DNA of 64,000 nt from Bradyrhizobium guangxiense. GTDB lineage: Bacteria; Pseudomonadota; Alphaproteobacteria; Rhizobiales; Xanthobacteraceae. The translations under genes were made by a program, and so were the position numbers. Below, in pieces: positions 1-64,000 of the stretch (position 1 is its first letter; every line of letters starts with the position of its first letter). Under the pieces are notes generated by a model. It worked only from the letters and a program-made list of their open reading frames with translations, was not told the DNA's origin and made no database searches. The DNA lies in assembly GCF_004114915.1 (NCBI RefSeq), contig NZ_CP022219.1, positions 1,704,501-1,768,500 on the forward strand. The letters run 5' to 3'.

Positions 1-2
1 CG

Positions 3-806
3 GACCAGTGGACGCTGGGCTATCAGAAGTATTGCTCCGAGAGCGGGATGGAATTGACCGGCTCCTGCCAGCTTCATCGCTCGGAAGTCCTTGGCGTCAG
101 GGGCTCGCTTGGTGAAGCCTTGTCGCGCATTCAGGATTCGTTGGCACGGCTGACCAGCGATGCACCATGGGCGATCGGCGATGCCAATCGCGTGCTGGCT
201 GATGTCCAGGCTGCGATCGGCAATGACGACGCCGCGCTCGAAGCCTACGAAAAGGCCTATGCCCTCGGCTGGTGCCCGGAGCCCGGCCGCGCCATGCTCT
301 TGCTGGAACGTGGCGAGGCAGAAGCGGCCTACACCAGTCTCGAACGCAGCTTGATCGGAAAGACCTGGTGGACCTTGCAGCGGCGAGGAATATTGTTCGC
401 GCATCTGGCGCTCGCCGCCGCGCATACAGGCCGTCATGAACAGGCCCGGGAGCTGATCGAAGAGCTTTCCGGAAGTCCGGACCGCTGGCCGATGCCGTCG
501 ATCCGGGCATTGACGAACGAAGCGCAATCGGTTCTTGCCGATGCGCGCGACGATTACGACTCTGCCCTGCGGCATCTGCACCTGGCCCGGCAACTGTGGT
601 CGAGCATCGACGGGCGAGTGCAGGCCGTCAGGCTGAGACTCCGTATCGCGAAGCTGCAATTGGCGCATGATGACGTTCGAGGGGCTTCAGCGGAAATTCA
701 CGCCGCCCAGCTGGTGGCGGGCGAACTGGGCTCGCGGAAGTTCGAGGCTGCCTGTGCGGTCTTGCGGCGCGAGGTCGAGACGCGAACGACGGGACGTGCT
801 GCCTAG
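3..806 (+). CDS. C-terminal part of a TPR-like helical repeat protein (5' end outside window)
   Basis: The reading frame is open from the left edge (first full codon at base 3), so the first Met at 48 is probably internal and the gene starts outside the window. The visible 267 residues are rich in Ala, Leu, Arg and Glu with TPR-like helix pairs such as AALEAYEKAYALGW and AALRHLHLARQLW. The beginning (YCSESGMELTGSCQLHR) resembles, from memory, the TPR-rich C-terminal region of large LuxR- or cyclase-type ATPase regulators. No HTH is visible at the C-terminus, so a regulatory function is only a guess. The protein ends in GRAA followed by TAG. The family assignment is weak; the coding status is good. 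Confidence 0.6.
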   Translation, partial: DQWTLGYQKYCSESGMELTGSCQLHRSEVLGVRGSLGEALSRIQDSLARLTSDAPWAIGDANRVLADVQAAIGNDDAALEAYEKAYALGWCPEPGRAMLLLERGEAEAAYTSLERSLIGKTWWTLQRRGILFAHLALAAAHTGRHEQARELIEELSGSPDRWPMPSIRALTNEAQSVLADARDDYDSALRHLHLARQLWSSIDGRVQAVRLRLRIAKLQLAHDDVRGASAEIHAAQLVAGELGSRKFEAACAVLRREVETRTTGRAA

Positions 807-1008
807 CCGCCGCCCGTGATCGGTGTCCCGCCTGTGCGACGACGCGTGATTGTCTTGTGCGGTCCAACTGGCGCCACCGCGTGCTCTGGCGTTCCGTCCG
901 TTGATATGGATCAAGGCTGCTCCAGCCTTCCGGCTTTCGATGGGTGCGACTGTAATCAGCACCCGTTGCGTTGATGGCGGCGCGACGGCAGCAGCGGAAG
1001 TCCCGACA

Positions 1009-1422
1009 ATGAAAATCAAATTGTCAGCCGTCGCGATGCTCGCGATGATCGCTTCCGAACCGTCGCAAGCCGCAGCGCTCACCGAGGCCGAGGCGACGTT
1101 CCTCGACCAACTCGTCATCGCATCCGTGGTGCTCGAACAGCGATGCGACGGTTACGAGGTCGACGGCAGCGGCAGCGTTCAGCTCGGCGCCCGGCTGCTC
1201 GGCAGCCCCGATGCCGCCATGGCCATGATCGACGCCTATGCCGCGGCCATCAAGGCCCGCGACGGCGAGAGCTACGATCCCGGCAAGTTCCGTCCGGAGG
1301 TGGCGGATGCGGCCGCCAGGACATTCAGGCGCGTCCGGACCGACCTGATCAGAAACCCGAACCGGGCCTGTGCCGAATATGGCGAGGCAAGCACAGATCG
1401 CGGGCTCTTGAGACGGTACTGA
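1009..1422 (+). CDS. small secreted hypothetical protein
   Basis: A 137-residue protein of unknown function. The ATG at 1009 was chosen over the upstream in-frame start at 850 because it begins with a typical signal peptide: Lys-containing n-region (MKIK), hydrophobic stretch, then a cleavage-like PSQAAA around residues 18-23. The mature part is acidic to neutral and has two cysteines (in EQRCDG and NRACAEY) that could form a disulphide in the periplasm. No catalytic motif is recognised. It stands alone, about 200 bases after the preceding gene and 390 bases before the dehydratase gene. Confidence 0.6.
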   Translation: MKIKLSAVAMLAMIASEPSQAAALTEAEATFLDQLVIASVVLEQRCDGYEVDGSGSVQLGARLLGSPDAAMAMIDAYAAAIKARDGESYDPGKFRPEVADAAARTFRRVRTDLIRNPNRACAEYGEASTDRGLLRRY

Positions 1423-1537
1423 GCGGTCTGTTGCGCGTCTTGGCTTGCTGCAGCGCGACTGGTCTACGCGGTAGGTGGCCTCTGCAAGGACGATGAGAGT
1501 TGAGCTCACGGAGAGTTCCCGGCGGTCTGCGCGCACG

Positions 1538-1673
1538 CCTCGTCCTTCAAGACGACCGCTTCGCGGTCTCCTCAGGATGAGGCTAAGCTGCATCGCAGCT
1601 CGTCGCAACTTACTGCCGTGCACTCGGTCCTCATCCTGAGGAGCCCGCCTAAGGCGGGCATCTCGAAGGATGG
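1538..1673. repeat. nested inverted repeat (cruciform-type intergenic element)
   Basis: Two arms, roughly 1538-1582 and 1628-1673, are inverted copies. Both carry a CTCCTCAGGATGAGG-type segment and a (C)GTCCTTC(A/G)AGA-type outer segment. Each arm also contains its own small hairpin: GACCGC-ttc-GCGGTC in the left arm and GCCCGCCT-a-AGGCGGGC in the right arm. The two small hairpins differ in sequence but keep pairing, so structure seems preserved. I recall similar elements scattered between genes in Bradyrhizobium genomes; copy number cannot be checked here. Confidence 0.75.
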
Positions 1674-1759
1674 CTGCAGGAAATAAACGCTTAACGCGAT
1701 GGCGCGCGGCTCAAGCGGGACGGGGCGAAGCTAACGCCGGACGCTATCGACTGATCTTA

Positions 1760-1787
1760 TTGACAATCGAGGGGCAGGTTGTACCAC
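1760..1787 (+). promoter_or_regulatory. candidate sigma70-type promoter of the dehydratase gene
   Basis: A perfect TTGACA at 1760-1765, a 16-base spacer and TACCAC at 1782-1787 as a poor -10. A start near 1794 would leave about 15 bases before the ATG at 1809, just enough for the AGGGAG Shine-Dalgarno at about 1798-1803. This argues against the upstream in-frame start at 1779. Confidence 0.4.
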
Positions 1788-1808
1788 AATGAGAGCTTAG
1801 GGAGCAGC

Positions 1809-3524
1809 ATGATGACGAGTGGTTTGCGCAAGGGTCTGACGAGCTATGGCGATGCCGGCTTCTCGCTGTTCCTGCGCAAGGCGTTCATCAAGGCCATGGG
1901 CTATTCCGACGACGCGCTGGAGCGCCCGATCGTCGGCATCACCAACACCTATAGCGACTACAATCCCTGCCACGGCAACGTCCCGCAGATCATCGAAGCC
2001 GCCAAGCGCGGCGTGATGCTGTCGGGCGCGATGCCGTTCGTGTTCCCGACCATCTCGATCGCCGAGAGCTTTGCGCATCCGACCTCGATGTACCTGCGCA
2101 ATCTGATGGCGATGGACACCGAGGAGATGATCCGGGCCCAGCCGATGGATGCGGTGATCGTGATCGGCGGCTGCGACAAGACTTTGCCGGCGCAGGTGAT
2201 GGCCGCGATCAGCGCCGATCTGCCGACCGTGGTCATTCCGGTCGGTCCCATGGTGGTCGGTCATCACAAAGGCGAGGTGTTAGGGGCCTGCACCGACTGC
2301 CGCCGTCTCTGGGCGAAATATCGCGCCGGCGACATGGACGATGCCGAGATCGAAGCGGTGAACGGACGCCTCGCGCCGTCGGTGGGCACCTGCATGGTGA
2401 TGGGCACGGCCTCGACCATGGCTTGCATGATCGAAGCCATGGGCCTGTCGCTGCCGATGAGCGCGACGATCCCGGCGCCCCATGCCGAGCGCTTTCGTCT
2501 TGCCGAGGCCAGCGGCAAGGTTGCCGCCGAGATGGCCAAGACCAAGGGGCCGAAGCCCAGCGATCTGCTGACGCCGGCGTCTTTCAAGAATGCGCAGGTC
2601 GTGCTCCAGGCCATCGGCGGCTCGACCAACGGCCTGATCCATCTGACCGCGATGGCGCATCGCTCGCCGCACCGGCTCGATCTCGGCGCGTTCGACCAGA
2701 TCGGCCGCGAAGTGCCGGTGCTGGTCGATCTCAAGCCGTCCGGCGAGCATTACATGGAGCACTTCCATCACGCTGGTGGCGTGCCGAAGCTCTTGGCGCA
2801 GCTCGGCGATCTCATCGATCTCGACGCCAGGACGATCAGCGGCCAGACGCTGCGTGAGATCGCGGCGAATGCCGAGGACGTGCCCGGCCAGGACGCCATC
2901 CGTCCGCGCGACAATCCGATCAAGAAGGAGGGCGGTCTCGCCATCCTGCACGGCAATCTCGCGCCGCGCGGCGCGGTCATCAAGCAATCCGCCGCAAGCC
3001 CGAAGCTGCTCAAGCACACCGGGCGCGCGGTCGTGTTCGAATCCGTCGAGGACATGACGCTGCGGGTCGACGATCCCGATCTCGACGTGAATTCCGACGA
3101 CGTGCTGGTGCTGCGCAATGCCGGCCCGAAGGGCGCGCCGGGCATGCCCGAGGCGGGCTATCTGCCGATCCCCAAGAAGCTTGCGCGCGGCGGCACCAAG
3201 GACATGGTGCGCATTTCCGATGCGCGCATGAGTGGCACCGCGTTCGGCACCATCGTGCTGCACATCACCCCGGAATCGGCCGTCGGCGGACCGCTGGCGC
3301 TGGTGATGAATGGCGACATGATCAGCCTCGATGTAGCCAAGCGCAGCATCGAGCTTTTGGTCGATCCGGCCGAGCTCGAACGGCGCCGTGCCGCACTGAA
3401 GCCGGCCGCCGCGCAGGAAGAAGCACGGCGCGGCTACGCCTGGCTGTTCAACGAGACCATCATGCAGGCCGACGAGGGCTGCGACTTCGATTTCATGCAG
3501 AGGACTGGCCCCGTGAAGGGCTGA
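1809..3524 (+). CDS. IlvD/Edd family dehydratase (dihydroxy-acid or sugar-acid dehydratase)
   Basis: A 571-residue dehydratase of the IlvD/Edd family, which removes water from 2,3-dihydroxy acids to give 2-keto acids using an Fe-S cluster. Three cluster-type cysteines are visible: C54 in YNPCHG, C122 in GGCDKTLP and C195 in SVGTCMVMG. Length and layout match full-length members. The start MMTSG follows AGGGAG by 5-6 bases. A sugar-acid role (arabinonate/xylonate-type) is possible because two PfkB sugar kinases lie a few kb away, but isoleucine/valine biosynthesis (ilvD) cannot be excluded from sequence alone. It runs convergently towards the crotonase gene with 12 bases between the stop codons. 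Confidence 0.85.
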   Translation: MMTSGLRKGLTSYGDAGFSLFLRKAFIKAMGYSDDALERPIVGITNTYSDYNPCHGNVPQIIEAAKRGVMLSGAMPFVFPTISIAESFAHPTSMYLRNLMAMDTEEMIRAQPMDAVIVIGGCDKTLPAQVMAAISADLPTVVIPVGPMVVGHHKGEVLGACTDCRRLWAKYRAGDMDDAEIEAVNGRLAPSVGTCMVMGTASTMACMIEAMGLSLPMSATIPAPHAERFRLAEASGKVAAEMAKTKGPKPSDLLTPASFKNAQVVLQAIGGSTNGLIHLTAMAHRSPHRLDLGAFDQIGREVPVLVDLKPSGEHYMEHFHHAGGVPKLLAQLGDLIDLDARTISGQTLREIAANAEDVPGQDAIRPRDNPIKKEGGLAILHGNLAPRGAVIKQSAASPKLLKHTGRAVVFESVEDMTLRVDDPDLDVNSDDVLVLRNAGPKGAPGMPEAGYLPIPKKLARGGTKDMVRISDARMSGTAFGTIVLHITPESAVGGPLALVMNGDMISLDVAKRSIELLVDPAELERRRAALKPAAAQEEARRGYAWLFNETIMQADEGCDFDFMQRTGPVKG

Positions 3525-3536
3525 TCGCGCCAGGCG

Positions 3537-4331
3537 CTACTTGCCCTTGCTCGTGAACTTCTTCACGGCAACGCGGAATTCCTCCGTGTTCATCGCCATG
3601 ATGATCTTGTGCTCCTCGGCGTCGAGCTGCTGCTTCACCGGCGTGGTGGCGGCCTGATAGACCAGCTGCTTGGTGCCGGCGATGGCGGCCGGCGGGTTCT
3701 GCGCGAGACGCTCGGCGAGCTTTCGCGTGGCCGCCTTCAATTCCGCGGCGGGCACGATCTTCGCGACCAGGCCCCATTCATAGGCCTGCTGCGCGGTAAA
3801 ATTGTTCTCCGACAGGAAGATCTGCAGCGCCCGGCGGGAGCCGACCGTGCCGACGATGCCGACGGTCGAGCCCCCGTCGGGCGACACGCCGATCTTGGCG
3901 TAGGCCGGCGTGAACTTGGCGTCGTCGGCGGCGATGCAGAGATCGGTGACGAAGGCGAGGCCCATGCCGGCGCCAGCCGCCGAGCCGTGCACGCTCGACA
4001 ACGAGATCTTCGGCATGCGCCGGATGATCTCGATGAAGGCATGATAGTGCTTCAAGAGCTCGCCGACGACCGGCGTCACCGTGCCCGCCTCCGCGGCCGC
4101 CCCGATCGTCTGCAGATCGCCGCCGGCCGAGAATGCGCGGCCTTCGCCTTCGAGGACCACGACGCGGACTGCGTCATCGCCTTCGATCGTGGCCGCGAGC
4201 TGCTCGAGCTTCTGCGCGATGGCGAGGTTGATCGAGTTGAAGGCGGCGGGGCGGTTGAGCGTGATGGTCGCGATCGGGCCGTCGATCCGCAGCAGGGCGG
4301 GATCATCGGGCTGGGAGACGGGAGCTGGCAT
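3537..4331 (-). CDS. enoyl-CoA hydratase/isomerase (crotonase) family protein
   Basis: A 264-residue crotonase-fold protein. The oxyanion-hole motifs are clear (RAFSAGGDL around residue 67 and HGSAAGAGMGLA around residue 117). The segment AKIGVSPDGGST places Asp where hydratases usually carry the second catalytic Glu. That is the pattern of PaaG-like and delta3-delta2 isomerases, so an isomerase is more likely than a classic hydratase. The ATG at 4331 was preferred to the in-frame start at 4394 because MPAPVSQ leads directly into the conserved ITLNRP region and a GGGGA lies a few bases upstream. Its substrate is unknown. Confidence 0.8.
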   Translation of the reverse strand: MPAPVSQPDDPALLRIDGPIATITLNRPAAFNSINLAIAQKLEQLAATIEGDDAVRVVVLEGEGRAFSAGGDLQTIGAAAEAGTVTPVVGELLKHYHAFIEIIRRMPKISLSSVHGSAAGAGMGLAFVTDLCIAADDAKFTPAYAKIGVSPDGGSTVGIVGTVGSRRALQIFLSENNFTAQQAYEWGLVAKIVPAAELKAATRKLAERLAQNPPAAIAGTKQLVYQAATTPVKQQLDAEEHKIIMAMNTEEFRVAVKKFTSKGK

Positions 4332-4521
4332 CTGGAATATCCCCGGCGTGAGGTCGTCAGCAGCGACTAAATCGCAGAAGCGCGGGGGAGACAATCCCCG
4401 CGGTGCACCCTTGCACTGGACGGAACGATAGGCTCAAATGGACGCGCCTTCGCCAAGGGACGGACACGAGCGCCGGCTCCTCGTAAGGTCAGCAACCAAA
4501 ATCAGCGAGAGAGGAGGCGGC

Positions 4522-4563
4522 ATGGGTCACGCTCGTGTCTTCCGGAAATGGGCTGTCCAATGA
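4522..4563 (+). CDS. 13-codon upstream ORF overlapping the reductase start (putative leader/coupling ORF)
   Basis: The sequence GAGGAGG at 4511-4517, followed four bases later by ATG at 4522, opens a short frame encoding MGHARVFRKWAVQ. Its TGA (4561-4563) overlaps the reductase ATG at 4560 as ATGA. This is the strongest ribosome-binding site in the area, while the reductase ATG has none of comparable strength. The arrangement suggests translational coupling. The peptide itself need not have a function. The call is an inference from site geometry only. Confidence 0.45.
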   Translation: MGHARVFRKWAVQ

Positions 4564-5780
4564 GCGAGGGTCCGGTCATCATCGTCGGTGCCGGCCATGG
4601 CGGCTATCAGGTCGCGGCGTCGCTGCGCCAGGCGGGCTTTTCGCAGCGCGTCTGCCTGATCAACGACGAGGCGCATCTGCCCTATCAGCGGCCGCCGCTG
4701 TCCAAGGCCTATATCAAGGGCTCCGCCGGTCCCGAGAGCCTGATGTTCCGGCCTGAAAAATTCTACCAGGATCAGAAGATCGAGCTGATCGCGGGCCGCG
4801 CGGTGTCGATCGACCGCGCCGGGCGCAAGCTGCATCTCGCCTCGGGCGAGACGCTTGCCTACGGCCATCTCGTGCTGGCGACCGGGGCGCGCAACCGGCT
4901 GCTCGATCTGCCCAACGCCAACCTGGCGGACGTGAAATATTTGCGCATCCTCGACGAGAGCGAGGCGCTGCGCGCGATCATGCCGTCGAAGACGCGCGCT
5001 GTGATCATCGGCGCCGGCTTCATCGGGCTCGAGTTTGCCGCGACCGCCCGGATCAAGGGCCTCGAGGTCGACGTGCTCGAGCTTGCCCCGCGCGTGATGG
5101 CGCGTGCGGTGACGGCGGAGGTCTCCGAATATTTCCAGGCGCGGCATCGCGAGGCCGGCATCCGCATCCATCTCGGCGTGCAGGCGACCTCGATCGAGGC
5201 CGAGGGCGGCAAGGTCACCGGCGTGTCCCTGAGCGACGGACGGCATCTGCCCGCCGACCTCGTCGTGGTCGGCGTCGGCGTGCTGCCGAACATCGAACTC
5301 GCGGCGCAGGCGGGGTTGCCGGTCGCCGCTGGCATCATCGTCGACGAATATCTTGCGACCGCTGACCCCGACATCTCCGCCATCGGCGATTGCGCGCTGT
5401 TCGCCAGTCCACGCTTCGGCGGATCGTTGCGGCTGGAATCGGTGCAGAACGCCACCGATCACGCCCGCTGCCTCGCGGCGCGGCTGACCGGCGACAAGAA
5501 GCCTTACGACGGCCATCCCTGGTTCTGGAGCGACCAGGGCGACGACAAGCTCCAGATCGCGGGGCTGACGACCGGCTACGACCGCGTCGTGCTGCGCGGC
5601 GATCCCGCCAAGAAGGCGTTTTCGGCGTTCTGCTACCAGGGTGAGAAGCTGCTCGGCATCGAGTCCATCAACCGCGCCGGCGATCACATGTTCGGCCGTC
5701 GCCTGCAGGCCATGGACCGCTCGATCACGCCGGAGCAGGCCGCGGACGAGAGCTTCGACCTGAAGAGCGCGTTGGCGTGA
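4560..5780 (+). CDS. FAD-dependent NAD(P)H:ferredoxin reductase-type oxidoreductase
   Basis: A 406-residue pyridine nucleotide-disulphide-type flavoprotein of the putidaredoxin/rhodocoxin reductase group, which passes electrons from NAD(P)H to a ferredoxin. The first GxGxxG nucleotide-binding motif is at the N-terminus (VIIVGAGHGG), a second is mid-protein (AVIIGAGFIGLEF, NADH-binding), and AIGDCALF is the C-terminal FAD-contact motif. LPYQRPPLSKAY near residue 40 is typical of the group. An alternative in-frame ATG lies at 4548. A possible client is one of the P450s in the window, although none is adjacent and no ferredoxin gene is seen nearby. The stop touches the convergent kinase stop with no gap. 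Confidence 0.85.
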   Translation: MSEGPVIIVGAGHGGYQVAASLRQAGFSQRVCLINDEAHLPYQRPPLSKAYIKGSAGPESLMFRPEKFYQDQKIELIAGRAVSIDRAGRKLHLASGETLAYGHLVLATGARNRLLDLPNANLADVKYLRILDESEALRAIMPSKTRAVIIGAGFIGLEFAATARIKGLEVDVLELAPRVMARAVTAEVSEYFQARHREAGIRIHLGVQATSIEAEGGKVTGVSLSDGRHLPADLVVVGVGVLPNIELAAQAGLPVAAGIIVDEYLATADPDISAIGDCALFASPRFGGSLRLESVQNATDHARCLAARLTGDKKPYDGHPWFWSDQGDDKLQIAGLTTGYDRVVLRGDPAKKAFSAFCYQGEKLLGIESINRAGDHMFGRRLQAMDRSITPEQAADESFDLKSALA

Positions 5781-6698
5781 TCAACCCGCGCCGAGCACGG
5801 CCTTAACCTCCGCGGCCGTCGGCATCGACGGCCCGGCACCCATGCGCTGCACGCTGATCGAGGCGGCGGCGTTGGCGAAGGCGAGGGCGGCGCGCAAGGG
5901 CGCCCCGTCGGCGAGTTGCGCGGCGAGCGCGCCGACAAAGCAGTCGCCCGCGCCTGTCGTGTCGATCGCTTTCACCGTGCGCCCCTGCACCGCAATCTCC
6001 TCGCGGCCCGCGAGCGCGAGCACGCCGCGCTTGCCGAGCGTGACGCAGATGGTCTGGTCGTGGCGCGCCTGGAGCTGTCGCGCCACGTCGATGATCTCCG
6101 CGGCCTCGTCACCGTCCGAGACCTCGGCGCCGGCGAGGAAGCCGAGCTCGGTCTCGTTCAGCACGAGGATGTCGACGAGCGCCAGCAGTTCATCGGACAT
6201 CTTTTGCGCCGGCGCCGGGTTGAGCAGCGTCGTGGCTCCGGCGGCACGGCCGCGCCGGAAGAACGCGGCGATGGCCGGCAGCGGAATCTCGAACTGGCTG
6301 ACCGCGACGTCGCCCGCCAGCAGCGGCACGATCTCGACGTCGTCGGCGCCGACCAGCCCGTTCGCCCCGGGAATGACGACGATGGTGTTGTCGGCTTCCG
6401 CCACCGTGATGATGGCGGTGCCGGTGTGTGCCTCGGCCATCTCCTGGACATAGCCGAGATCGATGCCCTGGTCGCCGAGGAACGTCCTCAGCTCGGCCCC
6501 GAACGAATCCGTCCCCAGCCGCCCGATCAGCGTGGTCCGCGCGCCAAGCCGTGACGCCGCCACCGCCTGGTTCGCGCCCTTGCCACCCGGAAAATACAGC
6601 CCCTGCCGACCCGCGACGGTCTCGCCGATGCGTGGATGGCGATCGGCCGTCGCCACCACATCCATGTTGATGCTGCCGGCGACGAAGACGCGCCCCAT
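5781..6698 (-). CDS. ribokinase-like PfkB family carbohydrate kinase
   Basis: A 305-residue PfkB kinase that phosphorylates a sugar or nucleoside with ATP. Signatures: GSINMDVV at the N-terminus, FPGGKGANQAVA (PfkB signature 1) near residue 38 and DTTGAGDCFVGAL (signature 2 with the catalytic Asp) near residue 245. These match ribokinase best. The ATG at 6698 is preferred to 6710 because GAGG sits six bases before it. It is the second gene of a two-kinase operon; 18 bases separate it from the upstream kinase. Confidence 0.85.
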   Translation of the reverse strand: MGRVFVAGSINMDVVATADRHPRIGETVAGRQGLYFPGGKGANQAVAASRLGARTTLIGRLGTDSFGAELRTFLGDQGIDLGYVQEMAEAHTGTAIITVAEADNTIVVIPGANGLVGADDVEIVPLLAGDVAVSQFEIPLPAIAAFFRRGRAAGATTLLNPAPAQKMSDELLALVDILVLNETELGFLAGAEVSDGDEAAEIIDVARQLQARHDQTICVTLGKRGVLALAGREEIAVQGRTVKAIDTTGAGDCFVGALAAQLADGAPLRAALAFANAAASISVQRMGAGPSMPTAAEVKAVLGAG

Positions 6699-6716
6699 AG
6701 GAAACCTCAAGCGAGT

Positions 6717-7610
6717 CTACACCCTGACCTCGAACTCGTGCCTGACCTTGGCGATGTCGACCAGCGTCGGCAATCCGGCCTCGTTGCCGAGACGCTGGAT
6801 CTTGAAGGTGGAGGCGGCGCGGGCGAAGTCGAAATGCTCCCGCCAGCTTTTGCCGGGATGGGCGAGGTAGGAATAGACATAGGCGCCGTGAAAGACGTCG
6901 CCGGCGCCGTTGGTGTCGATCACGCGCTCGCGCGGGATCGGCATCGCCGGCATCACCTGGACCGTTCCCGTCTCGTCGTACCACAACAGGCCCTTCTCGC
7001 CCATGGTGACGCCGCCGATCTTGCAGCCGCGGCTCTTGAGGTAGTCGAGCATTTTCTCCGGCGTCAGATCCATCTGCTCGCACAAGCGCTCGGCGACGAT
7101 AGCGACGTCGATATATTCGAGCAGCTCATGGGTGTTGGTGCGCAGGCCGCCGCCGTCGAGCGAGGTCAGGATGCCGGCCTCGCGGCACACCTTGGCGTAG
7201 TGGATCGCCGCATCCGGCTGGTGGCCGTCGACATGCAGCGCGCGGCAGCCGCCGAGATTGAGCATCGGGAAGGGATGGATGTGCTCGTCGTCCCGGCAGC
7301 GGACGATGGCGCGCTTGCCGTCCTTGGGCATGATGAAGGAGAGCGAGGACTGGTTGACCTTCCGCCCGTGCAGCGAGATCGCGTATTTCGCGCACATGTC
7401 CTGGAACATGCGTCCCAGCCAGTCATTGGCCGCGGTGGCGATGAGATCCGGCACGATGCCGAGCTTGGCGCAGCAGAACGCCGCCGTCACCGCGTTGCCG
7501 CCGAACGAAACGGCGTAGTCCGAGGCGACGTGTTTCTCGTCGCCGGTCGGCACGTGGTCGGTGATGAAGACGACGTCGATATAGGTCTGTCCGATGAAGA
7601 GAGCCTGCAT
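6717..7610 (-). CDS. PfkB family sugar kinase
   Basis: A 297-residue PfkB-fold kinase, more divergent than its neighbour. It keeps the substrate-side SFGGNAVTAA near residue 37 and the catalytic DTNGAGDVFHGAY near residue 240, so it should be active. The substrate is unknown. The ATG at 7610 begins MQALFIGQTYIDVVF, matching the first beta strand; the longer frame from 7649 adds a poorly conserved, charged extension. It is the first gene of a minus-strand pair with the ribokinase-like gene and is divergent from the VOC gene at 7834. Confidence 0.8.
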   Translation of the reverse strand: MQALFIGQTYIDVVFITDHVPTGDEKHVASDYAVSFGGNAVTAAFCCAKLGIVPDLIATAANDWLGRMFQDMCAKYAISLHGRKVNQSSLSFIMPKDGKRAIVRCRDDEHIHPFPMLNLGGCRALHVDGHQPDAAIHYAKVCREAGILTSLDGGGLRTNTHELLEYIDVAIVAERLCEQMDLTPEKMLDYLKSRGCKIGGVTMGEKGLLWYDETGTVQVMPAMPIPRERVIDTNGAGDVFHGAYVYSYLAHPGKSWREHFDFARAASTFKIQRLGNEAGLPTLVDIAKVRHEFEVRV

Positions 7611-7833
7611 TGCTTGTCCGTCATGCGCTTTGTGGTCCCGGCCGGGCACTTACTGTAGCACCGGTTCCGCTTCGGCGGGACGCTGAAATTATTCGCAAAA
7701 CTGCCGCCCGAAGCGCTTGAGGTCAGCATGGCCAGGGAATACGACCATCACCGGGCGATGCCAAGCCCGGACAAACGCCGTGTTTCGGCCCATGGGTTCC
7801 AGGGCAATGACAGGCGCGATCAATGGGGGACAG

Positions 7834-8682
7834 ATGATCACCGGCCTCGATCACGTCGTCGTTCTGGTAAGAGATATCGGGGCGGCCAAGGCGGCCTACC
7901 AGACGCTGCTCGCCCGCGCACCCGCCTGGCAAAATTCGGGCGAGGGCGCCGACCGCGTGCTGTTCACCCTCGCGAACATGACGATCGAGCTGATGGCGCC
8001 GAGCGGCTTCAGCGTCACTGCGGATCGCATGCGGGCCCTGCTCGATGACCAGGAGGGCATGCTCGCCAGCCTGTGCTTTCGTGTCGCAGACGTGAGCAGG
8101 ATGCGCCGGCGGCTGGAGCGGGTGGCCTTGAGCCCCGACCCGGTCGCCGAGGTCGAAAGCAGCGATACGGATACGGGCAACGTGCTGCACTGGAAGCGCA
8201 CGCGAGCCGCCACGGAACTCACGCGTGGCGTGCGCATGTTCTTCCTCGAGCTCGCCGACGAGCGCCCGCTCTCGGTCGCCACCGACATCGCGCCGATCGA
8301 CGCGCTCGACCACGTCGTGGTCACCACCGAGGATTCCGAGCGCGCCGCCGCGCTCTACGGCGCGCGGCTCGGCCTCGATTTGGCGCTCGACCGCTCGCAC
8401 CAGGATTGGGGCCAGCTGTTGTTCTTCCGCTGCGGTGACCTCATCGTCGAGGTGGTGCGCCGGCCGGTCGCCGGCGGCGATCCAATGCATGACCGGCTCT
8501 GGGGCCTGAGCTGGCGGGTCGCCGACATCGATGCCACGCGCGCCCGCCTGATCGCTGCCGGCCTCGACGTCACCGAGGTCCGCAATGGCCGCAAGCCGGG
8601 CACGCGGATCATGACGGTGCGGAGCGGCACCTGCGGTGTCCAGACGGTGTTGCTGGAGCGCTCGCCCAAGCCGGTGGAGTGA
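7834..8682 (+). CDS. VOC (glyoxalase-like) family protein
   Basis: A 282-residue protein with two vicinal-oxygen-chelate modules. Each opens with a similar motif: GLDHVVVLVRDIGAA at the N-terminus and ALDHVVVTTEDSERAA around residue 155. The second module also has LIVEVVRR and DPMHDRLWGLSWRVAD, as in metal-binding VOC enzymes. Such proteins act as glyoxalases, dioxygenases or isomerases, and the substrate cannot be told here. The ATG at 7834, preceded by GGGGGA, was chosen; ATG 7807 is possible. Repeat copy A follows the gene. Confidence 0.7.
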   Translation: MITGLDHVVVLVRDIGAAKAAYQTLLARAPAWQNSGEGADRVLFTLANMTIELMAPSGFSVTADRMRALLDDQEGMLASLCFRVADVSRMRRRLERVALSPDPVAEVESSDTDTGNVLHWKRTRAATELTRGVRMFFLELADERPLSVATDIAPIDALDHVVVTTEDSERAAALYGARLGLDLALDRSHQDWGQLLFFRCGDLIVEVVRRPVAGGDPMHDRLWGLSWRVADIDATRARLIAAGLDVTEVRNGRKPGTRIMTVRSGTCGVQTVLLERSPKPVE

Positions 8683-8686
8683 TTCT

Positions 8687-8784
8687 GTCATTCCGGGCGT
8701 TGCGAAGCGACGAGCCCGGAATCCATTCATCTGCGCCCCGATGGATTCCGGGCTCGCACCCAAGAGGGCGCGCCCCGGAATGAC
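8687..8784. repeat. CATTCCGGG palindromic intergenic repeat, copy A
   Basis: Starts with GTCATTCCGGG and ends with CCCGGAATGAC, so the ends are inverted. Internal segments (GGATTCCGGGCTCG) add further partial palindromes. It fills the gap between the VOC gene and the TetR gene. Related copies are at 9585, 11610, 51201 and 59196. Confidence 0.75.
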
Positions 8785-8862
8785 GGAGCTAACATCCTAG
8801 CGTTCTCAAAGGCCCCCGCGCGTGTTACACGCCATATCCAGACTACCCAGCGAGCACCCGGT

Positions 8863-9570
8863 TTGGCGAAGGCAAAGCGAACTCTGAAATGGCAGCGCGA
8901 TCCCGAGGGGATGCGGCTGCGCATTCTCGAAGCTGCCAAGCAGGAGTTTTCCGCCCATGGCCTCGCCGGCGCGCGCGTCGATCGCATTGCGGCCAAGGCC
9001 GGCGCCAACAAGCGCATGCTGTATTACCACGTCGGCAACAAGGACCAGCTCTATCTCGCGGTGCTCGAAGGCGCCTATGACAAGATCCGCAGCGAGGAGC
9101 GGGGGCTCGATCTCGAACATCTCGATCCGCCCGAGGCGATCAGGCGCCTGATCGAGTTCACCTGGAATTACTTCCTGCGCAATCCGGAATTCCTGTCGCT
9201 GCTCCAGACCGAGAACCTCGCGCGCGCGAAGCACCTGAAGAAATCGACAAAGGTCAAGTCGATGCACTCGCCTTTCGTCGAGATGATCCGCGCCGTGGTG
9301 CGGCGCGGCGTCGAGTCCGGCGATTTCCAGGTCGCCGTCGATCCGGTGCAGCTTTACATCTCGATCGCGGCACTCAGCTTCTTCTACCTCTCGAACTCGG
9401 CAACACTGAGCGTGATCTTCGGCCGCGATTTGCTGGACAAGAAGGCCAAGGACGAGCGGCTGGCGCACATGGTCGGCCTCGTGCTGGCGGCATTGACGGG
9501 GCAATCGGTCGCGCTGTTCGAGATTGCGAAGGCGCCGAAGTCGCGCACCGCGGTGGCGCAGACGGTGTAG
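8863..9570 (+). CDS. TetR/AcrR family transcriptional regulator (TTG start)
   Basis: A 235-residue TetR-type repressor. The N-terminal HTH is complete (RILEAAKQEFSAHGLAGARVDRIAAKAGANKRMLYYHVGNKDQLY, residues about 19-65); the C-terminal ligand domain resembles the TetR_C group of RutR-like proteins. No in-frame ATG precedes the HTH and the frame opens with TTG at 8863 (MAKAKRTLKW), so this is an uncommon start codon. It lies upstream of, and in the same direction as, the ABC importer and catabolic genes, and probably controls them. No clear operator was found. Confidence 0.8.
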   Translation: MAKAKRTLKWQRDPEGMRLRILEAAKQEFSAHGLAGARVDRIAAKAGANKRMLYYHVGNKDQLYLAVLEGAYDKIRSEERGLDLEHLDPPEAIRRLIEFTWNYFLRNPEFLSLLQTENLARAKHLKKSTKVKSMHSPFVEMIRAVVRRGVESGDFQVAVDPVQLYISIAALSFFYLSNSATLSVIFGRDLLDKKAKDERLAHMVGLVLAALTGQSVALFEIAKAPKSRTAVAQTV

Positions 9571-9584
9571 CGCTCCATTCTCTG

Positions 9585-9624
9585 CTGTCATTCCGGGTTC
9601 GATGCTTCGCATCGCCCCGGAATG
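9585..9624. repeat. CATTCCGGG palindromic intergenic repeat, copy B (short form)
   Basis: A 40-base element, GTCATTCCGGGTTCGATG followed by CTTCG and CATCGCCCCGGAATGAC. It can fold into one long hairpin. It lies immediately after the TetR stop and could act as its transcript end. It is the minimal version of the longer copies A, C, D and E. Confidence 0.75.
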
Positions 9625-9739
9625 ACGACGTTGGTGTACCGGAACCCCCCGCACAAAACGTCACAGGGAAAGCTCTGGACAGTATTTATCCAACGGGTTA
9701 ATTTCTCCCCATAACGAAGAAGACTGCCGGGAGTGAAAA

Positions 9740-10549
9740 TTGGCCGAGCCGAAGCCACAAAGTGCCATCTCCAGGATGCTGAATGCGGCCTGGGTTCGGC
9801 CGTTCTTGTTCCTGGTCTTCATCGTCGTCGCTTGGGATCTGGCGATCCGCCTGTTCAAGATCCCCGCCTACCAGATCCCGTCGCCGCTGGATGTCGTCGC
9901 CGTGCTGCGGACCGAATGGCCGGAATTGCTGCGCCAGTCCTGGCCGACCACCTATGCGACCGTTTGCGGCTTCCTGCTGTCGGCGCTGTTCGGCATTCCG
10001 GTCGCGATGCTGATTGCGGGCTCGAAGACGGTGGAGAGCTACGTCTATCCGCTGCTGGTGTTCTCGCAATCCGTGCCGAAGATCGCGATCGCGCCGCTGT
10101 TCGTGGTCTGGTTCGGCTTCGGTATCGTTCCGAAGGTGATCTCGGCGTTCCTGCTCGGCTTCTTCCCGGTGGTGGTCTCCGCGGTGCAGGGCTTCAAATC
10201 GGTCGACCCGGATATGGTCGATCTCGCCCGCGCCATGCAAGGCAGCCGCCTGCAGGTGTTCCGCGCCGTAAACCTGCCGCATGCGCTGCCGGCGATCTTC
10301 TCGGGCCTCAAAGTGTCGGTGACGCTCGCCGTGGTCGGCGCCGTCGTCGGCGAGTTCGTCGGCTCCAATTCCGGCATCGGCTATGTCATGCAGCGCTCGA
10401 TCGGCACCTTCGACCTGCCGACGATGTTCGCCGCGCTGGTGATCCTGGCGCTGCTCGGCGTGGTCCTGTTCTGGATCGTCGACCGGATCGAGAAGCTGAT
10501 CATTCCCTGGCATGTCAGCCAGCGCGAGGACGTGATTCTCGCATCTTAA
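9740..10549 (+). CDS. ABC transporter permease, TauC/SsuC (NMT1-linked) type
   Basis: A 269-residue inner-membrane permease of the nitrate/sulfonate/taurine/hydroxymethylpyrimidine import group. About six hydrophobic helices are visible and the EAA-type loop is present (LARAMQGSRLQVFRAVNLPHALP, around residue 165-187), which docks the ATPase. The start is TTG at 9740, with GGGAG seven bases upstream. It is the first gene of the importer, followed by the binding protein and then the ATPase. Confidence 0.88.
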   Translation: MAEPKPQSAISRMLNAAWVRPFLFLVFIVVAWDLAIRLFKIPAYQIPSPLDVVAVLRTEWPELLRQSWPTTYATVCGFLLSALFGIPVAMLIAGSKTVESYVYPLLVFSQSVPKIAIAPLFVVWFGFGIVPKVISAFLLGFFPVVVSAVQGFKSVDPDMVDLARAMQGSRLQVFRAVNLPHALPAIFSGLKVSVTLAVVGAVVGEFVGSNSGIGYVMQRSIGTFDLPTMFAALVILALLGVVLFWIVDRIEKLIIPWHVSQREDVILAS

Positions 10550-10602
10550 ACTCAAGCAACGGCCGTTAACGGCCGAAACATAACGACGCAGGGAGAGTAA
10601 CG

Positions 10603-11595
10603 ATGAAGCGGTGGATTGGGGTTGCATCCGTGGCACTGATGGCGTTCGCAACCGTGCCGGCGCAGGCAGCCGACAAGGTCGTGCTGATGCTGAACTGGTA
10701 CGTCTATGGCGAGCACGCGCCGTTCTACTACGGCAAGGCCAAGGGCATTTATGCCGCTGAGGGCATCGACCTCGAGATTCAGGAAGGCCGCGGCTCGGCT
10801 GCGACCACGCAGGCCGTCGCTGCCAAGACCGCGGACTTCGGCTATGTCGATGTTCCCACCATGATGCGCGCCGCGATCAAGGGCGCGCCCGTGGTCGCGA
10901 CCGGCGTCCTGCTGCAGACCTCACCGATGTCCGCCATGGGCTTCGTCGACAAGAACATTAGGAAGCCCGAGGACATCAAGGGCAAGACCGTGGCGATCAC
11001 ACCGGCGGATTCGATGACGCAGATCTGGCCGTTGTTCCTCAAGAAGACCGGCTTGAAGGAGAGCGACTTCAAGACCGTCGCCGGCGACGGCCAGACCAAG
11101 CTCAACGCCGTCATCAACGGCCAGGCCGATCTGCTGCTCGGTTACGTCATGGACCAGTCGATGAAGATCAAGGACGCCACCGGCAAGGACGTCTATCCGA
11201 TCAAGTTCGCCGACTACGGCATCAACATGGTCTCGTCAGGCATCATCGCCAATACCGACTATGTGAAGGCCAATGTCGATCTCGTCCGCCGCTTCATGTC
11301 GGCGACCACGAAGGCGGTCGAGGCAGCCGAGAAGGAGCCGAAGGCCGCCGCGCAGTCGATCCTCGATGCCAACCCGAAGGGCGGCAAGATCGACACGCTG
11401 ACGCAGGGCTTTGAGCTGACCATTCCGCTGTATCGGACCGCGGAGACCAAGAGCAAGCGGCCATTTCAGGTCACCGACCAGAACATGACCGAGACCGTCA
11501 ATCTGCTGGTCGAATATGGCGGGGTCGACGCCAAGGCCAAGGAGAACCCGAAGGCCTTCTACACCAACGATTACCTGCCGAAGAGCGGCTCGTGA
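10603..11595 (+). CDS. ABC transporter substrate-binding protein, NMT1/THI5-like
   Basis: A 330-residue periplasmic binding protein with a clean signal peptide (MKRWIGVASVALMAFA, cleavage near AQAA|DK at about residue 22-24). NMT1-family features follow: VVLMLNWYVYGEHAPFYYGKAKGIYAAEGID, then KGKTVAITPADS. The family binds small organic molecules such as pyrimidine precursors, taurine or aromatics, so the ligand is open. GGGAG lies about nine bases before the ATG. The linked catabolic enzymes suggest a sugar-like or polyol ligand. Confidence 0.88.
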   Translation: MKRWIGVASVALMAFATVPAQAADKVVLMLNWYVYGEHAPFYYGKAKGIYAAEGIDLEIQEGRGSAATTQAVAAKTADFGYVDVPTMMRAAIKGAPVVATGVLLQTSPMSAMGFVDKNIRKPEDIKGKTVAITPADSMTQIWPLFLKKTGLKESDFKTVAGDGQTKLNAVINGQADLLLGYVMDQSMKIKDATGKDVYPIKFADYGINMVSSGIIANTDYVKANVDLVRRFMSATTKAVEAAEKEPKAAAQSILDANPKGGKIDTLTQGFELTIPLYRTAETKSKRPFQVTDQNMTETVNLLVEYGGVDAKAKENPKAFYTNDYLPKSGS

Positions 11596-11609
11596 TTGCA
11601 ACATACACT

Positions 11610-11687
11610 GTCATTCCGGGGCGCCCGAAGGGCGAACCCGGAATCTCGAGATTCCGGGTCTGGTCCTTCGGACCATCCCGGAATGAC
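11610..11687. repeat. CATTCCGGG palindromic intergenic repeat, copy C
   Basis: Runs from GTCATTCCGGGG to CCCGGAATGAC. It contains two inner inverted parts, around CGCCCGAAGGGCG and around CTCGAG (GAATCTCGAGATTCCGGG). It separates the binding-protein gene from the ATPase gene of the same importer, a position where a hairpin can stabilise the upstream mRNA and reduce downstream expression. Confidence 0.75.
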
Positions 11688-11716
11688 GGTTCGTATCGTC
11701 GAGCGGACTTGATCGA

Positions 11717-12559
11717 ATGAAAGCAGCAGAAGCGATATCTCCCTTGCAGCCTGCCGGGCATCTGCGCCTGGTGTCAGACCGGGCCGGCGATGCGTCGGGC
11801 ATCAAGCTGTCGGGCGTGTCGAAGACCTACCGGACGCGCGACGGCGACGTGCCGTCGCTGCGGCCGCTCGACTTCCACATCAATGACGGCGAGTTCTTCG
11901 TCGTGGTCGGCCCTTCCGGCTGCGGCAAGTCCACGCTGCTCAAGCTGATCTCCGGTCTGCTGCCGCCAACCACGGGCGAGATCCTGGTCGAGGGCGAGAA
12001 GGTGATGACGCCGCACGGCAATGTCGGCATCGTCTTCCAGAACGCGTTGCTCCTGCCGTGGCGCAACATCCTGGGCAACGTGATGCTGCCGATCGACATG
12101 AAGCGGCTGCCGCGGCAGGAATATCTCGACCGCGCCAAGTCGCTGCTGAAGCTGGTCGGGCTCGAAGGCTTCGAGAAGAAGCTGCCCTGGCAGCTTTCCG
12201 GCGGCATGCAGCAGCGTGCCTCGATCTGCCGCGCGCTGGTGCATGATCCCAGGATCATGCTGATGGACGAGCCGTTCGGCGCGCTCGATGCGCTGACGCG
12301 CGAGCGCATGAATGTCGAGTTGATGCGGATCCAGCGCGAGACCAGGAAGACGGTGCTGCTGATCACGCATTCGATTCCGGAAGCCGTGTTCCTCGCCGAC
12401 CGCGTGCTGGTCATGACCGAGCGCCCCGGCGCGGTCGCCGCGATCTACGACGTGCCGCTGCCTCGCCCGCGCTCGCTCGACGTGATGGCCGACCCAGTCT
12501 TCACCGAAATCGTGCAACGCATCCGCAAGCATTTCTTCTCGCAAGGTGCATTGGATTAA
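11717..12559 (+). CDS. ABC transporter ATP-binding protein, TauB/SsuB type
   Basis: A 280-residue ATPase for the upstream permease. Walker A GPSGCGKST (around residue 64-72), Q-loop VFQNALLLPW, signature LSGGMQQRASICRAL, Walker B IMLMDEPFGALD, and H-loop LLITHSIPEAV are all intact. A non-conserved stretch of about 28 residues precedes the domain. The enolase-superfamily gene starts four bases after the stop, or overlaps it if GTG 12546 is used. Confidence 0.9.
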   Translation: MKAAEAISPLQPAGHLRLVSDRAGDASGIKLSGVSKTYRTRDGDVPSLRPLDFHINDGEFFVVVGPSGCGKSTLLKLISGLLPPTTGEILVEGEKVMTPHGNVGIVFQNALLLPWRNILGNVMLPIDMKRLPRQEYLDRAKSLLKLVGLEGFEKKLPWQLSGGMQQRASICRALVHDPRIMLMDEPFGALDALTRERMNVELMRIQRETRKTVLLITHSIPEAVFLADRVLVMTERPGAVAAIYDVPLPRPRSLDVMADPVFTEIVQRIRKHFFSQGALD

Positions 12560-12563
12560 GACC

Positions 12564-13961
12564 ATGGCGCCCCGCCTGAAGCTGCGAGACATCGCCTTCT
12601 TCGAGCGTCCCGTGCAGTTCGCGCGACCGTTCCGCTTTGGCGCGATCACGATCAATGCGACGCCGCAGCTGTTCTTGCGGGTCGAGATCGAGGTCGAGGG
12701 CAGGGGCGTTGCGATCGGCGCCAGCGCCGAGCTGCTGGTGCCGAAATGGTTCGACAAGCGGCCGGAGCTGTCGCCGGCGCAGACGATCGACGGCCTGCGA
12801 CGATCGCTCGAGATTGCGCGTGGGCTTTATCTGGCACGCACCGGATATCAGACCGCGTTCGATCTGCAGGCTTCGTGCATCGGTGCCCAGATCGCGACCT
12901 GTGCGAAGAAGAACATTCCGCCGCTTGCCGCGGCTTACGGCCCGGCGGAAATCGACAAGGCGATCCTCGATGCGCTGCTCCGCGCCGTCGAGACCAGCTT
13001 CTTCGACGGAATGGCTGCCAACATCGCCGGCATCGATGCGCGGCTTTGTCCTGACTTGAGCGAGAACGACATCAGGACGTTCCTCGCCGGCCGGGTGCCG
13101 CTGCAGCGTGTTGCCATCAGGCACACGGTCGGCCTTGATGGTGTCGTTGAAGGCGAGGGCGGCGTCGCCGATCCGCGCGAGAACGCCGGGGCGCGGTACT
13201 TCAAGCTCAAGCTGTCGGGTGATCCTGTCGCCGATGCAGCGCGGCTGGTGCGGATCGGCAAGGAACTCGATACGCTCGGGCGCGACTATCGGGTGACGCT
13301 CGATGCCAACGAGCAATATGCGGATCTCGCCGCTTTGCAGGCGCTGATGGACCGGCTCGATCATGACGCCGCGCTGCGTCCGATCGCCACGCGCCTGCTC
13401 TATGTCGAACAACCGATGCCGCGCGACGTCACGCGGCAGTCGGCGCTCGGCGCGCTGGCCGCGCGCGACTTCATCATCGACGAGGCCGATGATTCCTACG
13501 ATGCCTTTGCGGCGGCGCGGGCGCTCGGCTATCGCGGCATTTCCTCGAAATCCTGCAAGGGGCTCTACAAGTCCATCGTCAACGCCACACGCGTGGCGAA
13601 ATGGAGCGCGGAAGGCGGGCGGTTCTTCATCACCGGCGAGGACCTCACCTGCCAGGCGGGTCTTGCCGTGCAGCAGGATCTTGCGCTCGGCGCCTTCATC
13701 GGCGTCACCCATGCCGAACGCAACGGCCATCACTATGTCGACGGTTTTGGCGACGCGCCCTCCGCGGAAGCGCAGGCCTTCGCGGCCGCGCATCCCGATC
13801 TCTATGCCGATGCCGGGCAGGGCATCCGGCTCTCCATTCACGACGGCGACCTCCTGACGGGATCGCTCAACACAGTGGGCTTTGCGACGTCGGTCCATCC
13901 GGACTGGTCGGCGCTTCGCCCGCTCGAACAGCTAAATTCACTCTGGGAGCAATCGGCATGA
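12564..13961 (+). CDS. enolase superfamily (mandelate racemase/muconate lactonizing-like) enzyme
   Basis: A 465-residue protein with the barrel signatures of the mandelate racemase/MLE group: a Kx K pair (K214/K216 in FKLKLSGD), metal-ligand candidates in TLDANEQ (D247, N249), YVEQPMP (E282) and IIDEAD (D306/E307), and lysines in SSKSCKGLYKS (K329, K332). Members abstract a proton alpha to a carboxylate and then dehydrate, racemise or cycloisomerise. It is longer than the usual 360-400 residues. GTG at 12546 is an alternative start. It ends with an ATGA overlap into the Gfo/Idh/MocA gene, so the two are probably translated together. Confidence 0.7.
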   Translation: MAPRLKLRDIAFFERPVQFARPFRFGAITINATPQLFLRVEIEVEGRGVAIGASAELLVPKWFDKRPELSPAQTIDGLRRSLEIARGLYLARTGYQTAFDLQASCIGAQIATCAKKNIPPLAAAYGPAEIDKAILDALLRAVETSFFDGMAANIAGIDARLCPDLSENDIRTFLAGRVPLQRVAIRHTVGLDGVVEGEGGVADPRENAGARYFKLKLSGDPVADAARLVRIGKELDTLGRDYRVTLDANEQYADLAALQALMDRLDHDAALRPIATRLLYVEQPMPRDVTRQSALGALAARDFIIDEADDSYDAFAAARALGYRGISSKSCKGLYKSIVNATRVAKWSAEGGRFFITGEDLTCQAGLAVQQDLALGAFIGVTHAERNGHHYVDGFGDAPSAEAQAFAAAHPDLYADAGQGIRLSIHDGDLLTGSLNTVGFATSVHPDWSALRPLEQLNSLWEQSA

Positions 13962-15109
13962 CCACCCAACGTCTCGGTCTCATCATGAACGGCGTCACCG
14001 GCCGCATGGGGCTCAATCAGCATCTGATTCGCTCGATCGTCGCGATCCGCGACCAGGGCGGCGTCCGCCTGAAGAACGGCGACTGCGTCATGCCCGATCC
14101 GATCCTGGTCGGCCGCAGCGCCGAGAAGGTCGAGGCGCTTGCCAAGCGCTACAACATCACGCGGTGGACCACCGACCTCGACGCGGCGCTCGCTGACAAG
14201 AACGACACCATGTTCTTCGACGCCGCGACCACACAGGCGCGTCCCGGTCTTCTGACCCAGGCCATCAACGCCGGCAAGCATGTCTATTGCGAGAAGCCGA
14301 TCGCGACCAATTTCGAGGACGCCGTCGAGGTCGTGAAGCTCGCCAATGCCAAGGGCGTCAAGCACGGCACAGTGCAGGACAAGCTGTTCCTGCCCGGGTT
14401 GAAGAAGATCGCCTTCCTGCGCGATTCCGGCTTCTTCGGCCGCATCCTCTCGGTCCGCGGCGAGTTCGGCTATTGGGTGTTCGAGGGCGGCTGGCAGGAG
14501 GCGCAGCGGCCGTCCTGGAACTACCGCGACGAGGACGGCGGCGGCATCATCCTCGACATGGTCTGCCACTGGCGCTACGTGCTCGACAACCTCTTCGGCA
14601 ATGTCCAGAGCGTGGTCTGCATCGGCAACACCGATATCCCCGAACGGTTTGACGAACAGGGCAGGAAGTACAAGGCGACCGCCGACGATTCCGCCTACGC
14701 GACCTTCCAGCTCGAAGGCGGCATCATCGCCCATATCAACATGTCCTGGGTGACGCGCGTCTATCGCGACGATCTCGTCACCTTCCAGGTTGACGGCACG
14801 CTCGGCTCGGCGGTCGCGGGTCTCTCCGACTGCATGATCCAGGCACGGCAAGCCACCCCGAGGCCTGTGTGGAATCCCGACGAGAAGCGGTTGCACGATT
14901 TCTACGGCGACTGGCAGAAGCTGCCCGACAACGTTACCTATGACAACGGCTTCAAGGAGCAGTGGGAGATGTTCATCCGCCACGTCTACGAGGATGCGCC
15001 CTACAAGTTCACACTGCTCGAAGGTGCCAAGGGCGTGCAGCTCGCTGAATGCGCGCTGAAGAGCTGGAAGGAGCGGCGCTGGATCGACGTCGCCCCGATC
15101 AAGGTCTGA
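13958..15109 (+). CDS. Gfo/Idh/MocA family NAD(P)-dependent oxidoreductase
   Basis: A 383-residue dehydrogenase of the glucose-fructose oxidoreductase/inositol dehydrogenase family. A Rossmann start (LIMNGVTGRMGLNQH) and the family EKP motif (HVYCEKPIATN, around residue 109-119) are visible; Lys of EKP is the usual catalytic residue. The second domain includes GGGIILDMVCHWRYVLDNLFG, where D and H fit the substrate site. The ATG overlaps the previous stop (ATGA); the longer frame from 13601 is a shadow of the upstream gene. It likely oxidises a sugar or cyclitol hydroxyl to a keto group as an early step. Confidence 0.85.
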   Translation: MTTQRLGLIMNGVTGRMGLNQHLIRSIVAIRDQGGVRLKNGDCVMPDPILVGRSAEKVEALAKRYNITRWTTDLDAALADKNDTMFFDAATTQARPGLLTQAINAGKHVYCEKPIATNFEDAVEVVKLANAKGVKHGTVQDKLFLPGLKKIAFLRDSGFFGRILSVRGEFGYWVFEGGWQEAQRPSWNYRDEDGGGIILDMVCHWRYVLDNLFGNVQSVVCIGNTDIPERFDEQGRKYKATADDSAYATFQLEGGIIAHINMSWVTRVYRDDLVTFQVDGTLGSAVAGLSDCMIQARQATPRPVWNPDEKRLHDFYGDWQKLPDNVTYDNGFKEQWEMFIRHVYEDAPYKFTLLEGAKGVQLAECALKSWKERRWIDVAPIKV

Positions 15110-15119
15110 GGAGGGGCGC

Positions 15120-16310
15120 ATGAACAAGCCCGTGCAAACGATGTCGTCACTGTCGCTGAAGCTGCCGAAGGCCGATCGCTCGATCGAGACCTATCGGCTC
15201 GCGGCCTCGCGCACGTTTCCCGCAAAGCTCGAGGGGCCGCTGAACCGCATCGCCTTCTCGGCCGTGCACACCGTGGCCGATCCCTTCGCCGACAACGATC
15301 CCTGGCTGTCGGTTGCCGTCGACTGGGACAAGACCATCGCCTTCCGCGAGCATGTCTGGGATCTCGGTCTCGGCGTTGCCGAAGCGATGGACACTGCGCA
15401 GCGCGGCATGGGCCTGGACTGGCCGACCTCGCTGGAGCTGATCACGCGGTCGGTCGCCGCAGCGAAGCGGCGCAACGCGCTGGTGTTTTCGGGCGCCGGC
15501 ACCGATCATCTCGCGGTCGAGGACGCCAGGAGCCTCGACGACGTGATCCGTGCCTATGAGGAGCAGGTTTCGGCGGTCGAGAAGGTCGGCGGCCGCATCA
15601 TCCTGATGGCGTCGCGCGCGCTGGCAAGGCTCGGCCGCAATGCCGACGACTACGCGAAGGTCTACAATCACGTGCTGTCGCAGGTTCGCGAGCCCGTCAT
15701 CATCCACTGGCTCGGCGACATGTTCGATCCCGCGCTGGCCGGCTATTGGGGCACGAAAGATCTCGACAAGGCGATGGACACGGCTGTCGCCATCATCAAC
15801 GGCAATGCCGCCAAGGTCGACGGCGTGAAGGTCTCGCTGCTCGACAAGCAGCGCGAGATCGACATGCGCCGTCGCCTCGACAAGCGCATCAAGATGTACA
15901 CCGGCGACGACTTCAACTACGCGGAGCTGATCGCCGGCGACAGCGAAGGCTTCTCGCATGCGCTGCTCGGCATCTTCGATGCGATCGCGCCGGCGGCGTC
16001 CTACGCGCTGTCGCGGCTTGCGGCCGGCGACGAGGCCGGCTTTCACGACGTGCTCGGGCCGACGGTGCCGCTGTCGCGGCACATCTTCAAGGCGCCGACG
16101 CGGTTCTACAAGACCGGCGTCGTGTTCATGGCCTATCTCAATGGCCACCAGGATCATTTCACCATGGTCGGCGGACAGGAGAGCACGCGCTCCACGCTGC
16201 ATCTGGCCGAACTGTTCCGGCTCGCCGACAAGGCCGGCCTGCTCGCCAATCCTGAACTCGCGACGCAGCGGATGAAGACCGTGCTCGCCACCCACGGTAT
16301 CGAATCCTGA
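15120..16310 (+). CDS. DUF993 family protein (dihydrodipicolinate synthase-like TIM barrel)
   Basis: A 396-residue protein that I recognise as DUF993, a family related to the class I aldolase/DHDPS barrels but without an established reaction. GAGTDHLAV, GGRIILMASRALA and EPVIIHWLGDMFDP are the recognisable blocks. Lysines that could form a Schiff base occur (for example in VDGVKVSLLDK) but I cannot assign the active one. It starts ten bases after the oxidoreductase stop behind GAGGGG and shares one base with the next start, so it belongs firmly to this operon. An aldolase or lyase role on the keto-sugar is plausible but inferred. Confidence 0.75.
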   Translation: MNKPVQTMSSLSLKLPKADRSIETYRLAASRTFPAKLEGPLNRIAFSAVHTVADPFADNDPWLSVAVDWDKTIAFREHVWDLGLGVAEAMDTAQRGMGLDWPTSLELITRSVAAAKRRNALVFSGAGTDHLAVEDARSLDDVIRAYEEQVSAVEKVGGRIILMASRALARLGRNADDYAKVYNHVLSQVREPVIIHWLGDMFDPALAGYWGTKDLDKAMDTAVAIINGNAAKVDGVKVSLLDKQREIDMRRRLDKRIKMYTGDDFNYAELIAGDSEGFSHALLGIFDAIAPAASYALSRLAAGDEAGFHDVLGPTVPLSRHIFKAPTRFYKTGVVFMAYLNGHQDHFTMVGGQESTRSTLHLAELFRLADKAGLLANPELATQRMKTVLATHGIES

Positions 16311-17173
16311 TGCGTGACTTTTCGTCCGACCATCGCTGGCTGTCGCTGAACACGGCAACCGTCCGCAAGCAGGGTGATCTCGTCGAGATCATCGAGGCCT
16401 GCGCGAAGCACGGCATCCGCGCCATCGATCCTTGGCGCGACCAGGTTGCCGGCGTCGGTCTCGACCGCGCCGTGCGTGCAGTGCGCGACGCCGGCCTCGA
16501 TCTGTCGGGTTATTGCCGCGGCGGCATGTTCACCTCAGACGCCTCGCGCCGTGGCGAGGTTCGCGACGACAACCGCCGCTGTGTGGACGAGGCCAAGGCG
16601 CTGGGCGCGCCCTGCATCGTCCTCGTCGTCGGCGGCCTGCCGCAATATTCGCGGCCGGGCAGCGAGGCCTCAAAGGATCTTGTAGCCGCGCGCGGGCAGG
16701 TCGAAGAAGCCCTTGCCGACATGCTCGATTATGCCAGGCAGGCCAAGCTCCCGCTGGCGATCGAGCCGCTGCATCCGGCTTACGCGGCCGACCGTGCCTG
16801 CGTGAACACGACGAAGCAGGCGCTCGACATCTGCGACCGGCTCGACCCTGATCGTAGCGGCATGCTCGGCGTCGCGCTCGATGTCTATCACATCTGGTGG
16901 GATCCGGAGCTGATGGGCCAGATCGCGCGCGCTGGCCAGGATCGCCTGCTGGCCTTCCACGTCTGCGACTGGCTGGGGCCGACAAGAGACATCCTCAACG
17001 ACCGCGGCATGATGGGCGATGGCGTCATCGACATCAAATCGGTGCGTGCGGCCGTCGAGGCGCAGGGCTTTGCCGGCTATTCCGAGATCGAGATCTTCTC
17101 CAACGACTGGTGGGGCAAACCGATGGACGAGGTGCTGCGCACCTGCATCGCGCGCCATCAGACGGTGGTGTAG
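16310..17173 (+). CDS. sugar phosphate isomerase/epimerase-like TIM-barrel protein
   Basis: A 287-residue protein of the xylose isomerase-like / AP endonuclease 2 superfamily. Metal-site candidates are IEPLHP (Glu about residue 148), ALDVYHIWWDP (Asp about 185, His about 188), HVCDW (His about 217) and SEIEIFSNDWW (Glu about 259). These fit the usual E-D-H-E set. Members isomerise or epimerise keto sugars; some act as lyases. Its ATG overlaps the DUF993 stop by one base (TGATG). It is the last gene of the cluster and is convergent with the LTXXQ protein gene. Confidence 0.8.
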   Translation: MRDFSSDHRWLSLNTATVRKQGDLVEIIEACAKHGIRAIDPWRDQVAGVGLDRAVRAVRDAGLDLSGYCRGGMFTSDASRRGEVRDDNRRCVDEAKALGAPCIVLVVGGLPQYSRPGSEASKDLVAARGQVEEALADMLDYARQAKLPLAIEPLHPAYAADRACVNTTKQALDICDRLDPDRSGMLGVALDVYHIWWDPELMGQIARAGQDRLLAFHVCDWLGPTRDILNDRGMMGDGVIDIKSVRAAVEAQGFAGYSEIEIFSNDWWGKPMDEVLRTCIARHQTVV

Positions 17174-17191
17174 AGCTCCCGCCTCACGTCC

Positions 17192-19036
17192 TCACGGGCC
17201 TGCGACCTGTTGCAACCTGTTGAACCGCGCCTTCTGCTCGCTGCTCAGCGTCGCATAAAATTCGTCCAGGGCGGGTTCGACCAGCTTGGCGGCCGTCAAC
17301 ATGGCCTCGAGCCGGTGTTGCATCGTCTCAAGCCGTCCAATAGGCGTCAGCGGCGCATCGTTCGGACAGGCCGCCTGGAGGCTCTCAACGCCCTTCGCCG
17401 TGGCCTCGCTGAGCCGGTCGAGCGCCTCCTTCTGCTTGCCGGCCGGGTGGAGCACAGCCTGGATCCTTTCGATCGGCAGCTGGGTCAGGCCGGATTTCGG
17501 ATCGCCACAGCCTTCGGCGTTGGCTTGCTGCTGCGGAGAGCGTTCGCCGACATTGGGGCCAAGCGCGTTGAAGTGGGCCTGCTGTTCGTCACTGAGCGAG
17601 TTGTAGAAATTCTCCAGCGCCGGCCGCACGATCCTGACAGCTTCCAGCGTCGCGCTGATGCGGTTCACCATCGCGCGCAGGCGGCCGGGCGGGGTCAGTG
17701 CATAAGTCTCCGTGCAGGAGTCCTTGAACACACCGGCAGCGTTGGCCGCCGCCGTCTTGAGCTCGTCCAATAATCCGCGTTGCTCCGGCGTCGGCCGCAC
17801 CGCCCGTGCGATATCGGCAAGCGGCCAGGCCGTCACGCCCCTATCCGGTGTGGCGCACAATTGCTGAACCGTCTGCGGGCTCACGCTGGCACGCTGGCGC
17901 GCGCGGTAGCTGCCGCCGGCTTGCGGGTAGTCATAAGGATTGGTGCTGGCATAAGCGGAGTAAGGGTCGTCGCCACCCCAGAATACGGTGTCGACGAAGT
18001 CGTCGTAGGCGTACGCCCAATAGCCGGGCTCGTAAGCGTAGGACCAGAATGTGTAGTCGAAAATGTCCGAGTAGGCATAAGGCCAGAACACGGGCCCAAG
18101 CCAAGCCACGAACACCGCGGGATGCCGATGTCGCCACGCCTGCCGGGGAGCCCACCCGCTCTGGCGGGTGGTGAGCGCGGCCTGAGCTTGTTGCGCGGGG
18201 GCCTGCTCGCGGAAGCGCTCCGCAAACCGCCCGCGCTGGCCGGCCTGCGCGGCGGCCGCGGCAGCGGCAGTGGTCGCTGGCGCCCGCCCGGCCGGAGCTT
18301 GCACTCCAAGCCGCTGCTGGCGCGCCAGGTCGCTTTGCTGCGCGCGCTGCTCACGCGCGAGCAAGCGGTTCTGCGTCTGGAGCATCCGTTGCTGCTCGCG
18401 CAGCGCCCTTGCGCCTTCCGGCTTCTGCGACTGGAGTTGCTGCACGCGCTGCTGCAGGCGATCAATGCGGGTCTGGCGTTCCGTAGTTTGGCGCGACAGC
18501 ATCTCGCGCTGGTGCTGCTGCACCATCTGGTGGCGCTGCTGAATTTGCTGCTGGCGCTGTTGTGCGCGCTGTTCGATCTGACCCCGCCGCGACAGCCGCT
18601 CGCTCGCGGCCGGCGGTCCGCTGGGCCGCGAGGGAACGGCCGAGGGGGCGGCGATGTGCGGCGTCGGCCGCGGTGCCATCGCCGGGCGTTGCGGTGCTGC
18701 CGGCGCCCGATGAAATTGGGGCCGCGGTGCAGCGAAGTGCGGGGTCGGACGCGGTGGAGGTGAGGCCATATGCGGCGCCGGACGTGGCGCCATTGCCGGT
18801 CGCTGCGGCATGGAAGGTGGATGGAAGGCCGGCGCGGCGGGGCGCGCCATGGCTGGCGGCGCAGCCGGGCGGGCCATGGCCGGTGGTGCTGCTGGCCGCG
18901 CTGCCGGTGCTGGGGCGGGACCTGGTGGTCCGCCCCTTCCATGTCCTGGAGGTCCCTGAGCGAAAGTGCCGACGCTGGCTCCCAGCATCGAGACACCAAC
19001 CAAAACGGCCCTTAGGCAAACGCCACGCGGAAGCAT
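17192..19036 (-). CDS. secreted Pro/Ala- and Gln-rich protein with two LTXXQ-like C-terminal repeats
   Basis: A 614-residue exported protein. The ATG at 19036, with GGGAG eight bases upstream, gives a signal peptide (MLPRGVCLRAVLVGVSMLGASVG) cut near FAQ|G. Then come a Pro/Ala-rich segment with APPAMARPA copies (about 30-140), a Gln/Arg-rich, probably helical stretch (about 145-250), an aromatic Trp/Tyr/Asp-rich patch (about 300-360), and two homologous C-terminal modules of about 100 residues each. The modules end in LSDEQQAHFNAL and LSSEQKARFNRL, the LTXXQ-type motif of Spy/CpxP-related periplasmic proteins. A role in envelope stress or protein binding is only an analogy. The N-terminal region looks low-complexity. 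Confidence 0.75.
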   Translation of the reverse strand: MLPRGVCLRAVLVGVSMLGASVGTFAQGPPGHGRGGPPGPAPAPAARPAAPPAMARPAAPPAMARPAAPAFHPPSMPQRPAMAPRPAPHMASPPPRPTPHFAAPRPQFHRAPAAPQRPAMAPRPTPHIAAPSAVPSRPSGPPAASERLSRRGQIEQRAQQRQQQIQQRHQMVQQHQREMLSRQTTERQTRIDRLQQRVQQLQSQKPEGARALREQQRMLQTQNRLLAREQRAQQSDLARQQRLGVQAPAGRAPATTAAAAAAAQAGQRGRFAERFREQAPAQQAQAALTTRQSGWAPRQAWRHRHPAVFVAWLGPVFWPYAYSDIFDYTFWSYAYEPGYWAYAYDDFVDTVFWGGDDPYSAYASTNPYDYPQAGGSYRARQRASVSPQTVQQLCATPDRGVTAWPLADIARAVRPTPEQRGLLDELKTAAANAAGVFKDSCTETYALTPPGRLRAMVNRISATLEAVRIVRPALENFYNSLSDEQQAHFNALGPNVGERSPQQQANAEGCGDPKSGLTQLPIERIQAVLHPAGKQKEALDRLSEATAKGVESLQAACPNDAPLTPIGRLETMQHRLEAMLTAAKLVEPALDEFYATLSSEQKARFNRLQQVAGP

Positions 19037-19142
19037 GATCGTAGCTCCCAGCTCGTAATCGCCCACGATCTTTAACGCACAGCTGGCGGAATCGTTCGTC
19101 CTTGGCCGCCGTCGGCATTGCGATCTTCCGACGCAGGCAGCC

Positions 19143-20357
19143 TCACGAGAGATCCTGCGTCAGGGTGGTGGCGAGCCGCTCCAGTGCCCAGTCGACCTGG
19201 TCGCTTGTGATCACCAGCGGTGGGGCGATACGGATCGTATGCTCATGGGTATCCTTGGCGAGGATACCCTTGGCCTGGAGCGCCTCGCAGTAGCGGCGAG
19301 CGCGGCCGGCCTCGGGATGCAGCTCGACCGCCAGCATCAGGCCGCGCCCGCGCACCTCGCGGATCGTATTGGCGCGAATGTCCTTCAAGCCCTCGAGAAA
19401 GCGCGCGCCCTGGATGGCTGCGTTCTCGATCATGCCTTCCTCGACCAGGACGCGCATCGCCGCGCGCGCCACGGCGCAGGCAAGCGGGTTGCCGCCGAAG
19501 GTCGAGCCATGCTGCCCAGGTCGCAAAGTCCCGAGCACGTCGTTGTTCGAGAGCACGGCCGACACCGGATAGAAGCCACCGGACAGGGCCTTGCCGAGCA
19601 GCGTCACGTCCGCCTCAATTCCCTCGTGCTGTTCGGCGAGCAGCTTGCCGGTGCGGCCGAGCCCGGTCTGGATCTCGTCGAGCACCAGCATCACGTTGTT
19701 GGCGGTGCAGAGCTCCCGGACCGCGGTGAAATAGCCGGCGGGAGGAATGACGACACCGGCTTCGCCCTGAATCGGCTCGACCAGAAAGGCGACCGTATTT
19801 GGGTTGATAGCTGCCTCAAACGCCGCAGCGTCGCCGAACGGGATGATCTTGAAGCCTGGCGCGAACGGCCCAAAGTGTCCGCGTGTCTCGGGATCGGTTG
19901 AAAAGCCGACGACGCCCAGCGTGCGTCCGTGGAAATTGTTGGCACAGACGATGATCTCGGCCTGGCCGTCCGGCACGCCCTTCACCTCGTAGCCCCATTT
20001 GCGGACCGCCTTGATCGCGCTTTCGACCGCCTCGGCGCCGCTGTTCATCGGCAGCACCTTGTGGGAACCGGTGAGCGCCGCGATCTCCTCATAGAACAAG
20101 GCGAGTTGGTCGTTGTGGAAGGCGCGCGAGGTGAGCGTCAGCCTGTGCGCCTGTTCGACCATCGCGGCCAGGATCTTGGGGTGGCAGTGGCCCTGGCTGA
20201 CCGCCGAATAGGCCGAGAGGCAATCCAGATAACGCTTGCCTTCGGTATCCCAGACCCAGACACCTTCGCCGCGCGACAGGACGACCCCGATCGGCTCGTA
20301 ATTGCGGGCGCCGAAGCGTGCTTCTGTTGCGATGAAATCAATGACCGACGAACTCAT
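19143..20357 (-). CDS. rocD: ornithine aminotransferase
   Basis: A 404-residue class III PLP aminotransferase that converts ornithine and 2-oxoglutarate to glutamate semialdehyde and glutamate in arginine catabolism. The PLP lysine is K256 in LLGKALSGG, with the cofactor Asp D227 in VLDEIQTG. Characteristic stretches such as [24 protein letters not shown] and [14 protein letters not shown] match ornithine aminotransferases rather than acetylornithine or GABA enzymes. Length is as expected. It has its own upstream region of about 190 bases after the P450 gene. No arginase gene is in the window. Confidence 0.93.
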
Positions 20358-20549
20358 CTGTCGTCACTCCATGGCCGCACACGGCGGCGTCAACGACTGC
20401 ACCGCCGGCGCTCAGCTTGATCTGGGTATCAACTTGCCGCCTTGGAAGTCTTCATGCGTCCGATGGTGGAGCCTATCTGATTTGTCAAAAGTATCAGAGG
20501 GTTATCTACTGTGCATGGGGTTGTTTTCGCAATTTTTGGTGTCGAGCCC

Positions 20550-21770
20550 TCAGCCAATCGCGCAGGGCACGCTCAGAAAGCCGCGGAAGCGCACCCGTCC
20601 GCCGCGCACCGGCTGGCCGCTCACGGCATAATTGGGGAAGCGGGCCAGGAAGCGCGAGATCGCAATTGCGCCTTCGAGCCGCGCCAGCGCCATGCCGGCG
20701 CATTGATGCGCGCCGGTGGCGAAGGCGAGATGCCGGTTCGGCGTGCGCGCGATGTCGAAGCGTTCGGGGTCGGGAAACTGCGCGGGATCGCGGTTGGCCG
20801 CGCCAATGCACAGCGTCACCGAGGTGCCGGCATCGAGCATGACGCCGCCGAGCTCAACCTTCTCGGTGGTCATGCGGTTGCCGAGCTGGTTGGAACTCTC
20901 GTAGCGCAGCATCTCCTCGACGGCAGTCTTGATCAGATCCGGACTGTCGATCAGGCGCTGCTTCTGGTCGGGATGCCGATCCAAGGCCACGAGGCCGTTG
21001 CCGATCAGATTGGTGGTGGTCTCGTGGCCGGCATTGAGCAGGAAGATGCAATTGTGCAGCAGCTCCTTCTCGGTCAGCCGCTCGCCGTTCTCTTCCCCCT
21101 GGATCAAACGCGTCAGCACGTCGCGCTCGGGATTGCCCGGCTTCTGGCGCCTGCGCGCAACCAGCGTTTCCAGATAGGCGAGGAAATCCTGCACCGCGTC
21201 GTTGCCGCGCGCGGCGGCTTCAGGCGACACCACGGGTTCGAGCGCGCCGAGGATCGCCAGCGACCAGTCGCGCAGCGGCCCGCGCTCGTCATGGGGAACG
21301 TCGAGCAGATTGCCGATCACCTCGATGGGGATGGACGCGGCGAAATCCTCGATCAGCTCGCAATGGCCCTTGGCCGCGATGGCGTCGAGCAGGCCGTCGA
21401 TGAGCTTGACGAGATCGCCTTCCATTCCGGCGATCGCTCTCGGCGACAGCGCGCCCATGATCAGGCGCCGCACGCGGGTATGGACGGGCGGATCGTTGAA
21501 GACGAGGCTCGTGGTGTGATGCTCGTAGAGCGGCGTGTCGCCGTATTTCGGCGCGAACTCGCGCTTCTTGTCCGAGCTGAACGCCTTGGTGTTCTTGTAG
21601 GTGGTGACGAGATCGTCATAGCGGGTCAGGAACACGGTGCCGCTGCGCAGGCGCTTGACCGGCTCGTTCTCCCGCAGTGCACGATAGGTCGGATAGGGGT
21701 CGTCGTAGAACTCGGGCGTCAGCTTCTCGAGATCGAAGCTTGCCGCCAACTCCTTCGCATTTGCGTTCAT
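20550..21770 (-). CDS. cytochrome P450 (bacterial class I type)
   Basis: A 406-residue soluble P450. The I-helix oxygen-activation motif is LNAGHETTTN, the ExxR pair lies in EEMLRYE, and the haem loop FATGAHQCAG gives the ligand Cys357. Length and motifs match ferredoxin-dependent bacterial P450s (CYP10x/CYP2xx). No reductase or ferredoxin is adjacent; the nearest candidate partner is the ferredoxin reductase at 4.6 kb. Substrate unknown. The gene is divergent from the split decarboxylase with 106 bases between the starts. Confidence 0.93.
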   Translation of the reverse strand: MNANAKELAASFDLEKLTPEFYDDPYPTYRALRENEPVKRLRSGTVFLTRYDDLVTTYKNTKAFSSDKKREFAPKYGDTPLYEHHTTSLVFNDPPVHTRVRRLIMGALSPRAIAGMEGDLVKLIDGLLDAIAAKGHCELIEDFAASIPIEVIGNLLDVPHDERGPLRDWSLAILGALEPVVSPEAAARGNDAVQDFLAYLETLVARRRQKPGNPERDVLTRLIQGEENGERLTEKELLHNCIFLLNAGHETTTNLIGNGLVALDRHPDQKQRLIDSPDLIKTAVEEMLRYESSNQLGNRMTTEKVELGGVMLDAGTSVTLCIGAANRDPAQFPDPERFDIARTPNRHLAFATGAHQCAGMALARLEGAIAISRFLARFPNYAVSGQPVRGGRVRFRGFLSVPCAIG

Positions 21771-21821
21771 CCCGCTATACTCGCCGGTTAAATCCGTTAT
21801 GCCTTTTTTGTTGTTCTGGTG

Positions 21822-21837
21822 GACGCAAGCATGCGTC
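21822..21837. promoter_or_regulatory. candidate operator between divergent P450 and decarboxylase genes
   Basis: A perfect 6-4-6 inverted repeat, GACGCA-AGCA-TGCGTC, inside a 106-base divergent intergenic region. Length and symmetry suit a dimeric repressor. No regulator gene is adjacent, so the binding protein is unknown. Confidence 0.35.
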
Positions 21838-21876
21838 TACAGTCGTGGCGTATTTGCTAGCCGACCGGACAGGAAA

Positions 21877-22419
21877 ATGCACGCCCACGCTGATGCTGCC
21901 GAGACGGCCCCGAATTGGCCCGACGATATTTTTGCGACCCTGCAACGCTTCGACGTCCGGCAGGTGCCTTACGTGCCCGATGCCGGCCATGCCAAGCTGA
22001 TCAATTGCGTGTTGGCCTCGTCCACCATGCGCGGCATTCCCCTGACCACGGAGGAGGAGGGCGTGGCGCTGCTTGCGGGCGCCTGGGCCGGCGGACAGCG
22101 CGGCGTGCTGCTGATGCAGTCGAGCGGCGTCGGCAATTGCATCAACATGCTGTCGCTGATCCCGATCCTGCGCTTTCCGTTCCTCACCCTCGTGACCATG
22201 CGCGGCGAGTGGGGCGAGTTCAACCCGTGGCAGGTGCCGATGGGATCGACCACGCAGGGCGTGTTCGAGCTCTCCGGTGTCCAGGTGCTGCGCGCCTCCA
22301 ACGCGGCCGAGGTGCCGGCCGTGCTGCAAGCGGCTGCATCGCAGGCCTACAACGCGCTGACGCCCACCGCCGTCCTTCTGTCGCAGCGCCTGATCGGCGC
22401 CAAGGTTTTCACCAAATGA
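21877..22419 (+). CDS. thiamine-diphosphate decarboxylase, N-terminal (pyrimidine-binding) subunit; sulfo-/phosphonopyruvate decarboxylase-like
   Basis: A 180-residue protein equivalent to the PYR domain of a ThDP enzyme. The catalytic-Glu type segment is IPLTTEEEGVALLAGAWAGG (E59-E61), followed by GVLLMQSSGVGN. In phosphonopyruvate and sulfopyruvate decarboxylases (ComD/ComE) the two halves may be separate genes, as here. AGGA lies four bases before ATG 21877. The in-frame start at 21799 would extend into the intergenic operator region. It overlaps the second subunit as ATGA. Confidence 0.75.
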   Translation: MHAHADAAETAPNWPDDIFATLQRFDVRQVPYVPDAGHAKLINCVLASSTMRGIPLTTEEEGVALLAGAWAGGQRGVLLMQSSGVGNCINMLSLIPILRFPFLTLVTMRGEWGEFNPWQVPMGSTTQGVFELSGVQVLRASNAAEVPAVLQAAASQAYNALTPTAVLLSQRLIGAKVFTK

Positions 22420-23006
22420 GCAAGGCCAATCTCCTCGACCGCCGGCAGGTGGTGTCCACGCTGCTGGCGCACCGCAAGGACGCAGTCGCGATCGGCGGCC
22501 TCGGGGCCTCCACCAACGACATGTGCGCGGCCGGCGACCACGCCCGCAACTTCTATCTCTGGGGCGGCATGGGCGGGGCCGCGATGATCGGCCTCGGCCT
22601 GGCGCTGGCGCAGCCGAAGCTGCCGGTATTGGTCATCACCGGCGACGGCGAGATGCTGATGGGCATGGGCAGCCTTGCCACGATCGGCCTGCAGAAGCCG
22701 TCCAACCTCTCGATCGCAGTGCTCGACAATGAGGCCTATGGCGAGACCGGCGGCCAGACCAGCCACACCTCGACCGCCGCCGATCTCGTCGGCGTCGCCA
22801 AGGCCTGCGGCATCAAGGACAGCCGGGCTGTCACGACCATGGCCGAAGTCGAGGCCTTCGCCAAAGCCGTCCACGACGTTTCCGCGGGTCCGCGCTTTGC
22901 CAATGTGAAGATCGACAGCGCGGGCCTCGAGCGGATTTTGCCAACGCGGGATGGGACTTATATCCTCAACCGGATCCGCGGCGATCTCGGATTCCAGCCG
23001 ATCTAG
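22416..23006 (+). CDS. thiamine-diphosphate decarboxylase, C-terminal (ThDP-binding) subunit; sulfo-/phosphonopyruvate decarboxylase-like
   Basis: A 196-residue protein corresponding to the PP domain of a ThDP enzyme. The cofactor motif GDGEMLMGMGSLATI (76-78 GDG) through LDNEAYGETGG (N105) is intact. It starts within the stop of the PYR subunit (ATGA), so the two subunits are coupled and should form one enzyme. The 2-keto acid substrate is uncertain: sulfopyruvate, phosphonopyruvate or another short keto acid. No phosphonate or sulfonate gene is adjacent. Confidence 0.8.
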   Translation: MSKANLLDRRQVVSTLLAHRKDAVAIGGLGASTNDMCAAGDHARNFYLWGGMGGAAMIGLGLALAQPKLPVLVITGDGEMLMGMGSLATIGLQKPSNLSIAVLDNEAYGETGGQTSHTSTAADLVGVAKACGIKDSRAVTTMAEVEAFAKAVHDVSAGPRFANVKIDSAGLERILPTRDGTYILNRIRGDLGFQPI

Positions 23007-23117
23007 GTGTGGAGGCTACCCATTCCTTGGGGCGCCCAGTCCTGCACGTGACCCGTGCAGGAGGGTCCAATTTCTACTGAAATTACAACGCACTTAGGTT
23101 GCGATGCAACATAGTGC

Positions 23118-23148
23118 TTGACTTTTGCGTGGGTGAGTGCTTACTCAC
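23118..23148 (+). promoter_or_regulatory. promoter and palindromic operator of the TetR-RND operon
   Basis: TTGACT at 23118-23123 serves as -35; the -10 is weak (TACTCA at 23142-23147, 18-base spacer). A perfect inverted repeat GTGAGT-gctt-ACTCAC occupies 23133-23148, across spacer and -10. A TetR dimer bound there would block RNA polymerase, so self-repression by the adjacent regulator is likely. Confidence 0.65.
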
Positions 23149-23153
23149 TAAGC

Positions 23154-23855
23154 ATGAGCTCATTGCGTATGACGAGCGACCTGAGGCGTCAATTGATCCT
23201 CGGTGCCGCGAAACGCTGCTTTGCCCGACATGGCTATAACGGCACCACGACGAAGAGCGTGGCGGCTGCCGCGGCCATTTCCGAGGCGCTGCTGTTCAAG
23301 CATTTCCCGTCCAAGGCGGCGCTCTACGCCGAGATCCTCAGCGACGAATGCGAAGCCGACCCGGCGCTCACCGAGCTGCTCGAACGCGAGCCTTCGACCG
23401 CGACGCTGGTCGAAGTGATCCGCGGCATGGTCCAGCATTTCCTGCACATCGCAGATGGTCCGGATCAGGAAGAGGCGCAGCGCCTGCGACTGATGGCCAC
23501 GAGCCATTTGGATGATGGCGAATTCGCCCGTTTGCTGTATGCAAAGATCGAGACGCTGATCGGGTCGATCTTCGTCGCCTCGCTCGAACGTGCCGTTGCC
23601 AGCGGTGACGCGCGTCCATACGGCGGCGAACCGCTCAACCTGTTCTGGTTTGCGCATCACACGGTGATGACTGCCGCGCTGACCAGGCTGCCGGCCACGC
23701 CCTGCCTCGTCTACGGCAGGGCGGAAGACCTCGAGCGGCAGCTGTGTGAATTTCTCCTGAGGGGTATCGGACTTAACGACGCCGCAATTGCTTCGCATCT
23801 GAGCCACAATCAGGCCGCGGATGCCGGCAGAACGGCGATTGCAGAAAGTGCATGA
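23154..23855 (+). CDS. TetR/AcrR family repressor of the RND efflux operon
   Basis: A 233-residue TetR protein. The HTH lies near the N-terminus (RQLILGAAKRCFARHGYNGTTTKSVAAAAAISEALLFKHFPSKAALY). ATG 23154 was taken; ATG 23169 is possible. The longer frame from TTG 23118 is excluded because it would start inside the -35 element. Neither ATG has a Shine-Dalgarno, and 23154 lies about seven bases after the -10, so the message may be leaderless. It is followed one base later by the efflux adaptor gene, a classic local-repressor layout. Confidence 0.85.
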   Translation: MSSLRMTSDLRRQLILGAAKRCFARHGYNGTTTKSVAAAAAISEALLFKHFPSKAALYAEILSDECEADPALTELLEREPSTATLVEVIRGMVQHFLHIADGPDQEEAQRLRLMATSHLDDGEFARLLYAKIETLIGSIFVASLERAVASGDARPYGGEPLNLFWFAHHTVMTAALTRLPATPCLVYGRAEDLERQLCEFLLRGIGLNDAAIASHLSHNQAADAGRTAIAESA

Positions 23856-23856
23856 C

Positions 23857-25050
23857 ATGAACATCGTAGCCGAACACAAGATTTCGGGCGAACCAATCGA
23901 CAACAAGGCTCCCAAGCGTCCGGTCCGGCCGGTGCTCTGGTTCATCATCGTCGGCACGCTTCTGGCCGCGTTGGTGGGCGGTCTGGTCTGGTTCAATTAT
24001 TTCCGCGGCCAGATGATCAAGCAGTTCTTCGCCAACAACAAGCCGCCGCCGACCTCCGTCAGCGCGGCCGAGGCGAAGTCTGAGGTGGTGCCGAACCTGC
24101 TCACCGCGGTCGGCAGCCTCGTCGCTGTGCATCAGGTCGACGTCAGTGCCGACGTCAACGGCCGCGTCACCGACATCAAGTTCGAGCCAGGCACGCGCAT
24201 CGAAGCCGGCACACCCCTGGTGCAGCTGTTCGATGCGCCGGAGCAGGGCGACCTCGCCAATTACAAGGCCCAGGCAACCGTCGCGCAGCTGTCGCTCGAC
24301 CGCGCCAAGCAGCTGGCTTCGCGCCAATTCGGCCCGCAGGGGACCGTCGACCAGGCGCAGGCCGCTTACGACCAGGCGCAGGCGGGCATCTCCAAGACCG
24401 AAGCCTTGATCTCGCAGAAGCTGGTGCGTGCGCCTTTCGCCGGCGAGCTCGGCATGCGCAAGGTCGAGGTCGGCCAGTACCTCACGGCCGGCACCGCCAT
24501 CGTCTCGCTGACCGATCTGTCGGAGCTGTGGGCCAACTTCACGGTGACCGAAAAGGATTCTGGCAGCCTCAAGGTCGGCCAGACGGTCCGGCTGAAGGTC
24601 GACGCCTATCCAGGCCGTACCTTCGAAGGCAAGATTACCACCATCGAGCCGCAGATCGCCGCCGACACCCGCAACATTCGCGTGCAGGCGACGATCGCCA
24701 ATCCTGAGAAGATCCTGAAGCCCGGCATGTTCGTCACCACCACGGTGGTGCTGCCGGAGAAACCGGCCGTGATCACCGTTCCGGAGACGGCGGTTGACTA
24801 CACGCTGTACGGCGACTCGGTGTTCGTGATCACCGAGAAGAAGGAAGCGGACGGCAAGACCAGCCTCTCCGCGGTGCGCACTTTCGTGCAGACCGGCAAT
24901 CGGGTCGAAGGTCGGGTCGAAATCGTCAAGGGCCTGAAGGCAGGCGATAAGGTCGTCGCCGTCGGCCAGCTCAAGCTGCAATCCGGTGCGGCGGTGGCGA
25001 TCTCGACTGATCCGGCTCCGCCGATCCCGGCGCAGCCGCCGCGCTACTGA
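23857..25050 (+). CDS. RND efflux periplasmic adaptor (membrane fusion protein)
   Basis: A 397-residue adaptor linking an inner-membrane RND pump to an outer-membrane channel. One N-terminal membrane segment (RPVLWFIIVGTLLAALVGGL, about residues 23-42) anchors it; there is no lipobox. The hairpin and lipoyl-type halves are seen in VSADVNGRVTDIKFEPGTRIEAG and KLVRAPFAGELGMRKVEVGQYL, then the beta-barrel LWANFTVTEKDSGSL. The start follows the repressor stop by one base, indicating coupling. No outer-membrane channel gene follows, so the pump must borrow one. Confidence 0.9.
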   Translation: MNIVAEHKISGEPIDNKAPKRPVRPVLWFIIVGTLLAALVGGLVWFNYFRGQMIKQFFANNKPPPTSVSAAEAKSEVVPNLLTAVGSLVAVHQVDVSADVNGRVTDIKFEPGTRIEAGTPLVQLFDAPEQGDLANYKAQATVAQLSLDRAKQLASRQFGPQGTVDQAQAAYDQAQAGISKTEALISQKLVRAPFAGELGMRKVEVGQYLTAGTAIVSLTDLSELWANFTVTEKDSGSLKVGQTVRLKVDAYPGRTFEGKITTIEPQIAADTRNIRVQATIANPEKILKPGMFVTTTVVLPEKPAVITVPETAVDYTLYGDSVFVITEKKEADGKTSLSAVRTFVQTGNRVEGRVEIVKGLKAGDKVVAVGQLKLQSGAAVAISTDPAPPIPAQPPRY

Positions 25051-25118
25051 CAACATCCTCACGTGATCCGGCCCGGCCGGATCACGCTTCTTGAGACAAG
25101 GAAATCGAGATCGCCGCG

Positions 25119-28100
25119 ATGCGCTTTACCGACATCTTCATCAAACGCCCGGTCCTGTCGGTCGTCGTCAGCCTGTTGATCCTGCTGATCGGCCTGCGCG
25201 CGGCGATGGTGCTGCCGATCCGGCAATATCCCAAGCTGTCAAATACGGTCATCAACATCACGACCGTCTATCCCGGTGCGTCCGCGGACCTGATCCAGGG
25301 CTTCATTACGACGCCGATAGAGCAGGCGGTCGCCTCCGCCGAGGGCGTCGACTACATCACCTCGTCCTCGGTGCTCGGGACCTCGACGATCCAGGTCTAC
25401 ATCAAGCTGAATTTCGATCCGAACCAGGCGCTGACCGAGGTGCTGGCGAAGACCAATTCGGTCAAATACCTGATCCCGAAGGAATCCAACGACCCGATCG
25501 TCACCAAGACCACCGGCCAGACCACGGCCGTGATGTATCTCGGCTTCTCGTCCGAGGAGCTCTCGGGCTCGGCGATCTCGGATTATCTGACGCGCGTGGT
25601 GCAGCCGGTGCTGTCGACCGTCGATGGCGTGGCTTCCGCCGACATCCTCGGCGGGCAGACTTTCGCGATGCGGCTGTGGCTCGATCCGGAGAAGATGGCC
25701 GGCCGCAACGTCTCGCCGGGTGACGTCGCCGCGGCGATCACCGCCAACAATTTCCAGTCCGCGGCGGGCCAGACCAAGGGCTATCTGATCGTCTCGAACG
25801 TCTCGACGAATACGGGCCTGACCGACGTCAACCAGTTCAAGAAGATGATCGTCAAGGCCAAGGACGGCGGCTTCGTGCGGATGGAGGACATCGCCACCGT
25901 CGAGCTTGCCGCCCAGAGCACGGATGCGAGCGTCGCCTTCAACGGCGAGCACGCGATCTTCATCGGTGTGCAGGCGACGCCGCAAGGCAACCCGCTGACA
26001 CTTGTCAAGGGCGTGCGCGCATTGTTCCCCGAGCTCGAGCGCAATCTGCCGCCGTCGATGAAGATGAAGGTCGCCTACGACTCGACCAAGTTCATCCAAT
26101 CCTCGATCGACGAGGTGGAGAAGACGCTGGGCGAAGCCGTGATCATCGTGATCGTGGTCATCTTCCTGTTCCTGGCCTCGCTGCGCTCGGTCATCATTCC
26201 GGTCGTCACGATTCCCTTGTCGATGATCGGCGTCTGCACCCTGATGCTGGCGCTGGGCTTCAGCTTCAACCTTTTGACCCTGCTCGCGATGGTGCTGGCG
26301 ATCGGCCTCGTGGTCGACGACGCCATCGTCGTGGTGGAGAACATCCATCGCCATCTGGAGGAGGGCAAGACGCCGGTCCAGGCGGCACTGCAAGGCGCGC
26401 GTGAAATCGTGGGTCCGGTCATCTCGATGACCATCACGCTCGCGGCGGTGTACGCGCCGATCGGCTTTCTTGGCGGCCTGACCGGTTCGCTGTTCCGCGA
26501 ATTCGCCTTCACGCTGGCGGGCTCGGTGATCGTGTCGGGCGTGATCGCGCTGACCTTGTCGCCGATGATGTGCTCGGTGCTGCTGAAGAACACCGAAGAG
26601 GGCCGCTTCGCCAAGCTCGTCAACCGGGTGTTCGGCGCGCTCACGCGCTGGTATGGCCGCAGGCTCGACCGCTCGCTCGACTACAAGGCGATCACCGGCC
26701 TGTTCGCGATAACCATTCTCGGGCTCGTCGGCTTCCTCTACATGCATACGTCGAAGGAGCTGGCACCCGAGGAGGACCAGGGCATCGTGTTCGCGGTGAC
26801 CAAGGCGCCGAAATACGCCAACATCGACTATGTCGATTTCTACGGCGAAAAGCTCGACAAGGAATTCGCAAAGTTTCCCGAGACCGATCTGCGCTTCGTG
26901 CTCAACGGCATCAACGGCCCGCAGGGCGGCATCGCCGGCATGCTGCTCAAGCCCTGGGAGGAGCGGAAGCGCTCGTCGATCCAGCTGAAGCCGCTGGTGC
27001 AGGCCGAGCTCTCCAAGATCGAGGGCGTGCAGGCCTTCGCGTTCAACCTGCCGCCGCTGCCGGGCGGGCCGGGTGGCCTGCCGGTGCAGATGGTGATCAA
27101 CTCCACCGCCGGCTTCCAGACGGTCTATGAGCAGATGGAGAAGCTGAAGGACGCTGCGCGCAAGAGCGGCATGTTCATCGTCTCCGACAGCGACCTCAAC
27201 TACAACCAGCCCAACGTGAAGGTGACGATCGACCGCAGCAAGGCGCAGGACCTTGGCGTCAACATGCAGAACCTCGGTGCCACGCTCGCGGTCTTGCTCG
27301 GCGGCAACTACATCAACCGCTTCAATTTGGAGGGGCGCTCCTACCAGGTGATTCCGCAGGTGCCGCGCGCTAAGCGGCTGTCGCCGGAATCGCTCGGCGG
27401 TTACTACGTGACGACCAACACCGGCCAGCAGCTTCCGCTGTCGACGGTGGTGTCGATCGAAACCAGGACCGATCCGAATTCGCTGACGCATTATAATCAG
27501 CTCAATTCCGCGACGTTCTCGGCGGTGCCGATGCCCGGCGTGACCGTCGGCGCGGCGGTCGACTTCCTCGAAGGCGAGGCCAAGAAGCTGCCGCAGGGCT
27601 TCAGCCACGATTATCTGGCGGACAGCCGGCAATATGTTCAGGAAGGCAACCAGCTCGCGATCACCTTCGGCTTCGCGCTGATCATCATCTTCCTGGTGCT
27701 GGCGGCGCAGTTCGAGAGCTTGCGCGATCCGCTGGTAATCATGATCTCGGTGCCGATGGCGATCGTCGGCGCGCTGATCCCGCTGTTCTTCGGCGTCGCC
27801 ACCATGAACATCTACACGCAGGTCGGTCTTCTGACCCTGGTCGGCCTGATCACCAAGCACGGCATCCTGATGGTGGAGTTCGCCAACGAGCTTCAGGTCA
27901 ACGAGCGGCTCGACCGCCGCTCGGCCATCGAAATGTCGGCCCGGATCCGCCTGCGGCCGATCCTGATGACGACGGCTGCGATGGTGACCGGCCTGATCCC
28001 GCTCCTGACCGCGACCGGCGCGGGCGCGGCCAGCCGCTTCTCGATCGGCCTGGTCGTTGTGGCCGGCATGTCGATCGGCACGCTGTTCACGCTGTTCGTG

Positions 28101-28214
28101 CTGCCGGCGGTGTACGTCGTACTGGCGACCGACCACCGCGCGGCGGCCGATTCCGACCGGAACAAGCAGGTCAACGAGCTCGATCTCGGCACCAAGGCCC
28201 TGCGGCCGACCTGA
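25119..28214 (+). CDS. RND multidrug efflux permease (HAE1, MexF/MdtB-like)
   Basis: A 1031-residue proton-driven efflux transporter. Full length, with two homologous halves of a large periplasmic loop plus six helices. The proton-relay aspartates are in GLVVDDAIVVVENI (TM4, about residue 405); the second half has VGLITKHGILMVEFAN in the equivalent place, as is normal. FFGVATMNIYTQVG and the SPMMCSVLL segment are typical. The gene starts 68 bases after the adaptor. Substrates are unknown. A strong hairpin terminator follows at 28237. Confidence 0.93.
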   Translation: MRFTDIFIKRPVLSVVVSLLILLIGLRAAMVLPIRQYPKLSNTVINITTVYPGASADLIQGFITTPIEQAVASAEGVDYITSSSVLGTSTIQVYIKLNFDPNQALTEVLAKTNSVKYLIPKESNDPIVTKTTGQTTAVMYLGFSSEELSGSAISDYLTRVVQPVLSTVDGVASADILGGQTFAMRLWLDPEKMAGRNVSPGDVAAAITANNFQSAAGQTKGYLIVSNVSTNTGLTDVNQFKKMIVKAKDGGFVRMEDIATVELAAQSTDASVAFNGEHAIFIGVQATPQGNPLTLVKGVRALFPELERNLPPSMKMKVAYDSTKFIQSSIDEVEKTLGEAVIIVIVVIFLFLASLRSVIIPVVTIPLSMIGVCTLMLALGFSFNLLTLLAMVLAIGLVVDDAIVVVENIHRHLEEGKTPVQAALQGAREIVGPVISMTITLAAVYAPIGFLGGLTGSLFREFAFTLAGSVIVSGVIALTLSPMMCSVLLKNTEEGRFAKLVNRVFGALTRWYGRRLDRSLDYKAITGLFAITILGLVGFLYMHTSKELAPEEDQGIVFAVTKAPKYANIDYVDFYGEKLDKEFAKFPETDLRFVLNGINGPQGGIAGMLLKPWEERKRSSIQLKPLVQAELSKIEGVQAFAFNLPPLPGGPGGLPVQMVINSTAGFQTVYEQMEKLKDAARKSGMFIVSDSDLNYNQPNVKVTIDRSKAQDLGVNMQNLGATLAVLLGGNYINRFNLEGRSYQVIPQVPRAKRLSPESLGGYYVTTNTGQQLPLSTVVSIETRTDPNSLTHYNQLNSATFSAVPMPGVTVGAAVDFLEGEAKKLPQGFSHDYLADSRQYVQEGNQLAITFGFALIIIFLVLAAQFESLRDPLVIMISVPMAIVGALIPLFFGVATMNIYTQVGLLTLVGLITKHGILMVEFANELQVNERLDRRSAIEMSARIRLRPILMTTAAMVTGLIPLLTATGAGAASRFSIGLVVVAGMSIGTLFTLFVLPAVYVVLATDHRAAADSDRNKQVNELDLGTKALRPT

Positions 28215-28236
28215 GGCGGCTCGCAAGCGAACCAGA

Positions 28237-28270
28237 GGGCGGCAGCGGCCAGACCGTTGCCGCCCTTTTT
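28237..28270 (+). terminator. intrinsic terminator of the RND operon
   Basis: GGGCGGCA pairs with TGCCGCCC across a loop that adds a further CGG/CCG pairing, and TTTTT follows at 28266-28270. It starts 23 bases after the permease stop. Confidence 0.8.
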
Positions 28271-28372
28271 CGTTCTGCCATCGCATCGGCGATTTCGCGC
28301 CGCGGCTATCGGGCCGTGGGCTTCTCGCGGCTGCGAGAGACAAGGTCCGCTCTTCTTGCTAGGTTCCGGGGG

Positions 28373-30955
28373 ATGAGCCTCTCCCTCCACCCCGACACAC
28401 CGCAAGCCAGGACGTTGCCGAGCACGGCTCCAGCCGGTGCTGCCTCCGGTGCGGTTGCGGGGCGGGGAATCCGGACCCGGCTGTTCACTAAATATGTCGC
28501 GTTGTTCGTGGCCGTCGTTGCCATTGCGCTGCTCGCCAACGGCCTGTTCGAGGTCTTCTTCTATTATCGCGAACACAAGGCTTCGCTGATCCGGGTCCAG
28601 CACGAGCAGGCCGAGGCGGCCGCGGCCAAGATCGGTCAATTCGTCAAGGAGATCGAAAGCCAGCTCGGCTGGACCACGCAGCTGCCGTGGTCGGCGGGTT
28701 CGATCGAGCAGCGCCGGTTCGACGCGCTGCGGCTGCTGCGGCAGGTGCCAGCCATCACCGAGCTTGCCCAGGTGGATTCGACCGGCAAGGAACGATTGCG
28801 GGTCTCGCGGCTGGCGATGGACGCGATCGAGAGCGGGATCGACCTGTCCGGTGATCCGAAGTTCACCGAGGCGGTCGCGCACAAGGTCTATTACGGCCCG
28901 GTCTATTTCCGCCGGGAGTCCGAACCCTACATGACACTGTCATTGGCGGGCGCACGCAAGGACGCCGGCGTCAGCATCGCCGAGGTCAATCTCAAGCTGA
29001 TCTGGGACGTGGTCTCGCAGATCAAGGTCGGTCGGCGCGGACATGCTTATGTCGTCGGCCCGGAGGGCCGCCTGATCGCCCACCCCGACATCAGTCTCGT
29101 GCTGCGCAACACCGACATGTCGGGCCTCGCGCAGGTGCGTGCCGCGCAGGCTGCCGGCGGCATCATGCCGGATGCGCTCGAGGAGGCGCATAACATCCAG
29201 GGCCAGAAAGTCTTGACGGCATCGGCTCCAATCGAGCCGCTGCACTGGACCATGTTCGTCGAGCTGCCGGTCGAGGAGGCCTATGCATCGCTCTACGCCT
29301 CGCTGCAGCGACTCGCGATCGTGCTGCTCGCGGCGTCGATCTTCGCGGTGCTTGCGGGGATATTCCTGGCGCGCCGCATGGTCGGGCCGATCCAGGCGCT
29401 GCGCAGCGGTGCCGAGCGAATGGGCGGCGGTGACTTCTCGCAACGCATCTCGATTAAGACCGGAGACGAGCTCGAGGGGTTGGCTGACCAGTTCAACGAC
29501 ATGGGCGCCCGCCTGCAGGAATCCTATGCGGACCTCGAAAACAAGGTCGAACGGCGAACTGCGGAATTGAGCGAGTCCTTGCAGCAGCAGACCGCGACTG
29601 CCGATGTGCTGAAGGTCATCAGCCGTTCGGCGTTCGACCTGCAGACCGTCCTGAACACGCTGGTTGGATCAGCCGCGCGCTTGTGTGACGCCGACGAGGG
29701 AACGATCTTTCGGCCTCGCAATGGCGCCTTCTATCTGGCGGCAAGCTGCGGGCTCGACGCGGAGCAGGAGAGCAAGCTTCGGACCTTCGCCTCCGTGCCG
29801 GAGCACGGAAGTGTGGTCGGGCGCACGCTGCTCGATGGCAAGACCGTCCACGTTCCGGATGTGCAGGCCGATCCGGACTATGCCCCCTCGTCGGCGCGAA
29901 GGCGATCCAACGTACGCACGATGCTTGGTGTTCCCCTGCTTCGAGAAGGGACGCCGATCGGCGTATTCGTCCTGACGCGGCACATGGTGCGGCCGTTCAG
30001 CGAAAAGCAAATCGAACTCGCCACGACCTTTGCGGACCAGGCCCTCATCGCGATCGAGAACGTCCGATTGTTTGAGGAGGTCCAGGACCGCACCAGAGAT
30101 TTGTCGCAATCGCTCGACGAGTTGCGCACCGCGCAGGACCGCCTGGTCCAGACCGAGAAGCTCGCCTCTCTCGGCCAGCTCACTGCGGGCATCGCGCACG
30201 AGATCAAGAACCCGCTCAACTTCGTCAACAATTTTTCCGCTCTGTCGACGGAGCTGATCGACGAGCTCAACGAGGTGCTCGAGGCGGCTAGCCTCGACGG
30301 CAAGACCAAGGAAGAGGTCGACGAGCTCACCCAGATGCTCAAGGGCAACCTCGAAAAGGTCGTGCAGCACGGCAAGCGCGCCGATTCCATCGTCAGGAAC
30401 ATGCTGTTGCACTCGCGCGAGGGCTCCGGCGAGCACCGCGCCGTCGACATCAATGCCGTCGTCGAGGAAAGCCTCAATCTGGCTTATCACGGCGCGCGCG
30501 CCGAACGGCCCTCCTTCAACGTCACGCTCCAGCGCGCGCTCGATCCGGCTGCCGGCATGGTTGACATCTATCCGCAGGAGATCACGCGCGTCTTCCTCAA
30601 CCTGATCTCGAACGGCTTCTATGCCACCGCCAAACGCAAGGAGAGCGCGGGGGAGGCGTTCGAGCCTACCTTGAGTGCGGCAACCAAGGACCTCGGCGGC
30701 AGGGTGGAAATTCGGATCCGCGACAATGGCACGGGGATTCCGGCCGAGGTGAAGCAGAGGATGTTCAATCCCTTCTTCACCACCAAGCCGGCCGGCGAAG
30801 GCACCGGGCTCGGCCTGTCCATGAGCCATGACATCGTCGTGAAACAGCATGGCGGCACCATCGACGTGAACACAGAGCCCGGTGTATTCACCGAATTCAT
30901 CATCACGCTGCCGCGGACGATGGCAGCGACTGGCACTTCCGGAGGCAAGACTTGA
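28373..30955 (+). CDS. sensor histidine kinase (dCache-HAMP-GAF-HisKA-HATPase)
   Basis: An 860-residue membrane histidine kinase. Order: TM1 (about 39-63), large extracytoplasmic Cache-like sensor domain (about 70-305), TM2 (about 313-335), HAMP, coiled coil, GAF domain (about 413-560), dimerisation helix with the phosphorylated His609 in GIAHEIKNPLNFVNNF, and an ATPase domain with N-box LNLISNGFYA, DNGTGIP, and GTGLGLSMSHDIV. The start at 28373 (MSLSLHP) was preferred to TTG 28316, which would add an unlikely extension. TTGA overlap with the following receiver gene suggests coupled synthesis. The ligand is unknown. Confidence 0.88.
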   Translation: MSLSLHPDTPQARTLPSTAPAGAASGAVAGRGIRTRLFTKYVALFVAVVAIALLANGLFEVFFYYREHKASLIRVQHEQAEAAAAKIGQFVKEIESQLGWTTQLPWSAGSIEQRRFDALRLLRQVPAITELAQVDSTGKERLRVSRLAMDAIESGIDLSGDPKFTEAVAHKVYYGPVYFRRESEPYMTLSLAGARKDAGVSIAEVNLKLIWDVVSQIKVGRRGHAYVVGPEGRLIAHPDISLVLRNTDMSGLAQVRAAQAAGGIMPDALEEAHNIQGQKVLTASAPIEPLHWTMFVELPVEEAYASLYASLQRLAIVLLAASIFAVLAGIFLARRMVGPIQALRSGAERMGGGDFSQRISIKTGDELEGLADQFNDMGARLQESYADLENKVERRTAELSESLQQQTATADVLKVISRSAFDLQTVLNTLVGSAARLCDADEGTIFRPRNGAFYLAASCGLDAEQESKLRTFASVPEHGSVVGRTLLDGKTVHVPDVQADPDYAPSSARRRSNVRTMLGVPLLREGTPIGVFVLTRHMVRPFSEKQIELATTFADQALIAIENVRLFEEVQDRTRDLSQSLDELRTAQDRLVQTEKLASLGQLTAGIAHEIKNPLNFVNNFSALSTELIDELNEVLEAASLDGKTKEEVDELTQMLKGNLEKVVQHGKRADSIVRNMLLHSREGSGEHRAVDINAVVEESLNLAYHGARAERPSFNVTLQRALDPAAGMVDIYPQEITRVFLNLISNGFYATAKRKESAGEAFEPTLSAATKDLGGRVEIRIRDNGTGIPAEVKQRMFNPFFTTKPAGEGTGLGLSMSHDIVVKQHGGTIDVNTEPGVFTEFIITLPRTMAATGTSGGKT

Positions 30956-31341
30956 ACGTTTACATCCTGGTCGTCGACGACGAGCCTGACGTCGAGGCAC
31001 TGTTCCGCCAGCAATTCCGGCGCGAGCTGCGCGCCGGCCGCTTCCAGATGGAGTTCGCCGCGTCTGCGCCCGATGCGCTCAAGCGCGCCGCAGAGGTCCG
31101 CGACCCCTCGTTGATCCTGATCCTGTCCGACATCAACATGCCCGGCATGAGCGGGCTCGACATGCTGCCGAAGGTGCGCGCCGCTCATCCGGACGTCCCC
31201 GTCATCATGATCACGGCCTATGGCGACGCCGAGACGCGCCGCAAGGCGATCGAGCGCGGCGCCGTCGGGCTCCTGACCAAGCCGATCGATTTTGCGCTGC
31301 TGCGGCAGGAAATCGACACGAGGCTCGAGCAAGCCGCATGA
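30952..31341 (+). CDS. single-domain response regulator (TTG start)
   Basis: A 129-residue stand-alone receiver. Acidic pocket VVDDEPD, phospho-acceptor D60 in ILSDINMPG, and switch residues T88 (MITAY) and K110 (LLTKPI) are all present. There is no output domain. The start is TTG at 30952, overlapping the kinase stop (TTGA) with GGAGG seven bases upstream; no alternative ATG exists. It ends in an ATGA overlap with the receiver-cyclase gene. It may be a phosphate shuttle or competitor between the kinase and the next protein. Confidence 0.88.
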
Positions 31342-32588
31342 GCGCGACCATCCTCTTCGTCGACGACGAGCCGGATCTCGAGGCGCTGGTCCTGCAAAAG
31401 TTCCGCAGGCAGATTCGTGACGGAGAGGTCACGATCATGTTCGCGCGCGACGGCATCGAGGCGCTGGCCTCGCTCGAGCAGAATCCGCAGGTCGACATGG
31501 TCATCTCCGACATCAACATGCCCAGGATGGACGGCCTGTCGCTGCTCGCCAGGCTGCAGGAGGCCGAGGACAAGAAGTCGACCATCATCGTCTCCGCCTA
31601 TGGCGACATGAGCAATATCCGCACCGCCATGAACCGCGGCGCATTCGACTTCCTGACCAAGCCGATCGACTTCGCCGATCTGGAAACGACGATCCAGAAG
31701 ACCATCCGCCATGTCGAGATGCTGCGCGAGGTGCGGCGGCGCCAGGCGGAAGCCGAGCGCGCCCACGCCGCGCTGTCGCGCTTCTTCTCGCCCGAGATCG
31801 CAAGGCGGCTGGCGGCGGATGTCGACGGCGACGGCATGGAGGTGCAGTGGCGCGATGTCGCCACCCTCTTCACCGACATCACCGGCTTCACCTCGCTGGT
31901 CGAGACCGCGCCCCCGCAGACGCTGGGCGAGCTCCTCAACGAATATGTCGGTGGAATGACCGAGATCGTGTTCGCGCACGAAGGGACGGTCGCCAAGATC
32001 ATCGGCGATGCGATTCAGGTGCTGTTCAATGCTCCCGGCGACCAGCCGGACTATGCCACGCGTGCGGTCGCCTGTGCCCATGATCTCGACGCCTGGGCGG
32101 AGGACTTTTCCTTGCGCTGGAAGGCAAGAGGCGTGAATTTCGGGACCACCCGCATCGGCGCCCATGCCGGCCCGGCGCTGGTCGGCAATTTCGGCGGCAA
32201 CCGTTTCTTCGACTACACGGCCTATGGCGACACCATCAATATTGCGGCGCGGCTGGAGGCCGCCAACAAGCATCTGGGTACACGCATCTGCGTCAGTGCC
32301 AGTGTGGCCAAGGGGGCCGCAAACTTCCATGGCCGTCCCGTGGGCGATCTGATGCTGCGTGGGCGCAGCGAGCCGCTACGTGCGTACGAACCGCTGCCGC
32401 AGGCGAAATTCGAAGCACCGGCGACGGCACAATATTCCGAGGCCTTCGCCAAGATGGAGGCCGGCGATGCCGCGGCCATGCCGGCCTTCGCCGCGCTGGT
32501 CGGCATGCACGCCGACGATTCCCTGGCCGGCTTTCACCTGAAGCGTCTGCTCAACGGTGCCAAAGGCATTCGCATGCAGCTTGAATAG
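31338..32588 (+). CDS. response regulator-class III adenylate cyclase fusion
   Basis: A 416-residue protein with a receiver domain (1-125; phospho-acceptor D58 in [13 protein letters not shown]108 in LTKPI) and a class III nucleotide cyclase domain (about 165-345). Key cyclase residues are intact: metal aspartates D180 (LFTDITGF) and D224 (IIGDAIQ), the adenine-selecting pair K220 and T294, and N301/R305 in INIAARLE for the transition state. It should make cAMP, controlled by phosphorylation of D58. It is coupled by ATGA overlap to the stand-alone receiver and thus to the histidine kinase. A short C-terminal extension (about 350-416) is helix-like. Confidence 0.9.
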
Positions 32589-32597
32589 GAGTTCGTC

Positions 32598-33341
32598 ATG
32601 ACGCGCGAGTTCTCTGCCGGCAACTACCGCTTCATTCCGTCCGTGTTTCAATATTCAGCGGGGGCTGCCGCGGATGACGGCTACGAGATCGAACGCGTCC
32701 GCTTCGACCGGCTGGTGCCGCTCGCGGAGGGGTTTGCGCTGGCTGCAAAGTTCATTCAGGAGGCAGGTCGCCCGCTGACTGCCTTCTGCGCCTGCGAACT
32801 GCGTTCACCAGCAGCCTTCAGCGAGGAAGGCTTTCGCGCGTTCAACCTGCACTATGTGAAGACGCTGTCGGAATGGGGCATCTTCGACGGTACCACCAAT
32901 CCGGTGGCTCGCAGCAATGTCTGTCCCGAGATCGATCCGCCGTCCGAGCCATCGTTCTATGCGTTCTCCTTCACCCGTCCGACCCGGTCCAAAGCCACGT
33001 CTTTCGTGATCGCCGGCGGCGCCGAGGCGCGCGAAGGCGACGGGACCTATGTCGAGCGCACCGTGCGTTATCGTGATCTCAGTCCGGAGGGGCTGCGGGA
33101 GAAAGTGCGCTTCACCACCTCGCAGATGGAGCACCGGATGGCGGCGCTGGGCTTCGGCTGGAAGGACACGACAGGCGTGCAGGCCTATTCCGTGCACGAC
33201 TTCCACCACGCGCTCGCCGACGAACTGGTCCGCCCCGGCGCGTTGCGCTCCGGCCTGACCTGGCATTTCGCCCGGCCGCCGGTGGTCGATCTCGAATACG
33301 AGATGGATTGCCGCCGCGTGATGCGGGAAGCGGTGATCTGA
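32598..33341 (+). CDS. CnbZ-like protein (2-amino-5-chloromuconate deaminase family)
   Basis: A 247-residue protein. From memory its conserved blocks (FIPSVFQYSAG, GRPLTAFCACELRSPAAFSE, RSNVCPEIDPP) resemble the CnbZ family, which hydrolytically deaminates 2-aminomuconate-type acids in chloronitrobenzene degradation. No other aminophenol or nitroarene gene is near, so the real substrate may differ. It follows the cyclase gene by nine bases and has GGAG before its ATG, so it may be transcribed with the signalling cassette. It faces a convergent ABC permease gene across a hairpin. Confidence 0.6.
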   Translation: MTREFSAGNYRFIPSVFQYSAGAAADDGYEIERVRFDRLVPLAEGFALAAKFIQEAGRPLTAFCACELRSPAAFSEEGFRAFNLHYVKTLSEWGIFDGTTNPVARSNVCPEIDPPSEPSFYAFSFTRPTRSKATSFVIAGGAEAREGDGTYVERTVRYRDLSPEGLREKVRFTTSQMEHRMAALGFGWKDTTGVQAYSVHDFHHALADELVRPGALRSGLTWHFARPPVVDLEYEMDCRRVMREAVI

Positions 33342-33358
33342 GTGGTCGACACTCGTTC

Positions 33359-33385
33359 TTCACCTCTCCCTGCGGGAGAGGTGAA
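33359..33385. terminator. bidirectional hairpin between convergent genes
   Basis: TTCACCTCTCCC-tgc-GGGAGAGGTGAA forms a perfect 12-bp stem in the 63-base gap between the CnbZ-like gene and the ABC permease gene. No T-run follows on either side, so it may be a weak terminator or an mRNA-end stabiliser. A similar element sits at 61563. Confidence 0.55.
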
Positions 33386-33404
33386 GGGCGACTTCGACAC
33401 TGCT

Positions 33405-34289
33405 TCAGCGCTGCCTTGGGTCGAGCGCATCGCGCAGGCCGTCGCCGAGCAGGTTCAGCGACAGCACCACGAGGAAGATGGCGAGCCCCGGCCAGATCGC
33501 CATCCACGGCGCCTGGGTCAGGAAGCGCTGCGCGGCGTTGAGCATGCTGCCCCAGGACGGCGCCGGCGGTTGTTGGCCGAGGCCGAGGAACGACAGCGCG
33601 GCCTCGGCGATGATGGCGGCGGCGATCGAAAGCGTCGCCTGCACCAGCAGCGCGGGCAGGATGTTCGGCAGGATATGCGAGAGTGCGATCCGCCACGGCG
33701 GATTGCCGAGCGCGCGCGCAGCCTCGACATAGTCCTCGGCCTTGACGACAAGCACTTGGCCGCGGGTCAGGCGGACGAAGATCGGCGTCGCCGAGATACC
33801 GATCGCGATCATGGCATTGCCGAGGCTCGGACCGAGGAACGCCGCGAGCGCGATCGCCAGGATCAGGAATGGGCACGCCAGCATCGCGTCGGTGATCCGG
33901 CTGATCAGCGCATCGACGAAGCCGCCGCGATAACCGGCGAGGAGACCGAGCGGCACGCCGATGCCGAGTGCGATCGCAACCGAGATGAGGCCTGCGAGCA
34001 GGGAGGCCCGCGCACCGTAGACGACGCGGCTCAGGATATCGCGGCCGAGCTCGTCGGTGCCGAACCAGTGCGCCGCGGTCGGCGGCTTGCGCACCAGGCT
34101 CCAGCTCGTCGCGATGGGATCATAGGGCACGATCAGCGGGGCCAGCGCGGCAAGCACGATGAACATCGTGAGCACGACGAGCCCGAACACCGCCGCCTTG
34201 CGCTTGAACAGCCGGCGACGTGCGCGGCGGGCCGGGCTGTCCAGCTCGTCGGCGTGCGTGAGAGGGCTCGGCAGCGCGGCGTCGGTCAT
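33405..34289 (-). CDS. dipeptide/oligopeptide-type ABC permease, DppC-like (transporter 2)
   Basis: A 294-residue inner-membrane permease, DppC type. The N-terminal helix (AVFGLVVLTMFIVLAALAPLIV) with the following short periplasmic segment (HWFGTDELGRDILSRVVYGARASL) is the family hallmark; the EAA-type loop includes AARALGNPPWRIALSHILPN. It is the last gene of the minus-strand array and sits four bases after the DppB-like gene. Confidence 0.9.
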   Translation of the reverse strand: MTDAALPSPLTHADELDSPARRARRRLFKRKAAVFGLVVLTMFIVLAALAPLIVPYDPIATSWSLVRKPPTAAHWFGTDELGRDILSRVVYGARASLLAGLISVAIALGIGVPLGLLAGYRGGFVDALISRITDAMLACPFLILAIALAAFLGPSLGNAMIAIGISATPIFVRLTRGQVLVVKAEDYVEAARALGNPPWRIALSHILPNILPALLVQATLSIAAAIIAEAALSFLGLGQQPPAPSWGSMLNAAQRFLTQAPWMAIWPGLAIFLVVLSLNLLGDGLRDALDPRQR

Positions 34290-34293
34290 GGAT

Positions 34294-35235
34294 CTAGCCC
34301 CGAAGCCGCGGGTTGACGAGGATATAGGCGATGTCGGCGACGAGATTCAGCGTGATGTAGACCGTGGCCGTCACCAGCACGACGCCCTGCACCACGGCAT
34401 AATCGCGGTTGAAGACGGCATCCACGATCAGCTTGCCGAAGCCGGGAATCGAGAAGATCTGCTCGGTCAGGACCGCGCCCGAGAGCAGCGTGCCGAGCTC
34501 GAGCGCGCCGAGGGTGATGACGGGCGTCAGGGCATTGCGCATGGCGTGCTTGAGAATGACGGAGCGCTCCGACAGGCCTTTGGCGCGCGCGGTGCGAACA
34601 TAGTCGCTTTCCAGCACCTGGAGCATGGCGCTGCGGGTATGCCGCATCAGCACCGCGGAGATTGCGTTGCCGAGCACGAAGGCCGGCATGATGGTTGCTG
34701 CGAGACTGGCGCGCCAGTTCTCGGTGAGCGGCACGTAGCCCGAGGCCGGAAGCCAGCCGAGCTCGATCGAGAACAGGAAGATCAACAGGATTCCAAGCCA
34801 GAAATTCGGTGTCGAGATGCCCCACAAAGCGAACAGATTGGCGCCGTAGTCCCAGACCGTGCCCTTCTTGACGGCCGAGACGATGCCGGCGGGAATGCCG
34901 ATGAAGAACGCGATCAGGATCGCCATCGAGCCGAGCTGCAGCGTCACCGGCAGCTTCTGCGCGATCAGCTCGCGCACCGGCATCTTGTTGCGCAGGGACT
35001 CGCCGAAATTGCCTGTCAGCACGCCCCTGAGCCAATAGACGTATTGCACGGGAATCGGCTGATCGAGCTTGTACTGCTGGCGAATCTGCTCGATCACGGC
35101 GGGGTCGCGCTCCTCGCCGGCCATCACCAGGGCAGGATCGCCCGGCAGCAATTGTTGCAACGAGAAGATCAACACCGACACGAAGAACAGTGTCGGTACG
35201 ATCTGCGCGATGCGGCGGGCCAGGAAGTTCAGCAT
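34294..35235 (-). CDS. dipeptide/oligopeptide-type ABC permease, DppB-like (transporter 2)
   Basis: A 313-residue permease of DppB type: N-terminal helix MLNFLARRIAQIVPTLFFVS, then a periplasmic region (NFGESLRNKMPV) and a cytoplasmic EAA-type loop (YVRTARAKGLSERSVILKHAMRNAL). It forms the channel with the DppC-like protein. It follows the binding-protein gene by 31 bases. Confidence 0.9.
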   Translation of the reverse strand: MLNFLARRIAQIVPTLFFVSVLIFSLQQLLPGDPALVMAGEERDPAVIEQIRQQYKLDQPIPVQYVYWLRGVLTGNFGESLRNKMPVRELIAQKLPVTLQLGSMAILIAFFIGIPAGIVSAVKKGTVWDYGANLFALWGISTPNFWLGILLIFLFSIELGWLPASGYVPLTENWRASLAATIMPAFVLGNAISAVLMRHTRSAMLQVLESDYVRTARAKGLSERSVILKHAMRNALTPVITLGALELGTLLSGAVLTEQIFSIPGFGKLIVDAVFNRDYAVVQGVVLVTATVYITLNLVADIAYILVNPRLRG

Positions 35236-35266
35236 GAGGCCGATCGCGTCGTGGGGGCTGTGACGA

Positions 35267-36790
35267 TCACTTGAACTTCAGCCCGACCACGCGTACCAGC
35301 CCGTCGGGCATCTGCCGGTAGCCTTCGAGCTTCTTCGTGTGCGCGATCAGCAGCGTACGGTGATAGATGTAGATGATCGGCAGATCGTCGAGCAGGACCT
35401 TGGTCAGCTTGGCATAGATCGCCTTGCGCTCGTCGACGTTGGATGTGGCCCGGCCCTCTTCCAGCAGCTTGTCGGCCTCGGGGTTGGAATAGCCTCCATC
35501 GTTCTGCGGCGCTTTGCTGCGCATGAAGATGTAGGAATTGCCGTCGGGATCGATGCGGCCGCTCCAGTTGATCTGGAACACCTGGAATTCGCCGGCCTGG
35601 GCCTGTTTGAAGGTGGTCGCGAATTCGACGGCGCGGATCCTGATGTCGAAGCCGGCTTCGGCGGCCATGGACTGCACCACCTGGGCGACGGCCTCGTATT
35701 CGGTCCCCTTGGGGACCATGTAGTCGACGGTGACGGGGAGGCTGACGCCTGCTTCCTTCAACAGCGCTTTGGCCTTGGCGATGTCGCGGCCCGGAATGGG
35801 AAACGCCTTCTGGTAATAGGGGTGCGTCGGGCTGACCCACTGATTGCCCGCCGTGAACTCGCCGTTGAAGACCACCTGGTTGATGGCCTCACGATCGATC
35901 GACAGGCTGAGCGCCTGGCGCACCTTCGCCGACTGGCTGAGCGGCCCCTTGGCCTTGTCGTTGGCGATGTTGATGGTCAGGCCTTGATAGCCGAGCTCGG
36001 GGGCCGTCGTCAGCACCAGCTTGGGATCGGCGCGGACATCCTTGATGTCCGTCGCGAGCACGCGTTCGATCAGGTCGAGCGCGCCGGATTTCAAATTGGC
36101 GAGCCGCACGGTCGAATCGATGATCGGCAAGAACACGACGCGGTCGATGTGAACGTTGTCCTTGTTCCAGTAGTCGGCGAACTTCTCGAACACCATCCGG
36201 TCCTGCTGGACGCGCTCGAGGAACTTGTAGGGGCCGGCGCAGACCGGATGCAGGCCGAACTTGTCGCCGGCTTCCTTCGCCGCCTTCGGCGACACCATCA
36301 TGCCGGAGCGGTCGGTGAGCTGGGCGATCAGCGGCGAGTAGGGCGTCTTCAGCACCAGCTTGATGGTAAGGGGATCGACCACCTCGACGTGGTCGACGCT
36401 GGCAAGCTCGGATTTCCGGAACGAAGTCGGCAGCGTCATGTGACGCTCGATCGAGAATTTTGCCGCCTCCGCGTCCAGCGGCTCGCCGTCGTGGAATTTG
36501 ACGCCCGGCCGGAGCTTGATCGTCATCTCCTTGCCGTCGGCCGAGGTTTCGTGGGACAGCGCCAGCTGCGGCACGATGTTGAGCTTCTCGTCGATGTCGA
36601 ACAGCTTGTCGCAGAAGGCGGAGAACACGATGCGGCCGACATAGGTGCGGCCGATGCTGGGATCGAGAATATCAGGATCTTCGGCGATCCCGATGCGAAG
36701 CGTGGTCTCGGCCTGGGCTTGGCTTTGCGCCGTGCCGACGAGCGACGCCAGCAGGGCCGACGCCAGGATTGTCAAACGCATAAAGCTCAT
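35267..36790 (-). CDS. ABC transporter substrate-binding protein, SBP family 5 (transporter 2)
   Basis: A 507-residue periplasmic binding protein of the peptide/nickel/opine group. Signal peptide MSFMRLTILASALLASLVG with cleavage near AQAE. Family-5 blocks: LRPGVKFHDGEPLDAEAAKFS and VRQALSLSIDREAINQVVF. The ATG at 36790, with a GAG-rich ribosome site, was chosen over the in-frame TTG at 36799. It starts 17 bases after the ATPase stop. The ligand is likely a short peptide or related amide given the neighbouring GGT-like enzyme, but this is inferred. Confidence 0.9.
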   Translation of the reverse strand: MSFMRLTILASALLASLVGTAQSQAQAETTLRIGIAEDPDILDPSIGRTYVGRIVFSAFCDKLFDIDEKLNIVPQLALSHETSADGKEMTIKLRPGVKFHDGEPLDAEAAKFSIERHMTLPTSFRKSELASVDHVEVVDPLTIKLVLKTPYSPLIAQLTDRSGMMVSPKAAKEAGDKFGLHPVCAGPYKFLERVQQDRMVFEKFADYWNKDNVHIDRVVFLPIIDSTVRLANLKSGALDLIERVLATDIKDVRADPKLVLTTAPELGYQGLTINIANDKAKGPLSQSAKVRQALSLSIDREAINQVVFNGEFTAGNQWVSPTHPYYQKAFPIPGRDIAKAKALLKEAGVSLPVTVDYMVPKGTEYEAVAQVVQSMAAEAGFDIRIRAVEFATTFKQAQAGEFQVFQINWSGRIDPDGNSYIFMRSKAPQNDGGYSNPEADKLLEEGRATSNVDERKAIYAKLTKVLLDDLPIIYIYHRTLLIAHTKKLEGYRQMPDGLVRVVGLKFK

Positions 36791-36807
36791 CGCTCTCAAC
36801 CTCTGTT

Positions 36808-37913
<1,106 letters not shown>

Positions 37914-37917
<4 letters not shown>

Positions 37918-38903
37918 GACACCAGCCGTTCGAGCGGCGCGCGGATGCAGCGCGAGAGATGACTGGGGCTGACTTCGACGAGTGGCGGCGGCGCCTTGGT
38001 GCAGGCGTCGAGCACGAAGGGGCAGCGCGCGGCGAAGCGGCAGCCGGCTGGCGGCTGCGCCATGTTCGGCACCATGCCTTCGATGGTTGCGAGCTGCTCG
38101 GCGCGATGGTCGAGCCGGGGGATCGAGCCGAGCAGGCCGACCGTGTAAGGGTGCTGCGGCGTCGAGAACAAGTCGTCGACCGGCGCGCGCTCGACGATCT
38201 CGCCGGCATACATCACCGCGACCTCGTCGCAGACCTCGGCGACAACACCGAGGTCGTGGGTGATCAGGATGATGGCGGCGCCGCTTGCCGCCTTCAATTC
38301 GCGCATCAGCTCCAGGATCTGCGCCTGCAGGGTGACGTCGAGCGCCGTGGTCGGCTCGTCGGCGATCAGGAGGCGTGGATCGCAGGCCAGCGCCATCGCG
38401 ATCATCACGCGCTGGCGCATGCCGCCAGAGAGCTTGTGCGGATATTCGTCGATGCGCCGCTCGGGCGAGGGGATGTGGACCCGGCTCAGCAGCTCGATCG
38501 TCCGCTCGCGCGCACTTTTCCGCGAGCCGCCGCGATGGCGCAAGATGGTCTCGATGATCTGGTCGCCGATGGTGAAGCTCGGATTGAGCGAAGTCATCGG
38601 CTCCTGGAAGATCATCGCCAGCCGGTTGCCGCGCAGGTCGCGCAACGTCTGGTCAGGAGTCTTCAGCAGGTCGAAACCGTCAAAACGGATCGCGCCAGTG
38701 ACCTCCGCGCTCTGCTTCGGCAGCAGGCCCATGATCGCCAGCGACGTCACGCTCTTGCCGCAGCCGGATTCTCCGACGAGGCCGAGCGTCGCGCCGTTGG
38801 CGACGCTGAGATCGACACTTTCGACGGCGTGGGTGACGCGGCCATCGTCGCCATGAAAGCGGATGCGGAGATCCGTGATCTCGATGAGGGGGCGCGCGCT
38901 CAT
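37914..38903 (-). CDS. dipeptide-type ABC ATP-binding protein, DppD-like (transporter 2)
   Basis: A 329-residue ATPase with Walker A GESGCGKSV, Q-loop IFQEPMTSLNPSF, signature LSGGMRQRVMIAMAL and Walker B LLIADEPTTALD. The C-terminal cysteine block (CRFAARCPFVLDAC) is typical of the oligopeptide branch. Its start codon overlaps the DUF1028 stop (ATGA), tying this transporter to the GGT/DUF1028 pair. Confidence 0.9.
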
Positions 38904-39610
38904 GATTGCCTTGCGCTCGCGGCTTCGATGCTGGCATCGATGACGCCGCGATCAGTGTTGCCGGCAGGGTTCTGCCGCGTCGGCATGGACGCGCGGAAGT
39001 GCACCCAGAGCTGCTGGCTGACCCGCTCGAGCCGTTCGAGCTCACCGATCGGATCGGGATGGTCGTCGGCGCGAATATCCAGCGCCGGCCATTCCTCATC
39101 GCCGTGGATCAAAAGTGCGGCAGACTGCTTGCCGCGTTTGTCGCCACCGGCGGCTTCCCCTGCACGCATCGCCGCGAGGAGGCGGCGCGGGAAGGGCAGG
39201 CTGTCGCTGGCGATGTAGGTCTTCGCGGTCTCGTCGAGCACCTCGGCGCCCGCCAGCATGTTGCCGGCGATCGAAAACCCGCTGCCGGCAATGTGACCGC
39301 ACCAGTCGACGCAGTCGCGTCCGGTATGCGCGGCGATTGCGCCGCTCCCATCCATGATATGGACCTGCCGGCTCTCGCGTCCGTCGTCCGCCGCGAGCGT
39401 CGCGGCGAGCACGTCCTGCGCGTTCAGCCCCTCGCGCAGGAGCTTGACCCCGTCGATGCCGTAATAGGGATTGACGAAGGCTTGTGTCGCGATGGCGCCG
39501 AGACCGGCCGCAATATACGGGACGCGTGCGCCGACGGCGAAGAACCGGGTTGCGACCGCGATGCCGAACTGGCCGGTGGCAGGATCTCGCGCGATGATCG
39601 ACCAGGTCAT
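38900..39610 (-). CDS. DUF1028 family protein
   Basis: A 236-residue protein recognised as DUF1028 from its start, MTWSIIARDPATGQFGIAVATRF, and from VNPYYGIDGVKLLREG. The biochemical role of this family is not established; an Ntn-hydrolase-like fold has been suggested for relatives. The ATG at 39610 is chosen because family proteins begin right there; the frame extending to 40201 is a GGT shadow. It lies ten bases after the GGT stop and overlaps the next ATPase start, so it works with peptide or gamma-glutamyl amide uptake. No signal peptide. Confidence 0.85.
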   Translation of the reverse strand: MTWSIIARDPATGQFGIAVATRFFAVGARVPYIAAGLGAIATQAFVNPYYGIDGVKLLREGLNAQDVLAATLAADDGRESRQVHIMDGSGAIAAHTGRDCVDWCGHIAGSGFSIAGNMLAGAEVLDETAKTYIASDSLPFPRRLLAAMRAGEAAGGDKRGKQSAALLIHGDEEWPALDIRADDHPDPIGELERLERVSQQLWVHFRASMPTRQNPAGNTDRGVIDASIEAASARQS

Positions 39611-39620
39611 GTGCTGCCTA

Positions 39621-41426
39621 TCACCGTCCCGCGGCGTAGCCCTGCATGCCGCGCGGATTGGCGGCGGCGCGCCGGCGCGGACCCGTGCGAGAGGCCGCGG
39701 TGAGGCGGCCTTCGGACCAGTCGGGACCGACCTCGACGATATGCCCCCGATCACGGAGATTTTCGATCGTCGCCTTCGGCACGCGGTTCTCGACCACGAG
39801 CACGCCGGGCCGCGCGGTGCGCGGCCAGAACGAGATCGGGAAATGCTCGGAATGCCAGGCCGGCGCGTCGATCGCTTCCTGCAGGTTGAGATTGCAATGG
39901 ACGTGGCGCAGGAAGAACTGCGTGATCCACTGATCCTGCTGGTCGCCGCCGGGCGAGCCCCAGGCCAGATAAGGCTCGCCATCGCGCAGTGCCATGGTCG
40001 GCGACAAGGTCGTGCGCGGCCGCTTGCCCGGCGCGAGCGAACTCGGTTGGTTCTCCTCCAAATCGAACATTTGTGCACGGCTGCCGAGGCAAAAACCGAG
40101 CTCTGGAATGATCGGCGAGGATTGCAGCCAGCCGCCCGACGGTGTCGAGGACACCATGTTGCCGGCCTTGTCGATGATGTCGAAATGCACGGTGTCGCCA
40201 CGCACCTCGCCGAAGCGCCCCACGGTCGGTTCGCCGGCGCCGAGAGCGCCGACGGCCTCGCGCTGGCCTTCGGCGCGGCGCAGCTTGATCACCCCGCCAA
40301 AACCCTCGACCGCGCCGGGCCGAAGGTCGAGCGAAGCTTTCTCGGTCACCAGCTTGCGGCGTTCGTCGTTGTAGGCATCCGACAGCAGCGTCGCGATCGG
40401 GATCTCGCTGAACTTGGGATCGCCGTAGAACTTTTCGCGATCGGCAAAAGCGAGCTTGGCGCATTCGATCTGGAGATGGATGAATTCGGGCCCCGTCGGG
40501 TCGAGGCCGTCGAGCGCAAAGCCCTTCAACAGCGCGAGCTGCTGGAGCGTCACCGGTCCCTGGCTCCAGACGCCGGCTTTGCAAACGGTGTAGCGGCCAT
40601 AGTCGTAGGTGAGTGGCGCCTCGATCGTCGGCTGCCAGCGCGCCATGTCGTCGGCGGAAAGCACCCCGCGATGCGGCGAGCCGCTAACGTCCATCACCTC
40701 CTGGGTGCGGCAGAACTTGTCGATGGCCTCGGCGACGAAGCCTTGCGACCAGGCCTTGCGGGCGCGCTCGATCTCGGCGTCGCGGCCTCCGCCGCCGCTC
40801 TCGGCCTCGCTGAGAATGCGGGCGTAGGTCGCGGCCAGTGTCTTGTTGGTGAACAGCGTGCCCGGCTTCGGCACTTCGCCGTTCGGCAGGTAGACGGCGG
40901 CAGACGTCGGCCAGTGCTTGCGGAACAGCTGCTCGACGGTCTGGATCGTGGCGCAGGCGCGCTCGACCAGCGGATAGCCGTCGCGCGCATAGGAGATTGC
41001 GGGCTCGAGCACGTCGCGCACGCGCATCGTGCCGTAGTCGCGCAGCAGCATCATCCAGGATTCGAAGGTGCCGGGGACGCATGCCGCCAACAGGCCGGTG
41101 CCTGGCACCATGTCCAGGCCCTCGCTCTTGTAGTGCGCGATGGTGGCGCGCGCCGGCGCCGGACCCTGGCCGCAAATCACCTCGGTGCGGCCGCGCTTCA
41201 CGTCGTGCACGATGACGGGCACGTCGCCGCCGGGGCCGTTCAGATGCGGCTCGACCACCTGGAGCGTAAAGGCGGTGGCGACGCCGGCGTCGAAGGCGTT
41301 GCCGCCCTTTTCGAGGGCGGCCATGCCGACAGCGGTCGCGATCCAATGCGTGGTGGCGACGACCCCGAACGTGCCCTCGATCTCGGGGCGCGTCGTGAAC
41401 GGATCGGGATTGATCTTGCTGGTCAT
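39621..41426 (-). CDS. gamma-glutamyltransferase family Ntn hydrolase (cytosolic form)
   Basis: A 601-residue GGT-family enzyme, autoprocessed into two chains. The expected nucleophile is T412 in RGDTVHFDIIDKAGNMVSST, splitting a large chain of about 411 residues from a small one of about 190. GGNAFDAGVATAF and the PNGPGG-type HLNGPGGDVP are conserved. There is no signal peptide, unlike periplasmic glutathione hydrolases, so a cytosolic acylase or amidohydrolase role (as in HpxW oxamate amidohydrolase relatives) is more likely. The start has GAGG upstream. It stands 81 bases after transporter 1 and ten before DUF1028. Confidence 0.88.
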   Translation of the reverse strand: MTSKINPDPFTTRPEIEGTFGVVATTHWIATAVGMAALEKGGNAFDAGVATAFTLQVVEPHLNGPGGDVPVIVHDVKRGRTEVICGQGPAPARATIAHYKSEGLDMVPGTGLLAACVPGTFESWMMLLRDYGTMRVRDVLEPAISYARDGYPLVERACATIQTVEQLFRKHWPTSAAVYLPNGEVPKPGTLFTNKTLAATYARILSEAESGGGGRDAEIERARKAWSQGFVAEAIDKFCRTQEVMDVSGSPHRGVLSADDMARWQPTIEAPLTYDYGRYTVCKAGVWSQGPVTLQQLALLKGFALDGLDPTGPEFIHLQIECAKLAFADREKFYGDPKFSEIPIATLLSDAYNDERRKLVTEKASLDLRPGAVEGFGGVIKLRRAEGQREAVGALGAGEPTVGRFGEVRGDTVHFDIIDKAGNMVSSTPSGGWLQSSPIIPELGFCLGSRAQMFDLEENQPSSLAPGKRPRTTLSPTMALRDGEPYLAWGSPGGDQQDQWITQFFLRHVHCNLNLQEAIDAPAWHSEHFPISFWPRTARPGVLVVENRVPKATIENLRDRGHIVEVGPDWSEGRLTAASRTGPRRRAAANPRGMQGYAAGR

Positions 41427-41507
41427 GGGCTACCTCATTTGCGGCGCGCGCAATTGATCACAGGGGCAAGCCGCCGCCAAATGCGCAGGCTGCATGGCAC
41501 GCGGGCG

Positions 41508-42497
41508 TCACGCCGGGACCGGCGCGGTGTTAACCGCGTGGCAGGCGACGCCGTCGATCAGCTCCGGCGTCTCCTTGCGGCAGAGATCGAACGCCAGCGG
41601 GCAGCGCGGATTGAAGGCGCAGCCAGAGGGCGGGTTGATCGGGTTCGGGATCTCGCCCTTCACCGGAATGCGCTGGCGGCCGCTTATGGCAAGATCAGGC
41701 ACGGCGCCCAGCAGCATCTTGGTGTAGGGCATGCGGGGACGGGCGAACAGCTCGCGCCCCTCCGCGATCTCGACGATGCGGCCGAGATACATCACGCCGA
41801 CGCGGGTCGCCATATGGCGGACCACGGCGAGGTTGTGGCTGATGAACATGTAGGTCAGGCCGAACTTGTCCTGGAGGTCGCGCATCAGGTTGAGGATCTG
41901 CGCCTGCACGGAGACGTCGAGCGCCGAGGTCGGCTCGTCGCAAACGATGAACTCGGCATCGGACGCGAGCGCCCTGGCGATCGCGATGCGCTGGCGCTGG
42001 CCGCCGGAGAATTCGTGCGGGAATTTCAGCCGGTCGTCCGGATGCAGGCCGACGAGGCTGAGCAGCTCGCCGACACGGGCTTGGATGTCGCGCTCGCCCT
42101 GGATCAGGTCGAAGGCGCGGATCGGCTCGGAGATGATGGCATCGACGCGGAAGCGGGGGTTCAGGCTCGCATAGGGATCCTGGAAGATCATCTGGATGCG
42201 GCGGCGCAGCTTCCGCCGCGCCGGCGCCTGCCGCGGGTCCGTCATGGAGACGCCGTCGATCAGCACGTCGCCGGAGCTCGGCGGCAACAGGCCGACGACC
42301 ATCCGCGCCACCGTGGTCTTGCCCGAGCCGGACTCGCCGACCAGCGCAAACGTCTCACCCTTCCTGATGTCGAAGGTGACGTGATCGACTGCCTTGAGAT
42401 ATTCGAGGTGCCCGCCTTCGAGCACACGGTTGAGCCAGGGTTTCGAGACGTCGAACACCCGGCGGAGATTCGTGGCCTGGACGAAGGGGGCGCTCAT
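41508..42497 (-). CDS. dipeptide-type ABC ATP-binding protein, DppF-like (transporter 1)
   Basis: A 329-residue ATPase. Walker A GESGSGKTT, Q-loop IFQDPYASLNPRFR, signature FSGGQRQRIAIARAL, Walker B FIVCDEPTSALD, and the C-terminal CAFNPRCPLAFDLC block. The stop of the DppD-like gene overlaps its start (ATGA). It precedes the GGT gene by 81 bases. Confidence 0.9.
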   Translation of the reverse strand: MSAPFVQATNLRRVFDVSKPWLNRVLEGGHLEYLKAVDHVTFDIRKGETFALVGESGSGKTTVARMVVGLLPPSSGDVLIDGVSMTDPRQAPARRKLRRRIQMIFQDPYASLNPRFRVDAIISEPIRAFDLIQGERDIQARVGELLSLVGLHPDDRLKFPHEFSGGQRQRIAIARALASDAEFIVCDEPTSALDVSVQAQILNLMRDLQDKFGLTYMFISHNLAVVRHMATRVGVMYLGRIVEIAEGRELFARPRMPYTKMLLGAVPDLAISGRQRIPVKGEIPNPINPPSGCAFNPRCPLAFDLCRKETPELIDGVACHAVNTAPVPA

Positions 42498-43480
42498 GCC
42501 GCGCTCTCCGCCGGCACGCTGTCATAGAGATGACACGCGACGGATTGTGCGCCCCGCGGCAGCGGCTCCGGCCGCTCGACCCGGCAGCGGTCGAAGGCGA
42601 ACGCGCAGCGCGGATTGAACGAACAGCCGCGTGGGATCGCCGAGAGGCGCGGCATCGAACCGGGAATCTGCTGAAGGCGCTTGTCGTCGCCGGCAAGCGT
42701 CGGGATCGCGCCCATCAGGCCCTTGGCGTAAGGGTGCAGAGGATTTCTGACGACATCCTGGACCGGACCGATCTCGGCGACGCGGCCGGCATACATCACC
42801 GCGACACGGTCCGAGGTCTCCGCGATCACGCCCATATCGTGCGTCACCAGCATCACGGCGGTGCCGTGGTCGCGGCCGAGCCGCTTGATCAGCGAGATGA
42901 TCTGCGCCTGCACGGAGACGTCGAGCGCGGTGGTCGGCTCGTCGGCGATGATCAGCTCGGGCTCGGCGCAGATGGCGAGCGCAATCACGACGCGCTGGCG
43001 CATGCCGCCGGAGAATTCGTGCGGATAGCCGTCGATGCGCTTGTCCGGCGCGGGAATGCCGACCTCGGCGAGCAGGTCGATGGCACGGCGGCGCGCAGCC
43101 GTCTCCGACAGGTTCAGGTGGGTTCGGATCGTCTCGATGATCTGGTCGCCGACCCGGTAGAGCGGATTGAGCGAGGTGAGGGGGTCCTGGAAGATCATGC
43201 CGATCCGCTTTCCGCGGATGCGGCGCATATCTTCGGGCGGCAGATTGTCGATGCGCAGGCCGGCAAGATGAATCTCACCGCCGGCGATGCGGCCGGGAGG
43301 GTCGATCAGGCCGATCACGGAGAGGCCGGTGACGGATTTGCCGGCGCCGGATTCGCCGACCACGCCCAGCACTTCGCCCTTGGCGATGTCGAAGGAGACG
43401 CCGTCGATGGCGCGCAACGTGCCGCGGCGGGAAGCGAACTCGACCTGGAGGTTGCGGACTGAGAGAACGGGTTCGGTCAT
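42494..43480 (-). CDS. dipeptide-type ABC ATP-binding protein, DppD-like (transporter 1)
   Basis: A 328-residue ATPase. Walker A GESGAGKSV, Q-loop IFQDPLTSLNPLY, signature FSGGMRQRVVIALAI, Walker B LIIADEPTTALD and the cysteine block CSFNPRCAFAFDRC. ATG 43480 begins MTEPVLSVRNLQVEF, the normal first strand; the extension to 43537 is not family-like. It follows the DppC-like stop by 13 bases. Confidence 0.9.
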   Translation of the reverse strand: MTEPVLSVRNLQVEFASRRGTLRAIDGVSFDIAKGEVLGVVGESGAGKSVTGLSVIGLIDPPGRIAGGEIHLAGLRIDNLPPEDMRRIRGKRIGMIFQDPLTSLNPLYRVGDQIIETIRTHLNLSETAARRRAIDLLAEVGIPAPDKRIDGYPHEFSGGMRQRVVIALAICAEPELIIADEPTTALDVSVQAQIISLIKRLGRDHGTAVMLVTHDMGVIAETSDRVAVMYAGRVAEIGPVQDVVRNPLHPYAKGLMGAIPTLAGDDKRLQQIPGSMPRLSAIPRGCSFNPRCAFAFDRCRVERPEPLPRGAQSVACHLYDSVPAESAA

Positions 43481-43493
43481 GGACGCAACATAC

Positions 43494-44456
43494 TCATCGA
43501 AGTTTCGGGTTGAGTGCGTCGCGCAGCCAGTCGCCAAGCAGGTTAATCGACAGGATCAGCACGGCGAGCGCGACACCGGGGAAGGCGACGATCCACCATT
43601 CGCCGGCAAAAAGATAGCCGTTGCCGATGCGGATCAGCGTGCCGAGCGATGGCATGGTCTCGGGCATGCCTGAGCCGAGGAACGACAGCGTTGCCTCGGT
43701 GATGATGGCGAGCGCGAGGTTGATTGTGGCGATCACGAGGATCGGGCCCGTGGTGTTTGGCAGCACGTGGCGCAGCATGATCACGGGGGCAGGCAGGCCG
43801 ATCAATTGCGCGGCTGCGACATAATCCTTGTTCTTCTCGACCAGGACCGAGCCGCGCACCGTGCGCGCGTATTGCACCCAGAAACTCAGACCGATCGCGA
43901 AGACCAGGACGGCCAGCATGCTCATCTCGTCGAGCTTGTTGCCAAACACCGATTTGGCGATGCCGTTGATCAGCAGCGCGATCAGGATCGCTGGAAAAGA
44001 AAGCTGCACGTCGGCGATGCGCATGATCAGGCCGTCCACGGCGCCGCCGAAATAGCCGGCCGTCAGCCCGAGCAGAATGCCGAGCGCGCCGGACAGGACG
44101 ACGCCGAGCACACCGACGAGAAGCGAGATGCGCAGGCCGTAGAGGATCGCGGACAGCACGTCGCGGCCCTGCTCGTCGGTGCCGAGCAGGAAAGGGCTCT
44201 GGCCGTCGGCGGTCCAGAGCGGCGAGATGCGCGAATTCATCAGCTGGAGCTGCGCGGGATCGAATGGATTCTGTACCGACAGCATCGAGGCGAAGATCGC
44301 GAGCAGAAAGAACAGCAGCGTCACCCCCGCCGCGATCATGGTGATCTTGGAGCGGCGGAACGAATAGAACAGGTCGCTGTCGAGCGCGCGCCTGAACCAG
44401 CCGGGTGCGGCAGCGGCGCGCTTCTCGGCACTGTGCGGAACAACGGCCTCGCTCAT
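43494..44456 (-). CDS. dipeptide-type ABC permease, DppC-like (transporter 1)
   Basis: A 320-residue permease. The first helix (ITMIAAGVTLLFFLLAIFASML), the periplasmic segment with LLGTDEQGRDVLSAILYGLRIS, and the loop YVAAAQLIGLPAPVIMLRHVLPN identify DppC-like proteins. ATG 44456 starts MSEAVVPHS; the longer frame to 44519 lies inside the upstream gene. One base separates it from the DppB-like stop. Confidence 0.9.
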   Translation of the reverse strand: MSEAVVPHSAEKRAAAAPGWFRRALDSDLFYSFRRSKITMIAAGVTLLFFLLAIFASMLSVQNPFDPAQLQLMNSRISPLWTADGQSPFLLGTDEQGRDVLSAILYGLRISLLVGVLGVVLSGALGILLGLTAGYFGGAVDGLIMRIADVQLSFPAILIALLINGIAKSVFGNKLDEMSMLAVLVFAIGLSFWVQYARTVRGSVLVEKNKDYVAAAQLIGLPAPVIMLRHVLPNTTGPILVIATINLALAIITEATLSFLGSGMPETMPSLGTLIRIGNGYLFAGEWWIVAFPGVALAVLILSINLLGDWLRDALNPKLR

Positions 44457-44457
44457 C

Positions 44458-45438
44458 TCAATGCGCCCGGCTGACCGTCGAGCGCAGCCGCGGATCGACG
44501 ATGGTGTAGAGGATATCAACCACGAGATTGATGGTGACGAAGATCAGGGACACCATCATCAGATAGGCCGCCATGATCGGGATATCGACGTTCTGGACGG
44601 CCTGCACGAACAGGAGACCCATGCCCGGCCACTGGAACACGGTTTCGGTGATGATCGCGAATGCAATGACCGAGCCAAATTGCAGGCCCGCCACGGTGAT
44701 GACGGGAACCAGCGTGTTGCGCAGGGCGTGTCCGAAATGGATCGCGCGGGTGGTCAGGCCACGGGCGCGGGCGAAGCGGATGTAGTCGGTCCGCATCACC
44801 TCCAGCATCTCGGCGCGGACCAGACGCATGATCAGCGTCATCTGGAACAGGCCGAGCGTGATCGAGGGCATGATCAGCGCCTTCAGGCCCGACAGCGTCA
44901 GAAGGCCGGTCGTCCACCAACCGATGCGCACGACCTCGCCGCGGCCGAACGAAGGCAGCCAGCCGAGCGTCACCGAGAACAGGTAGATCATGAGAATGCC
45001 GATCAGGAAGGTCGGCAGCGAGATGCCGATCAGCGATACGGCCTGGAAGATATGTGCGAGCCAGCTGTCACGGCGCAACGCCGAATAGACCCCCATCAGG
45101 ATGCCGCTAACCATCGCGAAGATGGTGGCGCAGATCGCGAGCTCCAGCGTCGCCGGCATTCGTTCCATCAGCAGGTTGGTGACCGGCAGGCGGAACTGGT
45201 AAGACACGCCGAACTTGAATTGCGCGGCGTTGCCGACATAACGGCCGAACTGCACGATGAAGGGATCGTCGAGGCCGAGCGATTTGCGGATCGCGGCGCG
45301 CTCGGCGCCCGACGTATCCATCCCGACCATCTGGTTCACGGGATCGCCTGCGAAGCGAAACATCGAGAACGCGATGATTCCGACGGCGATCATGACGCCG
45401 ATGGCCTGGATGGCCCGGCGCAGCGTGAAAGCGAGCAT
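44458..45438 (-). CDS. dipeptide-type ABC permease, DppB-like (transporter 1)
   Basis: A 326-residue permease of DppB type: starting helix MLAFTLRRAIQAIGVMIAVG, AGDPVNQMVG, a periplasmic FGVSYQFRLPV, and the cytoplasmic loop YIRFARARGLTTRAIHFGHALRN. It follows the binding-protein gene after a 117-base gap holding a 30-bp palindrome. Confidence 0.9.
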   Translation of the reverse strand: MLAFTLRRAIQAIGVMIAVGIIAFSMFRFAGDPVNQMVGMDTSGAERAAIRKSLGLDDPFIVQFGRYVGNAAQFKFGVSYQFRLPVTNLLMERMPATLELAICATIFAMVSGILMGVYSALRRDSWLAHIFQAVSLIGISLPTFLIGILMIYLFSVTLGWLPSFGRGEVVRIGWWTTGLLTLSGLKALIMPSITLGLFQMTLIMRLVRAEMLEVMRTDYIRFARARGLTTRAIHFGHALRNTLVPVITVAGLQFGSVIAFAIITETVFQWPGMGLLFVQAVQNVDIPIMAAYLMMVSLIFVTINLVVDILYTIVDPRLRSTVSRAH

Positions 45439-45509
45439 CTGTTCCTTTCACATCTCTTCAGCGGCATGCATCATCGCGTCAGCGCGGGAGGGCAAGCCTT
45501 CTAAACAGC

Positions 45510-45539
45510 AAGTCCCGGAAGCCATGGCTTCCGGGACTT
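45510..45539. terminator. 30-bp perfect palindrome between binding-protein and permease genes
   Basis: Two 15-base halves (first half AAGTCCCGGAAGCCA) are exact inverted copies without spacer, giving about a 13-bp stem. It lies 17 bases after the binding-protein stop on the minus strand and lacks a T-run. It is better read as a partial terminator or an mRNA stabiliser that lets the binding protein be made in excess. Confidence 0.65.
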
Positions 45540-45555
45540 CACAACGTGTCGACAC

Positions 45556-47154
45556 CTACTCGTCCTGCTTGGTCGCCCAGTAGAGCAGGACCTGGTTGTC
45601 CGCGCGCTGGGTCAGTTTTACTTTCTTCGACACGCCCCAGGCGAGCGCCTGCTGGTGCAGCGGGACATAGGCCCAATCCTTCATCGAGACCTCGAAAGCC
45701 TGCTTGATCAGTTGATCACGCTTGGCCGTATCAGACTCGAGGAGAACCTTGTCGGCGAGCTCGTCGAACTCCTTGTTGCAATAGCCGGCGAGGTTGGCTT
45801 CGCCGCGGTTGGGATCCTTCGGGTCATCCCGGCAGCCCATGATGTCGTGCAGCACGTTCTGGGAGTCGAGCGTATCCGGGGTCCAGCCCAGCATGAACAG
45901 CGAGGTTTTGTAGCCGCCGGGCTTCAGCACCTTGGCGAAATACTGGGCCTTCGGCTGCGCCAGCAGGTCCACCTTGATGTTGATGCGGGCAAGCATACCG
46001 ACGATTGCCTGGCAGATGGCTGCGTCATTGACGTAGCGGTCGTTCGGGCAGTCCATCGTCACTTCGAAACCGTCCGCATAGCCGGCGTCGGCCAGAAGTT
46101 TCTTCGCGGCGTCGGGGTCGAACTTCGGCCGGGTGAAGCCCTTCGCGGGAAAGATCTCCGGTGCGACCATCAATGCGGACGGCGTGGACAGCCCGCGCAT
46201 GACGCGATTCTTGATCAGGTCGACGTCGATCGCCCGGTAGACGGCTTCGCGGACGCGAACGTCCTTGAACGGGTTCTTGCCCTTGATGTTGGAGTACAGG
46301 AGTTCATCGCGCGCCTGATCCATGCCGACGAAAATGGTGCGGAGTTCAGGTCCGGTCAGCACGGTGGCGTTGGGGCTCGCTTTGACGCGCTCGATGTCCT
46401 GGACCGGAACCGGCTCGATCACGTCGACCTCGCCCGACAACAGCGCCGCGACACGCGTGGCCGGGTTTGCGATCGGCGTGAAGACAATCTCCTTCAGATT
46501 ATGCTCCGGCTTGCGCCACCAGTTCGGGTTGGCCTTGAAGACGGTCTTCACACCGGGCTGATGGCTCTCGATGGTGAAGGCGCCGGTGCCGTTTTCATGG
46601 AGCGAGGCATAGCTCGGGGTCGTCGCAGCGGCGGGGGTCGGTGCCACCGCATCGTTCGCCTCTGCCCATTTTTTGTCCATGATGAACCACGTCGCCCACA
46701 ACGCCGTCAGGATGGGATTGGGCGAGGTCAGGACGAAATCGACAGTGTAGTCGTCGATCTTGACGACCTTTGCATCAGCGGGAACGCGGCTCTGAAAATT
46801 CGAACCTTTGGCTCGCACGCGCTCGGCCGAGAACACCACGTCATCGGCGGTGAAAGGGTCACCGTTGTGGAACTTGACACCCTTGCGCAGGTGAAAGCGC
46901 CAGCGCGTCGGCTCGGGCGTCTCCCAGCTTTCGGCGAGTGCCGGGATGATCTTCAAATCCTTGTCCCGGGCGACCAAGCCTTCATAGACATGGCCGAGAT
47001 GTGCACTGGTGGTCGACTCGTTCAGCGTGTAGGGATCGAGCGATTTGAGCTCACCCTGGTTGGCATAGCGCAGCGTCTGACTGGACGCCGGCGAGACCGC
47101 CAACGCAAGCGCACCGGCGAGCGTCGCCGCAAACAGACTTCGTCCGACTGACAT
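45556..47154 (-). CDS. ABC transporter substrate-binding protein, SBP family 5 (transporter 1)
   Basis: A 532-residue periplasmic binding protein. Signal peptide MSVGRSLFAATLAGALALAV with cleavage near ASSQ|T. Family-5 blocks: LRKGVKFHNGDPFTADDVVFS and VREAVYRAIDVDLI. ATG 47154 has GGAGAGGG upstream; the frame reaching 47610 runs through the divergent promoter region and is rejected. First gene of the twelve-gene minus-strand array. The ligand is unknown. Confidence 0.9.
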   Translation of the reverse strand: MSVGRSLFAATLAGALALAVSPASSQTLRYANQGELKSLDPYTLNESTTSAHLGHVYEGLVARDKDLKIIPALAESWETPEPTRWRFHLRKGVKFHNGDPFTADDVVFSAERVRAKGSNFQSRVPADAKVVKIDDYTVDFVLTSPNPILTALWATWFIMDKKWAEANDAVAPTPAAATTPSYASLHENGTGAFTIESHQPGVKTVFKANPNWWRKPEHNLKEIVFTPIANPATRVAALLSGEVDVIEPVPVQDIERVKASPNATVLTGPELRTIFVGMDQARDELLYSNIKGKNPFKDVRVREAVYRAIDVDLIKNRVMRGLSTPSALMVAPEIFPAKGFTRPKFDPDAAKKLLADAGYADGFEVTMDCPNDRYVNDAAICQAIVGMLARINIKVDLLAQPKAQYFAKVLKPGGYKTSLFMLGWTPDTLDSQNVLHDIMGCRDDPKDPNRGEANLAGYCNKEFDELADKVLLESDTAKRDQLIKQAFEVSMKDWAYVPLHQQALAWGVSKKVKLTQRADNQVLLYWATKQDE

Positions 47155-47529
47155 TCTTGACCCTCTCCACTCGCCCCGACCGTCATTTTTGATTGTTCGG
47201 CGGGGCCGATCGATCCATGTTGCCCAGAGTTCTCGACCCGTGCAAGCGCCATTCCAGCAAGGAACGCGCCAAGTTGCGCCGCTGTGCAGCAATGCTGACC
47301 AGCAATTTGGGGGTGAAGGCCTGGTGGGAGATATCCGACTTTTGAGCTGTGAATTCCCCCGGATCAGGGCGGTGGTGCCTCCGCCGCGGTGGTCGCGACG
47401 GGGGGTGATGGACCATACCCCTCGATTGCGGAAGCCGGCGGCCCCGCCGTCCGCCTCAGGTCGCTTGCGTTGCACACCGTGTCGCGGCGATACTCCACCA
47501 GGCCGCTCGAATCTCATCTGGAGGGGGAC
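47155..47529. other. 375-base divergent intergenic region
   Basis: It separates the binding-protein gene (minus) from the DUF6489-like gene (plus) and must hold both promoters. I see no convincing promoter pair, operator or small gene. The plus-side ribosome site GGAGGGGG lies just before 47530. Confidence 0.5.
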
Positions 47530-47787
47530 ATGAAAGTAAACATCGAAATCGACTGCACCCCCCTCGAGGCTCGCCAGTTCTTCGGTTTGCCCGACGTGGG
47601 GCCGATGCAAACGGCGGTGATGGACAAGCTGCAGCAGCAGGTGCTCAGCAACATCGAGAAGGTCTCGCCGGAATCGCTGATCCAGAGCTGGTTCACCTTC
47701 GATCCGAAGATCGCCGAGCGGTTTCAGGACATGTTTGTCACGATGGCCGGCCTCGGCGGCACGCGCAGCAGCGACAAGAAAAAATAG
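47530..47787 (+). CDS. small DUF6489-like protein
   Basis: An 85-residue protein, MKVNIEIDCTPLEARQFFGLP..., that I recognise as resembling DUF6489, a family of unknown function. It is predicted helical in the middle (MQTAVMDKLQQQVLSNIEKV) with a Lys-rich end, and has no signal peptide or membrane helix. It is preceded by GGAGGGGG and followed by an alpha/beta hydrolase whose GTG start shares a base with its TAG (TAGTG), so the two are co-translated. Confidence 0.75.
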   Translation: MKVNIEIDCTPLEARQFFGLPDVGPMQTAVMDKLQQQVLSNIEKVSPESLIQSWFTFDPKIAERFQDMFVTMAGLGGTRSSDKKK

Positions 47788-48587
47788 TGTCGTCCGGGCC
47801 GGAGGGCGCGCGGGAGAAAGGCCGGCTGCGTCCGCCGGGTCTCGGCCTGCTGCTCGCCGAAGCCCGCGGCCTGTTCGAGCTCAATGCGAGCCTGCTGCTG
47901 TCGCCACTCCTGATGCGGGCGCCGAAGGGGGACGGCCATCCGGTGCTGGCGCTGCCGGGCTTTCTCGCCAGCGATCTCTCGATGGTGCCGATGCGGCGCT
48001 ATCTCAGCGAGCTCGGCTATCAGGCACATGCCTGGCGGATGGGCCGCAATCTCGGCGGGCTGGAGCGGATGCGGGATGCGCTGCGCGCCCGTCTTGGCGA
48101 GGTTCATGCCGCGAGCGGACGCAAAGTCAGCCTGGTCGGATGGAGTCTCGGCGGCGTCTATGCCCGTGATCTCGCGCTTTGGGCACCCGACAAGGTCCGC
48201 TACGTCGTTACGCTCGGCAGTCCGTTCGCCAATGACGTGCGGGCGACCAACGCCACGCGGCTCTACGAGGCGCTGTCCGGCGAGCGGGTCGAAGATTTTG
48301 CGGAAGCTCGCGAGGCGATCGCCGGCGATCTGCCGGTGCCGACAACCTCGATCTATTCGCGCGCCGACGGTGTGGTTAACTGGCGGACCTGCCTGCTGCG
48401 CCCCTCTGACCGTGCCGAGAACATCGAGGTGCATCTGGGGAGCCATATCGGGCTCGGGGTGAACCCTGCAGCGCTGTGGGCCGTGGCCGACCGCCTGGCC
48501 CAGCCAGAAGGGGAATTCTCGCCATTTGACCGGGCAGGGCCGTTTGCCATTGCATATGCCCCGCCGGAACAGGCAGTATCGGCCTGA
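47787..48587 (+). CDS. alpha/beta hydrolase (lipase/esterase-like), GTG start
   Basis: A 266-residue hydrolase. The nucleophile is S120 in VSLVGWSLGGVYARDLA; GDGHPVLALPGFLASD supplies the oxyanion strand and the last His candidate is in LGSHIGLG. The start is GTG at 47787, overlapping the previous stop. It is a paralogue of the protein at 60785: both share GHPVL-LPG, GRK-SLVGWSLGG-YAR and V-TLGSPFA blocks. Position before a wax ester synthase/DGAT points to lipid metabolism. Confidence 0.8.
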   Translation: MSSGPEGAREKGRLRPPGLGLLLAEARGLFELNASLLLSPLLMRAPKGDGHPVLALPGFLASDLSMVPMRRYLSELGYQAHAWRMGRNLGGLERMRDALRARLGEVHAASGRKVSLVGWSLGGVYARDLALWAPDKVRYVVTLGSPFANDVRATNATRLYEALSGERVEDFAEAREAIAGDLPVPTTSIYSRADGVVNWRTCLLRPSDRAENIEVHLGSHIGLGVNPAALWAVADRLAQPEGEFSPFDRAGPFAIAYAPPEQAVSA

Positions 48588-48633
48588 CGAGAAGCGCCGC
48601 CAAGGCGCCCGTCAAATCCTGCGGGAGGGAACC

Positions 48634-50184
48634 ATGGCTGACGGTAAGAAGCTGTCGTCGCTGGACGCGTCGTTTCTGTATCTCGAAACGCCGGAAATGC
48701 CGATGCATGTCGGCAGCATGGCGATCTTCCGCCTGCCCGACGACTACAAGGGCGACTTCTTCGAAGACTTCAAGGCGATGATCGTCTCGCGTCTGCATAT
48801 CGCACCGATCCTCAAAGCGCGGCTGGAGAAGGCGCCGCTCGACATCGACCACCCCTCCTGGGTCGAGGACGACCAATTCGACATCGATCGTCACATCTTC
48901 CGCGCCAGCCTGCCGCGGCCGCGCGACCGCGCCACGCTCGAGCGCATCGTCGGCTGGATGCATGCCAAGCTCTTGAACCGCGCACGTCCGCTCTGGGAGT
49001 TCTACGTGTTCGAGGGCATGAAGGACAACGAGGTCGGGCTCTACTCCAAGATGCACCATGCCGCGATTGACGGCGGCGCCGGTGCGGCGCTGACCAACAT
49101 GATCTACGACATCTCGCCGATCCCACGGAAGGTCGAGCCGCCGACGGCTGGAAGCAAGCCCGGACAGGAGCCGCGCGACATCGCCGCCAACCTGCTCGAT
49201 TCCTATCAGCAGCTGTTCAGCCAGCCGCTCGATGCCTCGGCGGCGGCGAAGAACCTGCAGCTGCCGCGCACCGGCAAGAGCGACATCGGCTCCATCCTGT
49301 TCGACAACGCTATGTACCAGATCGAGAGCGCGGTGCGCTTTGCCGGCAACATCCCGGCCGTGCTCAAGAGCGTGTCCGAGGTGCTCGGCAAGATCACCGA
49401 TCCGAAGTCGCGCGAGAGTCTCGCCAGCATGGTGTCGCCGCCGACCATGCTCAACAAGACCATCTCCTCGGAGCGGAGCTTTGCCGGCGTGTCGATCCCG
49501 CTGTCGCGGGCGAAGGCGCTGGCCAAGCAGGCCGGCGGCAAGCTCAACGACGTGGTGCTGGCGCTCGCCTCCGGCGTGGTTCGCCGCTATCTCCTGCAAT
49601 ACGGCACGCTGCCGGCGAAGTCCTTGACCGCGGCGGTGCCAATCTCGCTGCGCGAGGAGGGCAACACCGAGGCCAACAACCAGGTCTTCGGCATGATCTG
49701 CTCGATCGCGACCAACATCGACGATCCCAAGGCGCGGCTCCAGGCCATCATCGCGCAGTCGACCAAGTCCAAGGAGATGTCGCATCCCCTCCGCGCGCTG
49801 ATGCCGCAGGTCTCCAACATCTCGATGCTGGGCGCGCCGATCATGGTGCAGATTCTGGCGCTGCTCTACAGCCGCTCCAACCTGTCGGACGTGCTGCCGC
49901 CGGCCGCGAATATCACCGTGTCCAACGTGCCCGGACCGCGGCAGACGCTTTACGCTGCCGGCGCGGAGCTGCTGCACATCTTCCCGGTGTCGATCTCAAC
50001 GCACGGGCAGGCGCTCAACATCACCGTGCAGAGCTACCGCGATCAGCTCGATTTCGGCTTCATCGTCGGCGCCAACATCATTCCGCACGTGCAGGTGATG
50101 TGCGACATGCTGCCGGAGGAGTTCGCCGCGCTGGAGGCGGCCTACGCCCCGCGGGCGGCGGGCGTCAAGGGCGCTGCCGAGTAG
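48634..50184 (+). CDS. wax ester synthase/diacylglycerol acyltransferase (WS/DGAT) family protein
   Basis: A 516-residue acyltransferase that esterifies fatty acyl-CoA with alcohols or diacylglycerol. The active-site motif HHxxxDG is intact (H141-H142...D146-G147 in MHHAAIDGG). The N-terminal LDASFLYLETPEMPMHVGS and the C-terminal NITVSNVPGPRQTLY (PLW/NDVV-type region; LNDVVLALASG also present) confirm the family. The ATG at 48634 follows GGGAGGGA. It is close to an epoxide hydrolase and a CYP102 fatty acid hydroxylase-type gene. Confidence 0.93.
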   Translation: MADGKKLSSLDASFLYLETPEMPMHVGSMAIFRLPDDYKGDFFEDFKAMIVSRLHIAPILKARLEKAPLDIDHPSWVEDDQFDIDRHIFRASLPRPRDRATLERIVGWMHAKLLNRARPLWEFYVFEGMKDNEVGLYSKMHHAAIDGGAGAALTNMIYDISPIPRKVEPPTAGSKPGQEPRDIAANLLDSYQQLFSQPLDASAAAKNLQLPRTGKSDIGSILFDNAMYQIESAVRFAGNIPAVLKSVSEVLGKITDPKSRESLASMVSPPTMLNKTISSERSFAGVSIPLSRAKALAKQAGGKLNDVVLALASGVVRRYLLQYGTLPAKSLTAAVPISLREEGNTEANNQVFGMICSIATNIDDPKARLQAIIAQSTKSKEMSHPLRALMPQVSNISMLGAPIMVQILALLYSRSNLSDVLPPAANITVSNVPGPRQTLYAAGAELLHIFPVSISTHGQALNITVQSYRDQLDFGFIVGANIIPHVQVMCDMLPEEFAALEAAYAPRAAGVKGAAE

Positions 50185-50194
50185 GAATGTCGCA

Positions 50195-51190
50195 ATGATC
50201 GAAATGCCGCCGCTCAAGTTCGCGCAGACGAACGGAATCCGCATGGGCTATTACGAGGCGGGTCCGGCCGATGACAAGCCGCCGGTCGTGCTGTGCCACG
50301 GCTGGCCCGAGCTCGCCTTCTCCTGGCGCCACCAGATCAAGGCGCTGAGCGAGGCCGGCATCCGGGTGATTGCTCCGGACCAGCGCGGCTATGGCGCGAC
50401 CGACCGGCCAGAGCCGGTCGAGGACTACGACATGGAGCATTTGACGGGTGATCTCGTCGGTCTGCTCGATCATCTCGGGATCGAGAAGGCGATCTTCGTC
50501 GGTCATGACTGGGGCGGCTTCGTCGTCTGGCAGATGCCGTTGCGGCATCCTTCGCGCGTCGCCGGTGTGGTGGGCGTCAACACCCCGCATTGGGACCGCA
50601 TGCCGATCGACCCCATCGCGATGTTCCGCCAGCGTTACGGCGACCAGATGTACATTGTCCAGTTCCAGGATCCCGCGCGGGAGCCGGACAAGATCTTCGG
50701 CAGCCGGGTCGAGCAGACCTTCGACGCCTTCATGCGCAAGCCGCTGGCAAAGCCGGCGGCGAAGCCGGACGGGCCGCCGATCGCAGGCGTCGGCGCCTCG
50801 GCAAAGACCAATCTGGCCTTCCCGCAAATGATCGCGGCGTACGATGCCAAGGTCGATCCGCGCACGCCGATCCTGTCGGCTGACGAGAAGAAGGTGTTCG
50901 TCGACACCTTCACGAAGACCGGATTCACCGGCGGCATCAACTGGTATCGCAATTTCTCCCGTAACTGGGAGCGGTCGAAGGGCCTGGACCACAACATCCA
51001 TGTGCCGTCGTTGATGATCATGGCCGAGAACGACGCGGTGCTGCCGCCCTCGGCGGCCGACGGCATGGAGAGGCTGATCGGCGATCTCGAGAAGTATCTG
51101 GTGAAGGACAGCGGCCATTGGACGCAGCAGGAGAAGCCGGAAGAGGTCAGCGCCAAGCTGATCGAATGGCGTAGAAGGCGGTTTGGTTGA
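50195..51190 (+). CDS. epoxide hydrolase-type alpha/beta hydrolase
   Basis: A 331-residue enzyme of the soluble epoxide hydrolase group. HGWPE (35-39) is the family oxyanion motif, the nucleophile D105 sits in VGHDWGGFV, and the base His308 in SGHWTQQEKPEEV. Lid tyrosines are plausible in GINWYRNF. It starts ten bases after the WS/DGAT stop. An adjacent P450 that can make epoxides from unsaturated lipids gives a sensible partner, as inference. Confidence 0.88.
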   Translation: MIEMPPLKFAQTNGIRMGYYEAGPADDKPPVVLCHGWPELAFSWRHQIKALSEAGIRVIAPDQRGYGATDRPEPVEDYDMEHLTGDLVGLLDHLGIEKAIFVGHDWGGFVVWQMPLRHPSRVAGVVGVNTPHWDRMPIDPIAMFRQRYGDQMYIVQFQDPAREPDKIFGSRVEQTFDAFMRKPLAKPAAKPDGPPIAGVGASAKTNLAFPQMIAAYDAKVDPRTPILSADEKKVFVDTFTKTGFTGGINWYRNFSRNWERSKGLDHNIHVPSLMIMAENDAVLPPSAADGMERLIGDLEKYLVKDSGHWTQQEKPEEVSAKLIEWRRRRFG

Positions 51191-51200
51191 CGACGCAGTC

Positions 51201-51280
51201 GTCGTCCCGGGGCGATGCGTAGCATCGAACCCGGGATCTCGAGATTCCGGGTCTGGTCCTTCGCACCATCCCGGAATGAC
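51201..51280. repeat. CATTCCGGG palindromic intergenic repeat, copy D
   Basis: It begins GTCGTCCCGGGGCGATGCG and ends in ATCCCGGAATGAC. The part around GATCTCGAGATTCCGGG and the TCTGGTCCTTCG segment match copy C, while the GATGCG-AGCATCGAACCC part matches copy B and E. It fills the space between the epoxide hydrolase and CYP102 genes. Confidence 0.7.
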
Positions 51281-51304
51281 GCAAGGCAGGGGGAAGCGCA
51301 GTTA

Positions 51305-54300
51305 ATGTCGTCATCCAAGAACCGTCTGGACCCGATCCCGCATCCGCCGACCAAGCCCGTGGTCGGCAACATGCTGTCGCTGGATTCGGCCGCTCCCGTG
51401 CAGCATCTGACGCGGCTCGCCAAGCAGCTCGGTCCGATCTTCTGGCTCGACATGATGGGCTCGCCGATCGTGGTCGTCTCGGGCCACGATCTCGTCGACG
51501 AGCTTTCCGATGAGAAGCGGTTCGACAAGACGGTGCGCGGCGCGCTGCGGCGCGTGCGTGCGGTCGGCGGCGACGGCCTGTTCACGGCGGATACCAAGGA
51601 GCCGAACTGGAGCAAGGCGCACAACATCCTGCTCCAGCCCTTCGGCAACCGCGCCATGCAGTCCTACCACCCGAGCATGGTCGACATCGCCGAGCAGCTC
51701 GTCCACAAATGGGAGCGGCTCAACGCCGACGACGAGATCGACGTCGTGCACGACATGACTGCGCTGACGCTGGATACGATCGGCCTGTGCGGCTTCGAGT
51801 ACCGCTTCAATTCGTTCTACCGGCGCGACTACCATCCCTTCGTGGAGTCGCTGGTGCGCTCGCTCGAAACCATCATGATGACGCGCGGCCTGCCGTTCGA
51901 GCAGCTCTGGATGCAGAAGCGGCGCAAGACGCTCGCTGAGGACGTCGCCTTCATGAACAAGATGGTCGACGAGATCATCGCCGAGCGCCGCAAGAGCGCC
52001 GAAGGCATCGACGACAAGAAGGACATGCTGGCGGCGATGATGACCGGCGTCGATCGTACGACCGGCGAGCAGCTCGACGACGTCAACATCCGCTACCAGA
52101 TCAATACGTTCCTGATCGCGGGGCACGAGACCACCAGCGGCCTGCTGTCCTACACGCTGTATGCGCTGCTCAAGCACCCGGAGATCCTCAAGAAGGCCTA
52201 TGACGAGGTCGACCGTGTCTTCGGCCCCGACGTCAATGCCAAGCCGACCTACCAGCAGGTGACGCAGCTCACCTACATCACGCAGATCCTGAAGGAGGCG
52301 CTGCGGCTGTGGCCGCCGGCGCCGGCCTACGGCATCTCGCCGCTGAACGACGAGGCCATCGGCGGCGGCAAGTACAAGCTCAGGAAGGGCACCTTCACCA
52401 CCATCCTGGTGACCGCGCTGCATCGCGATCCCTCGGTCTGGGGACCCAACCCCGATGCCTTCGATCCCGAGAATTTCAGCCGCGAGGCGGAAGCGAAGCG
52501 GCCAATCAATGCCTGGAAGCCGTTCGGCAACGGCCAGCGCGCCTGCATCGGCCGCGGCTTCGCCATGCACGAGGCCGCGCTGGCGCTCGGCATGATCCTG
52601 CAGCGCTTCAGGCTGATCGATCACCAGCGCTACCAGATGCACCTGAAGGAGACGCTGACGATCAAGCCGGAAGGCTTCAAGATCAAGGTGCGGCCGCGCG
52701 CCGATCGTGAGCGGGGCGCCTATGGCGGGCCTGTCGCGGCCGCCGGCTCGGCGCCGAAGGTGCCGCGCCAGCCGACGGCCCGGCCCGGCCACAACACGCC
52801 GATGCTGGTGCTTTACGGCTCCAATCTCGGCACTGCCGAGGAGCTCGCGACGCGCATGGCAGATCTTGCGGAGATCAACGGCTTTGCCGTGCATCTTGGT
52901 CCGCTCGACGACTATGTCGGCAAGCTGCCGCAGGAGGGCGGCGTGCTGATCATCTGCGCCTCCTACAACGGCGCGCCGCCCGACAACGCGACGCAATTCG
53001 TCAAATGGCTTGGCGGCGATTTGCCGAAGGATGCCTTTGCCGGCGTCCGGTACGCCGTGTTCGGCTGCGGTAATAGCGACTGGGCCGCGACCTATCAATC
53101 GGTGCCGCGCCTGATCGACGAGCAATTGTCGGCGCACGGTGCCCGCGCGGTCTATCCGCGCGGCGAGGGCGATGCGCGCAGCGATCTCGACGGCCAGTTC
53201 CAGAAATGGTTCCCGGCTGCCGCACAGGTTGCGACCAAGGAATTCGGCATCGACTGGAATTTTCCCCGCACCGCGGAGGATGATCCGCTCTACGCGATCG
53301 AGCCGGTGGCGGTGACCGCGGTCAACACCATCGTCACCCAGGGCGGTGCGGTGGCGATGAAGGTGCTGGCCAATGACGAGCTCCAGAACAAGGCTGGGCC
53401 AAATCCGTCCGAGCGCTCGACGCGCCACATCGAGGTGCAGCTGCCGGGCAATGTCAGCTACCGCGTCGGCGACCATCTGAGCGTCGTCCCGCGCAACGAC
53501 CCGACGCTGGTGGATTCGGTTGCGCGCCGTTTCGGCTTCCTGCCGGCCGACCAGATCAGGCTTCGGGTCACCGAGGGCCGCCGCGCGCAATTGCCGGTGG
53601 GCGAGGCCGTCTCGGTCGGCCGCTTGCTCAGCGAGTTCGTCGAGCTGCAGCAGGTTGCGACCCGCAAGCAGATCCAGATCATGGCCGAGCACACCCGCTG
53701 CCCCGTCACCAAGCCGAAGCTGCTGGGTTTCGTTGGCGAGGAGGCGGAGCCGCTCGAGCGCTATCGCAGCGAGATCCTTGCCAAGCGAAAATCGGTGTTC
53801 GACCTGCTGCTCGAATATCCAGCCTGCGAGTTGCCGTTCCACGCCTACCTGGAGATGCTCTCGCTGCTCGCACCGCGCTATTACTCGATCTCGTCTTCGC
53901 CGTCGGTCGATCCGGCGCGCTGCAGCGTCACGGTCGGCGTCGTCGAGGGGCCCGCCGCCTCCGGCCGCGGGGTCTACAAGGGCATCTGCTCGAACTATCT
54001 CGCCAACCGGCGTGCGGGCGACGTCATCTACGCTACCGTGCGCGAGACCAAGGCCGGCTTCCGCCTGTCGGATGACCCATCCGTGCCGATCATCATGATC
54101 GGCCCCGGTACGGGCCTCGCACCGTTCCGCGGCTTCCTGCAGGAGCGCGCCGCACGCAAGGCGAAGGGGGCTACGCTCGGTCCGGCGATGCTGTTCTTCG
54201 GCTGCCGCCATCCCGATCAGGATTTTCTCTATGCCGAGGAGCTGAAGGCGCTGGCGGCAAGCGGCATCGCTGAGCTGTTCACGGCGTTCTCGCGCGCAGA

Positions 54301-54544
54301 CGGACCGAAGACCTATGTGCAGCATGTGCTCGCCGCACAGAAGGACAAGGTCTGGGCGTTGATCGAGCAGGGCGCGATCGTCTATGTCTGCGGCGACGGT
54401 AGCAAGATGGAGCCCGATGTGAAGGCGGCCCTCGTTGCGATCCACCGCGAGAAGAGCGGCGGCGATGCGGCCGCCAGTGCCCGCTGGATCGAGGAGATGG
54501 GGACGAACAACCGATATGTGCTGGACGTCTGGGCGGGCGGGTAG
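51305..54544 (+). CDS. CYP102-type self-sufficient P450-CPR fusion (P450 BM3-like)
   Basis: A 1079-residue fusion of P450 haem domain (about 1-475), FMN flavodoxin domain (about 495-650) and FAD/NADPH reductase domain (about 690-1079). The P450 part keeps GDGLFTADT (BM3 F87 equivalent), FLIAGHETTSGLL and the haem loop FGNGQRACIGRG with Cys414. Flavin and NADPH motifs: LVLYGSNLGTAEELA, RYYSISSSPSV, GPGTGLAPFRGFLQER. In BM3, Arg47 and Tyr51 anchor the fatty acid carboxylate; here the aligned residues are Ser and Val. Substrate preference may therefore differ. ATG 51305 is preferred because the extension to 51215 is repeat DNA. Confidence 0.95.
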   Translation: MSSSKNRLDPIPHPPTKPVVGNMLSLDSAAPVQHLTRLAKQLGPIFWLDMMGSPIVVVSGHDLVDELSDEKRFDKTVRGALRRVRAVGGDGLFTADTKEPNWSKAHNILLQPFGNRAMQSYHPSMVDIAEQLVHKWERLNADDEIDVVHDMTALTLDTIGLCGFEYRFNSFYRRDYHPFVESLVRSLETIMMTRGLPFEQLWMQKRRKTLAEDVAFMNKMVDEIIAERRKSAEGIDDKKDMLAAMMTGVDRTTGEQLDDVNIRYQINTFLIAGHETTSGLLSYTLYALLKHPEILKKAYDEVDRVFGPDVNAKPTYQQVTQLTYITQILKEALRLWPPAPAYGISPLNDEAIGGGKYKLRKGTFTTILVTALHRDPSVWGPNPDAFDPENFSREAEAKRPINAWKPFGNGQRACIGRGFAMHEAALALGMILQRFRLIDHQRYQMHLKETLTIKPEGFKIKVRPRADRERGAYGGPVAAAGSAPKVPRQPTARPGHNTPMLVLYGSNLGTAEELATRMADLAEINGFAVHLGPLDDYVGKLPQEGGVLIICASYNGAPPDNATQFVKWLGGDLPKDAFAGVRYAVFGCGNSDWAATYQSVPRLIDEQLSAHGARAVYPRGEGDARSDLDGQFQKWFPAAAQVATKEFGIDWNFPRTAEDDPLYAIEPVAVTAVNTIVTQGGAVAMKVLANDELQNKAGPNPSERSTRHIEVQLPGNVSYRVGDHLSVVPRNDPTLVDSVARRFGFLPADQIRLRVTEGRRAQLPVGEAVSVGRLLSEFVELQQVATRKQIQIMAEHTRCPVTKPKLLGFVGEEAEPLERYRSEILAKRKSVFDLLLEYPACELPFHAYLEMLSLLAPRYYSISSSPSVDPARCSVTVGVVEGPAASGRGVYKGICSNYLANRRAGDVIYATVRETKAGFRLSDDPSVPIIMIGPGTGLAPFRGFLQERAARKAKGATLGPAMLFFGCRHPDQDFLYAEELKALAASGIAELFTAFSRADGPKTYVQHVLAAQKDKVWALIEQGAIVYVCGDGSKMEPDVKAALVAIHREKSGGDAAASARWIEEMGTNNRYVLDVWAGG

Positions 54545-54554
54545 GGCGCGGATC

Positions 54555-54641
54555 GTAGGTGGGTTAGCGAAGCGTAACCCACCACTTCTGCTCCAGCGGA
54601 AAGTAAAGAGGTGGGTTACGCCTTCGGCTAACCCACCCTAC
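54555..54641. repeat. paired GTGGGTTA hairpin repeat
   Basis: Two hairpins: GTGGGTTA-gcgaagcg-TAACCCAC (left) and GTGGGTTA-cgccttcggc-TAACCCAC (right), the second being an inverted version of the first. Together they form a larger inverted element. It lies between CYP102 and the spermidine-synthase-like gene and may end the CYP102 transcript. The type is known to me as a common Bradyrhizobium intergenic repeat. Confidence 0.7.
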
Positions 54642-54668
54642 GAATTTTCATCGTGCTAAACGTCGCCC

Positions 54669-55343
54669 ATGATTCCCTGGGAAAAAATCGACACCGCCAA
54701 GATCCCCGGCTCCGACGAGGAGCTCCGCCTGATGCGGCGGGGCAAGGAGTTTTCCATCAAGCTCGGCACTAACGAGCTGATGAATAGCCGTTTGTCCGGC
54801 TCCGAGGCTGCGCTGGCAACGCTCGCGGCAAAGCAGATCGAGAAAGTCGCAAAGCCCGTTGTTCTCATCGGCGGTCTCGGCATGGGTTTTACGCTCCGCG
54901 CGGCGCTGGCCGTGCTCGGCGCCCAGGCCAAGATCGTGGTCTCCGAGTTGGTCCCGTCGGTCGTGGCCTGGGCGCGAGGCCCGATGGCCGAGGTCTTCGG
55001 CGATAGCCTCGATGATGCCAGGGTGAGCATTCGCGAGATCGATGTTGGTGAAGTCATCCGGGCGAATCGTTCGGCGTTCGACGCCATCCTGCTCGACGTC
55101 GACAACGGGCCCGAGGGACTGACCCGGAAGGGTAATGACGCGCTCTACGATGCGAGCGGGCTCTCGTCGGCGAGAACGGCGCTGCGGCCGGGAGGCGTGC
55201 TGGCCGTCTGGTCGTCGGGACCCAATCCGCCGTTCACGGGGCGTCTCAAGCGCGCCGGCTTCGACGTCAACGAAGTCAACGTTCGCGCCACCGGCAGAGG
55301 CGGCGGTGCGCGCCACGTGATCTGGATCGCGAAGAAGGGTTAA
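54669..55343 (+). CDS. spermidine synthase-like SAM-binding Rossmann protein
   Basis: A 224-residue protein with a class I methyltransferase/polyamine synthase fold. VLIGGLGMGFTLRAAL is motif I, VVSELVPSVVAWA is motif II (acidic residue after beta2), and DAILLDVDNGPEGL motif IV resembles spermidine synthase DxxDx region. It is shorter than true spermidine synthases and lacks an obvious N-terminal domain. Its TAA and the opposite-strand TAA of the neighbouring hydrolase share bases (TTAA at 55340-55343). Substrate unknown. Confidence 0.75.
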   Translation: MIPWEKIDTAKIPGSDEELRLMRRGKEFSIKLGTNELMNSRLSGSEAALATLAAKQIEKVAKPVVLIGGLGMGFTLRAALAVLGAQAKIVVSELVPSVVAWARGPMAEVFGDSLDDARVSIREIDVGEVIRANRSAFDAILLDVDNGPEGLTRKGNDALYDASGLSSARTALRPGGVLAVWSSGPNPPFTGRLKRAGFDVNEVNVRATGRGGGARHVIWIAKKG

Positions 55344-56254
55344 GCGGCCCGCGCCGCTGCGCCATGCGCGTGCTTGTCGATGGCGCCGATGATCTCGGGC
55401 CAGAACCGCATCGGCAGCGCGTGCCCCATGCCTTCGATCATCAACAGTTTCGCGTTCGGGATTGACGCTGCCGTGTCCTTGCCGCCTTCGGGGCGCACCA
55501 GGGGATCGACTGTGCCGTGAATGACCAGTGTCGGCGCCTGCACGGCGTGCAGCCGCTCCTTGCGGCTGCCGGAGGCGAGCACGGCGCGGAGTTGGCGGCC
55601 GACGCCGGCCGGATTGAGCCCGCGCGCGAACACGCGCTCGGCACGTTCAGGGTCGAGCGCTTCCTCCTCCGGAAAATGTCCGGCGCGCAACACCTTCCAG
55701 GTCTGGCCGTAGCGGACGATGAACTCCTCCTTGCTGCGCGGCGGTGGTGCCATCAGCATCGCGGCCGCCTCGCGCGTTGGCGGCGGCACGCGCGGATTGC
55801 CCGTCGTTGACATGATCGAGGTCAGCGAGCGGACGCGATGCGGGAATGACAGCGTCACCTCCTGTGCGATCATGCCGCCCATGGAGGCGCCGACCAGATG
55901 CGCCGACTTGATGCCGAGCGCGTCCATCAGCCCGACTGTATCCTTTGCCATGTCGATCAGCTTGTAGGTCGCGGCGACGGGAATCCTGAGGAAGCGCAGC
56001 TTGAGCAGTTCGAGCGGCGTCAGCCGCTTGCCGCCCGTGAGATGGCTGGACTTGCCGATATCGCGATTGTCGAAGCGGATCACGCGGAAGCCGCGGGCGG
56101 CGAGTTGCCCGCAGAACGCATCGTCCCAGTGGATCATCTGGGCCCCGAGCCCCATGATCAGCAGCAGCGGCTCGGCATTGTCGTTGCCAAAGATCTCGTA
56201 GCAGATGTCGATGCCATTGGCGCGGACGGTCTGGGGCGGCTGATGGGCGGTCAC
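55340..56254 (-). CDS. alpha/beta hydrolase, GTG start
   Basis: A 304-residue hydrolase with nucleophile S124 in LVGASMGGMIAQEV, oxyanion strand LLIMGLGAQMIHWDD, acid candidate in HGTVDPLV and His in EGMGHALP. GTG at 56254 is chosen because AGGAGGGA lies eight bases upstream; the frame to 56353 has no such site. Similar to aclacinomycin-methylesterase/3-oxoadipate enol-lactonase-like proteins. It is divergent from the PhaE-like/PhaC operon. Confidence 0.85.
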   Translation of the reverse strand: MTAHQPPQTVRANGIDICYEIFGNDNAEPLLLIMGLGAQMIHWDDAFCGQLAARGFRVIRFDNRDIGKSSHLTGGKRLTPLELLKLRFLRIPVAATYKLIDMAKDTVGLMDALGIKSAHLVGASMGGMIAQEVTLSFPHRVRSLTSIMSTTGNPRVPPPTREAAAMLMAPPPRSKEEFIVRYGQTWKVLRAGHFPEEEALDPERAERVFARGLNPAGVGRQLRAVLASGSRKERLHAVQAPTLVIHGTVDPLVRPEGGKDTAASIPNAKLLMIEGMGHALPMRFWPEIIGAIDKHAHGAAARAA

Positions 56255-56418
56255 GGCGCGGTCCCTCCTGCTGATCGATGCTGTATCGCACGGTTCCCCG
56301 CCACAAAGAAGCGGCGTGCCGAGCAGCGGGTGCGCTTGCCGGTTGACCGGCACCGCGCAACGGTGTGGTATGGCGGGAAAAGAAGGGCATCGCAGCTCTC
56401 GATTTGAGGAGGACGCCG

Positions 56419-56802
56419 ATGACCGACAAGACCAACGATCCCGTTGCCATGTGGCACAAGATGGTCGGCGAGATGGAGAAGGGATTCAACTCTTTCGCCA
56501 ACCAGGCCATGGCGTCGCCGGAATTTTCGCAGGCGATGAACCGAGCGGGCGGAGTTGCTGCAGGAGCTCAGAAGCAGCTCGGCGAGCTCATGGAGAAATA
56601 TCTCGTCGCAATGAACCTGCCGAGCCGCGAGCAGGTCATCGGACTTGCGGAACGGCTGCAGTCGGTCGAGGTCCAGATCGGCGAGATCAAGTCGATGCTG
56701 AGCCAGATGGCGGCAAGTTCCGGGATATCGCAAAGCTTCAACAGCGCGCCGCGGCCGCCGCGGACGAAACGTCCGCCGTCGGAGAGCGGAGAGCAGACAT
56801 GA
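56419..56802 (+). CDS. short PhaE-like accessory protein of PHA synthase
   Basis: A 127-residue protein preceding phaC with ATGA overlap. It contains PVAMWHKMVGEMEKGF and a predicted helical, coiled-coil-forming stretch (LVAMNLPSREQVIGLAERLQ to about residue 105) ending in a Pro/Arg-rich tail. The block MNLPSRE-V--L-ERL--VE--I resembles the C-terminal part of PhaE, partner of class III PHA synthase, but the protein is about a third of usual PhaE length. AGGAGG is upstream of ATG 56419. The assignment is by position and partial motif. Confidence 0.6.
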   Translation: MTDKTNDPVAMWHKMVGEMEKGFNSFANQAMASPEFSQAMNRAGGVAAGAQKQLGELMEKYLVAMNLPSREQVIGLAERLQSVEVQIGEIKSMLSQMAASSGISQSFNSAPRPPRTKRPPSESGEQT

Positions 56803-57881
56803 ATGCGCCGGCTGCACTTGATTTCGCGTCCATCCCGGAGCGTATCCAGTCCGAGGTGCAGCGCGCCATCCAGCGCAGCATCAAGGGCGTCGAATATTTC
56901 TCGACCTCGGGCCCTTCGCTCGGCTCGACGCCGAAGGACGTGCTGCACTCGCGCGGCACGATGAACCTTTATCACTACCGGCCGATGTCGGACGAGATCT
57001 ATCGCGTGCCGGTGCTGATCGTGATGGCGACCACCAACCGCGGCTATATTCTCGATCTCGTCCCCGGGCAGAGCTTCATCGAGTTCCTGCTCAAGCGCGG
57101 TTACGACGTCTATATGCTCGACTGGAGCGCGCCGCGGCCGGAGGAAAAGAGCCTGCGGATGGAGGACTATGTCCTCGACTTCATCCCGGACTGCGCCCGC
57201 CGCGTGCAAGCCGATTCAGGCGAGCAGGATGTCTCCGTCATCGGCTATTGTTTCGGCGGCGTGCTGTCGCTGCTCTACGGCTCGATCCATGCGGACGGGC
57301 CGATGAAGAACCTGATCTGCTTCACGACGCCGATCGACTTTCGCGAGATGAAGCTGTTCTCGAACTTCTCCGACCGCCGCTATTTCGACGTCGACCATCT
57401 CGTCGACAGCGTCGGCAATGTGCCGCCGGAGATGATCCTGTCCTCGTTCGAGATGCTGCGTCCGGCCTCGCGCACGGTGAGCCAGATCCAGCTCTGGGAG
57501 AACATCTGGAATGACGAGTTCGTCAAGTCGTATCGCATGTTCGACCGCTGGGCGACCGACACGCTGCCGCTCGCTGGCGAATATTTCCGCACCATCACCA
57601 AGGACCTGATGTGGGACAACAAGCTGTTCAACGGCACCATGTCGGTCGGCGGCCGGCCTGCGAAGCTCGAGAACATCAAGGTGCCGATCCTGCATGCCGT
57701 CGCCGAGCACGATCACATCGTGCCGTATGAGGCCGCCAGGCACCTGATCGCGAAGATTGGATCTGCGGACAAGGAGGAGGTGATGCTGAAAGGCGGTCAC
57801 GTCTCGCTCGTCGCGGGTGCCAATGCCGTGAAGCGGCTGTGGCCGAAACTGGATTCCTGGCTGGGAAAGAGATCGACATGA
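56799..57881 (+). CDS. phaC: class III-like poly(3-hydroxyalkanoate) synthase
   Basis: A 360-residue PHA synthase, which polymerises hydroxyacyl-CoA into storage granules. The lipase-like box is GYCFGG with nucleophile C151; D305 (AEHDHIVP) and H334 (KGGHVSL) complete the triad. The length of 360 and the spacing match class III PhaC rather than the about 590-residue class I enzymes usual in rhizobia. It overlaps the PhaE-like gene by ATGA at the start and the GNAT gene by ATGA at the end. A phasin gene lies 0.8 kb downstream. Confidence 0.88.
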   Translation: MNAPAALDFASIPERIQSEVQRAIQRSIKGVEYFSTSGPSLGSTPKDVLHSRGTMNLYHYRPMSDEIYRVPVLIVMATTNRGYILDLVPGQSFIEFLLKRGYDVYMLDWSAPRPEEKSLRMEDYVLDFIPDCARRVQADSGEQDVSVIGYCFGGVLSLLYGSIHADGPMKNLICFTTPIDFREMKLFSNFSDRRYFDVDHLVDSVGNVPPEMILSSFEMLRPASRTVSQIQLWENIWNDEFVKSYRMFDRWATDTLPLAGEYFRTITKDLMWDNKLFNGTMSVGGRPAKLENIKVPILHAVAEHDHIVPYEAARHLIAKIGSADKEEVMLKGGHVSLVAGANAVKRLWPKLDSWLGKRST

Positions 57882-58471
57882 GCGAGCAGCGTTCCTATCC
57901 GCGTCACGTCAAGACCGACGCCGGCGATATCGAGATTCGCCTGATGGCGCCGGCGGACGAAGCTGCGGTGCTGGCCTTCGGCAAGGGCCTGCCGACCCAC
58001 GATTTGTTGTTCCTGCCGCGCAATATCAGCGAGCCGAAGGTGCTGTCCGCCTGGGTCAAGGAGATCGAGCGGGGCGCGATCACGAGCCTGCTCGCGGTCA
58101 AGGACGGCAAGGTCGTCGGCTGCGGCACGCTGGTGCGCGATCCCCACTCCTGGTCGCCCCATGTCGGCGAGATCCGGATGGTGGTCTCGCTCGATGTGCG
58201 TGGGAAAGGGGTAGGGCGGACTTTGTCGCAGGAAACCTTTGCACTCGCGCTCGGCGCGGGCCTGGAAAAGCTCTCGGTCCAGATGACGGTCGACCAGCAG
58301 GCCGCGATCGCTCTGTTCGAGAGCCTCGGCTTCAGGGCCGAAGCGTTGCTGCGCGACCATGTCCGGGACGTCGAGGGCAAGACCCACGACATGGTCGTGC
58401 TCGGCCACAACATCGCGCAGGTCCAGGCCCAGATGGACGCCTATGGGCTGCCCGGCGCGGTGCAGCACTAG
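57878..58471 (+). CDS. GNAT family N-acetyltransferase
   Basis: A 197-residue acetyltransferase. The acetyl-CoA loop VSLDVRGKGVGRTLSQET (motif A, Q/R-x-x-G-x-G/A) is clear and is followed by motif B IALFESLGFRAEALL. ATG 57878 overlaps the phaC stop. A role in PHA synthesis is suggested only by coupling. Confidence 0.85.
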   Translation: MSEQRSYPRHVKTDAGDIEIRLMAPADEAAVLAFGKGLPTHDLLFLPRNISEPKVLSAWVKEIERGAITSLLAVKDGKVVGCGTLVRDPHSWSPHVGEIRMVVSLDVRGKGVGRTLSQETFALALGAGLEKLSVQMTVDQQAAIALFESLGFRAEALLRDHVRDVEGKTHDMVVLGHNIAQVQAQMDAYGLPGAVQH

Positions 58472-58528
58472 CGATTGCCCGGCGGACGGGTGGCCAAGGA
58501 GGCATCGGGGTGCCTCATATTAGGCTTA

Positions 58529-58593
58529 ATCACGATTTCGTGATATCGCAGTGCAATATGAATATTGCGATGCACAATTAGCTGTGCCATATA
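58529..58593 (+). promoter_or_regulatory. phasin promoter with two palindromes (candidate PhaR operator)
   Basis: Two perfect inverted repeats lie in tandem: ATCACGA-tt-TCGTGAT (58529-58544) and GCAATAT-ga-ATATTGC (58553-58568), the second flanked by TGC/GCA motifs. A candidate promoter TTGCGA (58565-58570), 17-base spacer, CATATA (58588-58593) overlaps the right arm of the second palindrome. PhaR-type regulators of phasin genes recognise TGC-rich sites, so binding here is plausible. Confidence 0.5.
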
Positions 58594-58662
58594 GGTCGTG
58601 CCCCGGGCCAATGTGGACGGGGTGAGCCCATAGCTCAGATCAATGAGGATGGAGAGAACCCC

Positions 58663-59118
58663 ATGACCACTGAAACCAACGGCGCTTTCGAAGGCTTCAA
58701 GGACGCTTTCAAGAACATCCAGAATCTGGAAGTTCCCGAGGCCGCCCGCGAGTTCGTCAAGAAGACCGCCAACACCGCCAAGGATCGTGCTGCCGAGGCT
58801 TTCGCAGGCTCCGAGCGCGTGACTGCCGCCGTCGAGAACGCGGTGACCGAATCCGTCGCCGAGGCCGGCAAGATCAGCCGCAACATCCAGCAGGCGATCT
58901 ACGAGGACGCCGAGGCGTTCTTCTCGGGCATCGACAAGCTCGCGTCCGCCAAGTCGTTCAGCGAGGCCGTCGAGATCCAGTCGGGCCTGCTCCGCTCGCG
59001 CGGCGAAGCGTTCGTCTCGCGCGCCAAGGCGACGGCCGACTATTTCGGCAAGCTCGCCGCCAACGGTGCGAAGTCCGCTCACGACAATTTCGCCAAGGTC
59101 TACAACAAGACCGCCTGA
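58663..59118 (+). CDS. phasin (PHA granule-associated protein)
   Basis: A 151-residue all-helical, Ala/Glu/Lys-rich phasin that coats PHA granules. FKNIQNLEVPEAAREFVKKT and QQAIYEDAEAFFSGIDKLASAKSFSEAVEIQSGLLRSRGEAF match the alphaproteobacterial Phasin_2 family. A GGAGAG ribosome site precedes the ATG and a strong terminator follows, so it is a single-gene unit. PHA-linked neighbours support the role. Confidence 0.93.
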   Translation: MTTETNGAFEGFKDAFKNIQNLEVPEAAREFVKKTANTAKDRAAEAFAGSERVTAAVENAVTESVAEAGKISRNIQQAIYEDAEAFFSGIDKLASAKSFSEAVEIQSGLLRSRGEAFVSRAKATADYFGKLAANGAKSAHDNFAKVYNKTA

Positions 59119-59147
59119 TCTGGCGCCTGAGCAGAAACTGAATTTGA

Positions 59148-59173
59148 GGCCCGCTTCGGCGGGCCTTTTGTTT
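59148..59173 (+). terminator. intrinsic terminator of the phasin gene
   Basis: GGCCCGC-ttcg-GCGGGCC followed by TTTTGTTT. Seven-pair stem with a stable TTCG loop, 29 bases after the stop. Confidence 0.9.
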
Positions 59174-59195
59174 GGCGCCGCCGTCATCATCCCAA

Positions 59196-59293
59196 TCATT
59201 CCGGGGTGTCCGAAGGGCGAACTATGGAGCGCCTTTGCGCACCTGAGAATCTCGAGATTCCGGGTTCGATGCTTTGCATCGCCCCGGAATGAC
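59196..59293. repeat. CATTCCGGG palindromic intergenic repeat, copy E
   Basis: It runs from TCATTCCGGGG to GCCCCGGAATGAC. It combines the GTCCGAAGGGCGAAC part seen in copy C, an insert of about 25 bases (GGAGCGCCTTTGCGC), the CTCGAGATTCCGGGTTCG core, and the GATGCTTTGCATC hairpin of copy B. It lies between phasin and the DUF445 gene. Confidence 0.7.
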
Positions 59294-59310
59294 GTAGTCT
59301 CCAATTCACA

Positions 59311-60597
59311 ATGAACGCACCCGCCACCTTTTCCCTCGACACTCCCGGCGACGCCGAGCGCGCGGCCGAGCTGCGCCGCGTCAAGGCGCTGGCGACGCTC
59401 GTGCTGGCCTCGACGCTGGCGCTGTTCATCATCGCGAAATGGCTGCTGCCGGTGCATCCAATGTTCGGCTTCATCGCCGCCTTCGCGGAAGCCGCGACCA
59501 TCGGCGGCCTCGCCGACTGGTATGCCGTGGTGGCGCTGTTCAAAAGGCCAGTCGGCCTGCCGATCCCGCATACTGCGATCATCCAGAGCAACCAGGCCCG
59601 CATCGCCGACAAGCTCGGCGAATTCATCCAGGTGCATTTTCTCGAGGCCGGCCCAGTCGAGGCCAAGCTGAAGGAGATCGACTTCGGCTCCTTCGTCGCC
59701 GACTGGCTGCGCGACCGCAAGCGCAGCGACGATCTTGCGCGCTTCGCGCTGCGGCTATTGCCCGAGGCGGTCTCGGCGACGGAGAGCTCGGGCTTGATGA
59801 CGTTCATCATCCGCCGCATGTCATCACAGCTCCAGGCGATCGACCTTGCGCCGCTCGCGGCCGGCACCCTGCGTGGCTTCGTGGCGGAAGGGCGGCACCA
59901 GATCCTGTTCGACGATCTCCTGCGCGTGATGCACGAGACCTTAAACCAGACAGAGACGATGGCGATGATCCGCGAGAAGGTGCGCGCGGAATTGCCGACC
60001 CTGCTCAAGCTCTATCGCGCCGACAAGTTTCTGGTGAACAAGATCGTCGCCTCCGCCACCGCCTTCTTCAACGAGGTGCGCAGCGATCCCAAGCATCCGT
60101 TCCGCGGCGAGTTCGACCGCATGGTGCTGAGCTTCGTCGACCGGCTGGGCACCGATCAGGCCTATATCGATCGCATCGACGGCTTGAAGCGCGATCTCCT
60201 GGCGCGGCCCGAGCTCGCCGATCTGGCGCGCACCGTCTGGGCCAACACGCGCTCCTTCATCGAGCGCAGCGCGAGTGGCGAGACGCAGGTGCTGCAGCAT
60301 CATCTCGCCGGCATGTTCGTTTCGGCGGGTGAGGCGCTCGCCGGCGATGCCGAGCTGCGTGGCGAGATCAACAAGGGCGTGGTGACGGTGCTGCGCAGCT
60401 TCGTCGCCGACCAGAAGAGCGGCGTCTCCACCTTCATCTCCGACCAGGTCAAGGCGTGGAATATGACGCAGCTGATTTCGCTGATCGAAATCAACATCGG
60501 GCGCGACCTGCAATACATCCGCTTCAACGGCTCGCTGATCGGCGGGCTCGCCGGCCTTGCGCTCTACTCCGTAGAAGTCCTGCTTCGATTGCTGTGA
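59311..60597 (+). CDS. DUF445 (YjiN-like) membrane protein
   Basis: A 428-residue protein with a hydrophobic N-terminal helix (ATLVLASTLALFIIAKWLL, about 29-47), a GLADWYAVVALFKRP motif (about 67-81) typical of DUF445, a long helical soluble middle, and a second hydrophobic helix at the C-terminus (GSLIGGLAGLALYSVEVLLRLL). Function of the family is not established; an inner-membrane location is likely. Confidence 0.9.
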   Translation: MNAPATFSLDTPGDAERAAELRRVKALATLVLASTLALFIIAKWLLPVHPMFGFIAAFAEAATIGGLADWYAVVALFKRPVGLPIPHTAIIQSNQARIADKLGEFIQVHFLEAGPVEAKLKEIDFGSFVADWLRDRKRSDDLARFALRLLPEAVSATESSGLMTFIIRRMSSQLQAIDLAPLAAGTLRGFVAEGRHQILFDDLLRVMHETLNQTETMAMIREKVRAELPTLLKLYRADKFLVNKIVASATAFFNEVRSDPKHPFRGEFDRMVLSFVDRLGTDQAYIDRIDGLKRDLLARPELADLARTVWANTRSFIERSASGETQVLQHHLAGMFVSAGEALAGDAELRGEINKGVVTVLRSFVADQKSGVSTFISDQVKAWNMTQLISLIEINIGRDLQYIRFNGSLIGGLAGLALYSVEVLLRLL

Positions 60598-60784
60598 CTT
60601 TTGCGTCACGCCCGTTAGCATTAACGTGCGGGCCTATTGTCGCCCCGCATCTCTCCCGCTTGAATGTCGGGAACCGGCCGCCTAGCTGATTCATGTTGCG
60701 CTGCGGAACGATCAAGAAGCCGGCGTATTGGAATTCATGCCCATTTGCCGACATCGAAGCCGGCGCCATTTCAGGGAAACATTG

Positions 60785-61555
60785 ATGACCGCTACTGCCC
60801 AGACGTTGCGTCCGCCGTCCCGTACCCTGATGTTTTTGGAGGGGCGCGCGATCCACGAGTTCGGCGCATTCCTCGGCGCGCTGCCGCTGCTGAGCCTCGC
60901 GCCGCGCGGCGATGGGCATCCGGTGCTGGTGCTGCCGGGCCTCGTGGCCTCCGATGCCTCTACGCGCGCGCTGCGAGCGTTTCTGACCAGCAAGGGTTAT
61001 GCGGTGAGCGGTTGGCGCCAGGGTCGCAATTACGGCCTGCGCGAGGGCGTGCAGGATGCGATGGTGGACCTGGTCCGGGAGCTCAACGACACGCATGGCC
61101 GCAAGATCAGCCTGGTTGGCTGGAGTCTGGGCGGTCTCTATGCCCGTCAGCTCGCGAAGATGATGCCCGATCGGGTGCGTCAGGTGATTACGCTCGGTAG
61201 CCCGTTTGCGGGTGACCCGCGTTCGACCAACGCCTGGCGCGTCTATGAATGGGCAAGCGGCCGCAAGGCCGACGAGGTCGATCCGCGGTTTGGCGGTGAG
61301 CTCGCCGTCCCGCCGCCGGTGCCGACCACCGCCATCTTCAGCCGCACCGATGGCGTCTGCGCCTGGCAGGGCTGCATGGAGAAGACGGGGGGCCAGACCG
61401 AGAGCATCGAGGTCGAGAGCAGTCATTGCGGCATGGGCCACCATCCTGCGGTGGTCTACGCAGTCGCCGACCGGCTCGCACAGAAGGAAGGCCAGTGGCG
61501 CCCGTTCGACCGCAGCGGCTGGCGCAGCCTCGCCTATCCCGATCCGCATCGGTAG
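60785..61555 (+). CDS. alpha/beta hydrolase, paralogue of the one at 47787
   Basis: A 256-residue hydrolase with nucleophile S114 in ISLVGWSLGGLYARQLA. GDGHPVLVLPGLVASDAS, VITLGSPFAGDPRSTNA and SSHCGMGHHP correspond to blocks of the 47787 protein, showing a duplication or repeated recruitment. ATG 60785 (MTATAQTLRPP) is preferred to 60728, which has no ribosome site. A hairpin follows at 61563. Confidence 0.8.
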   Translation: MTATAQTLRPPSRTLMFLEGRAIHEFGAFLGALPLLSLAPRGDGHPVLVLPGLVASDASTRALRAFLTSKGYAVSGWRQGRNYGLREGVQDAMVDLVRELNDTHGRKISLVGWSLGGLYARQLAKMMPDRVRQVITLGSPFAGDPRSTNAWRVYEWASGRKADEVDPRFGGELAVPPPVPTTAIFSRTDGVCAWQGCMEKTGGQTESIEVESSHCGMGHHPAVVYAVADRLAQKEGQWRPFDRSGWRSLAYPDPHR

Positions 61556-61562
61556 GTCTTCG

Positions 61563-61586
61563 CTTCTCCCCGCGTGCGGGGAGAAG
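61563..61586. terminator. hairpin between hydrolase and paaX
   Basis: CTTCTCCCCGC-gt-GCGGGGAGAAG forms an 11-bp stem eight bases after the hydrolase stop. No T-run follows, so efficiency is uncertain. It is of the same kind as the element at 33359. Confidence 0.6.
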
Positions 61587-61641
61587 GAGCGGTCGCTCCC
61601 GTCCATTGTCGCGCCCGCACCAAACGCGCTATGCCTCGCGC

Positions 61642-62508
61642 ATGGCGCATCCGCTCTCTCGCATCATCGACCAGCTCAAGCGCGAACCGTCGCGCACCGG
61701 CTCCATCGTCATCACCGTGTTCGGCGATGCCATCGTGCCGCGCGGCGGTTCGGTGTGGCTCCGCACGCTGCTGGAATTCTTCGAAAGCCTGGACATCGAC
61801 AGCGGCGTCGTCCGTACCGCGATGTCGCGCCTTGCGGCAGATGGCTGGCTCACACGGGAGAAGGTCGGTCGCAACAGTTTCTATCGGCTTTCCGACAAGG
61901 GACGCCAGACCTTCGAGGCCGCGACGCGGCACATCTACGATCCGCCGCCATCCGACTGGACCGGACGCTTCGAGCTGCTGCTGATCGGCAATGGCGAGGA
62001 CCGCGACGCCTCGCGCGAGGCGCTGCGCAATGCCGGCTTCGGCAGCCCGCTGCCCGGTGTCTGGGTTGCGCCGTCGGGCGTGCCCATCCCGGACGAAGCT
62101 GCGGGCGCCATCCGACTCGAAGTTGCGGCAGAGGATGACAGCGGCCGCCGCCTGCTCAGCGCGAGCTGGCCGCTGGATCGCACCGCGGACGCCTATCTGA
62201 AATTCATGAAGACATTCGAGCCGATCCGTGCCGCGATCGCGCGCGGCACCGATCTGTCCGAGGCCGACGCCTTCACCGCTCGCATCCTCTTGATCCATCA
62301 TTATCGCCGTGTCGTGCTGCGCGATCCGCTGCTGCCCGAGAGCCTGTTGCCGGCGGACTGGCCGGGCCGGGCGGCACGGGAGCTCTGCGGCGACATCTAT
62401 CGCGCGCTGCTCGCTCCGTCCGAGCAGTGGCTTGACGGCCATGGAACCAATGAAAAAGGGCCGCTGCCGCCCGCGCGGAAGCTGCTGGAACGGAGGTTCG
62501 GTGCCTGA
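61642..62508 (+). CDS. paaX: phenylacetic acid degradation operon repressor PaaX
   Basis: A 288-residue PaaX-family repressor that senses phenylacetyl-CoA. N-terminal winged HTH (SIVITVFGDAIVPRGGSVWLRTLLEFF, then SGVVRTAMSRLAADGWLTREKVGRNSFYRLSDKG), followed by the PaaX core (WTGRFELLLIG) and C-terminal LIHHYRRVVLRDPLLPESLLPADWPG, all typical. ATG 61642 is chosen because the in-frame extension to 61426 overlaps the hydrolase gene. It has no clear Shine-Dalgarno. It sits directly upstream of paaABC and likely represses it. Confidence 0.93.
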   Translation: MAHPLSRIIDQLKREPSRTGSIVITVFGDAIVPRGGSVWLRTLLEFFESLDIDSGVVRTAMSRLAADGWLTREKVGRNSFYRLSDKGRQTFEAATRHIYDPPPSDWTGRFELLLIGNGEDRDASREALRNAGFGSPLPGVWVAPSGVPIPDEAAGAIRLEVAAEDDSGRRLLSASWPLDRTADAYLKFMKTFEPIRAAIARGTDLSEADAFTARILLIHHYRRVVLRDPLLPESLLPADWPGRAARELCGDIYRALLAPSEQWLDGHGTNEKGPLPPARKLLERRFGA

Positions 62509-62529
62509 CCATTACGTTACAGAAATATC

Positions 62530-62557
62530 TTGCATGAGGAAATTTTTGTTATATATT
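62530..62557 (+). promoter_or_regulatory. candidate paaA promoter
   Basis: TTGCAT (62530-62535), a 16-base AT-rich spacer, and TATATT (62552-62557) in the 76-base paaX-paaA gap. A strong GGGAGGAC ribosome site lies just before ATG 62585. PaaX is the expected regulator, but I could not define its operator. Confidence 0.5.
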
Positions 62558-62584
62558 GCCTCCCAATAAATCGGGAGGACGCGC

Positions 62585-63577
62585 ATGTATACTCAGGCGC
62601 TAAACACGGCCGAGACCGACGATCGCGGTCTGGAGGACGCTAGCCGAGCCGCGCAATTCCAGGCCCGCATCGATGCCGAGGAGCGCATCGAGCCGAACGA
62701 CTGGATGCCGGCGGCCTATCGCAAGACGCTGACTCGCCAGATCTCCCAGCACGCCCATTCCGAAATCGTTGGCATGCTGCCGGAAGGCAACTGGATCACG
62801 CGCGCGCCGACGCTGCGCCGCAAGGCCGCGCTGCTGGCCAAGGTGCAGGACGAGTGTGGCCACGGCCTCTATCTCTACGCTGCCGCCGAGACACTCGGAT
62901 CCTCGCGCGAGGAGCTGGTCGATGCCATGCTCGCCGGCAAAGCCAAGTACTCCTCGATTTTTAACTATCCGACGCTGACCTGGGCCGACATCGGCACGAT
63001 CGGCTGGCTGGTCGACGGTGCCGCGATCATGAACCAGATCCCGCTGTGCCGCTGCTCCTATGGCCCCTATGCGCGCGCGATGATCAGGGTCTGCAAGGAA
63101 GAGTCGTTCCATCAGCGCCAGGGTTACGAGATCATGCTGACGCTGTGCCGCGGCTCCGACGAGCAGAAGGCGATGGCGCAGGATGCGCTGAACAGATGGT
63201 GGTGGCCGGTGCTGATGATGTTCGGCCCGCCCGATGCCACGAGCCAGCACAGCGACACCTCGACGAAGTGGAAGATCAAGCGCTTCTCCAATGATGAGCT
63301 GCGCCAGAAATTCGTCGATGCTACCGTGCCGCAGGCGCAATATCTCGGCCTCACGATTCCAGATCCCGGCATGATTCAGGATGCCGACGGGCACTGGCGC
63401 TACGGCGAGATCGACTGGGCCGAGTTCAAGCAGGTGCTCGCCGGAAACGGCCCGTGCAATCGCGACCGCATGGCCGCACGCCGCAAGGCGCATGAGAAGG
63501 GCGCATGGGTGCGCGAGGCGGCCGCAGCCTATGCGGCGAAGCGCGCGCAGCGTCAGACCGCGCAAGCCGCGGAATAG
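62585..63577 (+). CDS. paaA: phenylacetyl-CoA epoxidase subunit A (oxygenase)
   Basis: A 330-residue catalytic subunit of the PaaABCDE ring-1,2-epoxidase, with a diiron ferritin-like centre. Ligand candidates: E60 (HSEIVG), DE-x-x-H at 89-93 (QDECGHG) and EE-x-x-H at 172-176 (KEESFHQ). [21 protein letters not shown] is family-typical. Length normal. Start follows GGGAGGAC. First gene of the operon after paaX. Confidence 0.96.
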
Positions 63578-63587
63578 GGAGACCAAG

Positions 63588-63875
63588 ATGGCCACGCCGA
63601 ACACGCCGCTATGGGAAGTCTTCATTCGCAGCCGCAACGGGCTCGCGCACAAGCATGTCGGCTCGCTGCATGCGAGCGATGCCACCATGGCCCTGCAGGC
63701 CGCCCGCGACATCTACACTCGTCGCGGCGAGGGTCTGTCGATCTGGGTCGTGCCGTCGAGCGCGATCACGGCGAGCGATCCCGCCGAGAAGGCCATGATG
63801 TTCGAGCCGGCGGAATCGAAGATCTACCGGCATCCGACGTTCTATGAGGTGCCCGAAGAAGTGGGGCATATGTGA
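63588..63875 (+). CDS. paaB: phenylacetyl-CoA epoxidase subunit B
   Basis: A 95-residue PaaB, a small structural subunit of the epoxidase. WEVFIRSRNGLAHKHVGSLHASDATMALQAARDIYTRRGEGLSIWVVPS matches the family end to end. ATG 63588 follows AGGGAGA. It starts ten bases after the paaA stop; its TGA overlaps the paaC ATG (TGATG). Confidence 0.96.
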   Translation: MATPNTPLWEVFIRSRNGLAHKHVGSLHASDATMALQAARDIYTRRGEGLSIWVVPSSAITASDPAEKAMMFEPAESKIYRHPTFYEVPEEVGHM

Positions 63876-64000
63876 TGGCGGTCGCCAACATCCAGGTCTG
63901 CGAAACGCCCCTGGTGCTCTTTACGCTGCGCCGCGCGGACGATGCGCTGATCCTCGGCCACAGGCTATCGGAATGGTGCGGGCACGCGCCGATGCTGGAG
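63875..64000 (+). CDS. paaC: phenylacetyl-CoA epoxidase subunit C, N-terminal fragment (cut by window end)
   Basis: Only the first 42 codons are in the window: MAVANIQVCETPLVLFTLRR...LGHRLSEWCGHAPMLE. LADDALILGHRLSEWCGHAP-type sequence is the classic start of PaaC, the structural ferritin-like partner of PaaA. ATG overlaps the paaB stop by one base. The frame is open to the last base. Confidence 0.93.
   Translation, partial: MAVANIQVCETPLVLFTLRRADDALILGHRLSEWCGHAPMLE

Follow-up and report, generated by a model that had tools for sequence, protein, structure and literature searches.

Among the closest described systems for the locus analysed here are the inositol and levoglucosan pathways, in which a Gfo/Idh/MocA dehydrogenase is paired with a xylose-isomerase-like protein (IolG, IolE/IolI). 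Two enzyme superfamilies also bear on it: the enolase superfamily, whose chemistry requires a carboxylate on the substrate, and the DHDPS/N-acetylneuraminate lyase superfamily (PF00701), which includes dehydratases and decarboxylating dehydratases (KdgD). In the window, a stretch of 64,000 nt of Bradyrhizobium DNA, eight genes, all on the + strand, bring relatives of these enzymes together with a DUF993 protein, and on balance they probably form a dedicated catabolic operon for an acidic substrate, built on a dehydrogenase-and-lyase frame. The features are:

8863..9570, + strand: TetR-family regulator (TetR_C_29); Pfam TetR_N and TetR_C_29
9686..9701, + strand: candidate operator TTATCCAACGGGTTAA, an imperfect dyad, 38 nt 5' of the called permease start
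9740..10549, + strand: ABC importer permease, SsuC/TauC-like; Pfam BPD_transp_1
10603..11595, + strand: NMT1/THI5-type solute-binding protein; Pfam NMT1, 153.9 bits
11717..12559, + strand: ABC importer ATPase; Pfam ABC_tran
12564..13961, + strand: ENO, enolase-superfamily enzyme with a muconate-lactonizing-type active site; the ORF can begin at 12546
13958..15109, + strand: GFO, Gfo/Idh/MocA dehydrogenase; three Pfam domains
15120..16310, + strand: DUF993, candidate Schiff-base lyase of DHDPS fold; PF06187, 631.7 bits
16310..17173, + strand: SPI, xylose-isomerase-like TIM barrel; Pfam AP_endonuc_2, 129.4 bits

ENO and GFO share an ATGA, ten bases separate GFO from DUF993, and DUF993 and SPI overlap by one base. 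A first-pass annotation had reported these junctions, which the coordinates confirm, and had named the families (TetR, NMT1-type ABC importer, ENO, GFO, DUF993 and SPI, in one direction), which Pfam, NCBIfam and profile comparisons bear out. The permease fell below every cut-off in the NCBIfam search, and the solved relatives of the binding protein, which include THI5 and a formyl-aminopyrimidine-binding protein, scored 27–68 bits. Among the 120 ENO homologues listed, many are 465 residues long, which fits a start at 12564 and makes it more likely than 12546.

The eight-gene order is kept in 63 of the 66 Bradyrhizobium loci (out of 80) that had enough flank to be assessed. A chance cluster is excluded, since the order recurs in this way and the DUF993 protein exceeds its Pfam cut-off of 24 bits so widely (631.7 bits). 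Across 16 genomes the distances of GFO, DUF993 and SPI show rank correlations of 0.53–0.71 with each other, and lower ones, 0.17–0.25, with rpoB; the co-inheritance of a cluster around DUF993, which the first-pass annotation had proposed and whose absence it had named as the contrary outcome, is therefore upheld. DUF993 was found in 56 of the 60 sampled genomes of the genus, in 36 of 398 genomes of the phylum and also on actinobacterial plasmids; at least 8000 relatives stand among the protein-search matches listed, and all candidates scored were DUF993 relatives.

The intergenic DNA that holds TTATCCAACGGGTTAA has otherwise diverged, leaving this element as a conserved block. It is the sole match in its own 8.2-Mb genome at up to two mismatches, and it occurs within 9 kb upstream of DUF993, on the same strand, in 52 of the 56 DUF993-bearing Bradyrhizobium genomes. 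Related dyads are present in the DUF993 clusters of other families, the general dyad form having been defined after the non-genus hits had been seen; the window's own form, at up to three mismatches, showed no enrichment outside the genus (4/32 GFO-bearing loci versus 3/34 others and 5/67 shuffled). We regard the dyad as a candidate control site, to which the TetR protein may bind.

GFO contains the NAD-binding and C-terminal domains of the Gfo/Idh/MocA family, and its EKP motif (112–114), D200 and H204, which we take to be catalytic, are invariant in 19 sequences. Its closest solved relative, PDB 3OQB (875 bits), is named only ‘oxidoreductase’, and a literature search by that entry id found no paper. 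Identification as inositol 2-dehydrogenase IolG (70 bits versus an NCBIfam equivalog cut-off of 355) or as levoglucosan dehydrogenase (52.9 bits versus an NCBIfam cut-off of 650) was rejected. In SPI, E152, D191, E259 and E261 are invariant, and H217 nearly invariant, across 21 sequences, a Glu-Asp-His-Glu site that presumably binds metal; its closest solved relatives, PDB 3JU2 and 3QC0, are entered as sugar isomerases without a function, and hydroxypyruvate isomerase (20.3 versus 353 bits) and IolO (24.4 versus 300 bits) were both rejected against their NCBIfam equivalog cut-offs. ENO belongs to the enolase superfamily, as settled by profile and structure comparison, which also recovers the fold with its capping domain; its match to Pfam MR_MLE_C is weak (23.2 bits versus a cut-off of 29.4), and no NCBIfam family was reached in the NCBIfam search. 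Its KxK motif, three acidic metal ligands and lysine after strand 6, to which we assign the usual catalytic and metal-binding roles, are invariant in 78 sequences, and such a two-lysine site would suit epimerisation as well as dehydration.

In the DUF993 protein, K237 and H196 are invariant in 36 sequences. K237 aligns with the Schiff-base lysine of DHDPS in one hhalign comparison (84% probability, E 7e-6, 241 columns); a profile search of the PDB placed 4DNH alone above noise, with no DHDPS chain, a single-sequence search returned DHDPS chains weakly (E 0.33–0.52), and the predicted structure model is poor (pLDDT 55). The tie to DHDPS is moderate, and the fold may well be that of DHDPS. The likeness to Schiff-base aldolases suggested earlier holds for the lysine and fails for the Tyr, replaced by His196, and for GTTGE, replaced in the window by D91–R95 (DTAQR), which in DHDPS we take to be a catalytic residue and a carboxylate loop. 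4DNH, the closest solved relative, is named ‘uncharacterized protein’; a literature search for DUF993 by name found no paper, and one for 4DNH gave a single paper, on lizard gut (PMC13209948).

Outside the genus, the comparison of gene order around DUF993 homologues gave a divided picture. GFO directly adjoins DUF993 (≤373 nt, same strand), as the gene just 5' of it, in 19 of 40 loci, each of which also carries SPI, and about half of the loci have another context, with CoA-transferase, crotonase, SDR and glycerate kinase genes. GFO is absent from 21/40 loci and both GFO and SPI from 18/40, so DUF993 can work without them. A TetR homologue is present in 18/40, and ENO is confined to GFO-bearing loci (13/13 ENO loci, namely 8/40 genome and 5/26 plasmid loci), lying 3' of DUF993 rather than 5' of GFO in L133, L176, L184 and L188. 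The one slot before DUF993 is filled by unrelated dehydrogenases: GFO in the 19 loci, an SDR in S. meliloti pSymA-type loci and, in Paraburkholderia caribensis, a protein like shikimate dehydrogenase; in the lineage without GFO it is sometimes held by a Dabb protein or a divergent LacI gene. The importers around the GFO core are swapped among NMT1-type, tripartite tricarboxylate (TTT) and CUT1 systems, the CUT1 binding protein having 4R6K, YesO and 2UVH chains among its nearest relatives; the ligands of YesO and the 2UVH protein are, we assume, uronate-containing saccharides. Glycerate 2-kinase homologues lie near DUF993 in 6/40 genome and 11/26 plasmid loci; glycerate kinase, which could provide an exit step, lies near 0/19 GFO-bearing genome loci and 5/13 GFO-bearing plasmid loci. 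GFO and SPI beside DUF993, the restriction of ENO to loci with GFO, the unrelated dehydrogenases in the slot and the exchanged importers speak for the dehydrogenase-and-lyase frame. The lack of glycerate kinase at the GFO-bearing genome loci, the loci without GFO and the genes other than dehydrogenases in the slot are observations that run against it.

A proteomic study of S. meliloti (PMC12542648, Table 2) assigns SMc04132, SMc04133, SMc04135, SMc04138 and SMc04139 to one module of proteins that vary together, module 6; SMc04130, SMc04131, SMc04134 and SMc04136 are absent from its main text. PDB 3JU2, deposited as SMc04130, and the L133 SPI show 2 differences over 274 aligned residues; given this near-identity and the gene order, we take the module-6 genes to belong to L133.

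The substrate class, the order of steps and each reaction that we infer are as follows. The TetR protein would control an operon for a carboxylate-bearing polyhydroxy compound, either a sugar acid or a hydroxylated ring acid, imported by the NMT1-type ABC system. ENO would move the proton alpha to the carboxylate, most probably turning one diastereomer into the epimer that the pathway uses, with dehydration as the alternative; GFO would convert a hydroxyl to a ketone and SPI would interconvert keto isomers. DUF993 could form a lysine Schiff base on the ketone made by GFO, or on the isomer made by SPI, and then break a C–C bond by retro-aldol cleavage or decarboxylation, the former being a plausible outcome that falls a little short of an even chance. 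An acid is likelier than a neutral sugar or cyclitol, because TTT or CUT1 systems replace the importer around the same core and ENO needs a carboxylate, and with an acidic substrate the NMT1 importer would be less odd. Neutral sugars, too, would fit the loci with CUT1 and the CUT1/CUT2 importers frequent in the other DUF993 lineage. The co-inherited catabolic cluster around DUF993 that the first-pass annotation had drawn is supported, and the present analysis adds the candidate control site, the lysine of the DUF993 protein beside GFO and the presumed metal site of SPI; the neutral sugar or cyclitol of that annotation is weakened by the importers and the demands of ENO, and its dehydration step, its order of steps and its aldol cleavage by DUF993 are proposals.

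That neutral route, in which GFO would give a keto sugar from the imported compound, SPI would eliminate or isomerise, DUF993 would perform an aldol cleavage and ENO would act only after a sugar acid had formed, draws on the nearest named solved relatives of GFO (scyllo-inositol/L-glucose dehydrogenase and 1,5-anhydrofructose reductase, 50–56 bits), on a weak match of SPI to IolI (29 bits), on the CUT1/CUT2 sugar importers and on the four loci with ENO after DUF993, so that an early ENO step is not fixed; we hold it to be rather unlikely, given the NMT1 and TTT importers around the same core, the carboxylate requirement of ENO and scores of GFO far under the inositol and levoglucosan cut-offs. 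DUF993 might instead be a decarboxylase or dehydratase, and not an aldolase, acting on a beta-keto acid from GFO or an SDR, with SPI isomerising the resulting ketose. The DHDPS superfamily holds such enzymes, the DHDPS Tyr is replaced by His in 36/36 DUF993 sequences, the protein of the window has DTAQR instead of GTTGE, and the S. meliloti pSymA locus, with its CoA-transferase resembling 3-oxoacid types, crotonase and 3-ketoacyl-ACP-reductase-family SDR, suits beta-keto chemistry, but the glycerate 2-kinase homologues suit a C3 fragment from cleavage, and we judge this option unlikely, if a serious contender. It overlaps with the route preferred here, in which decarboxylation is allowed.

A non-sugar scaffold, such as a ring acid that resembles quinate or derives from aromatics, would reduce the sugar look of the operon to a matter of family names. 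The shikimate-dehydrogenase-like gene of P. caribensis and the NMT1 and TTT importers agree with it, as does a second SPI in Nitratireductor that weakly matches QuiC, the 3-dehydroshikimate dehydratase (25.8 bits); the same protein, however, scores higher against psicose 3-epimerase (57.3 bits), its QuiC score falls well short of the 1200-bit cut-off, and CUT1/CUT2 importers and glycerate kinase occur in other DUF993 loci, so that this scaffold appears improbable. Within the preferred acidic reading, we put forward only tentatively, as a joint proposal, that DUF993 might hold the key position in a widespread and so far undescribed route for an acidic polyhydroxy compound: it would be a Schiff-base lyase with His in place of the DHDPS Tyr, would depend on dehydrogenases that are unrelated from one bacterium to another and, in the GFO lineage, would be controlled through a dedicated TetR operator; several alphaproteobacteria would unite it in a single regulon with an NMT1 importer and another lysine-bearing enzyme of DHDPS type (DHDPS2), a set that in Bradyrhizobium lies elsewhere, in a paralogous TetR/NMT1/DHDPS2 locus (L224).

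Relatives of GFO, DUF993 and SPI have solved structures in PDB entries without a named function, and the conserved candidate control site should aid the search for the substrate; together with the binding protein and with gene knock-outs in common soil bacteria, it makes the substrate a short experimental question. In comparison with known systems, DUF993 keeps the lysine at the Schiff-base position of the DHDPS/N-acetylneuraminate lyase superfamily, and differs from it in being about 100 residues longer and in having its own Pfam family. ENO keeps the type of active site of the muconate-lactonizing subgroup, with 10–19% identity among the 50 matches listed and about 100 more residues. The dehydrogenase/isomerase-like pairing of GFO and SPI is common to the inositol and levoglucosan pathways, whereas GFO lies far below the cut-offs of those families and the operon adds DUF993, ENO and another import system.

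The DUF993 gene of the window (15120–16310) is embedded in a real and widely shared catabolic operon that is still unassigned. In the comparison across Bradyrhizobium, 80 loci were gathered, 66 of them with sufficient flank, and with thresholds set at 60% identity and 70% coverage the complete order TetR, permease, NMT1-type binding protein, ATPase, enolase-superfamily enzyme (ENO), Gfo/Idh/MocA dehydrogenase (GFO), DUF993 and xylose-isomerase-like protein (SPI) was found in 63/66. At the same limits, the three exceptions are L069, without SPI, L094, without the ATPase, and L098 from Bradyrhizobium manausense, which keeps TetR, GFO, DUF993 and SPI and misses the importer and ENO. DUF993 itself was found in 56 of the 60 sampled genomes of the genus. 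Next to the operon, a two-domain VOC protein is encoded on the plus strand (7717–8682), and two PfkB-type kinases (5781–6710 and 6717–7649) and a crotonase (3537–4394) lie on the minus strand.

In wider samples, DUF993 was detected in 36/398 genomes of a phylum sample and in 17/190 of a class sample, own genome counted in both, and in none of 14 control genomes. From the 41 non-genus genomes with a match, 40 loci were fetched, mostly with about 9 kb per side, and the 41st (G560) carries GFO-DUF993-SPI in a short locus; a separate plasmid set consists of 26 loci hand-picked from 147 matching records. In 19/40 genome loci a GFO of more than 50% identity is encoded on the DUF993 strand at a distance of at most 373 nt, and all 19 also contain SPI; SPI without GFO occurs in three of the 40, and both are missing in 18. 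ENO is present in 8/40 genome loci and absent from 11 of the 19 with GFO; in the plasmid set GFO occurs in 13/26 loci and ENO in 5/26, and across both sets all 13 ENO-bearing loci have GFO. Pairwise distances of DUF993, GFO and SPI in 16 genomes show rank correlations of 0.53, 0.59 and 0.71 (values reached by 3, 0 and 0 of 2000 permutations), against 0.25, 0.17 and 0.25 for the same genes compared with rpoB (137, 249 and 129 of 2000); since these distances agree mutually better than with rpoB, the three genes tend to travel together.

The remaining 21/40 genome loci, without GFO, represent another context, in which CoA-transferase (11), crotonase (11), aldehyde dehydrogenase (10), SDR (9), GMC oxidoreductase (8) and glycerate kinase (6) genes recur; L161, L170 and L180 have none of these six types. 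Annotated examples are found in Paracoccus, Rhizobium, S. meliloti, Rhodococcus and Roseateles plasmids. Within the stretches fetched, GFO-bearing genome loci have no CoA-transferase or glycerate kinase, and a few show weak matches (28–36%) to acyl-CoA dehydrogenase, CaiB or crotonase queries. A glycerate kinase homologue is present in 5/13 GFO-bearing plasmid loci, for example in Paracoccus yeei and Qingshengfaniella, whose best NCBIfam match is glycerate 2-kinase, below its cut-off. The slot of the S. meliloti glycerate kinase is taken by a small protein with a Dabb domain in two loci of the CoA-linked context, L135 (6547–6858) and L138 (6153–6464). On a tree of 64 rows the context labels change 6 times versus a shuffled mean of 23.5, which shows that gene context follows DUF993 lineage, a clustering aided by near copies; neither context forms one clade.

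The gene preceding DUF993 is also variable. DUF993 adjoins GFO in the 19 GFO-bearing genome loci, follows an SDR of the PRK12745 family (351 bits, cut-off 250) in loci resembling that of S. meliloti pSymA, and in Paraburkholderia caribensis (L129, 8119–8943) follows a gene annotated as ThiF adenylyltransferase whose product is shikimate-dehydrogenase-like (PF08501) and reaches no NCBIfam cut-off; in other loci a Dabb protein or a divergent LacI gene stands ahead. The occupation of one place by unrelated dehydrogenases suggests that DUF993 acts on the ketone produced by these dehydrogenases; a reductase working downstream of the DUF993 step would also fit.

The importers associated with the GFO core are of the NMT1 type in the window and in Chelatococcus, tripartite tricarboxylate in some loci, and CUT1 in L133, a locus of S. 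meliloti, whose binding protein is closest to 4R6K, YesO, 4OVJ and 2UVH. Of the 40 genome loci, 10 have a homologue of the permease and 12 one of the ATPase encoded in the window; TctA occurs in 2, and 5 have a CUT1 binding protein of the L133 type. These importer types, together with the need of ENO for a carboxylate, favour an acidic polyhydroxy compound as substrate, the exact compound not being pinpointed by either.

The intergenic DNA ahead of the permease gene has diverged across the genus, save for a block holding the imperfect dyad TTATCCAACGGGTTAA (9686–9701), whose natural reading is a putative TetR operator. At up to 2 mismatches it has one site in the own genome (reversed control pattern, 3). 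When no more than 1 mismatch is allowed, 52 of the 56 DUF993-bearing genus genomes have it on the strand of DUF993 and within 9 kb upstream of that gene, 50 of them at a distance of 5.3–5.9 kb. At 3 mismatches this form is not enriched in loci of other families. A general dyad of about TTAACC-N4-GGTTAA, selected post hoc after hits in other families had been seen, occurs at up to 2 mismatches in 16/32 GFO-bearing and 3/34 other loci (shuffled, 2/32 and 7/34), and at up to 1 mismatch in 4/32 and 0/34 (shuffled, 1 and 0). In ten genomes selected for a cluster site, exact RTAACCNNNNGGTTAY has 18 occurrences, of which 14 fall inside the cluster, versus 4 for the reversed control. Such sites precede GFO and the NMT1 binding protein in L187 (one each), and the ATPase-GFO run and the binding protein in L162 and L177.

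Across the 60 genus genomes there are 24 more operator-like sites that are either distant from DUF993 or placed on a different contig. Six fetched from as many Bradyrhizobium genomes (L245–L250, near position 8000; TTATCCAACCGGTTAA) each directly precede an ABC binding-protein gene that has CUT1-type permeases alongside, the one binding protein scanned belonging to SBP_bac_8; a shared regulator is unsure, because one of these genomes (G591) has no DUF993 match. Palindromic repeats GTCATTCCGGG...CCCGGAATGAC flanking the TetR gene (8684–8787 and 9587–9626) look like dispersed repeats.

In 7/40 genome loci outside the genus, the gene for another DHDPS-type protein, DHDPS2 (about 350 aa, weak PF00701 match), lies near GFO-DUF993-SPI. 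All seven also encode an ATPase homologous to that of the window, and four of them add a GNAT protein and an epimerase-like SDR. Bradyrhizobium holds this set at a separate locus of the own genome, near 2.86 Mb of G000:C1, with its own regulator and importer:

L224 (G000:C1:2851500-2870500), 8144–14469: TetR, NMT1 importer, epimerase-like SDR, GNAT protein, DHDPS2

Its TetR is 49% identical to that of the window, and it has a dyad, TCAACCAGTTGGTTGA, at 12701; TCAACCNNNNGGTTGA occurs three times in the genome, this site included.

Protein data are available for S. meliloti. The L133 SPI and PDB 3JU2, an entry deposited under the name SMc04130, disagree at 2 of 274 aligned residues, so that L133 is taken as the SMc04130-region cluster; SMc numbers of its remaining genes are inferred from gene order. 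Its record, CP090106.1, is labelled pSymB and is probably a mislabelled chromosome, given its 3.72 Mb and this SPI match. In Table 2 of an mSystems 2025 paper (PMC12542648), SMc04132, SMc04133, SMc04135, SMc04138 and SMc04139 all fall in module 6 of co-varying proteins, which also holds many other genes; the same source gives them as undetected in low phosphate and, in TY, as lower in phbC phaR than in phbC (log2 –1.69, –3.65, –1.23, –1.31 and –1.07, respectively). By its number SMc04134 should be the TetR gene, and the relevant passages of a network paper (PMC11387232) handle it as a transcription factor, family unstated.

No description of the pathway or of the DUF993 reaction was found in the literature and databases searchable; in kind, the system is a known one, an inducible catabolic operon. 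In PDB searches the sole solved relative of DUF993 above noise is 4DNH, uncharacterized. Compared with ten DHDPS-family proteins, DUF993 gave a single moderate match in hhalign (84% probability, 241 columns), in which K237 aligns with the Schiff-base lysine; DHDPS2 is related to DHDPS (97%) and has no detectable relation to DUF993 beyond this. On this alignment DUF993 may act like a Schiff-base lyase. It differs from the DHDPS family proper in two defining features, the tyrosine, whose position is taken by H196, invariant like K237 in 36 sequences, and the GTTGE motif, replaced by DTAQR (residues 91–95).
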